A program made the position numbers and the translations under genes. Positions 1 through 64,000 of a stretch of 64,000 nucleotides of DNA are shown in pieces. This DNA comes from an uncultured Lachnospiraceae bacterium. GTDB taxonomy: Bacteria; Bacillota; Clostridia; Lachnospirales; Lachnospiraceae. Under the pieces are notes generated by a model that saw only the letters and a program-made list of their open reading frames with translations, was not told the DNA's origin and did no database searches. The stretch is taken from assembly GCA_947246015.1 (NCBI GenBank), contig CAMXQE010000006.1:52125-116124 (forward strand), in the 5' to 3' direction. Every line of letters begins with the position of its first letter. The stretch's first letter is position 1.

Positions 1-2
1 AC

Positions 3-31
3 AAGAGTGGACTTGCGAGTCCACTCTTTTT
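3..31 (+). terminator. Intrinsic terminator / attenuator-like hairpin upstream of rimP
   Basis: Perfect 11-bp stem AAGAGTGGACT-TGCG-AGTCCACTCTT followed by T residues. Confidence 0.75.
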
Positions 32-84
32 GCGGATAAGAGACAGCAGTTATTTGCAAGTACGGAAAAGGGAGAGGTGAGTAA

Positions 85-561
85 ATGTCCAGAAGGGAGA
101 CGTATGAAAGCATGACAGAGGAACTGCTTTTGCCTATTACGGAAAAAGCGGGTGTCGAAATCTATGATGTGGAATATGTCAGGGAAGGCAGTGATTTTTA
201 TCTGAGGGCATATATTGATAAGCCGGGCGGTGTGGATATCAATGATTGCGAAAGGGTCAGCCGGGCTTTGTCGGATGCATTGGATGAGAAGGATTTTATT
301 GCGGATGCATATATTTTAGAGGTGAGCAGTCCGGGACTTGGCCGGACGCTGAAGAAAGACAAACATTTGGCAAAGAGCATTGGCGAGGCGGTGGAAATAA
401 AGACCTATAAGCCGATTGAGAAATGCAGGGAATTTGAAGGAGTCTTAAAGGGCTATGACAAAGATTCCGTGACAATAGAAGTGGAAGAGGAGACAGGAAA
501 GAAAGAACTGGTTTTTGCAAGGGCGGATGTTGCATTAATCAGGCTGGCACTCGATTTTTAA
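85..561 (+). CDS. rimP: Ribosome maturation factor RimP
   Basis: RimP-like protein (VEYVREG..YLRAYIDKPGGVDINDCERVSRALSDALDE...LEVSSPGLGRTLK) directly upstream of nusA. Confidence 0.97.
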   Translation: MSRRETYESMTEELLLPITEKAGVEIYDVEYVREGSDFYLRAYIDKPGGVDINDCERVSRALSDALDEKDFIADAYILEVSSPGLGRTLKKDKHLAKSIGEAVEIKTYKPIEKCREFEGVLKGYDKDSVTIEVEEETGKKELVFARADVALIRLALDF

Positions 562-603
562 GATAAATGATAGCGGTGGAAACGCGGAAAGGAAAAAGGA
601 AAA

Positions 604-1911
604 ATGAACAAAGAGTTAATGGAGGCATTGGATATTCTGGAGAAGGAAAAGGAAATCAGCAAGGAGACGCTGTTTGAAGCAATCGAGAATTCCCTGATAA
701 CGGCCTGCAAGAACCATTTCGGAAAAGCGGATAATGTCAAAGTGGAGATAGACAGGGAGACCTGCGACTTTTTGTGCTATGCCGAGAAGGAAGTAGTGGA
801 AGAGGTAGAGGATGACTGTACACAGATATCGTTGGAGGATGCATTGAAGATTTCCAAGAGGGCGCAGCTTGGGGATATCGTTCATGTGGAAATTAAGTCC
901 AAGGAATTCGGACGTATCGCCACGCAGAATGCAAAGAATGTAATCCTTCAGAAGATAAGGGAAGAAGAGCGGAGCGTTATTTATAACCAGTATTATGAAA
1001 AAGAAAAAGATGTGATAACCGGTATCGTACAGAGATATGTGGGGAGGAACATCAGTATCAATTTAGGAAAAGCCGATGGAATCATAAATGAAAGCGAACA
1101 GGTGAAAGGCGAGATATTCAAACCTACGGAAAGAATTAAGGTATATATACTGGAAGTGAAGAATACTCCTAAAGGACCGAGGATTTTAGTGAGCCGTACC
1201 CATCCGGAACTGGTAAAGCGTTTATTTGAAGCGGAAGTTACGGAGATTAAAGACGGCACCGTGGAAATCAAAAGCATTGCGCGGGAAGCCGGCAGCAGGA
1301 CGAAGATGGCTGTCTGGTCCAACAATCCGAACGTGGATGCGGTGGGTGCCTGCGTAGGTATCAACGGCACAAGGGTAAACGCCATTGTGGAGGAACTGAG
1401 GGGCGAGAAGATTGATATTATCAACTGGGATGAGAATCCGGGCAATCTGATTCAGAATGCATTATCTCCGGCAAAAATCGTGGCGGTTTTTGCAGACCCG
1501 GATGAAAAGACGGCCAAAGTCGTTGTGCCGGATTACCAGTTGTCTCTCGCAATCGGTAAGGAAGGGCAGAATGCAAGACTGGCGGCTAGGCTGACCGGAT
1601 ATAAGATTGACATAAAGAGCGAAACGCAGGCGAAGGATGCACCGGGCTTCCGTTATGAAGATTACATGGATGAATACGATGAGTACGGTGAGGACTATGA
1701 AGCCGGCGGATATGAAGAGGAAGCGTTTGAGGAGACGGATGAAGCTGGCATAAATGAGCCGGAGGAAACAGAGGCGGAAGAGATAGAAGCAGCAGAAACA
1801 GTGGAAACAGAAACAGAGGAAATAGAAGAGATTGAAGAAATAGAAGCAGAAGAACCGTCAGAAGCGGAACCGGCTTACGCAGATGATGAGGAAGAGGCGG
1901 CAGAGGAATAA
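604..1911 (+). CDS. nusA: Transcription termination/antitermination factor NusA with acidic C-terminal tail
   Basis: NusA N-terminal, S1 and KH motifs ([54 protein letters not shown]). Confidence 0.97.
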
Positions 1912-1914
1912 GAT

Positions 1915-2181
1915 ATGGCAAAGAAGATTCCTTTGAGACAGTGTGTCGGCTGCGGTGAGATGAAAAGCAAGAAAGAAATGGTAAGGGTTTTAAAAACAGC
2001 AGAGGAGGACATTGTTCTTGATGTAACCGGTAAAAAGAACGGGAGAGGGGCATATCTGTGTCATTCGGCAGACTGCATGAAGAAGGCGAGAAAGAATAAA
2101 GGGCTGGAACGCTCCCTGAAAACAAATATTCCGGATGAAATATATAAAAAATTGGAAGAAGGATTTGATGAAAATGAATAA
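1915..2181 (+). CDS. rnpM: YlxR/RnpM family RNA-binding protein
   Basis: IPLRQCVGCGEMKSKKEMVRV...GRGAYLCHSADCMKKA is the YlxR signature; nusA-ylxR-ylxQ-infB order. Confidence 0.92.
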   Translation: MAKKIPLRQCVGCGEMKSKKEMVRVLKTAEEDIVLDVTGKKNGRGAYLCHSADCMKKARKNKGLERSLKTNIPDEIYKKLEEGFDENE

Positions 2182-2479
2182 GATATATTCCCTGCTTGGT
2201 CTGGCAGTCAGGTCCGGAAATCTGGCAAGCGGAGAGTATGCAGTGGAAAAAGCAGTGAAATCGGGCAGCGCGAAGCTGGTAATCGTGAGCGGGGATGCGT
2301 CGGATAATACCGTAAAGCTGTTTGACAATATGTGCCGTTTCTATGAGGTGCCCATGTTCCGGTATGGAACGAAAGAGGAACTGGGGCATGCCATGGGAAA
2401 AGAAGTGCGTGCTTCGTTGGCCGTTACGGAGGAGGGGTTTGCAAAGTCCATAATGAAGCATTTGGAAGCATTGGAATAA
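2168..2479 (+). CDS. Ribosomal L7Ae/YlxQ-like K-turn binding protein
   Basis: [40 protein letters not shown]; located between ylxR and infB; start chosen at 2168 within the supplied 2135 ORF. Confidence 0.88.
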
Positions 2480-2498
2480 GAAGACGGAGGTAGTGAGC

Positions 2499-5396
2499 AT
2501 GGCGAAAATGAGAGTGCATGAACTTGCGAAAGAATTAGATAGACAAAATAAAGAAGTACTGGCTTTTTTACAGGAAAAAGGAATTGAGGTAAAGTCGGTG
2601 AGCAGTTCGGTTGAGGAAGATGCAATCGCGCTTGTAAAAAAGCATTTTACAAAAAATGAGGAAGTGAAAGAGGAAAAACCTATGGCAAAATCGGGAGAAA
2701 CGGGTGCGGAGCAGCCAAAGAAGAAGAAAAAGATTATCATTGTGGGAAATCCGCAGAACAGTAAGATGGGAGGACAGCGTCCGCAGCAGAACAATGCAAA
2801 GAAGCCGCAGACTCAGGGAAGTAATAATCCGAAACAGGGAGCGCGTCAGGAAAAGCCGGCGCCCCACCGTCCGATTAAGCCATTGACACCTCCGTCACCG
2901 ACGCCGCCGGTAACGATGATACCGGCTTCCAATTATACGCCAAAGAGGGAACAGAAACCGGTAAAGGCGGAACCTAAGAAACCGGAAACGGCAGAAGTAA
3001 AGATTACGCAGCCTGAAAATACGGCAGCGTCAAATCAGAACCGGCCGGAACAGGGAAATGCCGGGATTGAAAGCCGCAGACAGGAAAATCCGAGGCAGGA
3101 AAGTACAAGACAGGAAAATGCAAGACAGGAAAGTACAAGACAGGAAAGTACAAGACAGGAAAATGGGCGGCAGGATAGGCAGGACAGACCGGCAAGACAG
3201 GATAGGCCGAGAAACAACGACCAGCAAAGAAGAACAGATAACAGGAAGGATAACCGGAATGAAAATCGGGGCGACGGCAGAAGAAATGAAGGACAGAATC
3301 GCAGACCTTTTGAAAATAATCAGGGGGATAGGCGTAATTCTGGCGGTGGTCAGGGCGGCGGCCGTTCTTTCGGAAATAACGACCGCTCTAACAGAGGCAA
3401 TGGAGGGCAGGACAATAAATTCAGAAAGCCTGCGGCCTCTAAAGGTTTCGTACCGGAGAGCCCGGTTAAGGATCAGGAAAAGCACAGGGATGAAGAAAAG
3501 CGCAGAATCGGTCAGGAGAGGGATAAACGCTCTAAAAAGGATTTGATTTACGAAGAGGATGACGTAAAGGTATCCGGCAGGAATAAAGCCGGAAAATTCA
3601 TCAAGCCGGAGAAGAAAGTGGAAGAGGTAAAGGAAGAACAGATTAAGGTAATTATCCTTCCGGAGTCGCTGACCATTAAGGAACTGGCGGATAAGATGAA
3701 GATGCAGCCGTCTGTCATTATTAAGAAACTGTTCCTGCAGGGGCAGATTGTGACGGTGAATTCCGAACTCTCTTATGAGGAAGCCGAGAATATCGCCATA
3801 GAATACGATATAATCTGTGAGAAGGAAGTGAAGGTGGATGTCATCGAGGAACTTCTGAAAGAGGACGAGGAGAAGGAAGAGAACATGACGAAGAGACCGC
3901 CGGTCATCTGCGTTATGGGCCATGTAGACCATGGAAAGACCTCTCTTTTGGATGCCATCCGTAAGACGAATGTGACCGATAAGGAAGCCGGCGGAATTAC
4001 GCAGCATATCGGTGCGTATACGGTACGGGCCGGTTCTGAAAAGATTACGTTCTTAGATACGCCGGGACACGAAGCGTTTACTGCAATGCGTATGCGCGGC
4101 GCCAATGCAACGGATATAGCGATTCTGGTGGTAGCAGCCGACGACGGCGTGATGCCGCAGACCGTAGAGGCAATCAACCATGCGAAAGCAGCAGGCATTG
4201 AGATTATCGTAGCAGTGAATAAGATTGATAAACCCAACGCCAATATTGACCGGGTAAAACAGGAAATGACGGAATACGAGCTGATTCCCGTAGATTGGGG
4301 CGGGAGCACGGAATTTGTGCCGGTGTCTGCGAAATCGGGCGAGGGGATTGATACTCTGTTAGAAACCATTCTCCTGACCGCAGAGATTCTGGAGCTTAAG
4401 TCGAATGCGAAGAGACGGGCAAGGGGACTTGTCATTGAAGCGGAGCTGGATAAGGGCCGGGGTCCGGTGGCAACCGTGCTTGTACAGAAAGGTACGCTGC
4501 ATGTGGGAGATTTCATTTCCGCAGGAGCCAGCCACGGAAAAGTAAGGGCGATGATAGATGATAAGGGCAGAAGGGTAAAAGAGGCCCTTCCGTCCACACC
4601 GGTAGAGATTCTGGGGCTTTCCGATGTTCCCAGCGCCGGCGAGGTATTTATAGCCCATGAAAATGATAAGACTGCAAAATCTTATGCAGAAACTTATCTG
4701 GCACAGAATAAAGAAAAAATGTTGGAAGATACTAAGGCTAAGATGTCTCTGGATGACCTCTTCACCCAGATACAGGCAGGTAATCTGAAAGAACTGAACC
4801 TGATTATCAAAGCGGATGTCCAGGGAAGCGTGGAGGCTGTAAAGCAGAGCCTGTTAAAGCTGTCCAACGAAGAAGTAGTAGTAAAATGTATTCATGGAGG
4901 CGTCGGAGCCATTAATGAATCCGATGTATCGCTGGCTTCCGCTTCTTCCGCTATCATCATCGGCTTCAATGTAAGGCCGGATGCCATGGCGAAGACGATT
5001 GCGGAAAGGGAAGGCGTGGATATCAGACTTTACAAGGTTATTTATCAGGCAATCGAAGATGTGGAAGCGGCAATGAAAGGAATGCTGGATCCGGTATTCG
5101 AGGAGAAGATAATCGGCCATGCGGAGGTACGCCAGCTCTTCAAGGCATCTGCGGTAGGAAATATCGCGGGGTCCTATGTGCTGGACGGTATGTTCCAGAG
5201 AGACTGCAAGGTACGCATCACGAGAGAGGGCGAGCAGATTTACGAAGGTGCGCTTGCTTCGCTGAAGCGGTTTAAGGATGATGTGAAAGAAGTAAAAGCC
5301 GGGTTTGAGTGCGGTCTGGTATTTGAGAATTTTGACCAGATGCAGGAACTGGATATCGTAGAAGCTTATATTATGGTTGAGGTACCCCGGACATAA
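2499..5396 (+). CDS. infB: Translation initiation factor IF-2
   Basis: G-domain [29 protein letters not shown]; long disordered N-terminus. Confidence 0.98.
3075..3170 (+). repeat. In-frame 15-nt tandem repeat in infB (RQE[N/S]x units)
   Basis: Repeated AGACAGGAAARTxCA units encode [30 protein letters not shown]. Confidence 0.85.
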
Positions 5397-5422
5397 AAGA
5401 TTAGCACGGATGGGAGCAGGAA

Positions 5423-5791
5423 ATGAAGAAGAATAGTTTGAAGAATACCAGAATTAATGGAGAAGTGCAGCGCGCATTGGCGGAAATCATACGCGGAGGG
5501 ATTAAGGACCCGCGTATCAGTCCGCTGACTTCGGTGGTTTCCGTAGAGGTGTCTCCCGATTTGAAGACCTGTAAGGCCTGGATGAGTGTGCTGGGAGACG
5601 AGGAAGCGCAGAAGAGCACGCTGGAAGGGTTAAAAAGTGCAGCCGGTTATATAAAGAATCAATTGGCAAAGGAAGTGAATCTGAGGAATACGCCGGAGAT
5701 TACGTTCATTATGGACCAGTCCATTGCCTACGGCGTCAGTATGTCAAAGCTGATTGATGAAGTGAACAGGGGGACTGGAAATGAGGATTAA
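5423..5791 (+). CDS. rbfA: Ribosome-binding factor A
   Basis: RINGEVQRALAEIIRGGIKDPRISPLTSVVSVEVSPDLKTCKAWMSVLG. Confidence 0.95.
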   Translation: MKKNSLKNTRINGEVQRALAEIIRGGIKDPRISPLTSVVSVEVSPDLKTCKAWMSVLGDEEAQKSTLEGLKSAAGYIKNQLAKEVNLRNTPEITFIMDQSIAYGVSMSKLIDEVNRGTGNED

Positions 5792-6743
5792 AGACGAGGT
5801 TGTAAATGCAAATACCATAGGAATCAGCGGCCATATCCGGCCGGACGGGGATTGTGTGGGCGCATGTATGGCATTGTATCAATATCTGTGTAAAGTGTAC
5901 CCGGAAAAGCGGGTGGATGTGTTTCTGGAACAGCCGTCGGAAGTTTTTTCCTGTATCTGCGGTATAGAACAGATACGTACGGATTTTAAGACGGATGTGG
6001 AAAAATATGATGCATTCATCGCACTGGATACCGTGAAGGAGCGCATGGGAGAGGCTGAAAAACTGTTCGATAAGGCCGTAAAGACGATAAATATCGACCA
6101 CCATATCAGCAATTCCGGCTGCGGGGACGTGAACTATGTGGATGCCGGCTCCAGTTCTACAAGCGAACTGGTCTATGATGTGCTGACGGAAGAAGAACTG
6201 GACGTGGAGATAGCCAAAGCGATTTATATCGGTATCATACACGATACCGGGGTGATGCGTTATTCCAATACGTCCCCTAAGACGTTGCAGATTGCGGCGA
6301 AGCTGATTTCTTTCGGATTCGATTTTTCGGAATTAATCGAAAAGACATTTTATGAAAAGACTTATGTACAGAATCTTCTTTTAGGGCGCGCTTTGCTGGA
6401 AAGCATACAGTTCATGGATGGAAAATGCATCGTCAGCGGACTGGTAAAGCGGACGTTAGAGTTTTATCATGCGGATTCCAAGGACTTAGAGGGAATCGTA
6501 AGCCAGCTGAATCAGACGGCGGGGGTGGAATGTACGATTTTTATGTATCAGACCGGCATACAGGAGTATAAGGTCAGTCTGCGTTCCAAAGGGAAAGTGG
6601 ATGTGGCAAAGATTGCGATGTTCTTTGGCGGCGGCGGTCATGTAAGGGCTGCGGGCTGTACCATGAACGGAACGTTTCATGATGTGGTCAACAATCTTTC
6701 CTTACATATTGAGAAACAGATGAAAGAGGCTGGATTGCTGTAA
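5781..6743 (+). CDS. nrnA: DHH/DHHA1 phosphoesterase, NrnA-like oligoribonuclease/pAp phosphatase
   Basis: GHIRPDGDCVGA, IDHHISN (DHH), GGGGHVRAAGC (DHHA1); follows rbfA. Confidence 0.88.
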   Translation: MRIKDEVVNANTIGISGHIRPDGDCVGACMALYQYLCKVYPEKRVDVFLEQPSEVFSCICGIEQIRTDFKTDVEKYDAFIALDTVKERMGEAEKLFDKAVKTINIDHHISNSGCGDVNYVDAGSSSTSELVYDVLTEEELDVEIAKAIYIGIIHDTGVMRYSNTSPKTLQIAAKLISFGFDFSELIEKTFYEKTYVQNLLLGRALLESIQFMDGKCIVSGLVKRTLEFYHADSKDLEGIVSQLNQTAGVECTIFMYQTGIQEYKVSLRSKGKVDVAKIAMFFGGGGHVRAAGCTMNGTFHDVVNNLSLHIEKQMKEAGLL

Positions 6744-6813
6744 CGCGTCTGGATGTTCCGAAAGGGAATGGCAGGGCGCGGACACGCGGAACGGGAAGAA
6801 CAGGGTAGAGAGA

Positions 6814-7722
6814 ATGTACAATGGAATTATAAATATATATAAAGAAGCCGGATACACTTCCCACGATGTGGTGGCAAAGCTTCGGGGTATCCTGAAACAG
6901 AAGAAAATCGGGCATACGGGAACGCTGGATCCGGCGGCGGCCGGAGTTCTTCCGGTCTGTCTGGGCAGCGGAACGAAATTATGCGGTATGCTTACGGAGG
7001 AAACCAAAGAGTACCGGGCCGTCCTCCGGCTGGGCTGTGAGACGGATACGCAGGATATGACGGGAAATATTCTGGTGCAGCGGGAAGCGGCGGTGACGGA
7101 AGGACAGGCAGAAGAAGCGGTGCTGTCTTTTGTCGGAGAATATGACCAGATTCCGCCGATGTATTCAGCCATTAAGGTGAACGGTAAGAAGCTGTACCAG
7201 CTGGCAAGGGAAGGAAAAGAAGTCGAGCGCAGACCGAGGCGGGTGCAGATTCACCGGATTGAGATAGAAAGCATCGTTCTGCCCAGGGTTATGCTGCGTG
7301 TAGAATGTTCCAAAGGGACTTACATACGTACGTTGTGCCATGATATCGGCAGGAAGCTGGGATGCGGCGGCGTCATGGAAGAACTTGTGCGGACGCGGGT
7401 TGGACGGTTCGGAACCGGAGATGCATTGCGGCTATCGGAGGTGGAGAAACTGCGGGACACAGGGGAGCTGGCGGAGAAAATTATTCCTGTGGACCGCATG
7501 TTTGAAGGATATCCGAAGGTTACGGTGGAAAAACAGTTTCAGAAATTAATCGAAAACGGAAATGCGTTTTACCGGAATATGACAAGGGAAAAAGCGGATG
7601 CCGCGCCGGGACTTAAAGTCAGGGTCTATGACGGGGAGGGCAGGTTTTACGGTATTTTTGAATTCCGTCAGGAGGAAGAGAGGTTTTTCCCGGTAAAAAT
7701 GTTTAGGGAGAATGGATGTTAG
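6814..7722 (+). CDS. truB: tRNA pseudouridine(55) synthase TruB
   Basis: GIINIYKEAGYTSHDVVAKLRGILKQKKIGHTGTLDPAAAGVLPVCLG. Confidence 0.97.
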   Translation: MYNGIINIYKEAGYTSHDVVAKLRGILKQKKIGHTGTLDPAAAGVLPVCLGSGTKLCGMLTEETKEYRAVLRLGCETDTQDMTGNILVQREAAVTEGQAEEAVLSFVGEYDQIPPMYSAIKVNGKKLYQLAREGKEVERRPRRVQIHRIEIESIVLPRVMLRVECSKGTYIRTLCHDIGRKLGCGGVMEELVRTRVGRFGTGDALRLSEVEKLRDTGELAEKIIPVDRMFEGYPKVTVEKQFQKLIENGNAFYRNMTREKADAAPGLKVRVYDGEGRFYGIFEFRQEEERFFPVKMFRENGC

Positions 7723-8667
7723 ATGCAGGTGATTCATGGAACGACGGAGTTTGGGATAGAAGGAAAGTGTGCGGCGGCAATCGGAAAGTTCGACGGAATC
7801 CATTTAGGGCATCAGAAGCTGCTGCGCCATATACTGGAGCAGAAAGAGCGGGGATGGAAAGCTGCGGTCTTTACGTTTGACCCGCCTCCGGCTGTCCTGT
7901 TCGGGACGGCGCAGGATAAGGAACTGATGACCAGGGAAGAGAAACGGACGGCCTTTGGGAAAATGGGCGTGGATGTATTGGTGGAATTTCCGCTTAGTTA
8001 CGAAACGGCAGCCATACTGCCGGAGGATTTTATTCAGGAAATCCTGGTGGAAAAGATGCATACCGCATATCTGGCTGCGGGAACGGATGTGACGTTTGGG
8101 CGCAGGGGAGCCGGGAACGCGGCTTTGCTCCGCAGTATGGCAGAGCGGTGCGGATATGAGGTTCATATTATCGATAAAGTATGTTACAATGGAAAGGCAG
8201 TGAGTTCCACCGGGGTACGGCAGGCGGTGGAGACAGGGCGGATGGAAGAGGCGGCGTGCCTGCTGGGAGCGCCTTATGATGTATCGGGAACGGTAGCGCA
8301 TGGCAACCGGTTCGGAAGGACCATCGGGATGCCGACCGTGAATCTGATTCCGCCGGTTACGAAACTGCTTCCGCCCAACGGGGTCTATTATTCCGAAGTC
8401 CGGCTGGAAGGAAAGCGTATGGCGGGGATTACAAACATCGGATATAAGCCGACCGTAAGCGAAGCGGGGCGGATGGGTGTAGAGACCTATATCTACGATT
8501 TTGACAGGGAAATATACGGGGCGGAGATAAAGGTTTCGCTTTTAAGATTTAAGCGTCCGGAGAAAAAATTCCGGGGAACGGATGAATTAAAGGAACAGAT
8601 GGTAAAGGATATTGAAGAAGGCAGGCAATATCACAGGCTTTTACAGGGAAGGGCAGACGGTTTGTAA
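7723..8667 (+). CDS. ribF: Bifunctional riboflavin kinase/FAD synthetase
   Basis: AIGKFDGIHLGHQKLL...GTVAHGNRFGRTIGMPTVNL; follows truB directly. Confidence 0.96.
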   Translation: MQVIHGTTEFGIEGKCAAAIGKFDGIHLGHQKLLRHILEQKERGWKAAVFTFDPPPAVLFGTAQDKELMTREEKRTAFGKMGVDVLVEFPLSYETAAILPEDFIQEILVEKMHTAYLAAGTDVTFGRRGAGNAALLRSMAERCGYEVHIIDKVCYNGKAVSSTGVRQAVETGRMEEAACLLGAPYDVSGTVAHGNRFGRTIGMPTVNLIPPVTKLLPPNGVYYSEVRLEGKRMAGITNIGYKPTVSEAGRMGVETYIYDFDREIYGAEIKVSLLRFKRPEKKFRGTDELKEQMVKDIEEGRQYHRLLQGRADGL

Positions 8668-8700
8668 AGCAGCGGACAAGAGGAAGGGATAAGGTACGTT

Positions 8701-10344
8701 ATGAGTGTGAATATTTTACTATCAATGGCAGGCGGGCTCGGATTGTTTTTGTTCGGGATGACAGTTATGAGTGAAAGCATTGAGAAAGTGGCAGGTGCGA
8801 AACTTCGTTCCATTTTGGAAATCTTTACGAAGAACCGGTTCACAGGCTTAATCGTAGGTATTATTTTTACCGGCGTCATCCAGTCGTCGTCGGCCTGTAC
8901 GGTGATGGTAGTCAGTTTCGTCAATTCGGGTCTTATGTCGCTTTATCAGGCTGCCGGGGTGATTTACGGCGCGAATATCGGTACGACGATTACCTCCCAG
9001 CTGGTCTCTTTTAATCTGTCAGAGGCGGCTCCGGTCATCCTGTTGGCAGGCGTACTGATTATGATGCTGGGAAAAGGGAAGCAGAAGGTGGAAAGGATAG
9101 GCGAAGTCATTGTTGGATTCGGCATTCTGTTTCTCGGATTAAGCAGTATGTCCGGCGCCATGTCGGGAATGAAGGACAGTCCGGGCGTGATGAATCTGTT
9201 AAAGTCGCTGCACAGTCCCATGCTTGCCGTCCTGATGGGAACCGTAATCACGGCTGTCATACAAAGTTCCTCTGTGACGGTCAGCATTGTACTGCTGATG
9301 GCCAATCAGGGTCTGCTGGGTCTGCCTATCAGCCTTTATATCATACTGGGGTGTAATATCGGAGCCTGTGCTTCGGCGGTTCTGGCATCTTTGACCGGTA
9401 AGAAGGATGCAAAGCGGGCGGCGATGATTCATCTGCTGTTTAATGTGATTGGCACGGTGCTGCTGTTCATCATCCTGAAAGTCGGTATGAACGGGGTAGT
9501 GAATCTGATTATGGGGATTTCGGGAGGAAACGAAGGACGTTTCATTGCAAATGCCCATACGATGATTAAAATATTCCAGGTTATCATCCTGTTCCCGTTT
9601 TCCAATATGATAGTGAAGCTTACCTATCTGCTCATACCGGGAGATGATAAGAAAGTCGGTTACAGGGACAGCTACCAGCTGAAGTATATCGGTGAAAAAG
9701 TGGTATTCAATCCGGCAACGGCGGTGGTAGAGGTAACGAATGAAATCGAGCGTATGGCATCCCTCGCATCGGAGAATCTCAACCGCGCCATGAATGCGCT
9801 GATTACGCTGGACGAGTCTGACATTGAAGAAGTATATGAAGTGGAAAAAAATATTAATTTCCTGAACCACGCGATTACGAATTATCTTGTAAAAATCAAC
9901 CAGACGACGCTGCCCATTGAAGATTTGAAAGGAATCGGCGCATTGTTTCATGTGGTAAACGATATAGAGCGTATCGGCGACCATGCGGAAAATGTAGCGG
10001 ATGCGGCAAGACAGCGTATCCGCACAGGGGTAGGATTCAGCGCCGTGGCACAGAGAGAGCTGGGGGATATGCTGAATATGGTAAATACGTTAATCCGTTT
10101 TTCCATAGAGATGTATTCGAGCGGTTCGGACGAGCATCTGGAGGATATCCTGCATCTGGAGGATGCAGTAGATGAAAAGGAGAGGGAACTGCAGAGAGCG
10201 CATGTGGAAAGGCTGACAAAGAATGAATGCAGTCCGGAGGCCGGAATGCTGTTTTCGGATATCGTATCAGGATTGGAGCGGGTGGCGGACCATGCCACGA
10301 ATATTGCATTTTCGGTTTTGAATAATGACCCGGAGGAGGATTAA
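8701..10344 (+). CDS. Na/Pi cotransporter family protein with C-terminal PhoU-like domain
   Basis: Duplicated QSSSA/QSSSVT motifs and GANIGTTITSQ; C-terminal PhoU-like helical repeats (NDIERIGDHAENV, LERVADHATNIA). Confidence 0.9.
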   Translation: MSVNILLSMAGGLGLFLFGMTVMSESIEKVAGAKLRSILEIFTKNRFTGLIVGIIFTGVIQSSSACTVMVVSFVNSGLMSLYQAAGVIYGANIGTTITSQLVSFNLSEAAPVILLAGVLIMMLGKGKQKVERIGEVIVGFGILFLGLSSMSGAMSGMKDSPGVMNLLKSLHSPMLAVLMGTVITAVIQSSSVTVSIVLLMANQGLLGLPISLYIILGCNIGACASAVLASLTGKKDAKRAAMIHLLFNVIGTVLLFIILKVGMNGVVNLIMGISGGNEGRFIANAHTMIKIFQVIILFPFSNMIVKLTYLLIPGDDKKVGYRDSYQLKYIGEKVVFNPATAVVEVTNEIERMASLASENLNRAMNALITLDESDIEEVYEVEKNINFLNHAITNYLVKINQTTLPIEDLKGIGALFHVVNDIERIGDHAENVADAARQRIRTGVGFSAVAQRELGDMLNMVNTLIRFSIEMYSSGSDEHLEDILHLEDAVDEKERELQRAHVERLTKNECSPEAGMLFSDIVSGLERVADHATNIAFSVLNNDPEED

Positions 10345-10537
10345 TACATAACTTTAAAAAATCCATAAATTTCCGTGTATAAGTATTTGACATGGATAGA
10401 GGGAGTTGATATAATATCCATGTAATAATCTGTAACAAATTTGTAATATTTGTGATAGAATAGTTAAGAAAGAGTAACAGATTAGGATAGTATAAACGAC
10501 AACAACGGATATTTGATTGGAAGGGCTTGAAGTTATT

Positions 10538-11638
10538 ATGAAGAAAAAAGCAGCAGGAATTGTAAGTATATGTGTGGCAGGGATGGTGTTGTATACCGGT
10601 CCGGTGTATGCGGCAGGTTCAAACAGCGCGGCGGTCATGGCGGATGCGGTGACGGAACAGAGCCGGACGGCAGATGATATACAGGTAGAGTCCATCAAAG
10701 AGGTAGTATCGATGCCGGTAGGAGCGGCTGCACTTCTGGATTCGAGGAAAACGGAGGAAGAGTATAAGGAAGCGGCAGAGGAAGCAGAGGGAGCTTTGTG
10801 GGGATATACGAATCTGGGAATCTCCAATGTGAATGATAACCTGAATATCCGGAAAACACCGGGCGAGGATGGAAAAATGGTAGGAAAACTTCCGAAGAAT
10901 GCGGCCTGCGAGCTGGTTTCCGAGGAGGGGGAGTGGACTTATATCCGTTCCGGCAAAGTAGAAGGATATGTGAAGAGCGAATATCTGCTCAGCGGATGGA
11001 GTGCAAAAAAACGTGCGTTGGAAGAAGTGTCCACCGTAGCGGTAGTGGATACGACAACCCTGAAAGTGAGAGAAGAACCCAATACGGAGTGCGAGGTAAT
11101 CACCATGGTTCCGAGGGGCGAAGAACTCGATGTAGTGGAAATCATGGATGACTGGGTAAAAATCATGATTGACGATGAGGAAAACTATGTATCTGCCGAG
11201 TATGTCATAATAGAAGAGAAGCTGGCAAGTGCGATTACGATGACAGAGCTGCTGTACGGACAGGGCGTGTCGAATATCCGGGTGGATTTGTGCCAGTTTG
11301 CCAAACAGTATGTGGGAAATCCCTATGTATGGGGCGGCACCAGCCTGACCAAAGGCGCGGATTGTTCCGGTTTTGTACTCAGCGTGTTTAAGAATTTCGG
11401 CATTTCCCTTCCGAGAACCTCCGGTTCCCAGGCGAATGCAGGAACAAAAATCAGTATGTCGGAAGCAAAGCCGGGAGATTTGATTTTTTACGCGAAAGGC
11501 GGCAGGATTAACCATGTGGCCATCTATATCGGCAACGGACAGGTGGTACACGCCAGCAGTCCGAAGACAGGAATCAAGATTTCCAATTATAATTACCGTA
11601 CACCGGCAAAAGTAGTGAGGGTTTTGCCGAAAGATTAA
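10538..11638 (+). CDS. Secreted SH3-domain NlpC/P60 peptidoglycan endopeptidase
   Basis: N-terminal signal sequence, two SH3_3-like repeats (LNIRKTPGEDGKMVGKL; LKVREEPNTECEVITMV), NlpC/P60 core (GNPYVWGGTSLTKGADCSGFV...GDLIFYAKGGRINHVAIYIGNGQVVHAS). Confidence 0.93.
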   Translation: MKKKAAGIVSICVAGMVLYTGPVYAAGSNSAAVMADAVTEQSRTADDIQVESIKEVVSMPVGAAALLDSRKTEEEYKEAAEEAEGALWGYTNLGISNVNDNLNIRKTPGEDGKMVGKLPKNAACELVSEEGEWTYIRSGKVEGYVKSEYLLSGWSAKKRALEEVSTVAVVDTTTLKVREEPNTECEVITMVPRGEELDVVEIMDDWVKIMIDDEENYVSAEYVIIEEKLASAITMTELLYGQGVSNIRVDLCQFAKQYVGNPYVWGGTSLTKGADCSGFVLSVFKNFGISLPRTSGSQANAGTKISMSEAKPGDLIFYAKGGRINHVAIYIGNGQVVHASSPKTGIKISNYNYRTPAKVVRVLPKD

Positions 11639-11653
11639 AGCAGGGATAATCAA

Positions 11654-11699
11654 AAAAGCCGGAATCCATCAGAACGGATTCCGGCTTTTCCGTTTTTTT
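11654..11699 (+). terminator. Intrinsic terminator after NlpC/P60 gene
   Basis: 14-bp stem AAAAGCCGGAATCC / GGATTCCGGCTTTT followed by a T-rich tract. Confidence 0.9.
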
Positions 11700-11820
11700 T
11701 CACAAAAGATACTATATTTTTGCTGATAAATAGTATATAATATACTAGAGTGCTGAAAGTAAACGTGTCAGCACTCCAGACATTAAAAACGGCATATTTT
11801 CGGCTGAGAAGGAGAGCACG

Positions 11821-12594
11821 ATGAAAATTCAAGACTTTTGTGACATGGAAAAATTTGAAAACATTATGGATAACTGGGCAAAATGTACCGGACTCGCAAC
11901 AGTGGCAGTAGGTGCGGACGGGGAATATATCAGCGAGTGCTATAATTTTACGGATTTTTGCATTAAGTTGACGAGAGGCAGTGCGGAAGGGAGCAAACGC
12001 TGCGAAAAATGTGACCGTGAGGGAAAAGGAGTATATTCTTGCCATGCAGGGCTGGTGGACTTCGGGATTCCGATTACGCTGACCGACGGAACGGTGCTTG
12101 GGAGCGTGATTGGCGGACAGGTTCTGCCGGAGAACCCCGACGATGAAAAGTTCCGGCGGACGGCAAGAGAATTAGGGATTAATGAAGATACATATGTAGC
12201 GGCGCTGCATAAGGTAAATGTAAAGACGAGGGAACAGATTGAAGCATCCGCCAATCTTTTGGGAGATGTCATTAACATGTATGTCCGTTCAAGTTATCAG
12301 GAGAAGAAGAACGACCGGCTGCTGGGGATGTTAAAGAACGGGATTTCCAAGGCGGCGGAGGAAATCGATGCCGCGAACGAGAGCACTTCCAAGATTACGG
12401 GATTCAGCAAGCGGCAGAATATTCTGGCGCTGAACGCGTCCATCGAGGCGGCAAGGGCCGGAGAGAGCGGAAAGGGATTTGCGGTAGTGGCGACAGAAGT
12501 CAGGAAACTGGCGGAAGGGATGTCGGTAGCCAGTGCGGAAATCAACGAGAAGCTGCAGAGAATTTCGCAGACGATTAACGAACTGAATGAGTAA
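11821..12594 (+). CDS. Soluble PocR-type sensory domain fused to a short methyl-accepting chemotaxis signalling module
   Basis: PocR-like N-terminus ([31 protein letters not shown]...GQVLPE) and MCP tip ([35 protein letters not shown]); no TM segment or HAMP seen. Confidence 0.85.
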
Positions 12595-12655
12595 AGCAAA
12601 TCTTGGTATTTACAAGGAAAGAAATCTGTGGTATGATAGCGGAGTGTGAAAAACA

Positions 12656-12703
12656 GCCGATACTCAGGTGTGGGACAACTCCGACCCGGTCTTAGTATCC
12701 GGC
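12656..12703 (+). promoter_or_regulatory. Candidate structured rpsO leader
   Basis: GCCGATACT pairs with AGTATCCGGC (one bulge), enclosing a further imperfect stem (AGGT/GTCTT-type and GGG/CCC pairs), just upstream of the rpsO Shine-Dalgarno. Confidence 0.45.
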
Positions 12704-12729
12704 GTAAAGGAAAGCAGGAGGAAGAGACT

Positions 12730-12996
12730 ATGATTTCTAAGGAAAAGAAAACAGCGATTATCAAAGAGTACGCAAGGACAGAAGGCGATACAGGTTCACC
12801 GGAAGTGCAGATTGCGGTATTGACAGCGAGGATTCAGGAACTTACAGAGCATTTAAAGGCGAATCCGAAGGACCATCATTCAAGAAGAGGGCTTCTTAAA
12901 ATGGTTGGTCAGAGACGTGGTTTACTTGATTATCTTAAGAAAGTGGACATTGAGAGATATCGTTCTTTAATTGAAAGACTTGGAATCAGAAAGTAA
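12730..12996 (+). CDS. rpsO: 30S ribosomal protein S15
   Basis: [72 protein letters not shown] at 12730 after AGGAGGAAG. Confidence 0.98.
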
Positions 12997-13009
12997 GGAG
13001 CAAATGTTT

Positions 13010-13049
13010 AGGCGGATACAGACTGAAAAGTCGGAGTGTCCGCCTTTTC
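13010..13049 (+). terminator. Terminator between rpsO and pnp
   Basis: AGGCGGATAC / GTGTCCGCCT stem followed by TTTT. Confidence 0.8.
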
Positions 13050-13117
13050 CTCATGGTATCGGACCAAAGCGGCATGGCTGCGGAAAGATAAGAGGGAATG
13101 GAAGTTGACAGAACAGA

Positions 13118-13203
13118 CAAGGCAGACGGGATATTCCGGGACCACTGATAAGCATATGTCCATGAACGTATTCTTATCAGTAGTTTCGGCATCTCCTGCC
13201 TTG
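13118..13203 (+). promoter_or_regulatory. Long imperfect RNA hairpin in the pnp 5' leader
   Basis: CAAGGCAG(13118-13125) pairs with CTGCCTTG(13196-13203); inside it GGGAT/ATCTC, then CCGGGACCACTGATAAGCATATG pairs with CGTATTCTTATCAGTAGTTTCGG with 2 mismatches plus G-U pairs, 8-nt loop TCCATGAA. Confidence 0.8.
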
Positions 13204-13255
13204 GGAACAGCCCTTATACGGGCGGACAGAGCAAACAGGAAGGAGAATTCAGAGA

Positions 13256-15355
13256 ATGGAAAAAAATTACAGGACATTTACAATGGAACTTGCCGGAAGA
13301 ACCCTCCGCGTAGATATCGGAAGGGTTGGAAAGCAGGCGAACGGCTGTGCGTTTATGCAGTATGGGGAGACAACCGTACTTTGTACGGCGACGGCTTCCG
13401 ACAAGCCGAGGGACGGAATTGATTTCTTCCCTTTAAGTGTGGAATACGAAGAAAAGTTATATTCCGTAGGAAAGATTCCCGGCGGTTTTAATAAGAGAGA
13501 GGGGAAGGCTTCCGAGAATGCAATCCTCACCAGCCGTGTAATCGACCGTCCGATGCGTCCTTTATTTCCAAAGGATTACAGAAATGATGTAACATTGAAT
13601 AATATGGTAATGAGCGTGGACCCTGCGTGCCGTCCCGAACTGGTAGCTATGATTGGCGCTGCCATTGCTACCTCTATTTCGGATATTCCGTTTGACGGGC
13701 CTTGTGCAATGACACAGGTAGGTCTGGTGGACGGGGAGTTCATCATCAATCCTTCACAGGAACAGTGGAAGATTGGCGATTTGAATCTGACCGTTGCGTC
13801 TACCAGTGAAAAAGTAATCATGATTGAAGCCGGTGCAAATGAAGTGCCGGAGGCGAAGATGCTGGAAGCAATTTATATGGCTCATGAAATCAATCAGACC
13901 ATTATCGCTTTCATTAATCAGATAACGGCGGAAGTAGGAAAACCGAAACACGAATATACAAGCTGTGCCGTACCGGCTGAAATGTTTGATGCGATGAAGG
14001 AAATCGTAACGCCGGAAGAGATGGAAGAAGCGGTTTTCACGGATGAAAAACAGGTACGTGAAGAAAATATTAAAAAAATTACGGAGAAATTTGAAGAGGC
14101 TTTTGCCGAGAACGAGGAATGGCTGGCTATTTTGGGCGAGGCGGTATATCAGTATCAGAAAAAGACTGTCCGCAAGATGATTCTGAAAGACCACAAGCGT
14201 CCCGACGGACGTGAGATTACGCAAATCAGGCCCCTGGCAGCGGAAGTGGACTTGATTCCGAGGGTACACGGTTCTGCAATGTTTACGCGCGGACAGACAC
14301 AGATTTGTACCGTAACGACATTGGCGCCTTTATCTGAGATGCAGAGAATCGACGGTCTGGATGAAAATGAAGTGAATAAGAGATATATGCATCATTATAA
14401 TTTCCCGTCTTATTCGGTGGGAGAGACGAAACCCAGCCGCGGGCCGGGACGGCGTGAAATCGGACACGGGGCTTTGGCAGAGAGAGCGCTGATTCCGGTA
14501 CTTCCTTCAGAGGAGGAATTCCCTTATGCCATCCGTACCGTATCCGAAACATTTGAGTCCAACGGTTCTACTTCACAGGCGTCTATCTGTGCGTCCACAA
14601 TGTCGCTGATGGCGGCAGGCGTTCCGATTAAGAAGCAGGTAGCAGGTATCTCCTGCGGACTGGTAACAGGTGAGACGGACGAGGACTATATCGTGCTTAC
14701 GGATATTCAGGGATTGGAAGACTTTTTCGGGGATATGGACTTTAAAGTAGCGGGTACGCATGACGGTATTACCGCAATCCAGATGGATATCAAAATCCAC
14801 GGACTGACAAGGCCGATTGTGGAAGAGGCAATTAAGAGGACAAAGGAAGCAAGGGAATATATCTTAAATGAAATCATGACACCGGCTATTGCAGAGCCAA
14901 GAAAAGAAGTAGGGCCTTATGCGCCGAAGATTGTTTCCCTTCAGATTGACCCTGAGAAAATCGGGGACGTAGTCGGACAGAGGGGCAAGACAATCAATGA
15001 AATCATCGCACGGACCGGTGTAAAAATCGATATTACGGATGACGGCAAGGTATCTGTATGCGGTACCGATACGGCTATGATGGACAAGGCGGTAGAGATG
15101 ATAAAAGTCATCACTACGGATTTTGAGGAAGGACAGGTATTCAAAGGAACGGTAGTCAGCATCAAGGAGTTCGGAGCATTTATTGAATTTGCGCCGGGTA
15201 AGGAAGGCATGGTTCATATTTCCAAGATTTCCAGGGAAAGAATCAATCATGTGGAAGATGTGCTGACACTGGGAGATAAGGTGACTGTGGTTTGTCTCGG
15301 CAAGGATAAGATGGGCAGAATCAGCTTCTCCATGAAGGATGTGGCACAGCAGTAA
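13256..15355 (+). CDS. pnp: Polyribonucleotide nucleotidyltransferase
   Basis: RNase PH domains plus C-terminal KH (GDVVGQRGKTINEIIARTGVKIDI) and S1 (GQVFKGTVVSIKEFGAFIEFAPGKEGMVHISKIS). Confidence 0.98.
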   Translation: MEKNYRTFTMELAGRTLRVDIGRVGKQANGCAFMQYGETTVLCTATASDKPRDGIDFFPLSVEYEEKLYSVGKIPGGFNKREGKASENAILTSRVIDRPMRPLFPKDYRNDVTLNNMVMSVDPACRPELVAMIGAAIATSISDIPFDGPCAMTQVGLVDGEFIINPSQEQWKIGDLNLTVASTSEKVIMIEAGANEVPEAKMLEAIYMAHEINQTIIAFINQITAEVGKPKHEYTSCAVPAEMFDAMKEIVTPEEMEEAVFTDEKQVREENIKKITEKFEEAFAENEEWLAILGEAVYQYQKKTVRKMILKDHKRPDGREITQIRPLAAEVDLIPRVHGSAMFTRGQTQICTVTTLAPLSEMQRIDGLDENEVNKRYMHHYNFPSYSVGETKPSRGPGRREIGHGALAERALIPVLPSEEEFPYAIRTVSETFESNGSTSQASICASTMSLMAAGVPIKKQVAGISCGLVTGETDEDYIVLTDIQGLEDFFGDMDFKVAGTHDGITAIQMDIKIHGLTRPIVEEAIKRTKEAREYILNEIMTPAIAEPRKEVGPYAPKIVSLQIDPEKIGDVVGQRGKTINEIIARTGVKIDITDDGKVSVCGTDTAMMDKAVEMIKVITTDFEEGQVFKGTVVSIKEFGAFIEFAPGKEGMVHISKISRERINHVEDVLTLGDKVTVVCLGKDKMGRISFSMKDVAQQ

Positions 15356-15407
15356 AGTCCGGAAAAACAGGAATTGCGTTTCAACAGACAGAATATTATA
15401 AAAGAAT

Positions 15408-15447
15408 GCAGAAAGGACGCGCCGATACTTTGGCGCGTCCTTTCTGC
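15408..15447. terminator. Bidirectional hairpin between convergent pnp and grcA-like genes
   Basis: Perfect 16-bp stem GCAGAAAGGACGCGCC / GGCGCGTCCTTTCTGC. Confidence 0.85.
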
Positions 15448-15484
15448 TGTCAGTCCTGATGGATGTCTGTATGAAACCGCTGCA

Positions 15485-15730
15485 TTAAATTGCTTCATGA
15501 AAAGTCCTGCTGATTACATCCGCCTGCTGTTCGGGCGTCAGTTTAATGAAGTTTACTGCGTATCCGCTGACACGGATTGTAAGCTGGGGATAATTTTCAG
15601 GATGCTTCTGGGCATCCAGAAGAGTATCCCTGTTAAGTACGTTTACATTCAGATGGTGGCCGCCTTTCGTAGCATATCCGTCCAGCAGGTTTACTAAGTT
15701 ATCTACTTGTGCAGTATTTGTCATTGCCAT
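15485..15730 (-). CDS. grcA: Stand-alone glycyl-radical domain protein (GrcA/YfiD-like; matches C-terminal ~80 aa of pyruvate formate-lyase)
   Basis: [59 protein letters not shown] contains the glycyl-radical loop RVSGYA; own start with AAGGAGGAAA RBS. Confidence 0.9.
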
Positions 15731-15771
15731 ATCTCTATTTCCTCCTTAATAATAGTAATGATTATTGTTTT

Positions 15772-15819
15772 TGATTGATTTAATCATATCATTTCAGACC
15801 GGAATTGTCTATAAAAAAT
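15772..15819 (-). promoter_or_regulatory. Candidate promoter and palindromic operator for grcA-like gene
   Basis: On the minus strand TAGACA-17 nt-TATGAT, with palindrome TGATT-N5-AATCA (15772-15786) overlapping the -10/start region. Confidence 0.55.
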
Positions 15820-15974
15820 TTAAATGATTCTGTATTTTTTCCAATACAAATGAAAATTAAAAGGAAAAATTGGAATCTTTCTGTTTCTAAAAAAGGAATA
15901 AAAAGAAACAGGAATAACTTGCCAGCCCTTACATATATTAGGATAAAGAAAGAAGAAAGGGATGGACAGGACAG

Positions 15975-16928
15975 ATGGCAGCGGGGGAAGAAATTCTGCG
16001 TATTTTTCCGGATTATATGAGGCAGTTATGGCAGGAGGTTTCCGGGCGTGCCGGGGAACTGCAGGAAATCCGGCTCAGAAGCGGGCGGGAGGTTATCGTG
16101 GTGATGAATGGGGACGAGCGGTATATAAGCAGCGGAGGACAGGTTGTGCCGGATATCCGGAGCGCTGTCCGGATGACGGAACAGGATATGGAAGCGATAC
16201 TGAACCATATCTGTGACTATTCGGTTTATGCTTTCTGCGATGAGATACGGCAGGGATTTATGACCATTCCGGGAGGACACCGGGTAGGGATGGCGGGACA
16301 GGTTATATTGGAGGAAAACGGGACAATCCGGAATATGAAGCATATCCGTTATATGAATGTCCGCATTTCCCATGAAATAAAAGGCGCTGCCGATTTGGTC
16401 ATGCCTTATCTGTATGAGAACGGGCAGTTGTTGGATACGCTTTTGATTTCGCCGCCGGGATGCGGGAAGACAACCCTGTTAAGAGACATGATACGTCAGA
16501 TAGCGGACGGCAACCGTTTTTCAAAGGGAATGAATGTGGCGGTGGTAGATGAGCGGTCGGAGATTGCCGGATGCTATATGGGCTGTCCCCAAAACGATGT
16601 GGGAGTACGGACGGATGTGTTGGATGCCTGCCCGAAGGTAGTTGGCATGATGATGCTGCTGCGCTCCATGGCTCCCCAGGTAGTGGCAGTAGACGAGCTG
16701 GGAAGCGGGGAGGATATCCGGGCTGTCAGCCAGGTAATGCAATGCGGGAGCCGGATGCTTGCTACCGTGCATGGAGAGTCCCTTCAGGAAATCATGGAGA
16801 AGGATTTTCTGAAAGACCTTGTCCGCCGGCAGGTATTTGGCAGGTACATTATGTTAGGGAGGCCGGATGGGACGTGCAGGGTGAAAGCCATATATGACAG
16901 AGGGTTTCGGATATGTTACGGCTCTTAG
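15975..16928 (+). CDS. spoIIIAA: Stage III sporulation protein AA
   Basis: Walker A SPPGCGKTTLLRDMIRQ, VDERSEIAGCYMG; first gene of spoIIIA operon. Confidence 0.96.
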   Translation: MAAGEEILRIFPDYMRQLWQEVSGRAGELQEIRLRSGREVIVVMNGDERYISSGGQVVPDIRSAVRMTEQDMEAILNHICDYSVYAFCDEIRQGFMTIPGGHRVGMAGQVILEENGTIRNMKHIRYMNVRISHEIKGAADLVMPYLYENGQLLDTLLISPPGCGKTTLLRDMIRQIADGNRFSKGMNVAVVDERSEIAGCYMGCPQNDVGVRTDVLDACPKVVGMMMLLRSMAPQVVAVDELGSGEDIRAVSQVMQCGSRMLATVHGESLQEIMEKDFLKDLVRRQVFGRYIMLGRPDGTCRVKAIYDRGFRICYGS

Positions 16929-17431
16929 GGATTTTTTTCCTGTCGGCAGGCTGTATGGGGCTCGGATGGTCGTGGAAGGAACGGCTGAAAAAAGGACTGG
17001 AAGAACTGTATGAAGTCTGGCGGATTTTAAAGATGTTTCAGAGTGAGATTATTTACAGCCGCGCACCCCTGCCGGAAGCGTGCCTGCGGATTGCAGGGCG
17101 GACGCCTGAGCCTTACAGGGGGGCCTTTTTGGAAATACATAAGGAAATGCTGGCCAATCATGGGACAACATTCGAGGAAGTATGGAAGCGGCAGATGGAA
17201 GAGTGTGCCGGCAGGCTGGTGATGCCCGCTGAAGAAAAGCGGAGACTGTCAGGATTTGGAAGCTGCGTGGGATTTATAGACGGGCAGGTGCAGGCGCAGA
17301 TGCTGGAACAGCAGATTCAGAGGCTGGGGCTTTCCATTGAGCGGCAGGAGAAGGAAATGGCCAATAAAAGCAGAGTCATTATGTGCCTGAGTGTGATGGG
17401 GGGCCTTATGCTTGCCATTCTGTTGATTTAG
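16913..17431 (+). CDS. spoIIIAB: Stage III sporulation protein AB
   Basis: Position in the operon and SpoIIIAB-like sequence. Confidence 0.92.
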   Translation: MLRLLGIFFLSAGCMGLGWSWKERLKKGLEELYEVWRILKMFQSEIIYSRAPLPEACLRIAGRTPEPYRGAFLEIHKEMLANHGTTFEEVWKRQMEECAGRLVMPAEEKRRLSGFGSCVGFIDGQVQAQMLEQQIQRLGLSIERQEKEMANKSRVIMCLSVMGGLMLAILLI

Positions 17432-17465
17432 GGCATGGAGGACATGGCCGGATGGAGGTTTCAAT

Positions 17466-17660
17466 ATGGACGTTGGTCTGATATTTAAGATTGCAGCGGT
17501 GGGAATACTGATTACGATATTAAGTCAGGTACTGAAACACAGCGGGAGGGAGGAACATGCCTTTCTGATTAGTCTGGCAGGGCTGATTCTCGTACTGACA
17601 TGGATTGTACCGTATATTTATGATTTGTTTGTCATGATTCAGAACCTGTTTGAATTATAA
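17466..17660 (+). CDS. spoIIIAC: Stage III sporulation protein AC
   Basis: 64-aa, two-TM protein MDVGLIFKIAAVGILITILSQVLKHSGREEHAFLISLAGLILVL. Confidence 0.95.
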   Translation: MDVGLIFKIAAVGILITILSQVLKHSGREEHAFLISLAGLILVLTWIVPYIYDLFVMIQNLFEL

Positions 17661-17697
17661 TGTCAAAAATGTCAAAACCGGAAGAAGAGGAAAATAT

Positions 17698-18084
17698 ATG
17701 GATGTATTGAGGATAGGAATTCTGGGGGTTGCAGGCGTCATGCTGGCGCTTCAGTTTAAATCGTACAAGCCGGAGTATGGATTATATATAGGTTTTGCCG
17801 TAAGTCTGATGATTTTTACGCTGATTGTATCGGGACTGGTCTCTTTGTTTGGAAGTATGGGGATTATGGAGGAATATATTGGTTCCAACCGTGCCTATTT
17901 TTCCATTTTGCTGAAAGTAATCGGGATTACCTATATTTGTGAGTTTTGTTCCGGTATATGCAGGGATGCGGGGTATGCATCCGTTTCAGGCCAGATAGAA
18001 ATCTTCGGCAAACTGTCCGTACTGGCGGCAGGTATGCCGATTCTTCTGGCAATAATAGAAAGTATTCAGGAGATTGCGGGATGA
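17698..18084 (+). CDS. spoIIIAD: Stage III sporulation protein AD
   Basis: SpoIIIAC/AD family membrane protein; probable ATG at 17698 within the supplied 17650 ORF. Confidence 0.92.
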   Translation: MDVLRIGILGVAGVMLALQFKSYKPEYGLYIGFAVSLMIFTLIVSGLVSLFGSMGIMEEYIGSNRAYFSILLKVIGITYICEFCSGICRDAGYASVSGQIEIFGKLSVLAAGMPILLAIIESIQEIAG

Positions 18085-19241
18085 GAAAAATAAGGTTTGC
18101 GCTTTCGCTTCTGTTCCGTTCTGTTTTGGTGACTGTTTTGATGGCTTTTTGGATGTACAAGCCGGTGTATGCAGCGGAGGGGGAAGTGGATGTGGAGAGC
18201 GTATGGGGGGAATACGGGCTGGGAGATATAAACGGGAGCCTGGAAGAAATGCTTCCTGCGTATGAGTGGGATATGCAGGGGATTTTATCGGATATCCTGC
18301 AGGGAAAAATACTGACGGCTGTCGGGCGGGCATGGGACGGCGTAAAAGGGACGCTGGCGGCGGAGCTGACCGGAATGAAGAACATTTTTGCGTCTATCCT
18401 TATTTTGGGAATTATTTCCGCCCTTTTTGCAAATTTTTCGGATATCTTCCAGAATCATCAGATAGCGGATATCAGTTTTTATTTTTTGTACCTGCTGCTT
18501 ATGGCGGTTTTAATGAAAGCCTTTTTAATGGCGGCGGGAATTGCTTCCCAGGCGGTGGAAAACATTGTGTTGTTCATTAAAATGTTTATTCCTGCGTATT
18601 TCATGGCAGTAGGCGCAGCATCGGGCGCAGCGTCCGCCATGGTTTATTACCAGTTCATGCTGATACTGGCCTATGGAGTGGAAAAACTGCTGGCTTCCGT
18701 GCTGCTTCCGCTGATTTACAGCTATGTGCTGCTGGCGCTTATGAACGGCGTATGGGCGGAAGAAAGACTGACGCTGCTGCTGGAATGTCTGAAGAAGGGC
18801 ATTGGAATCGGGCTGAAAGCAGCCCTGGGAGCAGTGACTTCCCTCAGCCTGTTCCAGTCTATGATTGCGCCGGTACTGGATTCCCTTCAGGGAACCGCGA
18901 TCAAAAAAGCCATTTCAGCCATACCGGGCATCGGAAATCTTGCGGAGGGTGTGACGGAGATGGTAATCGGTTCGGCAGTACTGATTAAAAACAGTATCGG
19001 TCTGTTGCTTTTGTTGCTGCTGCTCGCTATCTGCCTTGTGCCGCTGATGAAGTTGTTCCTTATAGCCTGTCTGATGAAAGGCAGCGCGGCTTTGGCGGGG
19101 ATTGTCAGCGATAAGCGGATTACAGGATGTACGGACCGGGTGGGGGACGGAAGCCTGCTGTTGTTCAGGACGGCATTTACGGCGGTTGCGTTATTCCTTA
19201 TTGTGATTGCCATTGTAGCTTATACGACCGGTACGGTGTAG
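18081..19241 (+). CDS. spoIIIAE: Stage III sporulation protein AE
   Basis: Multi-TM SpoIIIAE with signal peptide; ATG at 18081 overlapping the spoIIIAD stop. Confidence 0.93.
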   Translation: MRKIRFALSLLFRSVLVTVLMAFWMYKPVYAAEGEVDVESVWGEYGLGDINGSLEEMLPAYEWDMQGILSDILQGKILTAVGRAWDGVKGTLAAELTGMKNIFASILILGIISALFANFSDIFQNHQIADISFYFLYLLLMAVLMKAFLMAAGIASQAVENIVLFIKMFIPAYFMAVGAASGAASAMVYYQFMLILAYGVEKLLASVLLPLIYSYVLLALMNGVWAEERLTLLLECLKKGIGIGLKAALGAVTSLSLFQSMIAPVLDSLQGTAIKKAISAIPGIGNLAEGVTEMVIGSAVLIKNSIGLLLLLLLLAICLVPLMKLFLIACLMKGSAALAGIVSDKRITGCTDRVGDGSLLLFRTAFTAVALFLIVIAIVAYTTGTV

Positions 19242-19253
19242 AGGGACAGGAAT

Positions 19254-19913
19254 ATGGGCGGGACATTTTTGGAATTTATGAAAAGCACAGGCATTTTTAT
19301 TTTGTGTGCGCAGTGTTTCATGCATTTTGCAGCGGGAAAGGTTTATGAAAAATATGTGAAGCTGCTGATAGGTGTGATGATTCTGGCACAGTTCATCGTA
19401 CCGGTAAGGGCTGTATTTCTCGGTAAGGAAAGTGCACAGATGTGGGGAGAGATAGAGAAGTTCCAAAAGGAATTGGAAGATGTTATGGAGGAGGCCGGAA
19501 GAGAGGCAGCCGCTTCCATGGAGCAGGAGACGGGAGCGATAGGGGACGGGGCGGAAAGCAGCAGGGAAAAGCGGGCATTGGAAGAGGAAATAGGGAAGCG
19601 GATTGCAGAAACGGCTCAGGTTTACGGGGTGACGGTTGAAAAAGTGGAATTAGTGGAAGAACCGCCGAAAATCATAGTGACGGTAGGAGAAACGGAGAAA
19701 AAGACAGGAGAGAGGATAAAGGTGGAGAAAATAACCATCGGGCAGGAAAAAGGACAGGATATAGAGGACATGCCGGAAAGCGGGGAAGAAGAGGAAATGG
19801 AAAAAGAAATGGAAAAGGAAATGGAAATGGAAAAAGAAATGGAAATGGCCGGGGCTTTTTCCAAAGCTTTAGGTGTCGATGCGGATTATGTGGAGGTCAT
19901 AAAGCAGCGGTAG
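19254..19913 (+). CDS. spoIIIAF: Stage III sporulation protein AF
   Basis: Operon position and N-terminal TM pair (AAGKVYEKYVKLLIGVMILAQFIVPV). Confidence 0.88.
   Translation: MGGTFLEFMKSTGIFILCAQCFMHFAAGKVYEKYVKLLIGVMILAQFIVPVRAVFLGKESAQMWGEIEKFQKELEDVMEEAGREAAASMEQETGAIGDGAESSREKRALEEEIGKRIAETAQVYGVTVEKVELVEEPPKIIVTVGETEKKTGERIKVEKITIGQEKGQDIEDMPESGEEEEMEKEMEKEMEMEKEMEMAGAFSKALGVDADYVEVIKQR
19795..19850 (+). repeat. Low-complexity GGAAATGGAAAAA repeat in spoIIIAF
   Basis: Encodes EEMEKEMEKEMEMEKEMEMA. Confidence 0.85.
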
Positions 19914-19995
19914 GAAGGAATGGGCCGGAGAGACAGTTTGAAAAGTCAAAGACTCAGACGGCAGGCCGGGGATATGGAAAGGGAAGGGAAACAGT

Positions 19996-20649
19996 ATGGA
20001 GACAGAAAAGAAGAAAGGGCTGCTTGAAAGGATAAAAAACGCGAAAAAGCCGGGAAAAGACCAGTTTGTTATCTGTATTCTTACGGGAATCCTTCTGATA
20101 GTCATCGCAATGCCGACTTCAAAAAAAAACGGGGAGAAAGCATCAGAGTACGGTATATGGGACAACCAGACTGTTAAAATAGAAGAAAGCAGCAAAACAG
20201 AACGTGCAGGTACAAATGAAGAAATTGAAAAAATTGACAGTATAGAGGAATATGAACGCTATATGGAGAATAAATTAGAACAGGCAATATCAGCCATGGA
20301 AGGTGCCGGCAAAGTAAAGGTCATGATTACAGTAAATGCTTCCAGGGAACTGATAGTTGCAAAAGATACACCGGTTACGCGGAGCGATACGGCAGAGAAC
20401 GATTCGGAGGGCGGCAGCAGGACCGTCAGTGAATCGAACATGGAAGAAGAAACTGTATATAGAAAGGAAAGTGATGGAAGTTCCAGCCCTTATGTGATAA
20501 AGACGCTGCAGCCGGTAATCGAAGGTGTGGTAGTCGTAACGCAGGGAGGAGACCGGCCGGAGGTGAGGAAAAATATTACGGAAGCAATAGTGGCATTATT
20601 TGATATAGAGCCGAATAAAATTAAAGTAGTTAAAATGAAAGCCGAATAA
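19996..20649 (+). CDS. spoIIIAG: Stage III sporulation protein AG
   Basis: Operon position; single N-terminal TM; conserved C-terminus (GVVVVTQGGDRPEVRKNITEAIVALFDIEPNKIKVVKM). Confidence 0.93.
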   Translation: METEKKKGLLERIKNAKKPGKDQFVICILTGILLIVIAMPTSKKNGEKASEYGIWDNQTVKIEESSKTERAGTNEEIEKIDSIEEYERYMENKLEQAISAMEGAGKVKVMITVNASRELIVAKDTPVTRSDTAENDSEGGSRTVSESNMEEETVYRKESDGSSSPYVIKTLQPVIEGVVVVTQGGDRPEVRKNITEAIVALFDIEPNKIKVVKMKAE

Positions 20650-20669
20650 GGAAAAGGGGAGAAAGAGGC

Positions 20670-21377
20670 ATGAAGAATATGCTTAAAAAAAATCAAATCA
20701 TGATTACCGCGCTTGCGATTATGATTGCGGTTGCGGGCTACCTGAATTTTGCGGGTACGAAGGTAACGGAAGAAGAAATTATGACAGTGGACAGTGATAC
20801 GGTGGTAAGTGACGAAGCGGATACGGATGTGGCGGCCCTGTTTGATATTTCCGATGAAGATGTGATGCAGTCTTCCGGATACGGGGACATCGAGAGTATG
20901 GATACGGATATCACGATATTGTCGGATGACTATCTGGATGAAGGCATGGCAGAGAATGTGGCGGACACGGCGCCTACTGACAGTGAAGTGCCGGGAGAAG
21001 CAGTCTTTACTTCCACCTCCGGTATGAATTCTTTATCCGGGGCAAAACTATTAAAAGAACAGACGAGAGCTAAAAACAAAGAAACCTTAATGGAAATCAT
21101 CAATAATGCCAATATTACAGAAAGCCAGAAGCAGGAAGCTGTAGATAACATGATAGCCATTACGGATATAGCAGAGAAAGAAACGTCCGCCGAAATCCTG
21201 TTGGAATCCAAAGGGTTTTCCGATGTAGTAGTAAGCATCAGCGATACGGGTGTGGATGTAGTAGTCAGTGCAGCAGAACTGTCGGAAGCCCAGAGAGCAC
21301 AGATTGAGGATATCATTATAAGAAAGACGGGAGCAGCGCCTGAAAACATCATTATCAGTACGACAGCTGAGGAGTAA
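20670..21377 (+). CDS. spoIIIAH: Stage III sporulation protein AH
   Basis: MLKKNQIMITALAIMIAVAGYLNF and C-terminal ring-building motif; operon end. Confidence 0.94.
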   Translation: MKNMLKKNQIMITALAIMIAVAGYLNFAGTKVTEEEIMTVDSDTVVSDEADTDVAALFDISDEDVMQSSGYGDIESMDTDITILSDDYLDEGMAENVADTAPTDSEVPGEAVFTSTSGMNSLSGAKLLKEQTRAKNKETLMEIINNANITESQKQEAVDNMIAITDIAEKETSAEILLESKGFSDVVVSISDTGVDVVVSAAELSEAQRAQIEDIIIRKTGAAPENIIISTTAEE

Positions 21378-21437
21378 GAAATAAGAGTTTATTTGAAGCT
21401 GTAAATGTGTTATAATGAGCGTTAGCAAGCGGTGAAG

Positions 21438-21467
21438 CCCGCGAATGCGGAAAAACGCGGGTTTTTT
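21438..21467 (+). terminator. Terminator after spoIIIA operon
   Basis: CCCGCG / CGCGGG stem followed by TTTTTT. Confidence 0.8.
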
Positions 21468-21563
21468 AACCAGCGCTGCAGCTGAGCCGTAATATGATTT
21501 GTGAGTGCCGGGGCATCGTTTTTCGGATGTGCGGTGTACCATGAGAAGACAAGAGGTGTACTT

Positions 21564-21698
21564 ATGAAACGTATATTTTTAATAGTACTTGACAATAAGG
21601 GAATCGGAGCGGCAGGGGATGCGGAAGAGTATGGGGAAAAAGGGACGGATATCCCCGCTTCCGCCGCATCCGGTTCCCTTTTTCCATGTCCAACGTGA
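21564..21698 (+). pseudogene. Possible deoB (phosphopentomutase) 5' remnant
   Basis: MKRIFLIVLDNKGIGAAGDAEEYGEKGTD resembles the DeoB N-terminus; similarity ends after ~30 aa and the ORF stops at 44 aa. Confidence 0.55.
21635..21685 (+). repeat. Hairpin within the deoB-like remnant
   Basis: GGAAAAAGGGACGGAT pairs with ATCCGGTTCCCTTTTTCC (16 bp with one small bulge). Confidence 0.75.
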
Positions 21699-21709
21699 CG
21701 GGCAGGATG

Positions 21710-21782
21710 AGAGCGTGTTTGAAAAATCATTCCCGCCGGCTGTGCGTCACAGTTTGTGGAAAGCATTTTTCAAACACGCTCT
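21710..21782. repeat. 73-bp palindromic intergenic element with 18-bp perfect arms
   Basis: AGAGCGTGTTTGAAAAAT (21710-21727) is the exact reverse complement of ATTTTTCAAACACGCTCT (21765-21782); inner hairpin CTGTG-CGT-CACAG. Confidence 0.93.
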
Positions 21783-21878
21783 GGTAAGCAGACTCTGTTC
21801 AGGAACGGAATTCAGGATATGAATACAGCGGAATGTGCGCAGTATTTGCAGAAAGAGAAAGACATGGAGGAAAAGAGA

Positions 21879-23471
21879 ATGGGCAATTATACAGAAGAAA
21901 TAAACAGAAGAAGGACTTTTGCGATTATATCGCATCCGGATGCGGGTAAAACAACGCTTACCGAGAAATTCCTGCTTTATGGAGGAGCCATCAATCTGGC
22001 GGGAAGCGTAAAGGGAAAAGCGACTGCAAGACATGCGGTTTCCGACTGGATGGAAATAGAGAAAGAAAGGGGTATTTCTGTAACCAGCAGCGTGCTGCAG
22101 TTTGAATATGACAATTTCTGCATCAATATACTGGATACGCCGGGACATCAGGACTTTTCGGAAGATACTTACCGTACGCTGATGGCGGCGGATTCGGCGG
22201 TAATGGTCATCGATGCTTCGAAAGGTGTGGAAGCGCAGACGAGGAAGCTGTTTAAGGTCTGTGTCATGCGTAAGATACCGATTTTTACGTTTATCAACAA
22301 AATGGACCGGGACGCCGGAGACATGTTTGAACTTTTGGATGAAATTGAGCGGGAATTGGGAATTGCTACCTGTCCGGTTAACTGGCCGATTGGGTCCGGC
22401 AAGAGTTTTAAGGGGGTATATGACAGGGAAGAGAAACGTGTCTATACTTATACAGATACCCAGAAGGGAACGCGCGAGGGAGAGACTACAGTGATTCCCG
22501 CAGAAGAAGAGGAGAGTCTGGCCGGGTATATCGGGGAAGAACTGAGGGACAAGCTGTATGAAGATATCGAACTTTTGGACGGCGCCAGTGCGGAATATGA
22601 TTTGGATGTCATCCGTGCAGGAGAACTGACACCTGTTTTCTTTGGTTCCGCACTGACCAATTTCGGTGTGGAGATTTTTCTTCAGCATTTTTTAAAGATG
22701 ACGACTACGCCGCTTCCAAGAAGGGCGGACACCGGTCTGATTGACCCGGTGGAAAACGAGTTTTCGGCCTTTGTATTTAAGATTCAGGCGAATATGAATA
22801 AAGCCCATCGTGACAGGATTGCGTTTATGCGCATCTGTTCAGGTAAGTATGAGGCAAGTATGGAAGTAAAACATGTGCAGGGCGGCAGGAATATGCGTCT
22901 GTCCCAGCCCCAGCAGATTATGGCGAGCGAAAGGAAGATTTTGGAAGAAGCCTATGCGGGGGATATCATCGGTGTTTTTGACCCGGGGATTTTCTCTATC
23001 GGGGATACACTCTGTATGCCGAAAGAACAGTTTATTTATGAGGGCATACCCACTTTTGCACCGGAACATTTTGCAAGGGTCCGCCAGATGGACACGATGA
23101 AGCGCAAGCAGTTTGTAAAGGGAGTAGAGCAGATTGCACAGGAAGGAGCCATACAGATTTTTCAGGAATTCAATACGGGTATGGAAGAAATCATTGTGGG
23201 CGTGGTAGGTGTTCTGCAGTTTGAAGTGCTGAAATACCGTTTGGAAAATGAATATAATGTGGAAATTAAACTGGAACCGCTTCCTTATGAATATATCCGG
23301 TGGGTGGAGAATAAGGATATAGACCTTATGAAGCTGACAGGCACTTCAGATATGAAAAAGGTAAAAGATATGAAGGGCAATCCTTTGCTTTTGTTCGTGA
23401 ATCAGTGGAGTATCGGCATGACACTGGACAGGAATGAAGGATTAATACTATCCGAGTTTGGACGTGATTAA
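21879..23471 (+). CDS. prfC: Peptide chain release factor 3
   Basis: INRRRTFAIISHPDAGKTTLTEKFLLYGGAINLAGSVKGK; probable ATG at 21879 within the 21756 ORF. Confidence 0.95.
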   Translation: MGNYTEEINRRRTFAIISHPDAGKTTLTEKFLLYGGAINLAGSVKGKATARHAVSDWMEIEKERGISVTSSVLQFEYDNFCINILDTPGHQDFSEDTYRTLMAADSAVMVIDASKGVEAQTRKLFKVCVMRKIPIFTFINKMDRDAGDMFELLDEIERELGIATCPVNWPIGSGKSFKGVYDREEKRVYTYTDTQKGTREGETTVIPAEEEESLAGYIGEELRDKLYEDIELLDGASAEYDLDVIRAGELTPVFFGSALTNFGVEIFLQHFLKMTTTPLPRRADTGLIDPVENEFSAFVFKIQANMNKAHRDRIAFMRICSGKYEASMEVKHVQGGRNMRLSQPQQIMASERKILEEAYAGDIIGVFDPGIFSIGDTLCMPKEQFIYEGIPTFAPEHFARVRQMDTMKRKQFVKGVEQIAQEGAIQIFQEFNTGMEEIIVGVVGVLQFEVLKYRLENEYNVEIKLEPLPYEYIRWVENKDIDLMKLTGTSDMKKVKDMKGNPLLLFVNQWSIGMTLDRNEGLILSEFGRD

Positions 23472-24791
23472 TTGTTGGGAAAATATAAGAGAAAAAACAG
23501 AATCGGTGTGTGGTTTGCCGTGCTCCTGCTCTTCGCGGCAGGGTGTGGCGGCGGAGCCGGAAATGAAAATCCGGAGCCGTCTTCCGCTGTAGTATCCAGA
23601 CAGGAAGAAAACAGAAGCGGCGGACAGGAGCAGTATGAAGACCGGACGGAGCTGCCTGTGGGTGAAACGGCCGGCGGGGCAGCTGTTTCGGAAGACGCCT
23701 ATGACGAAGCCGCCCGTGAGGCAGTCGGACTGTCGGAGGAAAAAATCCCGCTTCTGCTGGCGGCGCAGGAAGGGCGGTATAATTTTGACAGGCTGAATGA
23801 GGACGAGCAGTTGACGTATGCGGAACTATATCAGATTCTGTACGGAAGGGGCGGGGATGTAAAGATAACCTGCATGGATACGGAGCAGATTGAGAAGGTA
23901 TTCCAATGTGTGCTCAACGACCATCCGGAAATTTTTTATGTGGACGGGTATACGTTTACCAAATATACGCTGGGCGAGGAACTGAAGAAGATTACGTTCA
24001 CAGGGACATACCACATGGACAGCGCAGAGGTGGAGGCAAACAGGAAAGAGATAGAGGCATATGTGAAAGAATGTCTGGCAGGCGTTCCTGCGGATGCGGA
24101 TGAATATGAAAAGGTGAAGTATGTTTACGAGTATATTATCGACCATACGGAATATAATGCAGAAGCAGTGGATAATCAGAATATCTGCTCGGTATTTCTC
24201 CATGGGCAGTCCGTCTGTCAGGGATATGCGAAAGCAATGCAGTATCTTTTGGAAGAAATGGGTATTTTCTCGACTCTTGTAATCGGAAGCGTTTCGGAGG
24301 GGGAAGGACATGCATGGAATCTGGTCCGTATAGACGGGGAATACTATTATGTGGATACCACGTGGGGAGACGCATCTTACCGGATGGAGGAATCGGGGGA
24401 CAGTGCGGTACCGGAAGCCGGAGACGGGGAAAATCTTCCGACCATAAACTATGACTATCTGTGTGTGACCACGGAACAGCTTTGCAAGACGCATACTATA
24501 GAGAATGTAACGGAACTTCCCGTGTGCACCTCGATGAAGGCGAACTATTATGTGCGGGAGGGCGCCTATTTTACCTCTCTGGACGAAGAAAAAATGAAAG
24601 AGCTTTTTGAACGGGAGTATGCGAAAGGCAGCACCTATGTAACGTTAAAATGCAGCGAAGAGGCAGTTTACCGTCAGGTGGGTGAATTTCTGATTGAGAA
24701 GCAGGAGATTTTCCGCTATCTGGACAGCCCTGACGGAGTGGTGGCTTATGCGGATAACGAGGAGCAGATGAGCCTGAGTTTCTGGCTGTAA
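23472..24791 (+). CDS. Lipoprotein with transglutaminase-like domain
   Basis: Lipobox LLLFAAGCG; transglutaminase-like core [18 protein letters not shown]...[21 protein letters not shown]. Confidence 0.85.
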
Positions 24792-24933
24792 AGGCTTGCG
24801 TCTGCCGCGGGGCGGACAGCATCCGTGGCAGACGGAATCAGAAAAATGGGTCTATGCAAAAGCAGGAAATTTTGGTATCATGGTAAAAATAAGGTTAGGT
24901 TTTACGGCATGTAAATAAAATGGAGGTTTTGGA

Positions 24934-25326
24934 ATGGAAAAAGAAAAAGAATTAGATAAAAGTACACAGATATTGAAGGAAGATGCGGGTATCGGTTCTG
25001 TGAAGATTGCGGATGACGTGGTGGCGATGATTGCGGGGATTGCGGCGGCGGAAGTAGACGGTGTGGCGGCAATGGCAGGTAACGTGCCGAATGAATTCAT
25101 GAGCAAGGTAGGCGTGAAAAACCTGAAAAAAGGCGTGAAGGTGGAAGTGTTAAATAAAGTGGTAAAGGTAGACCTGGCACTGATTATGGAATACGGCTAT
25201 AATATTCCAGCAACCAGCCAGAAAGTACAGGAGAAGGTGAAGAATGCCATTGAGAACATGACCGGGCTGGAAGTATCGGATGTGAATATCCGCATTGCCG
25301 GAGTCAACATGTTAAAAGACAGATAG
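24934..25326 (+). CDS. Asp23/Gls24 family envelope stress response protein
   Basis: [26 protein letters not shown]...[48 protein letters not shown]. Confidence 0.93.
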
Positions 25327-25339
25327 GACGAAAACCGAG

Positions 25340-25738
25340 ATGGGAAGACGAGAACTGAGAGAGCAGATTTTCAAGCTGCTGTTCCGCGTGGAATTCAATC
25401 CTTTGGAAGATATGCCGGAGCAGGAAAAGTTATTTTTTGAAGAAGAAGAAAACGCGGTAAGCGAGAAGGATGAACAGTATATTCTTGCAAAATATGAAGA
25501 TATCGTTTCCAGGCTGGAAGTGATTGATGAGATGATTAACAAGGAAGCGAAAGGCTGGGAAACCGGACGTATGGGAAAGGTGGATCTGACATTAATCCGC
25601 CTTGCGGTTTATGAAATGAAATATGACGATGATATACCTACCGGTGTGGCAATCAACGAAGCGGTAGAGCTGGCGAAGAAATTCGGACAGGACAATTCTC
25701 CGTCTTTTATTAACGGTGTGCTTGCAAAATTTGCATAA
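25340..25738 (+). CDS. nusB: Transcription antitermination factor NusB
   Basis: [17 protein letters not shown]...[34 protein letters not shown]. Confidence 0.96.
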
Positions 25739-25752
25739 ACCGGTCAGGGAGC

Positions 25753-26982
25753 ATGGTTATAAGAATGAAGCAGAATGTATATACCGTGGCACAAGTGAAT
25801 GCATATATTAAAAATATGTTTACGCAGGATTTTATGTTACAGTCGCTTTTTGTAAAAGGGGAAGTGAGCAACTGTAAATATCATTCTTCCGGACATATTT
25901 ATTTTACGTTAAAGGATGAGAAAGGAACGATTTCCTGTGTAATGTTTGCAGGAAACCGTTCCGGTCTTGCTTTTCGGATGCAGGAGGGGCAGCAGGTAGT
26001 CGTAGGTGGGACTGTGGACGTCTATGAACGGGACGGGAAATACCAGCTGTATGCAAAGCAGATTGTACTGGACGGGGCAGGACTGCTGTATGAGAGATAT
26101 GAGCAGTTGAAGAAGGAATTGGAGGAGCGTGGGATGTTTGACGCTTATTACAAACAGCCGATTCCGAAATTTATTCGTACTTTGGGAGTGGTGACTGCTG
26201 CCACGGGAGCGGCGGTGCGGGATATTATCAACATTGCATCCCGCAGGAACCCCTATGTACAGATTATCTTGTATCCTGCCATTGTGCAGGGGGAAATGGC
26301 AGTACCTTCCATTGTAAAGGGAATACGGACGTTGGAGCGCTACGGTGTGGACGTGATGATTGTGGGACGGGGCGGCGGTTCCATCGAAGATTTGTGGGCA
26401 TTTAACGAAGAAGCGGTAGCACAGGCGATTTTTGACTGTCAGGTTCCGGTGATTTCCGCGGTAGGACATGAGACGGATACGACCATCGCAGATTATGTGG
26501 CGGATTTGCGCGCTCCGACGCCTTCGGCAGCGGCGGAGCTGGCTGTGTATGAGTTTGCACAGTTACAGGAAGAACTGGAAGATTACCGGTATACTTTGGA
26601 ACGGATGATGAAGAATAAAATAAATGGTTGCCGGAGCCGGCTGGAACATTATGGGATGAAGCTGCGGTACTTAAGTCCGGCAAGCCAGATTCGGGAAAAA
26701 CGTACCTATGCCATGAAACTGGAAGACCGGATGGAAAATGCCATGAGGTCGGTTCTTATGGAAAAAAGGCACCGGATGGAGGTCTGTATTGAACGGCTGA
26801 AAGGGTTGTCGCCGTTGGACAAGCTGAATCAGGGTTTTTCTTATGTCTCGGATGAGGCAGGAAGGACAGTGCATGACATCGGACAGGTGGAAATCGGGAG
26901 TATGCTGGATATTCAGGTCAGGAACGGACGGATACGGGCACAGGCGGTTGAAAAGGAACGTGTGGAGAGAATATTACCATGA
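25753..26982 (+). CDS. xseA: Exodeoxyribonuclease VII large subunit
   Basis: OB-fold plus GVVTAATGAAVRDIINIASRRNP, GRGGGSIEDLWAFNEE, SAVGHETD. Confidence 0.97.
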   Translation: MVIRMKQNVYTVAQVNAYIKNMFTQDFMLQSLFVKGEVSNCKYHSSGHIYFTLKDEKGTISCVMFAGNRSGLAFRMQEGQQVVVGGTVDVYERDGKYQLYAKQIVLDGAGLLYERYEQLKKELEERGMFDAYYKQPIPKFIRTLGVVTAATGAAVRDIINIASRRNPYVQIILYPAIVQGEMAVPSIVKGIRTLERYGVDVMIVGRGGGSIEDLWAFNEEAVAQAIFDCQVPVISAVGHETDTTIADYVADLRAPTPSAAAELAVYEFAQLQEELEDYRYTLERMMKNKINGCRSRLEHYGMKLRYLSPASQIREKRTYAMKLEDRMENAMRSVLMEKRHRMEVCIERLKGLSPLDKLNQGFSYVSDEAGRTVHDIGQVEIGSMLDIQVRNGRIRAQAVEKERVERILP

Positions 26983-27335
26983 TATTGTACAGACCTGTTG
27001 GAACGAAAGAATTAGAACGGATAAAAGAAAGCGGATATCGGAAATATCCGCCAAGACTGCCGGAACAGCCTATTTTTTATCCTGTCTTAAACGAGAAATA
27101 CGCAGCGGAGATAGCATCCCGATGGAATGTGAAATACAATGAGGACCACAAAGGGTATGTGACAAAGTTCGAGATTGACGATGCCTATGCTGTGCAGTTT
27201 GAAGTGCATGTGGTGGGTGACAGTTATCATCAGGAGCTGTGGGTTCCTGCAGAAGAACTGGAAATATTTAACAGACATATTATCGGGGAAATACAGGTAA
27301 TCTGTGAATTTTCTGAGGATGGGAGCAGCGGGTAA
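26979..27335 (+). CDS. Conserved hypothetical protein between xseA and xseB
   Basis: 118-aa ORF overlapping the xseA stop by 4 nt (translational coupling); MILYRPVGTKELERIKESGYRKYPPRLPEQPIFYPVLNEKYA. Confidence 0.75.
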   Translation: MILYRPVGTKELERIKESGYRKYPPRLPEQPIFYPVLNEKYAAEIASRWNVKYNEDHKGYVTKFEIDDAYAVQFEVHVVGDSYHQELWVPAEELEIFNRHIIGEIQVICEFSEDGSSG

Positions 27336-27406
27336 GACAGAAAGCGGAAAAGAGTCCGTAAGCAGGGAAGGAAAGCCGATACGGAAAGAGGGAGGCGGGA
27401 CAGGAA

Positions 27407-27712
27407 ATGGAAACAAATCCTACAGGAACAGAAAAAGAGAGAAAAAAAGAGAAAACGATAGAAAAAGAGGTAAAAAAAGAGATAGAAGACGGAAAGGGGC
27501 CAGTAAAGCCGGCAAAGCTAACTCTGGAAGAATCCTTCGAAGCGTTGGAGGAGATAGCTGCCAGGCTGGAATCAGAGGAGATTACGCTGGAGGAGTCGTT
27601 TCAGGTATATCAGAAGGGCATGGAGATATTGAAGCATTGCAATCAAAAGATTGACATGGTGGAAAAGAAAGTATTGAGAATCAATGAGGATGGACAGACG
27701 GATGAATTTTAA
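27407..27712 (+). CDS. xseB: Exodeoxyribonuclease VII small subunit
   Basis: TLEESFEALEEIAARLESEEITLEESFQVYQKGMEILKHCNQKIDMVEKKV. Confidence 0.95.
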   Translation: METNPTGTEKERKKEKTIEKEVKKEIEDGKGPVKPAKLTLEESFEALEEIAARLESEEITLEESFQVYQKGMEILKHCNQKIDMVEKKVLRINEDGQTDEF

Positions 27713-28619
27713 GGAAGAATTAAGCGCAAGGACGGCACAGGCGGAGGATATCATCAAAAAATATCTTCCGAAAGAAGAAGGATACCAGAAGACGGTAGTG
27801 GAAGCCATGAATTACAGTATACTGGCAGGCGGGAAAAGGCTGCGCCCGATTCTGATGCAGGAAACGTTCCGGCTTTTCGGCGGCGGGGGTGAAGTGGTGG
27901 AGCCGTTTATGGCGGCATTGGAAATGGTGCATACCTATTCGTTAGTGCATGACGACCTTCCCTGTATGGACGATGACGAATACCGCCGGGGCAGGAAGAC
28001 GACCCATGTGGTATATGGGGAAGGGATGGCGGTGTTAGCAGGCGACGGGCTGTTAAATTATGCGTTCGAAACCGCGGCGAAAGCCTTTGAAATATCCGGA
28101 GACGGGGAAACGCTGCGCAGGGTGGCAAAAGCCCTTTCCGTGTTTGCAAAGAAAGCAGGTATCCATGGAATGATAGGGGGACAGACGGCGGATATTGAAG
28201 CGGAGGACAGGGAGACAAAAGGGTTGGAACATCCGGTGACGGAGGAACTGCTTCTTTTTATCCATGAGCATAAGACGGCAGCGTTAATCCAAAGTGCCAT
28301 GATGACCGGAGCCATACTGGCAGGAGCGGAGGAGGAAGAAATCCGCCAAATAGAAAAATGCGCTTACAATATCGGCATTGCATTCCAGATTCAGGATGAT
28401 ATTCTGGATGTCACCAGCAGTCTGGAAGTGTTGGGGAAAGCAGTGGGCAGCGATGAGAAAAACCATAAAACCACTTACGTTACCCTGAAGGGCATGGAGC
28501 AGGCGAAAAAAGATGTGGAGAGTCTTTCCGAAGAAGCGGTTGCCATTCTTGCTTCTTGTTCCGGCCGGAATGAATTTTTGGAGGAACTGGTCCGGCAGTT
28601 GGTAAGCAGGGAGAAGTAG
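27702..28619 (+). CDS. ispA: Polyprenyl synthetase (farnesyl/geranyl diphosphate synthase)
   Basis: GGKRLRPIL, first Asp-rich motif DDLPCMDDDEYRRG, second QIQDDILD; next to dxs. Confidence 0.95.
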   Translation: MNFKEELSARTAQAEDIIKKYLPKEEGYQKTVVEAMNYSILAGGKRLRPILMQETFRLFGGGGEVVEPFMAALEMVHTYSLVHDDLPCMDDDEYRRGRKTTHVVYGEGMAVLAGDGLLNYAFETAAKAFEISGDGETLRRVAKALSVFAKKAGIHGMIGGQTADIEAEDRETKGLEHPVTEELLLFIHEHKTAALIQSAMMTGAILAGAEEEEIRQIEKCAYNIGIAFQIQDDILDVTSSLEVLGKAVGSDEKNHKTTYVTLKGMEQAKKDVESLSEEAVAILASCSGRNEFLEELVRQLVSREK

Positions 28620-28724
28620 GGAAGCGGGAAACAGGAGGCAATCGTTCCGGCAGACCGTATGGAATAAAAGAGGCGGCGGAAAGCTGGCAGGGCGGTTACG
28701 GAACCGGAATGGAGTAAAGAGGGT

Positions 28725-30593
28725 ATGGATATGCTACTGGACAGTATTCGGCAGGTAAATGACATTAAGAATATCAGCGAGGAAAATTATGAGGCGCTGG
28801 CAGAAGAAATCAGGCAGTTTTTAATAGAAAAAATAAGCGTGACGGGCGGACATCTCGGTTCGAATCTGGGTGCGGTGGAACTGACCATGGCGCTGCATCT
28901 GGCATTGAATCTTCCGGAAGATAAAATTATATGGGATGTGGGGCATCAGTCTTATACCCATAAGTTACTGACCGGAAGGCGGGACGGTTTTGAGACACTG
29001 CGCAAGTACGGCGGCATGAGCGGTTTTCCGAAACGCAAGGAGAGCAACTGCGACGCTTTTGACACCGGACACAGTTCCACCTCCATATCGGCGGGGCTGG
29101 GATTAGTAAAAGCGCGGGATTTAAGGGGTGAAAAACATACGGTGGTGTCGGTCATCGGGGACGGCTCCCTCACCGGGGGAATGGCATACGAAGCCCTGAA
29201 CAATGCGGCAAGGCTGGATACCAATTTTATTATTGTGCTGAATGACAATAATATGTCCATTTCGGAAAACGTGGGCGGCGTGTCCAGGTATCTGAATAAT
29301 GTCCGGACGGCGGATAGTTATCTGGGACTGCGGGACGGGGTATATAATACGCTGAAGGACATGCCAAAATACGGGGACCAGATGGTAAAATTCATACGCC
29401 GTGCGAAAAACAGCTTTAAGCAGCTGGTCATTCCGGGAATGATGTTTGAGGATATGGGCGTGACTTATCTGGGCCCGGTGGACGGGCATGACATTCCCCG
29501 TCTTATCCGTGTGCTGCAGGAAGCGAAAAGAGTAAAAAAAGCGGTAATCGTCCATGTGCTGACCCAGAAGGGCAAGGGGTACGCGCCTGCGGAGAGGCAT
29601 CCGGCAAGGTTTCATGGGGCGGAGCCGTTTGAAATAGAAACAGGGCTTCCTACGCATCCGCGGACGAAAGCAAATTATACGGATATCTTTTCTACCGTAA
29701 TGACGAAGCTGGGGCAGCGGGATGAAAAGGTAGTGGCGATTACAGCGGCCATGCCGGACGGTACGGGACTGAAGCGGTTCCACAATATGTATCCTGACCG
29801 CTTTTTTGATGTGGGAATTGCGGAGGAACACGCCGTAACTTTTGCGGCGGGACTGGCAGCAGGAGGAATGAAACCGATTGTGGCGGTGTATTCTTCTTTC
29901 CTGCAAAGGGCGTATGACCAGATTTTACATGATGTCTGTATCCAGAACCTTCCGGTGGTATTTGCCATCGACCGGGCGGGACTGGTGGGAAGCGACGGGG
30001 AAACGCATCAGGGAATTTTTGATTTGTCCTATTTATCTTCCATTCCAAATATGCATATCATGGCTCCGAAAAACAAATGGGAGCTTTCCGATATGATAAA
30101 ATATGCTGTGGATTTCGGTTCCCCGATTGCGGTGCGTTATCCGCGGGGAGAGGCTTATGACGGATTAAAGGAATTCCGTCTTCCGATTGAATATGGAAAG
30201 GGCGAATGGATTTATGAGGAGAAGGATATCTGCCTGATTGCGGTGGGTAGTATGGTGAAGGTAGCAGAGCAGGTACGCAGGGAACTGAAGGAAAGGGGAT
30301 ATTCCTGTTCCTTAATCAATGCCAGGTTCGTAAAGCCCATTGATGAAGAGATGATTATGGAAGCGCGGGCGGTACATAAACTGCTGGTGACGATGGAGGA
30401 AAATGTGGCAAGCGGCGGTTTTGGCGAGAAGGTAAGGGAGTTTCTCGACCGTACGGGAGGCGGAAAGATGCTTGCCATTACCATTCCCGACGAATATGTG
30501 GAACACGGAAATGTGGAGCTTTTGAAGCAGGAAATCGGCATGGATGCGGACAGTGTGGTCAAAAGGGTGATTACGGAATATTGTGCATTATAA
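28725..30593 (+). CDS. dxs: 1-deoxy-D-xylulose-5-phosphate synthase
   Basis: GGHLGSNLGAVELTMALH, DVGHQSYTHKLLTGRRD, VIGDGSLTGGMAYEALN. Confidence 0.97.
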   Translation: MDMLLDSIRQVNDIKNISEENYEALAEEIRQFLIEKISVTGGHLGSNLGAVELTMALHLALNLPEDKIIWDVGHQSYTHKLLTGRRDGFETLRKYGGMSGFPKRKESNCDAFDTGHSSTSISAGLGLVKARDLRGEKHTVVSVIGDGSLTGGMAYEALNNAARLDTNFIIVLNDNNMSISENVGGVSRYLNNVRTADSYLGLRDGVYNTLKDMPKYGDQMVKFIRRAKNSFKQLVIPGMMFEDMGVTYLGPVDGHDIPRLIRVLQEAKRVKKAVIVHVLTQKGKGYAPAERHPARFHGAEPFEIETGLPTHPRTKANYTDIFSTVMTKLGQRDEKVVAITAAMPDGTGLKRFHNMYPDRFFDVGIAEEHAVTFAAGLAAGGMKPIVAVYSSFLQRAYDQILHDVCIQNLPVVFAIDRAGLVGSDGETHQGIFDLSYLSSIPNMHIMAPKNKWELSDMIKYAVDFGSPIAVRYPRGEAYDGLKEFRLPIEYGKGEWIYEEKDICLIAVGSMVKVAEQVRRELKERGYSCSLINARFVKPIDEEMIMEARAVHKLLVTMEENVASGGFGEKVREFLDRTGGGKMLAITIPDEYVEHGNVELLKQEIGMDADSVVKRVITEYCAL

Positions 30594-30692
30594 ATGTTCC
30601 GGAAGTCCTGCATGACGGGAACAGGCTGGCGGCGGTGAAAGCCGGTGGGCATTTTAAAATACAGAGAATGTAAAATACGGAAGGAACGCAGC

Positions 30693-31583
30693 ATGAAAGA
30701 ACGTTTGGACATACTTTTGGTACAGCAGGGCTATGCTCCGTCCAGGGAGAAGGCGAAAGCAATCATTATGTCCGGCAATGTATTTGTCAACGGGCAGAGA
30801 GAGGATAAGGCAGGAACTGTTTTTGACGGGGCTAAAGTCCATATCGAAGTGAAAGGCAGTACTTTAAAATATGTGAGCAGGGGTGGTTTAAAACTGGAAA
30901 AAGCAATCCTTTCTTTCGGTATCGGTCTGCAGGATAAAGTATGTATGGACATCGGAGCTTCTACCGGAGGCTTTACGGACTGTATGCTGCAAAACGGTGC
31001 GGCCAGAGTGTATTCCGTAGATGTCGGGCATGGACAGCTGGACTGGAAGCTTCGGACGGATGAGCGTGTAATCTGCATGGAGAAGACAAATTTCCGTTAT
31101 ATGATGCCGCAGGACCTTGAGGAAAGGCTTGACTTCGCGTCTGTGGATGTTTCTTTTATTTCCCTCACGAAAATTCTGATACCGGCGCGGAATCTGCTGG
31201 CGGCACACGGACAGATGGTCTGCCTGATTAAGCCACAGTTTGAGGCAGGAAAGGATAAAGTAGGAAAAAAAGGCGTGGTGCGGGAACCGGAAATCCACGA
31301 AGAAGTGATAAAGAAAGTAGTGGATTACGCAGAGTTTATCGGATTTTACATAGCAGGACTGGAATATTCCCCAATCAAGGGACCGGAGGGAAATATCGAA
31401 TACCTGGTTTATCTGAAAAAGAAAAAGGAAGAAGAGATACCGGAAGAAATCGAAACGCTTACGGAGGCGGAGGCGGAAAAACGGTTAGAGGAAATTCTGA
31501 CGGAGCAAAGCGGGGCATCGTGGGAGACAGGGATGGCAGCGCTGATTGCCCGGACAGTAAAGGCAGCGCACGGGGTTTTGTAA
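30693..31583 (+). CDS. tlyA: TlyA family rRNA 2'-O-methyltransferase
   Basis: S4-like N-terminus MKERLDILLVQQGYAPSREKAKAIIMSGNVFVNG and FtsJ-like DIGASTGGFTDCMLQNGA. Confidence 0.95.
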   Translation: MKERLDILLVQQGYAPSREKAKAIIMSGNVFVNGQREDKAGTVFDGAKVHIEVKGSTLKYVSRGGLKLEKAILSFGIGLQDKVCMDIGASTGGFTDCMLQNGAARVYSVDVGHGQLDWKLRTDERVICMEKTNFRYMMPQDLEERLDFASVDVSFISLTKILIPARNLLAAHGQMVCLIKPQFEAGKDKVGKKGVVREPEIHEEVIKKVVDYAEFIGFYIAGLEYSPIKGPEGNIEYLVYLKKKKEEEIPEEIETLTEAEAEKRLEEILTEQSGASWETGMAALIARTVKAAHGVL

Positions 31584-31660
31584 AAGGCGCGGCGGTTTAT
31601 GTCTGCGGGACATCCGTGAACTGGGGATACACGGAAAGCAGCGCAGGAATGGGGTAAAGG

Positions 31661-32554
31661 ATGAGGCATTTTTATGTAATCACCAACGGGCATAAGGACC
31701 GTAATTTGGAGAAGACTAATTATATTAAGGAATATCTGGAACAGCGCGGCAGGAAATGCACGGTGCAGGTACAGAGAGCGGGAGGGGAACGGCATTATAC
31801 GGAATCTTCGCGGATTCCGTGGGATGTGGACTGTATTCTCGTGCTGGGAGGGGACGGGACTTTGTTAGAGGCAGCGCGGGATACCATCAACAGGGATATT
31901 CCCCTGCTTGGCATCAATCTCGGAACGTTAGGTTATCTGGCGGAGGTGGAAGAAACCGGATTGGATGCAGCGTTAAACCAGCTGATGGAGGACCAGTACG
32001 AAGTGGAACAGAGAATGATGCTGACCGGACGGGTGGTACGCGGCAGTTATCATAAAAAGCTGCATGAAGAGAAAGGAATCCCGCAGACCGGGACGGAAGA
32101 ATACCACGCGTTGAATGATATCGCCGTTACAAGAAGCGGTTCTTTGCAGATTATCCGTTTTCAGATTTATGTGAACGGGCAGTTTTTAAACGAATACCAC
32201 GCGGACGGTGTAATCGTGGCAACGCCTACCGGCTCTACCGGTTATAATCTGTCGGCAGGCGGTCCCATTGTGGAACCGAAAGCAGAGCTTATATTAATGA
32301 CGCCTATCTGTCCCCATACATTGAATACGAGAAGCATCATCCTTTCACCGATGGACAGAGTGGAATTGCAGATAGGGGAAGGGCGGGAAGGCAGTGTGCA
32401 GCAGGTAGAAGTTAATTTTGACGGAAGCCGGAAGCTGACGCTGTATACCGGAGATAAAGTGGAAATAGAAAAAGCAGTCATGACCACAGGTATCGTAAAG
32501 CTGAGCAGGGTCAGCTTCCTTGGGGTGCTGCATAAGAAAATGAACGAAACATAA
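31661..32554 (+). CDS. nadK: NAD kinase
   Basis: VLGGDGTLLEAARDT, GINLGTLGYLAE, TPTGSTGYNLSAGGPIV. Confidence 0.96.
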   Translation: MRHFYVITNGHKDRNLEKTNYIKEYLEQRGRKCTVQVQRAGGERHYTESSRIPWDVDCILVLGGDGTLLEAARDTINRDIPLLGINLGTLGYLAEVEETGLDAALNQLMEDQYEVEQRMMLTGRVVRGSYHKKLHEEKGIPQTGTEEYHALNDIAVTRSGSLQIIRFQIYVNGQFLNEYHADGVIVATPTGSTGYNLSAGGPIVEPKAELILMTPICPHTLNTRSIILSPMDRVELQIGEGREGSVQQVEVNFDGSRKLTLYTGDKVEIEKAVMTTGIVKLSRVSFLGVLHKKMNET

Positions 32555-32596
32555 AGGGACAGGCTTTGAAAAGTTAAAACCAGTTGGAGGTTATGT

Positions 32597-33049
32597 ATGA
32601 AGAAGAGCAGGCACAGCAAAATCGTGGAGCTGATTGAGAGCTATGATATCGAAACGCAGGACGAGTTGGCAGAGCGCTTGCGGGATGCGGGATTTCAGGT
32701 GACGCAGGCAACGGTATCGAGGGATATCAGGGAACTGAAACTTTCGAAAATCCCGACCGGTGACGGAAATCAGAAATATGTAGTATTAAAACAGGACGAC
32801 CGCTATATGGGGGATAAATATATCCGTGTGCTGAAGGATGGTTTTGTATCAATGGATATGGCACAGAATATTCTGGTGATGAAGACCGTATCGGGAATGG
32901 CGATGGCAGTGGCGGCTGCGGTGGATACCATGAAGCTTAAGGAAATCGTAGGTTCCATAGCCGGCGACGATACAATCATGATAGCAGTGCGGACTGTGGA
33001 AGATACGAAAACCGTCATGGATAAAATCCATAAAATGTTAGAAACGTGA
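32597..33049 (+). CDS. argR: Arginine repressor
   Basis: ArgR HTH (TQDELAERLRDAGFQVTQATVSRDIRELKLSKIPTGDG) and C-terminal domain. Confidence 0.95.
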   Translation: MKKSRHSKIVELIESYDIETQDELAERLRDAGFQVTQATVSRDIRELKLSKIPTGDGNQKYVVLKQDDRYMGDKYIRVLKDGFVSMDMAQNILVMKTVSGMAMAVAAAVDTMKLKEIVGSIAGDDTIMIAVRTVEDTKTVMDKIHKMLET

Positions 33050-33105
33050 AGGAAATGAAGATTGCTTATGCCGTGTAGTAAAGCGGTTCAGGAATGGGGA
33101 TAAAG

Positions 33106-34791
33106 ATGTTAGTAAGTTTACATGTGAAGAATCTGGCGTTGATTGACGAAGAGGAAGTGTATTTTGGGGAAGGGCTGAATATCCTGACGGGGGAAACCGG
33201 CGCCGGAAAGTCAATCATTATCGGTTCCGTCAATCTGGCTCTCGGTGCGAAAGCGGATAAGGAACTGATACGGACCGGCGCGGAATACGCTTTGATTGAG
33301 CTGGTGTTCCAGTTGGATGAAAGGCAGGAAAAGAAGTTAAAGGAGATGGAATTCTATCCTGAAGAGGACGGAATTTTTATCATTCAGCGTAAAATCATGC
33401 CTGCCAGAAGTGTCTGCAAGGTATGCGGGGAAACAGTGGGGGCGAAACAGCTGCAGGATATAGCAGAGGTTCTCATTGCAATCCATGGACAGCATGAAAA
33501 TCAGACTCTGCTTCAGAAGAGAAGGCATCGTGAAATATTGGATGAGTATGCGGGGAAAAAGGCGGCCGACTGCCTGAAAAGGGTAGGCGGCAGTTATCAG
33601 GAATATATCAGGCTGCTTAAGGAACTGGAGGAAGGCGGAAGCGACGGGGAAGCAAGGGAGCGGGAGGCTGCCCTGCTTCGGTTTGAAGTAGAGGAGATAG
33701 AGAAAGCAGAGCTGAAGGCAGGGGAAGACGAGGAACTGGAGCAGGATTACCGCAGGATGGTGAACAGCCGTAAAATTAAAGAAGCGGTCTATGCGGCATA
33801 CCGCATGACCGGGGCGGATTCGGAAGAGAATGCCGGGGAAACAGTTGGGCGTGCGCTCCGGGAAATCAGGAGTGTTTCCGCTTACGATGAAGCGTTGGCG
33901 GATTTGGAAAATATGCTGGGGGACATTGATAATCTGCTGAACGATTTTAACCGGCAGATGGCGGATTATATGGAAAGTCTGGAATTTGATGAAACGGAAT
34001 TCGTGCAGACGGAAAACCGCCTGAATCTGTTAAATCATTTAAAATCCAAATATGGAAAAAATATTGAGGAAGTGCTGGTATATAAACAGCGCGGGGAAGA
34101 AAGACTAAATGTATTGGAGAATTATGAAATTTACAGGCAGCAATTGGACCAGAAACTAAGCGGGTTGAAGCAGGAACTGGAAACGGCCTGTGAAAAGCTG
34201 TCCGGACTCCGTACCAAACAGGCTTCAGAACTGGAGAAGCGTTTGAAACAGGCGCTTCGGGAATTGAATTTTGAAGATGTGCGGCTGGAAATCCAGGTCC
34301 GGCCTCAGCCGGGACATTTTACAGCGGAAGGTTATGACGATGTGGAATTTATGATTTCCACGAATAAGGGAGAACAACTGAAACCGCTGAGCCAGGTAGC
34401 AAGCGGCGGCGAGTTGTCACGGATTATGCTGGCGTTTAAGACGGTATTGGCGGACAAGGATGAGATATCTTCTCTTATTTTCGATGAAATCGATACGGGT
34501 ATCAGCGGGAAGACGGCATGGAAGGTATCCGAAAAGCTGGGAATTTTAGGAAAGAGCCATCAGGTAATCTGCATTACCCATCTGCCGCAGATTGCGGCGA
34601 TGTCGGATGTCCATTTTCTGATTGAGAAGGGAAGCAAAAAGGAAAGGACCGTTACGACCATTAGGAAAATCGAAGGGGAAGAAGACCTGAGGGAACTGGC
34701 GCGGATGCTGGGAGGAGCTGAAATTACGGAGGCTGCCTTGGAAAATGCGCGGGAAATGAAAGATTTGGCAAGAAATACAAAACAATACTAA
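33106..34791 (+). CDS. recN: DNA repair protein RecN
   Basis: LTGETGAGKSIIIGSVNLALG, SGGELSRIMLAFK, FDEIDTGISGKTAWKV. Confidence 0.97.
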   Translation: MLVSLHVKNLALIDEEEVYFGEGLNILTGETGAGKSIIIGSVNLALGAKADKELIRTGAEYALIELVFQLDERQEKKLKEMEFYPEEDGIFIIQRKIMPARSVCKVCGETVGAKQLQDIAEVLIAIHGQHENQTLLQKRRHREILDEYAGKKAADCLKRVGGSYQEYIRLLKELEEGGSDGEAREREAALLRFEVEEIEKAELKAGEDEELEQDYRRMVNSRKIKEAVYAAYRMTGADSEENAGETVGRALREIRSVSAYDEALADLENMLGDIDNLLNDFNRQMADYMESLEFDETEFVQTENRLNLLNHLKSKYGKNIEEVLVYKQRGEERLNVLENYEIYRQQLDQKLSGLKQELETACEKLSGLRTKQASELEKRLKQALRELNFEDVRLEIQVRPQPGHFTAEGYDDVEFMISTNKGEQLKPLSQVASGGELSRIMLAFKTVLADKDEISSLIFDEIDTGISGKTAWKVSEKLGILGKSHQVICITHLPQIAAMSDVHFLIEKGSKKERTVTTIRKIEGEEDLRELARMLGGAEITEAALENAREMKDLARNTKQY

Positions 34792-34802
34792 AGTAAAAAA
34801 GA

Positions 34803-34851
34803 CAAGTTCTTCACATACTAAGGAAGATTGGTGAAAGGATGTGAGAACTTG
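34803..34851 (+). promoter_or_regulatory. Hairpin enclosing the spoIVB translation start region
   Basis: CAAGTTCTTCACAT (34803-34816) pairs with ATGTGAGAACTTG (34839-34851), 13 bp with one bulge, spanning the candidate RBS/GTG/TTG starts. Confidence 0.6.
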
Positions 34852-36150
34852 CGAAGAAAAAACGGGAAAGACAAAACAAGGATTGATAAATATAGAACCT
34901 GCCTTTATTTTGCTCTTGCAGGCAGTGTGGCAGCTTTGGTCTGCGCCAGTTATTTTGCCCTGTGGAAAAAGATTCCTTCTAATATAAAAATCAGAGCGGG
35001 AGTGGATCAGACTTTGGATTTGCAGGTGCCGGCATCGGGGGAAATCTATAAGGATGCGGTAGAGGTAAGCGGATTTACAGGCTCCAATATTCCAAAGGAC
35101 AGCGTCCATATCGATCTGGCGAAACCGGTCACGATCAAAGCAAATGCAATTGAAAAATATGTACTGGATTTAAAGCTGTTCGGCATCATCCCCTTAAAGT
35201 CGGTGGATGTGCAGGTAATTCAGGACAAGACCCTTACTCCGGCGGGGATACCGATTGGAATCTATGTAAAGACGCAGGGGGTACTGGTTATCGGGGTAGG
35301 AAATTTCACGGGAGAAGACGGGCAGAGCCTCTGTCCGGCCCAGTATATCCTCCAGTCGGGCGATTATATTATAGAAGTGAACGATGAGGAGGTTACGGGA
35401 AAAAAGGATTTTGTAGAAAAAGTGAAGCACAGCGAAGGTCAGGAGATGGTGCTTCTGGTAAAGCGCGGAGAGGAGAATCTGACGCTGAAGGTAAAGCCGG
35501 AAACCAGTCAGTCGGGCGACTATAAAATCGGTGTCTGGGTCAGGGATAACGCGCAGGGTGTGGGAACGATGACTTATTTGGGCGACCATTCGGATTTCGG
35601 TGCATTGGGGCATGGAATCAATGATGTGGATACGAGTACGCTTATGGAATTGGAAAAAGGAACACTGTATCATACGGAAATCATCGGAATCACAAGAGGC
35701 GGGAACGGCTCTCCGGGGGAACTGACCGGTTATATTGAATATGACGAGTCCAATATCATAGGAGATATCAGGGAGAATACGGCGGAGGGAATTTTCGGGA
35801 ACTGTAGTGAGCAGATTTATTCAGCCATACCCTTCGAACCTCTTCCGATTGGTCTGAAGCAGGAAATCACCAGAGGAAAAGCGCAGATTATATGCAGCAT
35901 AGACGGGGAACCGGATTATTATGATATTGAGATATTGGAGACACATTTGGATAACGACAATGTAAACAGAGGAATTGTACTGCGGATTACCGACCCGGAA
36001 CTGTTAGCCCTTACAGGCGGAATCGTACAGGGGATGAGCGGTTCGCCGATTGTGCAGAATGGGAAAATCGTAGGAGCTGTCACCCATGTGCTGGTACAGG
36101 ATTCTACAAAGGGGTATGGGATTTTCATCGAGAATATGCTTACGCATTAA
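34828..36150 (+). CDS. spoIVB: SpoIVB peptidase
   Basis: PDZ-like LTPAGIPIGIYVKTQGVLVIG and S55 serine protease core (GHGIND...GIVQGMSGSPIVQNGKIVGAVTHVLVQD); follows recN. Confidence 0.96.
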   Translation: MVKGCENLRRKNGKDKTRIDKYRTCLYFALAGSVAALVCASYFALWKKIPSNIKIRAGVDQTLDLQVPASGEIYKDAVEVSGFTGSNIPKDSVHIDLAKPVTIKANAIEKYVLDLKLFGIIPLKSVDVQVIQDKTLTPAGIPIGIYVKTQGVLVIGVGNFTGEDGQSLCPAQYILQSGDYIIEVNDEEVTGKKDFVEKVKHSEGQEMVLLVKRGEENLTLKVKPETSQSGDYKIGVWVRDNAQGVGTMTYLGDHSDFGALGHGINDVDTSTLMELEKGTLYHTEIIGITRGGNGSPGELTGYIEYDESNIIGDIRENTAEGIFGNCSEQIYSAIPFEPLPIGLKQEITRGKAQIICSIDGEPDYYDIEILETHLDNDNVNRGIVLRITDPELLALTGGIVQGMSGSPIVQNGKIVGAVTHVLVQDSTKGYGIFIENMLTH

Positions 36151-36152
36151 GG

Positions 36153-36203
36153 GTTATGCCCAATGGGAATGCTTCGCAAGGGCATTTCCGTTGGGCATTA
36201 ATC
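36153..36203. terminator. Strong hairpin between convergent spoIVB and araC-type gene
   Basis: TGCCCAATGGGAATGC...GGCATTTCCGTTGGGCA stem-loop at the convergent junction. Confidence 0.7.
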
Positions 36204-37070
36204 AGGATTAAACCGTGTGTTCTGATATTCTTTCGGTGACATTCCATATTCCTTTTGGAAGGCACGGTAAAAGCTGGAGTAATCCTTAAAACCATACAGC
36301 GAATAGATGGAATTGATTTTTTCACGGGAGGACAGAGCATTCCGGCAGGCTTCCAAACGTTTTTTCGTAATATAGTGATGGATGGAACATCCGGTATTTT
36401 CCTTAAAAATATGTGCGATATGATATTTACTGACATAAAATTGTTCGGCCAGGTTTTCTAAAGACAGCTCTTCATCCAAATGCTTATCAATGTAGGACAG
36501 CAGGTTCTGGTACAGACTCTGTTTTTCTTTTGGGCACTTAGGATGTTCCTGCTCATAGGCAGTACGGTTTAAGTGTAAAATCAGACTGCAGACGTACAGG
36601 GAGACGGTTTCTTCCTTTCCAAACCGCTGCTCATGCATTTCTTCAATCAGGTCAAACACTTTTGACTGTATCGCATAGAAAGCAATCATATCATTATGGA
36701 ATATATATTTCTTTCTGTCTGCCGCGCGGTGGTTCAGGTAGCTGTAAGAGGAAGATGATTTGGCAAGTTTTTCAAGAAATTCCGTACTAACCCAGAAAAC
36801 AAACCTGCGGTACGGCACGTCATTCCTGTCAGACACCGCGTGATGCGGTATCCCGGGAGGAATCAGGATGACATCCCCGGGTTCCAGGGGATACAGATGT
36901 CCGTCGATTTCCATTATAATGTCCCCTTCCAGAAAGAGATAAAATTCATAATAAGTGTGGGTATGGCTTTCCACACCGGTAAATCGCCTGTCATTGTAAT
37001 AATAAAGTTCAAAATCCGGCATCTGCATATACTGCCTTGTACTGAATTTGGTCTGTAAGTTTTTCTTCAT
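36198..37070 (-). CDS. AraC family transcriptional regulator with cupin sensor domain
   Basis: Cupin core (HTHTYYEFYLFLEGDIIMEIDGHLYPLEPGDVILIPPGIPHHAV) and AraC HTH (LENLAEQFYVSKYHIAHIFKENTGCSIHHYITKKRLEACRNAL...GFKDYSSFYRAFQKEYGMSPKEYQ). Confidence 0.95.
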   Translation of the reverse strand: MKKNLQTKFSTRQYMQMPDFELYYYNDRRFTGVESHTHTYYEFYLFLEGDIIMEIDGHLYPLEPGDVILIPPGIPHHAVSDRNDVPYRRFVFWVSTEFLEKLAKSSSSYSYLNHRAADRKKYIFHNDMIAFYAIQSKVFDLIEEMHEQRFGKEETVSLYVCSLILHLNRTAYEQEHPKCPKEKQSLYQNLLSYIDKHLDEELSLENLAEQFYVSKYHIAHIFKENTGCSIHHYITKKRLEACRNALSSREKINSIYSLYGFKDYSSFYRAFQKEYGMSPKEYQNTRFNPD

Positions 37071-37078
37071 ATTGCTTC

Positions 37079-37119
37079 TTTCTGCGCTGCTTTTTGCGCA
37101 TATCAAGTTTGTGGATGCA
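37079..37119 (+). repeat. 41-nt dispersed repeat, copy 1 (upstream of araC-type gene)
   Basis: TTTCTGCGCTGCTTTTTGCGCATATCAAGTTTGTGGATGCA is identical to the reverse complement of 63184-63224. Confidence 0.93.
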
Positions 37120-37294
37120 GACTCTTATATCTTATATATCACAAAACCGCAACTTTTACAATGAGTGCCGCAATTCTGTCAATGGCATTTTTTATCAAAA
37201 AGCCTTATAGTAGTCATAACAGAAGAATACGGACAGAAAACAAAGATAATTTATAATGCTTATGCTGCCGAAGGCAGTAAGAAGGAGGATTTTT

Positions 37295-38368
37295 ATGGAG
37301 ATGACATTGCGGTGGTACGGTTCGGAATCTGATACGGTTACACTGGAGCAAATCAGGCAGATTCCGGGTGTCAAAGGTGTCATAACAACTTTATATGACA
37401 CTAAGCCGGGTGAAGTATGGACGCGGGAGCGCATCCGTGCCATGAAGGAGGAAGTGGAGGACGCAGGACTGCATGTTGCCGGAATAGAGAGTGTGAATGT
37501 ACATGATTCTATTAAGACCGGTTCTCAGGATAAAGATTTGTATATCGACCATTATATCGAAACCCTGGAGCATTTGGGACAGGAGGATATCCATATGGTG
37601 TGCTACAATTTTATGCCGGTGTTCGACTGGACGAGGACAGAGCTTGCGCGCATGAGGGAGGACGGTTCAACCGTGCTTGCCTATACGCAGGAAGCAGTGG
37701 ATGCACTGGAGCCGGAGAAAATGTTTGCCTCTATTGCCGGTGACACGAACGGTTCCGTCATGCCGGGCTGGGAGCCGGAGCGCATGGAGCACGTGAAGGA
37801 ACTGTTTGCCATGTACAGGGACATTGACGATGAAAAACTGTTTGAGAACTTAAAATATTTTTTGGAACGTATCATGCCGGTCTGCGGCAAATATGATATC
37901 AACATGGCAATCCACCCGGATGACCCGGCGTGGAGCGTGTTCGGACTTCCGCGCATTATCATCAACAAGGCAAATATTCTGAGAATGATGCAGATGGTGG
38001 ACGACCCGCATAACGGCGTGACGTTCTGTTCCGGTTCTTACGGTACAAACCTTGAGAATGACCTGCCGGATATGATACGTGCTTTAAAGGGACGGATTCA
38101 TTTTGCACATGTGCGTAACCTGAAATTCCATTCGCCGACAAACTTTGAGGAAGCGGCGCATCTTTCTGCGGACGGCAGTTTTGATATGTATGAGATTATG
38201 AAAGCACTGTACGATATCGGCTTCGATGGTCCGATACGTCCGGATCACGGACGGATGATCTGGGGTGAAAAAGCCATGCCGGGATACGGGCTGTATGACA
38301 GGGCTTTGGGAGCAGCATATTTAAACGGTTTATGGGAAGCAATTGAGAAAAATCAGAAAAGGGCATAA
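37295..38368 (+). CDS. uxuA: Mannonate dehydratase
   Basis: [33 protein letters not shown]...[22 protein letters not shown]-like core ([23 protein letters not shown]); ATG at 37295 after GAAGGAGG. Confidence 0.96.
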   Translation: [357 protein letters not shown]

Positions 38369-38379
38369 GAGGTATTGTT

Positions 38380-39987
38380 ATGAGACTGGATGAAAAAGGA
38401 TTGGAAAACCGTACGGAGTGGGAGCAGGCAGGATATGCCCTGCCGCAGTATGACAGGAAAAAGATGATACAGGAAACGGAGGAAAATCCATACTGGATTC
38501 ATTTTGGAGCGGGAAACATTTTCCGTGCATTTCAGGCAAATATTGTACAGAATCTGCTGAATCATGGGATTCTGGACCGGGGGATTGTTGTCGCGGAGGG
38601 GTTTGACTATGAGATTATTGAGAAAATAAACCGTCCCCACGATGATTACAGTATATTAGTAACACTAAAGGCAGAGGGAAATATAGAAAAAACAGTGGTT
38701 GGCAGCATAGCCGGGTCCTATGTGCCGGATTCCGGAAACGAGGCAGAATTTGCCCGTTTAAGAGCAGTCTTTGAAAAAGATTCGTTACAGATGGCGACGT
38801 TTACCATCACGGAAAAAGGTTACAGTCTGACAGATGGAAAAGGGGAGCCGGCTGCGGCAGTGGCAGAGGACTTTAAAAACGGACCTCAGATGCCTGAAAG
38901 TTATATTGGAAAAGTTGCGTCCCTGCTCTATGCCCGTTACCTTGCAGGCAGGAAGCCGGTCGCGATGGTGAGTATGGACAATTGCTCCCATAACGGGGAT
39001 AAGCTGTATGAGGCAGTCCGTGCATTTGCAGAAAAATGGTCTGAAAACGGGCTTGCGGAGAAAGAATTTTTGGAATACATAGAAAATCCGGAGCAGGTAT
39101 CATTCCCATGGACCATGATTGATAAAATCACACCGAGACCGGATAACTCTGTGCTGGATATCCTGAAACGGGACGGTGTGGAGGGCCTGGAGCCTGTGGT
39201 GACTTCAAAAAATACGTATACTGCTCCGTTCGTCAATGCGGAGGAGTGTGAATATCTGGTGGTTGAAGATGCTTTTCCGAACGGCAGGCCGGCACTGGAA
39301 AAGGGCGGGGTGATTTTCACGACACGGGAGACGGTAGACCAGGTGGAGAAGATGAAGGTATGTACCTGCCTGAATCCATTGCATACAGCCCTGGCAGTAT
39401 TTGGGTGTCTGCTGGGTTATGAGAAGATTTCCGAAGAGATGAAAGATACAGAACTCAAAAAACTGGTAGAGACAATCGGATATCAGGAAGGGCTTCCCGT
39501 TGTAGTCAATCCGGGCATCATAAACCCGAAAGAGTTTATTGATGCGGTGCTTCAGGTACGGATTCCGAACCCGTTTATGCCGGACACGCCGCAGCGCATT
39601 GCGACAGACACTTCGCAAAAACTTGCAATCCGGTTCGGGGAGACAATCAAGGCGTACCAGGCATCCGCGGATATGGATACGAGGGATTTGAAAAAAATAC
39701 CGCTGGTGTTTGCAGGATGGCTGCGTTATCTTATGGGAGTGGGGGATGACGGAAAAGAATTTGCACTTAGTCCTGACCCGATGATGGCTGCACTCCGGCC
39801 ATATATAAACGGGATGAAACTGGGGGAAAGGGTGGATGGGGAAGCACTGAGACCGGTTTTGTCCGATGCGGAAATCTTCGGGGTGAATTTATACGATGTC
39901 CATATGGCGGAAACGGTCATTGGCTATCTCAATGAAATGACTGAGGGAACGGGTGCTGTCCGCAGAACGCTGCAAAAGTATTGTTAA
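38380..39987 (+). CDS. uxuB: Mannitol dehydrogenase family protein, probable fructuronate reductase
   Basis: FGAGNIFRAFQANIVQNLL, TPRPDNSVLD, KVCTCLNPLHTALAVFGCLLGYEKI; adjacent to uxuA. Confidence 0.88.
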   Translation: MRLDEKGLENRTEWEQAGYALPQYDRKKMIQETEENPYWIHFGAGNIFRAFQANIVQNLLNHGILDRGIVVAEGFDYEIIEKINRPHDDYSILVTLKAEGNIEKTVVGSIAGSYVPDSGNEAEFARLRAVFEKDSLQMATFTITEKGYSLTDGKGEPAAAVAEDFKNGPQMPESYIGKVASLLYARYLAGRKPVAMVSMDNCSHNGDKLYEAVRAFAEKWSENGLAEKEFLEYIENPEQVSFPWTMIDKITPRPDNSVLDILKRDGVEGLEPVVTSKNTYTAPFVNAEECEYLVVEDAFPNGRPALEKGGVIFTTRETVDQVEKMKVCTCLNPLHTALAVFGCLLGYEKISEEMKDTELKKLVETIGYQEGLPVVVNPGIINPKEFIDAVLQVRIPNPFMPDTPQRIATDTSQKLAIRFGETIKAYQASADMDTRDLKKIPLVFAGWLRYLMGVGDDGKEFALSPDPMMAALRPYINGMKLGERVDGEALRPVLSDAEIFGVNLYDVHMAETVIGYLNEMTEGTGAVRRTLQKYC

Positions 39988-40084
39988 GATATCAAAGTGG
40001 ATTTCTTATGGGAAGTTCACTTTGGCTGCATCAGGCCGGGGCGGTGTGCCGACTTATTCCCGCGAGCAACGAGCCAAGTGACTG

Positions 40085-40185
40085 CAGCATTTGGCGACTG
40101 CCGCGAGGGTCAAATACCCCGCCCCTTGGGGCGTTGCAAATTTGATGCCCCGCTGCTTGCGGCGGGGTCTTTGACTATAATGAAA
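40085..40185. repeat. GC-rich double hairpin unit between uxuB and GH115
   Basis: CGCCCC-TT-GGGGCG palindrome and CCCCGCTG-CTTG-CGGCGGGG hairpin, each near (T)CAAATxCCCCGC / TTTGA(C/T) sequences; GC content contrasts with flanks. Confidence 0.7.
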
Positions 40186-40236
40186 GCGGGAATGCAATGC
40201 AAAAGAGCAGTCTGGCAGAGTGTACAGGAGGAGAAT

Positions 40237-42243
40237 ATGCCAATTATTTTAAACAGAAACACCCATATCAGGGCGGCAGAGACAGCTGCGGTACGCAAGG
40301 CCGCCGATGCCCTGCAGCGCGATATGGAAAAAGTATTTCATGAAAGCGCCTCGGAAGGGGCATCCATCTGTCTGGTTCAGGAACAGATGGAGCAGGAGCA
40401 GTTTCAGCTAAAAGCAGCAGGCGGAAAACTGGAAATCCATGCGGGGGATGATTTGGGATTTATTTACGGAATCTATGAAATCAGCCGTACTTTGCTTGGC
40501 GTAACAGATTTCTGGTTCTGGAATGACCAGGAATTTATTCCGGGGGATGAAATACGGGTTGCGGATGATTTTCAGTACCAGTCTAAGCCCTGTGCCGTGA
40601 AATACAGAGGGTGGTTTATCAACGATGAAGTGCTGCTGCATACATGGAAAGTCGGGAGAAAAAAAGATATGCCATGGGAGATGGCATTTGAAACGCTCCT
40701 GCGCTGTGGGGGGAATATGATTATTCCGGGCACTGACAGGAATTCGGAACGTTACCGTCCGCTGGCTGCAGAGATGGGGCTTTTCATTACGCATCACCAT
40801 GCGGAGCCGTTAGGCGCCGAAATGTTCGCCCGTGCCTATCCGGAATTGAATCCGTCTTATGCGGAGTATCCTGAAAAATTTCAGGGATTATGGAAGGATG
40901 CTATTGAAGCACAGGCAGGTATGCATGTGGTTTGGAACTTAGGCTTCCGCGGACAGGGGGACTGTCCTTTTTGGGCGGACGATTCCCGGTATGAGACAGA
41001 TGAGGCAAGAGGGGAGCTGCTGAGCAGTCTGATTCGTATTCAGTATAATCTGGTGAAGGAATCGGACAAAGACGCCGTCTGCTGTACCAATCTATATGGG
41101 GAAATGATGGAACTTTATCAGAAGGGCTGTCTGAATATTCCGGAGGATGTTATAAAAATATGGGCGGATAATGGATACGGGAAGATGGTATCGAGGAGGC
41201 AGAACAATCACAATCCCAGAGTGACAGCATTGCCGGAAGCCGGAAACCATGAGCATAACGGAATTTATTATCACGTTTCTTTCTATGATTTGCAGGCGGC
41301 AAACCATATCACCATGCTTCCCAACTCCCCCTGTTTTGTGGCAAGGGAACTGGAGGAGGTTCTGGCGAGGAATGGAAAGGACTTTTGGATTATTAACTGC
41401 TCCAATATTAAACCGCATGTCTATTTTCTGGATTTGATTGCGCGGATGTGGCGGGATGGACAGGTCGATGTGGACGGCCACCGCAGGGAATATACAGAGC
41501 GGTATTATGGAACCGGAAACAGAGAGATGGTAGAAAACTGTCTGAAACTTTACCCTGATTATGCAGTGAAATATGGAAAGCAGGAGGATGAACATGCCGG
41601 AGAGCAGTTTGCAAACCATGTCCCGCGCATGTTTATCACACAGCTGATTAAGGACAGGAATACCTTTTGTAAAGATATGCGCTGGGCGGCACAGGGTGAA
41701 ACGCTGAAAGAACAGGTTCTGTGGTATAAGACAGTGTGCAGCCGGGCAGTTACAGGCTATGCGGAATATCAGGAAAAATGTGAGAAAGCATGTGCTGAAT
41801 TAGCGGGAAATGGAAAGAGGCTGTTTGAAGATTCCATTCTTTTGCAGGTGAGGCTCCTGTATCACTGTTATCAGGGGGCGCTGCTTGCCTCAGAGGGCAT
41901 TCTGGCGGCTCTTGAGGAGGATTACCAAAAGGCGTTTTATATGGCAGGCAAGGCACGGAAGGAATATCTGGCAGCGGACCATGCCATGCGCAGCCGGGAA
42001 CATGGGAAATGGCATATGTTTTATGAAAATGAGTGCCTGACGGATGTGAAACAGACGGCATGGGTGCTCGAAGGAATGATGGGATTTGTCAGGACGCTTG
42101 GCGACGGCCCCCATTATTTCGAATGGCAGAGGGAGTTTCTGTATCCGGAAGAGGACAGAAGGATTTTATTGATTTTGAATATGGATAACCACCTAAAGGA
42201 TTTGGAACTTTTTGAGCTTATGGAGGAAAAATGGGACATATAG
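40237..42243 (+). CDS. GH115-like alpha-glucuronidase (cytoplasmic, 668 aa)
   Basis: YRGWFINDE motif, GNMIIPGTDRNSERYRPLAAEMGLFITHHHAEPLG, downstream of uxuAB; ATG at 40237 after ACAGGAGGAG; no signal peptide. Confidence 0.75.
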   Translation: MPIILNRNTHIRAAETAAVRKAADALQRDMEKVFHESASEGASICLVQEQMEQEQFQLKAAGGKLEIHAGDDLGFIYGIYEISRTLLGVTDFWFWNDQEFIPGDEIRVADDFQYQSKPCAVKYRGWFINDEVLLHTWKVGRKKDMPWEMAFETLLRCGGNMIIPGTDRNSERYRPLAAEMGLFITHHHAEPLGAEMFARAYPELNPSYAEYPEKFQGLWKDAIEAQAGMHVVWNLGFRGQGDCPFWADDSRYETDEARGELLSSLIRIQYNLVKESDKDAVCCTNLYGEMMELYQKGCLNIPEDVIKIWADNGYGKMVSRRQNNHNPRVTALPEAGNHEHNGIYYHVSFYDLQAANHITMLPNSPCFVARELEEVLARNGKDFWIINCSNIKPHVYFLDLIARMWRDGQVDVDGHRREYTERYYGTGNREMVENCLKLYPDYAVKYGKQEDEHAGEQFANHVPRMFITQLIKDRNTFCKDMRWAAQGETLKEQVLWYKTVCSRAVTGYAEYQEKCEKACAELAGNGKRLFEDSILLQVRLLYHCYQGALLASEGILAALEEDYQKAFYMAGKARKEYLAADHAMRSREHGKWHMFYENECLTDVKQTAWVLEGMMGFVRTLGDGPHYFEWQREFLYPEEDRRILLILNMDNHLKDLELFELMEEKWDI

Positions 42244-42293
42244 GCGGGAGAGGATAACAGGACTTAAGCGGCGGCGGAAAATGCAAAAAAATT

Positions 42294-42323
42294 ACAGCAG
42301 TCAGAAATGATTGCTGTTTTTTT
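42294..42323 (+). terminator. Intrinsic terminator after GH115 gene
   Basis: 10-bp stem ACAGCAGTCA-GAAA-TGATTGCTGT followed by TTTTTTT. Confidence 0.93.
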
Positions 42324-42339
42324 GTGCGATGCCTAACGC

Positions 42340-42369
42340 TTGAATACTCAAATAATGTTCCTTTATAAT
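42340..42369 (+). promoter_or_regulatory. Candidate sigma-A promoter of the Spo0A-like gene
   Basis: TTGAAT - 18 nt - TATAAT. Confidence 0.55.
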
Positions 42370-42493
42370 AAACAATAGCAGTATTTGGAAATTCATATCA
42401 TTTGCCTTGGATTTTCATATATCAGCAAAGAAAAAAGTCGGGGGACAGCAGATTGCACTCGTCCCTCATGACAGGAAAGGAGCATGGTTTAGG

Positions 42494-43015
42494 ATGGAAC
42501 AGCTGAATCTAACATCGACAAAGGATAGTGAGGGAGTTTATAAGATACTGGGCGATCTGATGAATATGGATAAGGAATTTCAGATAATGATTACGGTACC
42601 CTCCAATCATAAGGAGTCTTCCATGTCAGGGCAGGATGCTGCGGCGAAGAATAGTTACGGAACAAGGGACCTGGAAAAAGACGTGACGGATATCATCCAT
42701 GAAATCGGAGTTCCGGCGCATATCAAAGGATACCAGTATCTGAGGGAGGCAATCATGATGTCCGTAGAGGACAACGAAATGCTTAATTCCATCACGAAAG
42801 TACTTTACCCATCCATCGCGAAAAAGTACCAGACTACGCCAAGCAGGGTAGAGCGTGCAATCCGCCATGCCATAGAGGTAGCCTGGAGCAGAGGGAAGAT
42901 GGAGACACTGGATGCGATGTTCGGATATACCATCAATACGGGAAAGGGAAAGCCGACCAACTCGGAGTTCATTGCCTTAATTGCGGATAAGATAAGATTA
43001 CAGTATAAAAATTGA
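42494..43015 (+). CDS. Spo0A C-terminal DNA-binding domain protein lacking a receiver domain
   Basis: [104 protein letters not shown] is Spo0A effector domain; only ~60 non-receiver residues precede it; ATG at 42494 after AGGAAAGGAG. Confidence 0.93.
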
Positions 43016-43126
43016 AAATTAAGATGTAAAATTTAACAATTACTTCTTTTAAACCCATCCAAGATGATGTATAATAATCATAAGTATATCGGTGGTGAAG
43101 GCTGAGGAAGGAGCATGTTAATAACT

Positions 43127-44572
43127 ATGAAAAAAATATTATTTGTTGCATCGGAAGGTGTACCGTTTATTAAAACAGGAGGGCTGGCGGATGTAGTGGG
43201 GTCTCTGCCGAAATGTATCGATAAGGAATATTTTGACGTGAGGGTCATGATTCCGAAGTATACCTGTATGACACAGGAGATGAAGGACAAAATGTCCTAT
43301 AGAACCCACTTCTATATGGATTTTAACTGGAAAAACGAATATGTGGGCATTATGGAAGCGCAGCTTGACGGAGTTACCTATTATTTTATTGACAATGAAA
43401 TGATGTTTTCCGGATTCCGCCCTTACAGCGATAATGTACTGGATGAAATTACGAAGTTTTCTTTCTTCTCAAAGGCAGCTTTATCGGCGCTTCCTTTGAT
43501 TGATTTCCGTCCGGATGTGATTCACTGCCATGACTGGCAGACGGGGCTTGTTCCGGTATATCTGAAAGAACGTTTTCAGGGTAATGACTTTTTCCGCGGT
43601 ATAAAGACAGTCATGACCATCCACAATTTGAAATTCCAGGGGAAATGGGATGTAAAGACGGTAAAATCCATTACCGGACTGCCGGATTACTTCTTTACGC
43701 CGGATAAGCTGGAAGCTTATAAGGATGCAAACCTGTTAAAAGGCGGTCTGGTATATGCAGATGCCATTACGACGGTCAGTGATACTTATGCGGAGGAAAT
43801 CAAAACCGAGTTCTACGGCGAGGGCCTGAACGGTCTGCTGCAGGCAAGAAGCGGGGATCTTAGGGGCATTGTGAATGGTATTGACTACGATGACTTCAAT
43901 CCGGAGACGGATAAGTATATTGAGCACAAGTATAATGCGGTGAACTTCCGCAAAGAGAAGATTAAGAATAAACGTGCCCTACAGGCGGAGCTGGGACTGG
44001 AGCAGGATGATAAGAAGATGCTGATTGGTATCGTATCCAGACTGACAGACCAGAAAGGTTTTGACCTGATTGATTACATGATGGATGAAATCTGCCAGGA
44101 TGCGGTACAGGTGGTGGTTTTAGGTACGGGTGAGGAACGCTATGAGAATATGTTCCGTCATTTTGACTGGAAATACCATGACAAAGTTTCCGCCAATATT
44201 TTCTATTCGGAGGCTCTTTCCCATAAGATATATGCGGCCAGCGATGTGTTCCTGATGCCCTCACTGTTCGAACCCTGCGGGCTCAGCCAGCTGATGGCGC
44301 TGCGTTATGGTACGGTGCCTATTGTAAGGGAGACCGGAGGACTGAAGGATACGGTGCAGCCTTACAATGAGTATGAGAATACGGGAACCGGCTTTAGTTT
44401 CAAAAATTACAATGCGCATGAGATGCTGGCATCCATCCGTTACGCGGAACGCATTTATTATGATAAAAAACGGGAATGGAATAAAATCATCGACAGGGGA
44501 ATGGCAGCTGATTTTTCATGGCATGTGTCCGCGAAAAAATATCAGGAAATGTATGATTGGCTGATTGGCTAA
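43127..44572 (+). CDS. glgA: Glycogen synthase
   Basis: MKKILFVASEGVPFIKTGGLADVVGSLPK...HCHDWQTGLVPVYL; start 43115 also possible. Confidence 0.96.
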   Translation: MKKILFVASEGVPFIKTGGLADVVGSLPKCIDKEYFDVRVMIPKYTCMTQEMKDKMSYRTHFYMDFNWKNEYVGIMEAQLDGVTYYFIDNEMMFSGFRPYSDNVLDEITKFSFFSKAALSALPLIDFRPDVIHCHDWQTGLVPVYLKERFQGNDFFRGIKTVMTIHNLKFQGKWDVKTVKSITGLPDYFFTPDKLEAYKDANLLKGGLVYADAITTVSDTYAEEIKTEFYGEGLNGLLQARSGDLRGIVNGIDYDDFNPETDKYIEHKYNAVNFRKEKIKNKRALQAELGLEQDDKKMLIGIVSRLTDQKGFDLIDYMMDEICQDAVQVVVLGTGEERYENMFRHFDWKYHDKVSANIFYSEALSHKIYAASDVFLMPSLFEPCGLSQLMALRYGTVPIVRETGGLKDTVQPYNEYENTGTGFSFKNYNAHEMLASIRYAERIYYDKKREWNKIIDRGMAADFSWHVSAKKYQEMYDWLIG

Positions 44573-44588
44573 AAGGACGGAACAGTTT

Positions 44589-46268
44589 ATGTCTGACAAG
44601 AGTCATATGTCTCAGAAGAGCGGTAAAAGAGACGGGTTTATTATGCAGGCGGGAATTTTGGCGGCGGCTTCGATTATCTGCAGGATTATCGGACTGCTGT
44701 ACAAAAGCCCGCTTACAGGGATTATTGGGGATGAGGGGAACGGTTATTATAATACGGCATACAACATATATACCATCATCCTCTTAGTATCTTCTTATAG
44801 TATACCATCGGCAATTGCAAAGGTGCTTGCTCAGAGACTTGCGCTGAAAGAATACCGTAATGCGCAGCGTATTTTTAAATGTGCGCTCATTTATGTTATG
44901 GTAATCGGAGGGGTGGCAAGTCTTATCTTATTTATAGGGGCACCTGTTTTTGTTATGGGCAATTCCGTTACTGTGCTCCGTTTTTTTGCCCCTACCATTT
45001 TCCTTTACGGGTTGTTGGGAGTCCTGCGGGGATATTTTCAGGCGCACAGGACGATGCTTCAGACTTCTTTTTCGCAGATTTTGGAACAGATTCTGAATGC
45101 GGCGGTCAGCATAGGGGCAGCATACGGCCTGATGAAGCTGGCAGCGGCTCAGGAGGAAAGCGCCAGCATACAGGCAATGTATGGCGCCATCGGAAGTGCA
45201 CTGGGAACCGGTTCGGGGGTGCTGATAGCGTTACTGTTCATGGCGGCGATTTATATCCTGAACAGAAAAACGATAAAAAAAAGAATCGAAAACGACAGGA
45301 CGAAAACAGAGGAATCATATGGGGATATTTTCCGGATGATGATGTCGGTCGTGACACCGTTTATCTTAAGTACCTGTATTTATAATCTGACTACTTCCCT
45401 GAATCAGACGATTTACTCAAGGATGATGGTACATTTAAAGGAGATGGATGAGATAACGGTAACGGTTACTTATGGAATTATGGCCGGAAAAGCGGTGACG
45501 ATTGCCAATATACCGATAGCGCTGGCTTCGGCAATGTCTTCCGCCATTGTGCCGGCGATTGCATCTTCCTATGCACAGGGAGCAGTAAAGCAGACGAAAA
45601 AGAAGGTGGCTTCGGCAATCAAGGTGACGATGCTGATTTCCATTCCGGCGGCAGTCGGGATAGGCGTACTGGCCAGACCGGTCATGATGGCGCTGTTTCC
45701 GCAGCAGGACTCTTTGGAACTTGGTTCCGGACTGCTGATGGTATTGGCTGCAACGGTTATTTTTTACGGATTGTCTACTTTGACGAATGCGGTATTGCAG
45801 GGCATCGGAAGAGTGAACACGCCGGTAATCAATGCGGTTATTGCGCTGGTGGTGCAGACGTTGGTATTGGTGCCTGCGCTTTATTTTACGGAATTTGGAA
45901 TTTATGCGGTGGCGGCTGCTACGGTCGTGTATTCGCTGCTGATGTGTATCCTGAACAATATTTTCATGAGAAAATACCTGAAGTATAAACAGGAAGTCGA
46001 TAAGACATTTGTAAGGCCGATTTTTTCCGCCATGTTAATGGGGGCTTTGGCATATGGGGTATATGCGGGCGTGTCTTATCTGCTGGGACTGTTTATGGTT
46101 TCCGCTTATTTCATAAACCTCATTTCTTTGGTTCTGGCTGTGATGGCCGGAGGAGGTCTGTACTTTGTGCTGGTAATTAAACTGAAGGCCGTGAAAGAAG
46201 AAGATTTGAAGGCCATGCCGAAAGGGCGTGTTTTTGTAAAAATAGCGAAGAAGATGCGGCTGCTGTAG
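44589..46268 (+). CDS. SpoVB/MurJ-like polysaccharide biosynthesis flippase
   Basis: Multi-TM, MOP-superfamily N-terminus FIMQAGILAAASIICRIIGLLYKSPLTGIIGDEGNGYYNTAYNIYTIILLVSSYSIPSAIAK typical of SpoVB. Confidence 0.9.
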   Translation: MSDKSHMSQKSGKRDGFIMQAGILAAASIICRIIGLLYKSPLTGIIGDEGNGYYNTAYNIYTIILLVSSYSIPSAIAKVLAQRLALKEYRNAQRIFKCALIYVMVIGGVASLILFIGAPVFVMGNSVTVLRFFAPTIFLYGLLGVLRGYFQAHRTMLQTSFSQILEQILNAAVSIGAAYGLMKLAAAQEESASIQAMYGAIGSALGTGSGVLIALLFMAAIYILNRKTIKKRIENDRTKTEESYGDIFRMMMSVVTPFILSTCIYNLTTSLNQTIYSRMMVHLKEMDEITVTVTYGIMAGKAVTIANIPIALASAMSSAIVPAIASSYAQGAVKQTKKKVASAIKVTMLISIPAAVGIGVLARPVMMALFPQQDSLELGSGLLMVLAATVIFYGLSTLTNAVLQGIGRVNTPVINAVIALVVQTLVLVPALYFTEFGIYAVAAATVVYSLLMCILNNIFMRKYLKYKQEVDKTFVRPIFSAMLMGALAYGVYAGVSYLLGLFMVSAYFINLISLVLAVMAGGGLYFVLVIKLKAVKEEDLKAMPKGRVFVKIAKKMRLL

Positions 46269-46275
46269 GAGATAA

Positions 46276-46303
46276 GGGCGTGAAGCGATTTTCAGACACG
46301 CCC
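46276..46303. terminator. Hairpin between convergent flippase and NUDIX genes
   Basis: GGGCGTG / CACGCCC stem; minus-strand sequence GGGGCGTGTCTGAAAAT resembles the AGAGCGTGTTTGAAAAT repeat. Confidence 0.7.
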
Positions 46304-47293
46304 CAGCAGTTCAAATTCTTCGGGGAAAATACAGTTTTTTAAAGTGCCGTTCAGGATTTTCTCCAGACAGGTATGGTAATCCATCCACAGGACGGATTCG
46401 ATTTCCGATTCCTGCAGGGTGAGGGAGGAAATTTCGACCGGCTTTTCATAAAGATAAACCGCGCTGTATTCATTGTCATGGAATGGTCTGCCCTGGAATT
46501 CCATACATGCATTGACCTGCCGGTATCCAATCAGGCGCAGGTCTTCGGGAACAGCGGTAATCCCCAGTTCTTCTTCCAGCTCGCGGAGGGCGGATTCCAG
46601 GTAGCCGCATCCCGCAGGGATGTGTCCGGCGGAGGAAATGTCATAGCATCCGGGGTAGCTTTCTTTTGATTCGGAACGTTTTTGCAGGAGGACGTCAAAA
46701 CTTCCGCTGTCATTGGGACGGGTAATCCATACATGGGCGGTGCGGTGTCTGTCTCCATAGCGGTGTATGAGAGAGCGTTCCCTGACTTTTCCGACAGGGT
46801 TTCCCTGTTCGTCCACGATATCGAGAAGTTCCATGGCGGCGCCGTTTAATACGGCTTCTTTGAGGATGTTGTTGATATATCTTAATTTCAGGCAGAAGAA
46901 AGGGGCATTTTCTTTCAGAAGTTCAAAGAAAATCAAATCTCCTTCCCAAAGTTCCAAATCCATAATTCTGTTTTTTTCCACCCATTCCAGCGTTCCCTCA
47001 CTGCATTCCCTTAAGGTTCCGGTAAAGCCGTCCGCGGTGTACAGACACATATGATAGTCTGTGATGTCGTCGCACAGAAAGGTGATGATGCCGCGGAAGC
47101 GGAAGGACGTCAGCGTCAGGCCGGTTTCTTCGTATGCTTCCCTTAACAGGCAGTCGTCGGGGCTTTCACCGCTTTCAAAATGTCCGCCGATTCCAATCCA
47201 TTTGTCTTTATTAATATCTTTTTCTTTTTTTATCCGGTGGAGCATCAGATAAGAGTCTTCTTTTTCTATGTAGCAAAGGGTTGTCAATGTCAT
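46292..47293 (-). CDS. Tandem NUDIX protein (MutT-like domain + IPP-isomerase/YfcD-like domain)
   Basis: Nudix box 1 GHFESGESPDDCLLREAYEETGL; Nudix-like box 2 GHIPAGCGYLESALRELEEELGI; likely ATG at 47293 within the 47332 ORF. Confidence 0.88.
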   Translation of the reverse strand: MTLTTLCYIEKEDSYLMLHRIKKEKDINKDKWIGIGGHFESGESPDDCLLREAYEETGLTLTSFRFRGIITFLCDDITDYHMCLYTADGFTGTLRECSEGTLEWVEKNRIMDLELWEGDLIFFELLKENAPFFCLKLRYINNILKEAVLNGAAMELLDIVDEQGNPVGKVRERSLIHRYGDRHRTAHVWITRPNDSGSFDVLLQKRSESKESYPGCYDISSAGHIPAGCGYLESALRELEEELGITAVPEDLRLIGYRQVNACMEFQGRPFHDNEYSAVYLYEKPVEISSLTLQESEIESVLWMDYHTCLEKILNGTLKNCIFPEEFELLGRV

Positions 47294-47324
47294 GATGGTA
47301 TTCAGCTTTCTGAGTTTTTTATGA

Positions 47325-47345
47325 ATTTTCAAACACGCTCTGGTT
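47325..47345 (-). repeat. Half copy of the GAGCGTGTTTGAAAA repeat at the 5' side of the NUDIX gene
   Basis: Shares TTTTCAAACACGCTCTGGT (19 nt) with 21767-21785. Confidence 0.85.
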
Positions 47346-47598
47346 TCATTATACTCAGACGGGTGAAAAATAGCAACGAATATTCTGAAATTAAAAATGA
47401 CAGGATAAAAATTACGAGGTAAAAATTACCTTAATAATAATTTCATCTCCGCTAATACTAACATCAAGATAAGCGATAAAGTTCAAGCTTAAATCAGATG
47501 CGGAAACGTGTTTGGGGTAAGCAATAAAAGAACGGAAATTGCTTATCTCAAATATAGATAGCGTAAAGCACGAAACTGTAAATTGGAGGTGAAAGAAG

Positions 47599-47799
47599 AT
47601 GGCAAGCAGCAAATCTAATAGAGTAGAAGTTCCTGAAGCTAAGGCAGCTATGGACCGTTTTAAAACTGAGGTCGCTTCTGAATTAGGTGTTAACCTGAAA
47701 GAAGGTTACAACGGTGATTTAACATCTAAGGAAGCAGGTTCTATCGGCGGCGAGATGGTTCGTAGAATGATCAAGAAGCAGGAAGAACAGATGAAATAA
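47599..47799 (+). CDS. Alpha/beta-type small acid-soluble spore protein
   Basis: Conserved SASP motifs (EAKAAMDRFKTEVASELGV, YNGDLTSKEAGSIGGEMVRRMI). Confidence 0.97.
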   Translation: MASSKSNRVEVPEAKAAMDRFKTEVASELGVNLKEGYNGDLTSKEAGSIGGEMVRRMIKKQEEQMK

Positions 47800-47815
47800 C
47801 CGGAAACGGTTAATA

Positions 47816-47846
47816 AAGGAGGATGTCCGAAAGGGCATCCTTCTTT
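47816..47846 (+). terminator. Intrinsic terminator after SASP gene
   Basis: AAGGAGGATGTCC-GAAA-GGGCATCCTTCTT stem with G-U pairs, then TT. Confidence 0.85.
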
Positions 47847-47966
47847 GTGCACAGGGGTGCGTAAGGAAACCAGCTGCTTCGAAGCACGCACCCCGCGCGG
47901 AGGGCAGGGAGAAGCGCTTCCCTGCCCGGTTATTCCGGTATCCGGACATATGCGGAGCAGGCTGAC

Positions 47967-48644
47967 TCAGTCTGTTTGCAGGAGTTCCATGGTCAGCCTG
48001 CGGGCGTCGTGAAAGCCCTGCCGGTAGGCAGCAGTCCCATATTCGGAGCCAATGGCATTGGCGGCAGAAATGGCCCTGTTGGCGGTGTCAAACTGTTCTT
48101 TGCTCAGTCCGCACTGTTTCAGTCTGCCGATTTCCGCTTCGCATTCCCTGACTGCATTCCGGTAGTCTTCATTTTTGTTGAGGGCGTTTTCCAAAGAATG
48201 CAATCTGCGTTCTTCAAAAAAGCTTTCCAAAAGGCTGCCGTTTTCGGACTGGTTTCTCCGTGTTCCTGCTGTAGAAGCGGCATAATTTTTTATAACCTGC
48301 TCAATGCCGTTTGCTTTCGGACTGTGATATCCGTTTTCCAAAACTTTGTAGAGCTGGAAACCAATCAGGACACCTATCTGCAGATAAACATCGCTGTGTA
48401 TGAGAGCAAAATCGGATACTATATCCTGTAAGGAATCATCGGTTTTGTCCGCAGCGGGGAATAATGCTGCCAGTTTTGCATAAACTTCCTGATAGGATGC
48501 GTTTATCCTCTCTTCATAGGAATCCGTGATTGCCGATGTCGGCTCTGAACCGTATAGAAAATAAGCGGCTATGCGGCTTATATCGATACGGTCCAGAATC
48601 TTTGTAAATTCGGTCATATTCTTACCTTCCTTTCTTTTTTTCAT
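47967..48644 (-). CDS. Hypothetical helical protein
   Basis: 225-aa ORF with coherent composition and AGGAAGG-type RBS; C-terminal AYRQGFHDARRLTMELL; no family recognised. Confidence 0.65.
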   Translation of the reverse strand: MKKRKEGKNMTEFTKILDRIDISRIAAYFLYGSEPTSAITDSYEERINASYQEVYAKLAALFPAADKTDDSLQDIVSDFALIHSDVYLQIGVLIGFQLYKVLENGYHSPKANGIEQVIKNYAASTAGTRRNQSENGSLLESFFEERRLHSLENALNKNEDYRNAVRECEAEIGRLKQCGLSKEQFDTANRAISAANAIGSEYGTAAYRQGFHDARRLTMELLQTD

Positions 48645-48869
48645 TTCCGTTACCTCTTTTTAGTATTCATACAAACATAGTTATGATGTATATTGATATT
48701 ATAACACACTCTTTTGAGGTTTAACAGGGGATAATTGGATTATTTATGAAGTTTTTGTGAAATGATTGCGAACTTTTCGGATTCATGTTAATTTTAATGT
48801 AAGAAAACAAGTGAAAATCTGTATACAGACAGGAAAACGTATGCGGATGAAGCATGGCAGGAGGTATAT

Positions 48870-50216
48870 ATGCGGTTACCGGGAGAATATGAGTACAGCA
48901 ATTCTGGGCTGTCAATGAAATATATGACGATGGGCGTCTGTCTTTGCCTGATGCTGATTTTTGGAGTCGTATTATGGACCAATAAGGAGAATGATGCAAA
49001 AAAACATAAGGAACAGGAAACATCGGTGATGGTTTTGGAGCATGAAGCAGACGGTGTGGAAAACGCAGGCGGACAGGATAATGCCAAGGCGGCAGCACAT
49101 GCAGAAAGCGGAAGCGCGAAAACGGAAAATGCATCTGCGGCAGCTCCCGCAGCCGGGGCAATTATGGGATTTAACGGGGCGAAGACTTTAGAAGAGGTAG
49201 AGCGTCTTTATGCGGAGGGGAAACTGGTTGCATCGGATTTGGATTTTTGGGATATGTATCCGAAGACCACACCTGCTTATATGAGCGGTGCGTCTGCGCA
49301 GGAAGGGAATGACCGCGGGCAGGGAAGTTCCGGAATGGGTACAGGGACGGGAACCGGCGGAAGCGGGAGCCAGAAAGACAAATATGCGCGGTATGATGAA
49401 GAAGCGGAGCGGGAGCAGCAGAAAGAGGCTGAGAAGGAAGAACAGGACCCCTCTAAGGATGGTAAGCATACCCTGGTTATCCGTGCAAACGGCGAGGAAG
49501 AGTGGGTGCTGCTCAATCCTAATTTAGAGCGGAATACCTATGATTTCACGAATCTGACGATGCGGCAGGAGCAGCTGGCCTATTATGCGGACGGAAAAAC
49601 GTATTCCTATGTGGGGGCAGATTTGTCCAAATATAACGGAGAAGTGGATTTCGTGACGCTGAAGCAGTCGGGCGTGTCTTATGTAATGCTTCGGCTTGGC
49701 ATGAGAGGATACGGGAGCGGACAGATTCAGCTGGATGAGAAGTTTATGGACTATATTACAAAGGCGGAAGAAGCAGGGCTGAATGTAGGCGTGTATTTCT
49801 ATTCACAGGCGATTAGTGAAGAGGAAGCGGCGGAAGAGGCAAATTTCGTGATACAGAATCTGGCAGGACACCAGATTACTTATCCGGTAGCCTTCGATAT
49901 GGAATATGTTGCCAATGATACAGCCAGGATAGAAGCCCTGACCAGAGAAGAAAAAACAAAAATGGCAAAGACTTTTCTGGATACGGTGAAAAATGCAGGC
50001 TATAAACCTATGGTTTATGGAACAAAAGAATGGCTGATTAAGCAGGTGGACCTGACGAAGCTGACGGATTATGATATCTGGCTGTCCCAGCAGGAGGATG
50101 TGCCGGATTACCCGTATCAGTTCCAGATGTGGCAGTATTCGCAGGAAGGAAGGCTGAACGGGGCGGACGGGGATGTGAATCTGAACATCAGTTTTGTGGA
50201 TTATTCGGAAAAATAG
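48870..50216 (+). CDS. Membrane-anchored GH25 lysozyme-like muramidase
   Basis: N-terminal TM then GH25 core (GADLSKYNGEVDFVTLKQSGVSYVMLRLGMRGYGSG...NVGVYFYSQAI...YPVAFDMEY...MWQYSQEGRLNGADGDVNLNIS). Confidence 0.93.
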   Translation: MRLPGEYEYSNSGLSMKYMTMGVCLCLMLIFGVVLWTNKENDAKKHKEQETSVMVLEHEADGVENAGGQDNAKAAAHAESGSAKTENASAAAPAAGAIMGFNGAKTLEEVERLYAEGKLVASDLDFWDMYPKTTPAYMSGASAQEGNDRGQGSSGMGTGTGTGGSGSQKDKYARYDEEAEREQQKEAEKEEQDPSKDGKHTLVIRANGEEEWVLLNPNLERNTYDFTNLTMRQEQLAYYADGKTYSYVGADLSKYNGEVDFVTLKQSGVSYVMLRLGMRGYGSGQIQLDEKFMDYITKAEEAGLNVGVYFYSQAISEEEAAEEANFVIQNLAGHQITYPVAFDMEYVANDTARIEALTREEKTKMAKTFLDTVKNAGYKPMVYGTKEWLIKQVDLTKLTDYDIWLSQQEDVPDYPYQFQMWQYSQEGRLNGADGDVNLNISFVDYSEK

Positions 50217-51006
50217 TATATATTTTAGGAGAAAGCTTAAGGTGTGAGTAGATATCGGCATAGGCCGCAGGAGAAAGCCCCTCAATGTAATTGAGCGGGA
50301 AGTTGCGGTTTATGCCGTTTTTTTTCAGTACATCCACCGCTTTGTTGTAGGCGATGGCAGCTTCTTCTTCGGTGTCATAAATGCCTACCACATAACTGCT
50401 GCGGATATGGATGCGGACTTTATAGCGGTAACTGCCGTTGCCGGAGGGATGGGGAATCCGGGTGATACCATGGAACCGGTTGAGGATTTCAATGTTCTCA
50501 TAACGGTAGTCCGTCGTATCGCCGTTGATAAAACGGTAATCTTTGTCAAGAACCGCATAATTTTTAATGCCGTAACGGTTAAGAATACCGAACTGCATTC
50601 CATAGTCGTTCACAAAGAGGTGGCTGCCGCGGCGCATGATTTTTTTCGAGGAGTAATAAAATAAGTCGTCGATATCAAATTTTAATATATGGGAAGGTTC
50701 CATATAATATAGAAAAAACTTTTTTTTCAGATAAATCGGGGTAGGGAAATAAATGCCATTGTCCCGGAAATTAATCAGGCTGACCCATTTTTCAAAAGCC
50801 AAAGGGGAAGAGGGCAGGTAGTCTTCAACAGAGAGGGAGCAGTCCTGGGTTAAGGATAGGGCGCTGTGATAGGCGTGATGGGCGGTCAGGGCGTCGTCAA
50901 AACTTCCGAGGCTGATATGTTTTCCATGAAATGTGATGGAAGAACGGTAATAAACGGAATTATCTTTTTTTCTGGAGGGGTAAACACCGGGCAGATGGTT
51001 GTCCAT
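50188..51006 (-). CDS. AP2 - degenerate HNH - AP2 DNA-binding protein
   Basis: AP2-like N-terminus GVYPSRKKDNSVYYRSSITFHGKHISLGSFDDALTAHHAYHSAL; HNH-like YRFINGDTTDYRYENIEILN; C-terminal AP2 YRYKVRIHIRSSYVVGIYDTEEEAAIAYNKAVDVL; ATG 51006 with AAAGGAG RBS. Confidence 0.82.
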   Translation of the reverse strand: MDNHLPGVYPSRKKDNSVYYRSSITFHGKHISLGSFDDALTAHHAYHSALSLTQDCSLSVEDYLPSSPLAFEKWVSLINFRDNGIYFPTPIYLKKKFFLYYMEPSHILKFDIDDLFYYSSKKIMRRGSHLFVNDYGMQFGILNRYGIKNYAVLDKDYRFINGDTTDYRYENIEILNRFHGITRIPHPSGNGSYRYKVRIHIRSSYVVGIYDTEEEAAIAYNKAVDVLKKNGINRNFPLNYIEGLSPAAYADIYSHLKLSPKIYTIFPNNPQN

Positions 51007-51082
51007 GGCGCGGCTCCTTTCTGTTTCATATTTGCTTTGCACTTATATTATACCGTATGTGCAAGGTCATAATTCAGTGCAA

Positions 51083-51100
51083 TTCGTCGGTTTTCGTCGG
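51083..51100. promoter_or_regulatory. Direct repeat TTCGTCGG-tt-TTCGTCGG upstream of the AP2 gene
   Basis: Identical 8-mers at 51083-51090 and 51093-51100 (10-bp phase); reverse complement CCGACGAA, about 31-48 bp upstream of a minus-strand TATAAT (51047-51052). Confidence 0.6.
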
Positions 51101-51285
51101 AATTTTACCATGATTATACCATTTCAGCAAAAAGAATACAAATTTAGAAATATTTTAGATATAATTCGTGGACTTCCTGTATAAAATATTAAAGAAGTAT
51201 TACATTTGTGTGACATAAATGTATAAAATTGGTGACCGGATGTTAAGCGGTTATCAAAATCGTAAAGTATGAAGAGGATGGAAAA

Positions 51286-51912
51286 ATGTATAGGTATAAG
51301 AAAAACATAACGATATTACTTCTTTGCAATGTGATTTTTATGGTGTCATGGTTTAATCTGAAGGAGCTGCGGATGAACCGTGTTGCATCTACGGCGGCAT
51401 TCAGGATTCAGTATATGGAAGACTGTGCAAATCTGGACGAGTCCAGTTTCATCAGGATGCTGGCAGAGGCGTCTTCGGGACAGCGGGTCGTGGGTTATAA
51501 TGTATTGGAGCGGAAAGCAAAGTATTCTTTGTCGGATGAAGATTATGAAGTGCTGCTGCAGATTGTAGAGGCGGAGGCCGGCTGTGAAGATATAAAAGGA
51601 AAGATGCTGGTGGCAGGAGTGGTTATGAACCGGGTGGAGAACAGCCAGTTTCCGGACAGTGTGAAAGAAGTGGTATATCAGAGGGAACATGGCGTGGCAC
51701 AGTTCTCACCGGTGGCCAACGGACGGCTGGGCCGGACAAAGATAAGCGAGGAAACGAAAGAAGCAGTGGAACGGGTGCTTTACGGAGAGGATATTACGGA
51801 AGGGGCTCTGTATTTTGCATCGCGTAAATATGCGGACCCGGAACTGATGAAGTGGTTTGATAACAGCCTGACGCTTTTGTTTTCTTATGGTGGACATGAA
51901 TTCTTTTCTTAA
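51286..51912 (+). CDS. Cell wall hydrolase, SleB family
   Basis: LLQIVEAEAGCEDIKGKMLVAGVVMNRVENSQFPDSVKEVVYQ...GVAQFSPV...GALYFASRKYADPELMKWFDNSLTLLFSYGGHEFF. Confidence 0.93.
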   Translation: MYRYKKNITILLLCNVIFMVSWFNLKELRMNRVASTAAFRIQYMEDCANLDESSFIRMLAEASSGQRVVGYNVLERKAKYSLSDEDYEVLLQIVEAEAGCEDIKGKMLVAGVVMNRVENSQFPDSVKEVVYQREHGVAQFSPVANGRLGRTKISEETKEAVERVLYGEDITEGALYFASRKYADPELMKWFDNSLTLLFSYGGHEFFS

Positions 51913-52012
51913 CTTCGCATTGCACAGGGGGGAAAACTATGCTATACTTTATGCGGTTGAAGCGTTCCCTGTTTTCAGGGAAAAATGATGCATAAGTATG
52001 AGAGGTAAGGCA

Positions 52013-53503
52013 ATGGAAGTTTTATATAACAGTACGAGGAACAACGGGATTCAGGTAAAGGCTTCGGAGGCAGTCTTAAAAGGACTTTCCGAGGATGGGG
52101 GTCTGTTTGTGCCGGACCATATTCCGGCATTGGACAAGGGATTAAAAGAATTGTCCGGTATGACTTATCAGGAAGTGGCTTATGAGGTAATGAAGCTGTA
52201 TCTGACGGATTTCACGGAGGAAGAGTTGAAAGACTGTATTGCAAAGGCGTATGATGGCAAGTTTGATACAGAAGCAATCGCGCCTTTGGTCAGTGCGGAT
52301 GGGGCATATTATCTGGAACTGTTCCATGGCGCTACGATAGCGTTTAAGGATATGGCACTGTCAATCCTGCCCCATCTGATGATTACATCGGCAAAGAAAA
52401 ACAAGGTAAAGAATGAAATCGTAATACTTACTGCAACCTCAGGCGATACGGGAAAAGCTGCGCTGGCAGGTTTTGCAGGAGTGGAAGGGACGAAGATTAT
52501 TGTCTTTTACCCGAAAAACGGCGTCAGTCCCATACAGGAACGGCAGATGGTGACGCAGAAGGGGGACAATACATATGTGGTCGGCATCCACGGTAATTTT
52601 GACGATGCGCAGACAGGTGTGAAGAAGCTCTTTGCGGACAGGGAATTGGAAGAACGGCTGGACAGGCAGGGGTTCCAGTTCTCATCGGCCAATTCCATCA
52701 ATATAGGGCGTCTGGTTCCCCAGATTGTCTATTATGTGTATGCGTATGTGAGGCTTTTGGCGGAAGGAAAGATTGCGGAGGGCGAAAAAATCAATGTAGT
52801 AGTGCCTACCGGAAATTTTGGCAATATCCTTGCCGCATTCTATGCAAAGAATATGGGGCTGCCCATCGGGAAATTAATCTGTGCTTCAAATGACAATAAA
52901 GTGCTTTATGACTTTTTCCGTACGGGTGTATATGATAAAAACAGAGAATTCGTGCTGACCAGTTCTCCTTCTATGGATATTCTGATTTCTAGCAATTTAG
53001 AACGGCTGATTTACCGGATTGCGGGAAATGATGCAAAGAAGAATGAGGAGCTGATGAAAGCGCTCTCAGGAGAAGGAAAATATGAAATTACGGAGGAGAT
53101 GAAATCCCGGCTGGAAGATTTTTACGGGAATTTTGCTACGGAGGAAGAGGCGGCAGAGACGATTAAAGGTCTGTACGGGAAGACAGGTTATGTCATCGAT
53201 ACCCATACGGCGGTAGCAGCCTGCGTGTACCGTAAATATGCGGAAGAAACGAAAGATGGGGCGCCTGCGGTCATTGCATCCACGGCCAGTCCTTTTAAGT
53301 TCACCCGCAGCGTAATGAATGCCATCGACGGAAAGTATGACAGGATGACGGACTTCGAACTGGTGGATGAATTATCTTCCCTGGCGAATATAAAGGTTCC
53401 GGCAGCGATTGAGGAAATCCGTACGGCTCCGGTACTGCATGACCATGTATGCGGAAAAGAGGAAATGAAGAAGACGGTGGAAGCTTTTCTTGGGATTAAA
53501 TAG
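52013..53503 (+). CDS. thrC: Threonine synthase
   Basis: MEVLYNSTRNNGIQVKASEAVLKGLSEDGGLFVPDHIP, FHGATIAFKDMALSILPHLM, TSGDTGKAAL. Confidence 0.96.
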   Translation: MEVLYNSTRNNGIQVKASEAVLKGLSEDGGLFVPDHIPALDKGLKELSGMTYQEVAYEVMKLYLTDFTEEELKDCIAKAYDGKFDTEAIAPLVSADGAYYLELFHGATIAFKDMALSILPHLMITSAKKNKVKNEIVILTATSGDTGKAALAGFAGVEGTKIIVFYPKNGVSPIQERQMVTQKGDNTYVVGIHGNFDDAQTGVKKLFADRELEERLDRQGFQFSSANSINIGRLVPQIVYYVYAYVRLLAEGKIAEGEKINVVVPTGNFGNILAAFYAKNMGLPIGKLICASNDNKVLYDFFRTGVYDKNREFVLTSSPSMDILISSNLERLIYRIAGNDAKKNEELMKALSGEGKYEITEEMKSRLEDFYGNFATEEEAAETIKGLYGKTGYVIDTHTAVAACVYRKYAEETKDGAPAVIASTASPFKFTRSVMNAIDGKYDRMTDFELVDELSSLANIKVPAAIEEIRTAPVLHDHVCGKEEMKKTVEAFLGIK

Positions 53504-53508
53504 GTGAC

Positions 53509-53856
53509 ATGATGAATAACGTGAGTATATTTGACCTGCTGATTACGGGCAGCGGATTGTACTTGATTTATGTGACGGTAATCATGAAGACGAAAGGCGA
53601 GATAACCAGAGGCGTCATTGTGTCCGGGAATGTGGATATAGAAAGAATGCGGGATAAAGACGGCTTTATCCGTTATATGTATGGGAAGTCGCTTTTTATG
53701 GGAATCCTGACAGTGGCGGCAGGGGCGGTTAATATGGCAAATTTCTATTTCCGGGGCCCGGCGTGGGTCTCTATGGCGGCAATAGGAGGGTATTGCGCAA
53801 TGCTGGCGGTATTCGCGGTACTTACCATAAAGGCCCGGAAAAAATTTATTGACTAA
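53509..53856 (+). CDS. Small membrane protein, unknown function
   Basis: 115-aa ORF directly after thrC with three hydrophobic segments. Confidence 0.75.
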   Translation: MMNNVSIFDLLITGSGLYLIYVTVIMKTKGEITRGVIVSGNVDIERMRDKDGFIRYMYGKSLFMGILTVAAGAVNMANFYFRGPAWVSMAAIGGYCAMLAVFAVLTIKARKKFID

Positions 53857-53905
53857 TAACTATACCAATCACTCAGAAAAGCAGGCAGGTGATTGGTATA
53901 GTTAT
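53856..53905 (+). terminator. 17-bp-stem hairpin terminator
   Basis: ATAACTATACCAATCAC / GTGATTGGTATAGTTAT perfect stem. Confidence 0.85.
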
Positions 53906-53945
53906 TTGCGAAACGATGTACAAATAATCAGAAAGGAAAACGGGA

Positions 53946-55784
53946 ATGGACGGAATGATACAGCAGAGGCTGGCGGCGCTTCGCCGGGAGATGGAGAAGG
54001 AAGGAATTGATTATTATATGATTCCCACTTCGGATTTTCACAATTCGGAATATGTGGACGGTTATTTTAAGGCGAGGGAATATTTTTCCGGTTTTACAGG
54101 TTCGAACGGTACGTTAGTAGTCGGAAAGGAATGGGCCGGTCTGTGGACGGACGGACGGTACTTCATACAGGCGGAAAAGGAACTGGAAGGAAGCGGGATT
54201 ACACTGTTCCGGATGCAGGAGGAAGGGGTGCCGGAGATTCCTGATTTCCTGCATGAAACAATGGAAGAGGGACAGACATTAGGCTTTGACGGCAGGACGA
54301 TGAGCTGTATGGAAGGCTGTAAACTGGAAAAAAAGCTGGGGGAAAAGCAGAATGGATGCGGGAATAAAGACTGCAAACCCACGGTGCGGTATGATGCGGA
54401 CCTGGCCGGACGTGTATGGGAGGGGCGGCCGGGACTGCCCGGACATCCCGTCATCATGCTGCCGGAGGAAGTAAGCGGAAGGAGTACGGCGGATAAGCTG
54501 AAGGAAGTCAGGGAAAAAATTGCGGAGGCAGGGGCGGAGTATCTGCTTTTGAGTAAGCTGGATGATTTAATGTGGCTGCTGAATATCCGCGGGAACGATG
54601 TGGAGTGCAATCCGGTGGCGCTGTCTTATGGATTTATTACGCCGCAGGAAATGTATTTTTTCATACAGCAGTCGGAGGTGACGGCGGAGTTTGAAGCGTA
54701 TGCGTCTGCGAACGGGATTATTCTAAAGCCGTATGAAGAGATTATGGATTTTCTGGAGCGGTTTGATTATGCTTCCGGCGGAGAAACGGGGAAAACGCTG
54801 CTGGATGAAGGAAGTATCAGTTATGCCCTGTATAAGACCCTGACCGGACGGGCAGGGCATGTGGCCGGAGAGAATCCTACGGAGCGGCTGAAAGCGGTAA
54901 AGAACGAAACGGAACTGGCGCGGATGGAGGAAGTGTACCGTAAGGACAGTGCGGCATTAATCCGGTTCATCTACTGGCTGAAACATAACGTAGGGAAACA
55001 GGAGATTACGGAGGTGTCCGCAGCGGAATATCTGGACGGCCTGCGCCGTAAAATCGACGGTTTTCTGGAGCTGTCTTTCCCGACCATCAGCGCATATAAG
55101 GAAAATGCGGCGATGATGCATTACGAAGCGTCGGAGAACAATTGCAGGACGCTTGCCCCGGAAGGGCTGTATCTGGTGGATTCAGGCGGCCAGTATATGG
55201 GCGGGACCACGGATGTGACGAGGACGATTGTGCTGGGGGATATCAGCGATGAGATGAAGATGCATTTTACTTTGACGGCTGTTGGTATGCTGCAGCTTAC
55301 GGATGCAAAATTTCTGTATGGATGTACCGGAAGGAATCTGGACATCCTGGCGAGACAGCCCCTGTGGAACATCGGGATTGATTATAAGTGCGGTACGGGA
55401 CATGGCGTGGGATACATCCTCAATGTGCATGAGGGACCCCAGAACATCCGGTGGAGGTTCACTTCCGGAATGAAAGAGGCAGTCCTGGAAGCGGGGATGG
55501 TAGTTTCCAATGAACCGGGCGTATACAGGGAAGGCAGCCACGGCATCCGGACGGAAAACATTTTAGTGGTGCGCAGCGGGGAGAAGAACGGGGACGGACA
55601 GTTCCTGTATTTTGACACCCTAACCTATGTGCCAATCGACAGGGAGGCCATCGATACGAGATATATGCAGCCGGCAGATATCGGGCGGCTGAACCGTTAT
55701 CATGCAGCCGTATATGAAAAAACGTCAGAATATCTGAATGAAGAGGAAAGAAAATGGCTGGCAGAGGTGACGGCTCCTTTGTAA
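53946..55784 (+). CDS. M24 family Xaa-Pro aminopeptidase
   Basis: Creatinase N-terminus and M24 metal-ligand motifs (YLVDSGGQYMGGTTDVTRTI, GTGHGVGYILNVHEGP, EPGVYREGSHGIRTEN). Confidence 0.95.
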   Translation: MDGMIQQRLAALRREMEKEGIDYYMIPTSDFHNSEYVDGYFKAREYFSGFTGSNGTLVVGKEWAGLWTDGRYFIQAEKELEGSGITLFRMQEEGVPEIPDFLHETMEEGQTLGFDGRTMSCMEGCKLEKKLGEKQNGCGNKDCKPTVRYDADLAGRVWEGRPGLPGHPVIMLPEEVSGRSTADKLKEVREKIAEAGAEYLLLSKLDDLMWLLNIRGNDVECNPVALSYGFITPQEMYFFIQQSEVTAEFEAYASANGIILKPYEEIMDFLERFDYASGGETGKTLLDEGSISYALYKTLTGRAGHVAGENPTERLKAVKNETELARMEEVYRKDSAALIRFIYWLKHNVGKQEITEVSAAEYLDGLRRKIDGFLELSFPTISAYKENAAMMHYEASENNCRTLAPEGLYLVDSGGQYMGGTTDVTRTIVLGDISDEMKMHFTLTAVGMLQLTDAKFLYGCTGRNLDILARQPLWNIGIDYKCGTGHGVGYILNVHEGPQNIRWRFTSGMKEAVLEAGMVVSNEPGVYREGSHGIRTENILVVRSGEKNGDGQFLYFDTLTYVPIDREAIDTRYMQPADIGRLNRYHAAVYEKTSEYLNEEERKWLAEVTAPL

Positions 55785-55812
55785 AATACGGATACTGCGG
55801 TATTTTTTACCG
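55780..55812 (+). terminator. Terminator after aminopeptidase gene
   Basis: AAAATAC...GTATTTTTT stem with T tract. Confidence 0.7.
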
Positions 55813-55995
55813 GATTTATGAAAAAAATACAAAAAAACAGGGCACAATCTTGACTTTTAAAGGCGGTTCTGACATAATGACATAAGATGCATAAATAAAG
55901 TGCGTTTACTGTAAAAAACCGCTTTTTACATAATTTTACAGATATTACATAAAGTAAAAACGCGGTAAAAATATATAATTTAAGGAGGACGTAAT

Positions 55996-57702
55996 ATGTC
56001 AACAAAAGCGTATTATCCGATTAACGAAATCGGAGCCGGAAAAGTTGGTTTTTCCAAGACAAGATCCATCATTGAAGCTGCTTTTTACGGAAATAATGTA
56101 GTTAAGGTAAATACCTTGAAAGAAGCTTATGAGCTTGCTAAAAATTCACCCGGTACAGTTGTAACGGATATGAAGATTAAAGATGGTGAGACATTCGGTC
56201 TTGAGAAGGATTCCAGAGTTCTGCTGTTCAACGACGGTGCGGTAACAGGCCGTTATGCAGCAGCACGCCGTATCAAAGGCGAGCCGGGCGTAGATGAGAC
56301 AAAGCTTGATAAAGTAGTTATGGACGCTATCTATGAGACACGCTGGAAGACCATGTACCATGCAGAATGCTTCATTGGTCTGGATCCGGAATTCATGGCA
56401 AAGGCACACCTTCTGATTCCCGAAGGAGAAGAGAACATCCTTTACAACTGGATGCTGAACTTCCAGTATATGTCTGACGAATATGTTAAGATGTACAAGA
56501 ATTCCAAACCGATTGCTGACGGAAATGAGCCTGATATCTACATCTTCTCCGATCCCCAGTGGGTACCCGGAAACAGACCGGATGTAGATTACAGCTGCCT
56601 GAGCGATCCTCTGACCCTGTGCTATTTTGATACCAACCAGAACTGCGCTGCAATTCTTGGTATGAGATATTTCGGTGAGCACAAGAAAGGCACGCTGACC
56701 ATGGCTTGGGCGCTGGCTAACAGAAACGGCTATGCTTCCTGCCACGGCGGACAGAAAGAATATTTACTTCCCGACGGAAAGAAATACGTTGCATCCGTAT
56801 ACGGATTGTCAGGTTCCGGTAAGTCTACGCTGACACATGCAAAACACGGCGGAAAATATGAAATCAAAGTCCTTCATGACGATGCATTCATCATCAATAC
56901 GGATACCTGTGCATCCATCGCCCTGGAGCCTACTTATTTCGATAAGACGGCAGATTATCCGACCGGATGTGCAGACAATGAGTATCTGTTATCTGCTCAG
57001 AACTGCTCCTGCACGCTGGACAGCGAAGGCAAGATTCAGTTAGTAACAGAAGATATCAGAAACGGTAACGGACGTGCGATTAAGTCCAAATTATGGTCTC
57101 CGAACCGTGTGGACAAGATTGATGCTCCTGTTAATGCAATCTTCTGGATTATGAAAGACCCTACCATTCCTCCGGTAGTAAAATTAAAAGGTGCAGCTTT
57201 GGCTTCCGTTATGGGCGCTACGCTGGCTACCAAGACTTCTACGGCAGAGCGTGTGGCAGCAGGAACAGACATGAACGCACTTCGTATCGTTCCTTATGCT
57301 AACCCGTTCAGGACTTATCCTCTGGTAAATGACTATGAGAAGTTCAAGAAACTGGTAGAAGAGAAGAACGTAGACTGCTACATTGTAAATACCGGTGATT
57401 TCATGGGTACAAAGGTAAAACCTGCCGATACGCTGGGTATCCTTGAGACAATCGTAGAAGGAAAGGCTAACTTTGAGAAGTGGGGCAACTTCGATGATAT
57501 CGAAATCATGTATGATTGGGATGGCAAGACAGCAGATTTCAAACCTGACTTAAACGACGCTTCCTACAAAGACGCTTTGAAGAACGCTATGCAGAACCGT
57601 GTAGATGCAGTTAAGGGCTTTGCAGAGAAGAAAGAAGGATATGACAAACTTCCGGATGAAGCGCTTGCAGCAGTTCAGAAGCTGGTAGATGCTCTTAACT
57701 AA
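55996..57702 (+). CDS. pckA: Phosphoenolpyruvate carboxykinase (ATP-type)
   Basis: VYGLSGSGKSTLTHAKHGG (P-loop), HDDAFIIN, ATKTSTAERVAAG. Confidence 0.95.
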   Translation: MSTKAYYPINEIGAGKVGFSKTRSIIEAAFYGNNVVKVNTLKEAYELAKNSPGTVVTDMKIKDGETFGLEKDSRVLLFNDGAVTGRYAAARRIKGEPGVDETKLDKVVMDAIYETRWKTMYHAECFIGLDPEFMAKAHLLIPEGEENILYNWMLNFQYMSDEYVKMYKNSKPIADGNEPDIYIFSDPQWVPGNRPDVDYSCLSDPLTLCYFDTNQNCAAILGMRYFGEHKKGTLTMAWALANRNGYASCHGGQKEYLLPDGKKYVASVYGLSGSGKSTLTHAKHGGKYEIKVLHDDAFIINTDTCASIALEPTYFDKTADYPTGCADNEYLLSAQNCSCTLDSEGKIQLVTEDIRNGNGRAIKSKLWSPNRVDKIDAPVNAIFWIMKDPTIPPVVKLKGAALASVMGATLATKTSTAERVAAGTDMNALRIVPYANPFRTYPLVNDYEKFKKLVEEKNVDCYIVNTGDFMGTKVKPADTLGILETIVEGKANFEKWGNFDDIEIMYDWDGKTADFKPDLNDASYKDALKNAMQNRVDAVKGFAEKKEGYDKLPDEALAAVQKLVDALN

Positions 57703-57745
57703 TCAGGATAGGGATTGAGAGTAAAGATAAACTGAAAAAGAAGAA

Positions 57746-57798
57746 GGTACCATTTGCAGCCGGAAGGGGGACCGGATGGCTGCGGATGGTATTTTTTT
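57746..57798 (+). terminator. Terminator after pckA
   Basis: GGTACCATTTGCAGCC ... GGCTGCGGATGGTA followed by TTTTTTT. Confidence 0.85.
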
Positions 57799-57819
57799 AC
57801 AGGGAGGACAGAAACAGGG

Positions 57820-58545
57820 ATGGAAGCAAAGGGAAACGGGGAGCGTTTGAATAAATATCTTGCGGAATGCGGAGTATGTTCCCGGCGGGAAGCGGACAGA
57901 CTGATAGAGGAGGGGCGGGTAACGGTAGACGGAGCGACAGCCGCGATGGGGATGAGGGTAAGCGGCAGGGAGCGGATTGCGGTCAACGGGAAAGCAGTGA
58001 CAGGAAAAGAGGAGAAGGCGGTGCTTGCTTATTATAAACCGGCGGGGGTAATCTGTACGGAGCGTGACAGACATGCGGAACGGAAAATCAATGATGAACT
58101 GAAGTACCCTGTCCGTCTGACTTATGCGGGACGGCTGGATAAGGAGTCGGAGGGGCTGCTTATGATGACGAATGACGGGGCGTTGATTGATGCCATGATG
58201 CGGGGTAATAACAGGCATGAGAAAGAGTATGTAGTAAGAGTGGATAAGGAAGTGACCGATGAGTTTCTGAAAGGAATGGCTAAAGGGGTATATTTGGAGG
58301 AATTGGATGTCACTACCAGAGAGTGTGAGGTAAGGAAGAGCGGTAAGTTCACATTTGTTATCGTATTGACTCAGGGAGTTAACAGGCAGATACGCAGGAT
58401 GGTGGAGCATTTCGGATATCGTGTCAGGGCGTTAAAAAGAGTGAGAGTTATGAATGTAAATCTTGCAAATCTGAGGCCGGGGGAGTATCGTGTATTGCAG
58501 GGGGAGGAATTGAAGCAGTTATATCAGCAGGCGGGACTGCGGTGA
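57820..58545 (+). CDS. RsuA/RluB/RluF-type pseudouridine synthase
   Basis: S4 (ERLNKYLAECGVCSRREADRLIEEGRVTVDG) and catalytic YAGRLDKESEGLLMMTNDG. Confidence 0.94.
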   Translation: MEAKGNGERLNKYLAECGVCSRREADRLIEEGRVTVDGATAAMGMRVSGRERIAVNGKAVTGKEEKAVLAYYKPAGVICTERDRHAERKINDELKYPVRLTYAGRLDKESEGLLMMTNDGALIDAMMRGNNRHEKEYVVRVDKEVTDEFLKGMAKGVYLEELDVTTRECEVRKSGKFTFVIVLTQGVNRQIRRMVEHFGYRVRALKRVRVMNVNLANLRPGEYRVLQGEELKQLYQQAGLR

Positions 58546-58587
58546 AGTTCCGTATAGAAATAAGAGAATGGGAAAAGGAAATAGGAA

Positions 58588-60573
58588 ATGGAAAAGACGG
58601 ATGGCAGAATAGAACGGATTAAGGAATTAACAGAGTTGCTGAACCGTGCTTCCAGAGCGTATTATGCGGAAGACAGGGAAATTATAAGCAATTTCGAATA
58701 TGATAAATTATATGATGAATTAGAGAGGCTGGAAAAAGAAACCGGGACAGTGCTGTCAGACAGCCCGACCGTAACGGTGGGTTATGAAGCGGTGGAGGAA
58801 CTTCCAAAAGCGCGGCATGAAAGGGCAATGCTGTCTTTGGGAAAGACTAAGAGCCGGGAAGAACTGAAAGAATGGCTGCAGGAACAGACGGCGCTTTTGA
58901 GCTGGAAACTGGATGGGTTGACGATAGTTTTGACCTATTCCGGAGGAAAACTTGCAAAAGCGGTGACACGGGGGAACGGCGAGGTCGGGGAAGTGGTAAC
59001 GAATAATGCCAGGACGTTTCGGAATATCCCACTGTCCGTTCCGTTTAAGGGGGAGATGATTCTTCGCGGGGAGGCGGTGATTTCTTACTCGGACTTTGAG
59101 AAAATCAATGCCGGAATCAGGGAAGAGGAAGCCCGTTATAAAAATCCAAGGAATCTGTGCAGCGGCTCGGTCAGGCAGCTTAATAATGAGATTACGGCAA
59201 AGAGGAATGTAAAGTTCTATGCGTATTCGCTGGTGAAAGCGGAGGGGGCGGAGTTCCATAATTCCAGGGAAGAGCAGTTTCTGTTCATGCGGGAACAGGG
59301 ATTTGATATAGTGGAATACCGGAAAGTGGATAAGGATACGATTATAGGGGCGGTGGAGGAGTTCGGGCGTAAGGTGGAGACATATGATGTCCCTTCCGAC
59401 GGGCTGGTGCTTCTTTTAGAAGATATTGCTTATGGTCAGTCATTGGGGACGACGGCGAAGTTTCCGAGGGATTCCATTGCCTTTAAGTGGGAAGACGAGG
59501 TGCAGGAGACTGTCCTGCAGGAAATCGAGTGGAGTCCCAGCCGTACGGGACTGATTAATCCGGTGGCGGTTTTTGAACCGGTGGAACTGGAGGGAACGAC
59601 GGTCAGCCGTGCTTCGGTGCACAATATCAGTATTCTGAGGGGATTAAAGCTGGGAATCGGGGACCGTATTACAGTTTATAAGGCGAATATGATTATTCCG
59701 CAGATTGCGGAGAACCTGACGGGCAGCGATAATGCGGCAATACCGGAGAACTGTCCGGTATGCGGCGGCAGGACGGAGATAAGGCAGGTAAATGAGGTGC
59801 AGTCGCTGTATTGTACGAATCCGGCCTGTGAGGCGAAGAAAATTAAGTCCTTTACGCTTTTTGTCAGCAGGGATGCCATGAATATGGATGGACTGTCGGA
59901 GGCTACGCTGGAGAAGTTCATCGCAAAAGGGTATATCCATGAGTATGCGGATTTGTTTCATCTGGACCGTTATAAAGATGAAATCGTAGAGATGGAGGGA
60001 TTCGGGGAGAAATCGTATCAGAATCTGATAAACAGCATCGGGACGGCCCGGAATACCACGCTGCCCCGTTTGATATACAGTCTGGGAATAGCTAATATCG
60101 GTCTTGCGAATGCGAAAATGATCTGCCGGCATTATAAGAATGATTTACAGGCGATGCTGGAAGCGGATGTGGAAGATTTAAGCGAAATAGACGGTGTGGG
60201 AGAAGTGATAGCCACAGGTTTCTGCGAGTATTTCGCTGACGCCGGGAACAGGGAGCGGCTGCAGAATCTCCTGGCGGAAGTCCGGATTGAACAGGAAGAA
60301 ACCGAAGAGGAGAATGGAACTCTGTCAGGAATGTCGTTCGTGGTGACGGGGAGTCTGAATCACTATGCCAGCAGGAATGAACTGAAAGATGTGATTGAGA
60401 AGAAGGGCGGAAAGGTGACGGGAAGCGTCACATCTAAGACCGTATGTCTGATTAATAATGACAGCGCCTCGGCATCTTCGAAGAATAAGAAGGCAAAGGA
60501 ACTTCAGGTTCCGATTCTGACGGAAGAGCAATTCATGGAGCAATATTTAGGAGGAGAGAGCAATGCCGATTAA
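58588..60573 (+). CDS. ligA: NAD-dependent DNA ligase
   Basis: Adenylation site [10 protein letters not shown], zinc-finger CPVCGG...CTNPAC, HhH and C-terminal BRCT; atypical around the active site. Confidence 0.93.
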
Positions 60574-61471
60574 AGCACAGAATGATTTGCCAGCAAAAAG
60601 CATACTGGAAAATGAAAACATATTTGTAATGGATGAAAACCGGGCGGTGCATCAGGATATCCGTGCCCTTCAGATATGCATCCTGAATCTGATGCCGGTG
60701 AAGCAGGATACGGAACTGCAGCTGCTGCGGGCACTGTCCAATACGCCTATTCAGGTGGATGTGACATTTATGAAGATGAACAGCCATCGTTCCCTGAATA
60801 CATCCATGAATCATCTGAACAAGTTTTATAATACGTTTGACGAGCTAAAGGGAAAGCGGTATGACGGATTCATTATAACCGGAGCCCCGGTGGAACAGAT
60901 TGCTTTTGAAGAAGTGGATTATTGGGAGGAATTGTGCGAAATCATGGAATGGTCGAAGCGGAATGTCACTTCGACGTTCCATATCTGCTGGGGGGCACAG
61001 GCCGGATTATATTATCATTTCGGGCTGGATAAGGCGCTTCTGCCCAAAAAGGTGTTTGGTGTGTATGAACACAGGGTGATGAACAGGAAGATACCTTTGG
61101 TAAGAGGATTTGACGATTATTTCCTCATTCCCCACAGCCGTCACACGGAGGTGCCTGCGGAGGCGATTCACGGGTGCAGGGAATTGACGGTGCTGGCGGA
61201 ATCCGAAGAAGCGGGTGTGCTGCTGTGTATGGCGGGAGAGGGGGCCCAGATTTTCATTATGGGGCATCCCGAATATGACAGGATGACGTTACATAATGAA
61301 TATATGAGGGATAAAGAAAAGGGACTGCCCATCGAAGTGCCGAAAAATTATTATCCGGATGACGACCCGACGCTGCGGCCCAGACTGCAGTGGCGTTCCC
61401 ATAGTAATAACCTGTATACGAACTGGCTGAATTATTACGTGTACCAGACGACGGATTATGTGCTTGGGTGA
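60563..61471 (+). CDS. metA: Homoserine O-acyltransferase MetA (predicted acetyl-CoA specific)
   Basis: [36 protein letters not shown]; overlaps ligA by 11 nt. Confidence 0.96.
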
Positions 61472-61772
61472 GGGTGCCGGAGGCGGCGCAGAACCGGGGG
61501 AAATGGCGGGTTTCGGGTGGTTTTCTGATGAGAGTGGTTTTTTATGAAATGCTGCTTTTTCTGCCATATTTTTATGGTAAAATGGGGTACAAATGGGGTA
61601 CGGTTAAAAAGGTGTGGGGTACGGCTGTTGTAGAGCTTTTGATGTAGATGAGCAATATTTGCCTTGCCTGCGCGAATTTATTCTGCGCCATCTGTACAGT
61701 TTTTTTCATAGTGCCTAAGTTATCCGGTATGTAATTATATGGCAGGAGAATTAAGAGGATAATGGAGAACAT

Positions 61773-62630
61773 ATGGAGGAAATAATAAGTGTGAAAGAAT
61801 TTGAAAGTAAGAAAGATATTTATGATGTTTGGGATGAATTGGGAATATCCAATGATTTCCTGTTTGGAAAAGTCATGCAGGATTCAGAATTGTGCAAGGA
61901 GCTGCTTCAGAGGATTCTTCCGGAGTTGGAAATAGACCATGTGGAATATCCGGAACTGCAAAAAGGGATACGGGCTGATATAGATGCAAAAAGTGTCAGG
62001 CTTGACGTATATATAAGGGATGGAAAAGGGACGGTCTATGATGTGGAGATGCAGGTCATAGATACGAAAGAGCTGCCAAAAAGGAGCAGATATTATCAGA
62101 GTATGATTGACCTGCAGATGATAGATAAGGGACAATCGTATAAGCAGTTGAATTTCAGCTACGTTATTTTTATATGTCCTTTTGATGTATTTAAGAAAGG
62201 GAGACACATTTATACGTTTGAAAATATTTGTAAAGAGGACAAAAGCATTTTCCTGGGTGATGGAGCAGTAAAAATATTCTTAAATTCAGATAGTGAAATG
62301 GATGATGTCAGTAAAAAACTAAGGGCGTTTTTGGATTATGTGGCAGGAAAGAAAACAGAAGATTCTTTTGTTGAGCGGTTGGAAGAAGCCGTAAAAAGGG
62401 CAAAGAAAAATCGGGAATGGAGGCATGAGTATATGACATTGTTAATGCGCGACCAAGAGAATATGGAAAAGGGTATGGAAAAGGGTATGGAAAAGGGGAA
62501 AATTTATGGCGCAATTTCCATGTGTCGGGATTTGGGATTATCAGACGATGAGATTTCAAAGAGACTGCAGGAAAAGTATCATTTATCACAGGAAGAAATG
62601 GAAGAATACCTGCAGGTTGAGGTAGTGTAG
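61773..62630 (+). CDS. Rpn family PD-(D/E)XK nuclease / putative transposase
   Basis: NDFLFGKVMQDSELCKELLQRIL, RLDVYIRDGKGTVYDVEMQV, RSRYYQSMIDLQMIDKGQSYKQLNFSYVIFICPFD. Confidence 0.9.
   Translation: MEEIISVKEFESKKDIYDVWDELGISNDFLFGKVMQDSELCKELLQRILPELEIDHVEYPELQKGIRADIDAKSVRLDVYIRDGKGTVYDVEMQVIDTKELPKRSRYYQSMIDLQMIDKGQSYKQLNFSYVIFICPFDVFKKGRHIYTFENICKEDKSIFLGDGAVKIFLNSDSEMDDVSKKLRAFLDYVAGKKTEDSFVERLEEAVKRAKKNREWRHEYMTLLMRDQENMEKGMEKGMEKGKIYGAISMCRDLGLSDDEISKRLQEKYHLSQEEMEEYLQVEVV
62463..62498 (+). repeat. Three in-frame 12-nt repeats (ATGGAAAAGGGT) in the Rpn-family gene
   Basis: Encodes MEKGMEKGMEKG. Confidence 0.93.
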
Positions 62631-62781
62631 TTTGGCGCTTAAGATGAATTAATGTTAGTATCCGTTATATTCTGAATGGGATGGAAATGAATGATGATTA
62701 AAGTGGAGAGGGATATTCTTGTGAATGAGCAGAATATTCTTCTTTATTTTATGGTATTCCTTGCAGGAGAGGAATGAAAAG

Positions 62782-62949
62782 ATGGACAGGAAAAAAAGAG
62801 TAGACATGGCACAGGAAAGGGCATTGGAGCGTATAGATTATGTTTTGGATTATTATGCTGCCCCTGATTTTGTAGAAGTGGTTGGCGGGGCAGGCAGCGA
62901 TACAGTTACCCTCCGGATTTATGAGGATGGTTCTGTATATGAAAGATAG
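62782..62949 (+). CDS. Small hypothetical protein
   Basis: 55-aa ORF MDRKKRVDMAQERALERIDYVLDYYAAPDFVEVVGGAGSDTVTLRIYEDGSVYER preceded by GGAGAGGA. Confidence 0.55.
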   Translation: MDRKKRVDMAQERALERIDYVLDYYAAPDFVEVVGGAGSDTVTLRIYEDGSVYER

Positions 62950-63136
62950 CATCATGATAGCCTGCTGTTTTGGAACTGCATATTTTGGATGGTCTTGAAA
63001 TCACTAAGGGTTGATAGTATACTGGATATAACTGATAAAGAAGCAGACAGGGATACGCTTCGGGAAAGGAATACGGGATGGCAAAGAAAATACAGGATTT
63101 AAAGCCGGATACGGTTCTGAAAAATTACTGGAGAAA

Positions 63137-63219
63137 GAGTGAAAGATTTTTAAATCTTTCACTCCACAAGTTTGTGTCTGCGTTGCATCCACAAACTTGA
63201 TATGCGCAAAAAGCAGCGC
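63137..63219. mobile_element. 83-bp hairpin-rich MITE/REP-like insertion flanked by AGAAA
   Basis: AGAAA at 63132-63136 and 63220-63224; removing one flank plus the 83 bp restores the reading frame; contains GAGTGAAAGATTT-TT-AAATCTTTCACTC and CAAGTTTGTG...CACAAACTTG inverted repeats. Confidence 0.75.
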
Positions 63220-63224
63220 AGAAA
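63184..63224 (-). repeat. 41-nt dispersed repeat, copy 2 (inside the Rpn insertion)
   Basis: Reverse complement identical to 37079-37119. Confidence 0.93.
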
Positions 63225-64000
63225 TGAGGTAAACAATGAACAGTTTGCAGATTTTTTCAATGCGGTGCTGTTTAAAGGAAAGCAGTTAATCAGGCCGGAA
63301 GAACTGGAAGATGCGGATACGGAGGAATCTTCGGTACTGGAACATGGGGAATATGCAGAAAGTATTTCCGCATCAAGGGATAATATAAAGATAAGGAAAA
63401 AATCCACAGGTTACGGTGCGGAGTTTGTCATGCTGGGAATAGAAGGGCAGGAGCACATTCATTATGCGATGCCGATGCGTACCATGGGTTATGATTACGG
63501 CATATACAAAAAGCAGTATGACAGCAATGCGGGAAAATATAAAACAGCAAAAGGTATGGATGAAAACGAATATCTGTCAAGGATGAAAAAGACGGATAAA
63601 TTCATTCCGGTTGTTACGGTAGTGGTTTATTACGGGGAGAAACCATGGCATGGGACGGGGCAACAACCCTTCATGGAATGCTGGATATTCCGGAGGAGAT
63701 TGCGGAATATGTCAATGATTACAGAATGCTGCTTGTGGAAGCAAGAAAAAGCAACCTGACCCTGCATAATGCAAATAATGTGGATTTATTTAATCTTCTG
63801 GAAATTGCACTGGATAAAAGCAGTTCCCCGGATAAGACGCGTGATAAGGTCATAGAATACGCAAGGGAGCATAAAGTAGACAAAACCGTGGTTATGACGG
63901 TGGCAGGGGCGGCGAACTGCAGGATAGATTATAATGCGCTGGACAGGAAGTCCAGCTAATAAATGTCAATAGATAAAATGAAAAAAGATAAGATTTATTG

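Follow-up and report, generated by a model that had tools for sequence, protein, structure and literature searches.

A conserved Lachnospirales protein with two AP2 domains and a degenerate HNH core, probably a domesticated homing endonuclease

The window analyzed here, 64,000 nucleotides of DNA from an uncultured Lachnospiraceae bacterium, carries on its reverse strand a complete gene for a protein with the layout AP2-(dead HNH)-AP2. The reading frame opens with an ATG at 51006, with a Shine-Dalgarno-like AAAGGAG upstream, and its 3' end overlaps that of a convergent GH25 gene by 29 bp. On the promoter side lie a divergent gene for a SleB-like hydrolase and, beyond it, the threonine synthase gene (thrC). 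Coordinates of the genes, protein domains and upstream elements are collected in Table 1.

Table 1. Genes, protein domains and upstream elements at the AP2 locus, in window coordinates
Feature	Coordinates	Strand	Evidence
GH25 lysozyme-like protein, convergent neighbor	48870..50216	+	Pfam PF01183 E 1.2e-29; 89/92 loci
AP2-(dead HNH)-AP2 protein gene, complete ORF, 272 aa	50188..51006	-	Orthologs, dN/dS ~0.09
C-terminal AP2 domain, residues 177-231	50314..50478	-	AlphaFold2, hhalign, Pfam
HNH-like core, residues 100-176	50479..50709	-	Core-only hhalign; HNH_3 matches
HNH motif remnant, residues 156-176, DYRFINGDTTDYRYENIEILN	50479..50541	-	Profile alignment and column counts
Family-specific helix and strands, residues 68-110, with KWVxLxNFRDNGIYFxTPIY	50677..50805	-	Column conservation
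N-terminal AP2 domain, residues 7-54	50845..50988	-	AlphaFold2, hhalign, phrog_953
Putative sigma-A-type promoter of AP2 gene: TTGTAT, 17 bp, TATAAT	51113..51141	-	Conservation in congeners
Conserved block upstream of SleB-like gene	51135..51214	+	Kept in genomes without AP2 gene
SleB/CwlJ-type cell wall hydrolase (Hydrolase_2), divergent neighbor	51286..51912	+	PF07486 E 1.6e-25; 85/92 loci
Threonine synthase (thrC), syntenic neighbor	51998..53503	+	Pfam Thr_synth_N E 4.5e-26; 70/92 loci, some interrupted by contig ends

An AlphaFold2 model built on a 43-row ortholog alignment (pLDDT 91.4, pTM 0.76) placed an AP2 fold at residues 8-54, a mixed core at 71-174, a second AP2 fold at 181-229 and a helical tail at the C-terminus. 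Both AP2 folds comprise a three-stranded sheet and a packing helix with the AP2 sequence pattern, as judged by the model, Foldseek and Pfam: strands 8-12, 18-26 and 29-36 with helix 39-54 in the first, and strands 181-185, 193-200 and 204-210 with helix 213-229 in the second. A sequence-only reading of this DNA had placed two AP2-like domains around the core and traced the protein to a homing endonuclease; the domains are present in the model, and viral HNH-AP2 proteins were among the top fold matches. In the PDB the top match was to plant AP2 domains (Foldseek: TEM1, E 3e-3, probability 1.00). The best viral matches were to HNH/AP2 endonucleases (E 8.5e-11) at low TM-scores (~0.28), which means that the domains are placed differently or that their placement is uncertain. 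Matches to designed TIM barrels in the PDB were set aside as repeat-sequence artefacts.

In profile searches, the N-terminal domain matched the phage AP2 domain at E 6e-6 (hhalign), and phrog_953 covered residues 4-49. Pfam AP2 was detected weakly in the window protein (E 0.0017), in the best of 43 orthologs at 2.9e-7, and in 14 of the 43 members with E no higher than 0.1. At the level of whole families, the window protein matched phage HNH endonucleases at 8e-14 and 4e-7, and phrog_99 matched all 43 orthologs. Between the first AP2 domain and the HNH-like core is a segment peculiar to this family: 11 of the 43 columns at residues 68-110 are at least 95% conserved (147 sequences), and in profile comparison residues 68-99 had no known match and did not align with phage HNH-AP2 proteins. 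The protein is basic throughout (family median pI 9.3). Chance is excluded by the phage profile match, the shuffles described below and conservation across dozens of genera at dN/dS ~0.09.

The stretch that matches the HNH motif DHINGDPLDNRxENL spans residues 157-174 (YRFINGDTTDYRYENIEI). We used as reference 11 aligned phage HNH-AP2 proteins; invariant there are, among others, the His of MHR, D-H, N and N-L-R, and the helix that follows has an invariant Asn. Phage D61-H62 align to R158-F159 of the window protein, and D166-Y167 occupies the DN position, which upholds the D-H to R-F and DN to DY replacements seen from the sequence alone. Residue counts then drew on six GTDB families of Lachnospirales, 147 unique sequences in all. 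Position 159, the catalytic His site, is Phe in 146/147 and His in none, so the His loss is conserved across orthologs, a check that the sequence-only reading had proposed. The catalytic Asp site, position 158, holds Arg in the window protein and Asp in only 8/147. Position 167, the second Asn of the motif, is F, L, Y, M or W and never Asn; Phe is commoner across the family than the Tyr of the window protein.

Other parts of the motif persist. D166 is kept in 141/147 sequences and R168 and N171 in all 147, and with N161 they form a nearly invariant set; D166, R168 and N171 are positions that hold the loop in HNH folds. The metal-ligand helix that follows the motif is deleted, appearing as a gap in the profile alignment and missing from the model, and the chain runs from the second strand directly into the C-terminal AP2 domain. 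Far from decaying, the dead core is conserved more strongly than any other region of the protein, with constraint at least equal to that on the AP2 domains. These sequence comparisons strongly imply that nuclease activity was lost, and loss of the catalytic motif together with domestication is well supported.

The gene was found in 81 of 200 sampled genera of Lachnospiraceae and in 111 of 392 genomes of the order Lachnospirales; no copy outside the order was detected among 245 class-wide and 399 phylum-wide genomes. Kineothrix alysoides KNHs209 (L003), a close relative, is among the carriers. The gene is single copy per genome, split or fragmentary matches aside. One ortholog, at G684:C1:3450200-3451600 (L215), is split into two frames and is probably a frameshifted or decayed copy. 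Members of family f2 (L105, L196-L205) have longer frames of 343-411 aa; the ones examined end in an additional, third AP2 domain, and their first is degenerate.

The gene occupies one predominant syntenic site. The stable synteny proposed as a check was observed, with GH25, SleB-like and thrC neighbors fixed in most of 92 loci. In protein distance it tracks thrC, the SleB-like protein and GH25 (Mantel r 0.72, 0.80 and 0.77, respectively), with which it co-diverges, and dN/dS among congeners (~0.09) indicates purifying selection. The gene thus has the marks of a domesticated element: vertical inheritance, purifying selection and immobility. In three congeners GH25, SleB and thrC are contiguous and the AP2 gene is cleanly missing, a pattern that we take for the loss of a dispensable gene; its absence from more than half of the family's genera, as well as from these congeners, suggests that its function can be dispensed with.

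Signs of mobility (several insertion sites, or intron, phage or plasmid carriage) were not found: the gene has one predominant site, and a plasmid search returned no match to the gene. Two full-length "phage" matches, MT836856.1 (L131) and MT837267.1 (L130), are unverified "Bacteriophage sp." fecal scaffolds that hold the bacterial AP2 gene and were rejected as phage carriage; the former also carries thrC and is therefore probably host DNA. The single IMG/VR match was rejected as well, as it adjoins host-type leuCD genes. A phrog_99 search for intact relatives in Lachnospiraceae yielded mostly unrelated zinc-ribbon/AP2 proteins (L115-L128), which have two or three zinc-ribbon-like repeats (CxC...CGC) and one AP2 domain and reach five copies in one genome (G034).

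We favor, at a probability of roughly two in three, the reading that this protein is a domesticated, nuclease-dead HNH-AP2 homing endonuclease that now acts as a sequence-specific DNA-binding regulator. A regulatory role is suggested by strong selection on a basic protein that has two or three AP2 modules and no catalytic site. Weighing against this reading, no binding site, target or regulon was found, and the gene is dispensable. In the order of events that we infer, the ancestor would have been a mobile nuclease in which an AP2 domain came after the HNH core. A second AP2 domain would have been gained or duplicated at its N-terminus, the catalytic Asp-His, second Asn and metal-ligand helix would have been lost, and the gene would have settled permanently at a single chromosomal site at an early stage of Lachnospirales. 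The present protein most likely uses its two AP2 sheets to bind specific DNA sites, one or a few in number, and the former nuclease core may join the sheets like a rigid bridge or a clamp. It would repress or activate transcription without cutting DNA. Conserved -35 and -10 elements suggest that a vegetative sigma-A-type promoter drives the AP2 gene.

A domesticated, nuclease-dead protein might instead be an architectural or site-marking component of the chromosome or, as a variant, occupy the target sites of invading homing elements or phages and so block them. We regard this as unlikely. Such a task would suit a basic protein whose two or three DNA-binding modules are bridged by a highly conserved core; the patchy presence fits it as well, as does the lack of a conserved operator near neighboring promoters: footprinting of the conserved intergenic region at the locus found no operator for the AP2 protein. 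However, two AP2 domains of the plant-regulator type favor sequence-specific binding, and known defense families gave chance-level matches only.

The arrangement of the locus raises a more specific idea, namely that the protein regulates its own neighborhood: the divergent SleB-like gene and perhaps also GH25. In most genera the two divergent genes share a short promoter region. The putative promoter of the AP2 gene (-35 at 51136-51141, -10 at 51113-51118) is conserved in congeners, and its -10 element is gone in the three congeners that lack the gene. Upstream of the SleB-like gene is a block conserved across genera (AGAAATATT, a spacer and GTATAAAAT), which we take to resemble sporulation sigma promoters. 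Because this block is almost unchanged in the same three congeners, we interpret it as the own promoter of the SleB-like gene and not as an operator of the AP2 protein; its persistence without the AP2 gene means that neither SleB-like control nor autoregulation gains support from co-loss. Some genera, moreover, keep the AP2 gene beside thrC where the SleB-like gene is missing. A sporulation link sought by co-occurrence was rejected, as SpoIVA frequency was alike in both groups (54/81 versus 80/119, Fisher p = 1); presence of the AP2 gene is thus independent of SpoIVA, and co-occurrence at this level does not tie it to sporulation. Local control of the SleB-like gene consequently appears improbable.

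As in the HNH-AP2 endonucleases, an HNH-type core and an AP2 domain lie in a single chain, and the family profile aligned colinearly with the 11 phage proteins over ~118 columns (hhalign, E 5.9e-10). Most of that score is supplied by the C-terminal AP2 domain, which alone reached E 2.9e-9, and the core was for this reason profiled separately. With 147 unique sequences the core alone matched phage HNH-AP2 over 75 columns at E 5.2e-4, and its score of 24.1 was equaled in 0/200 column shuffles (maximum 19.2). Could the AP2 domains alone be homologous to endonucleases, and the motif likeness be chance? The core-only match is modest, its hhalign probability being low (17-31%), and the window protein falls well under the curated HNH_3 cut-off (12.2 versus 24.8 bits, E 0.14). 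Against this, the core match is colinear with the downstream AP2 domain, HNH_3 matches occur in 18/43 members (best E 0.0013), and N and R are invariant at structural positions of the motif. We therefore consider a core of other origin quite improbable. Colinear profile homology and the viral HNH-AP2 fold matches support the proposed descent from an HNH-AP2 endonuclease, and descent of the core from HNH is likely, not certain, on these profile data.

A still active nuclease with a non-canonical active site is very improbable: some HNH-type enzymes do vary in their motifs, and the nearly invariant N161, D166, R168 and N171 would agree with activity, but the general base is replaced by Phe in all but one sequence, the metal-ligand helix is deleted, and mobility is nowhere apparent: the gene keeps to a single site and a single order, matched no plasmid and has no convincing carrier among phages.

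Among known systems, the phage HNH-AP2 endonucleases (Bacillus phages Stahl/Slash and phi3T, RB49 RB49p040, IPA-HNH type) likewise have the HNH core directly before an AP2 domain. They keep D-H, both N residues and the metal-ligand helix, whereas the Lachnospirales family has lost D-H-N and the helix and has in addition an N-terminal AP2 domain and the segment 68-99. The Stahl protein also has a second AP2-like repeat, but at its C-terminus. Plant AP2/ERF factors, including the two-AP2 WRI1, share the AP2 fold with our family; similarity is confined to the fold and weak sequence resemblance, and the DNA-contact residues of the beta-sheet appear to differ. Plant AP2/ERF factors are not known to carry an HNH remnant. 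Descent of plant AP2 factors from HNH-AP2 endonucleases was proposed by Magnani et al. 2004 (cited in PMC5318435). Repurposing of endonuclease parts has a bacterial example in CapR, a phage-satellite repressor that derives from the DNA-binding part of T5orf172 endonucleases (PMC10448857). CapR thus offers, like plant AP2, a parallel in favor of our reading, with an endonuclease part turned to transcriptional repression in bacteria; it differs in its unrelated domains and in residing on a mobile satellite, not order-wide on the chromosome.

The AP2-(dead HNH)-AP2 protein has no Pfam family, NCBIfam and PADLOC gave chance-level matches only, and no description of the Lachnospirales family was found in open-access literature and family databases. 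Whether it represents order-wide bacterial AP2 transcription regulators derived from an inactivated homing endonuclease, and so an independent counterpart of the origin proposed for plant AP2/ERF factors, we judge to be evenly balanced. The HNH-AP2 origin idea is drawn from a comparison of plants with remote enzymes of phages and cyanobacteria; a bacterial lineage now appears to display a similar transition with the dead core attached, in a conserved single-copy gene. If so, with that core still present under strong selection, the route from nuclease to regulator would be readable and testable. The carriers are abundant gut bacteria, in which the host role of a retired homing endonuclease would be approachable.

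Phe at the catalytic His position was also observed in two HNH_3 proteins with FLDGD-type motifs (L132:1357-2196, VGFLDGD; L136:1372-2031, VCFADGD), whose remaining HNH motif scores far over the Pfam cut-off. These proteins differ from the AP2 family in keeping the downstream helix sequence and showing no AP2 pattern, and they match the Lachnospirales core weakly.
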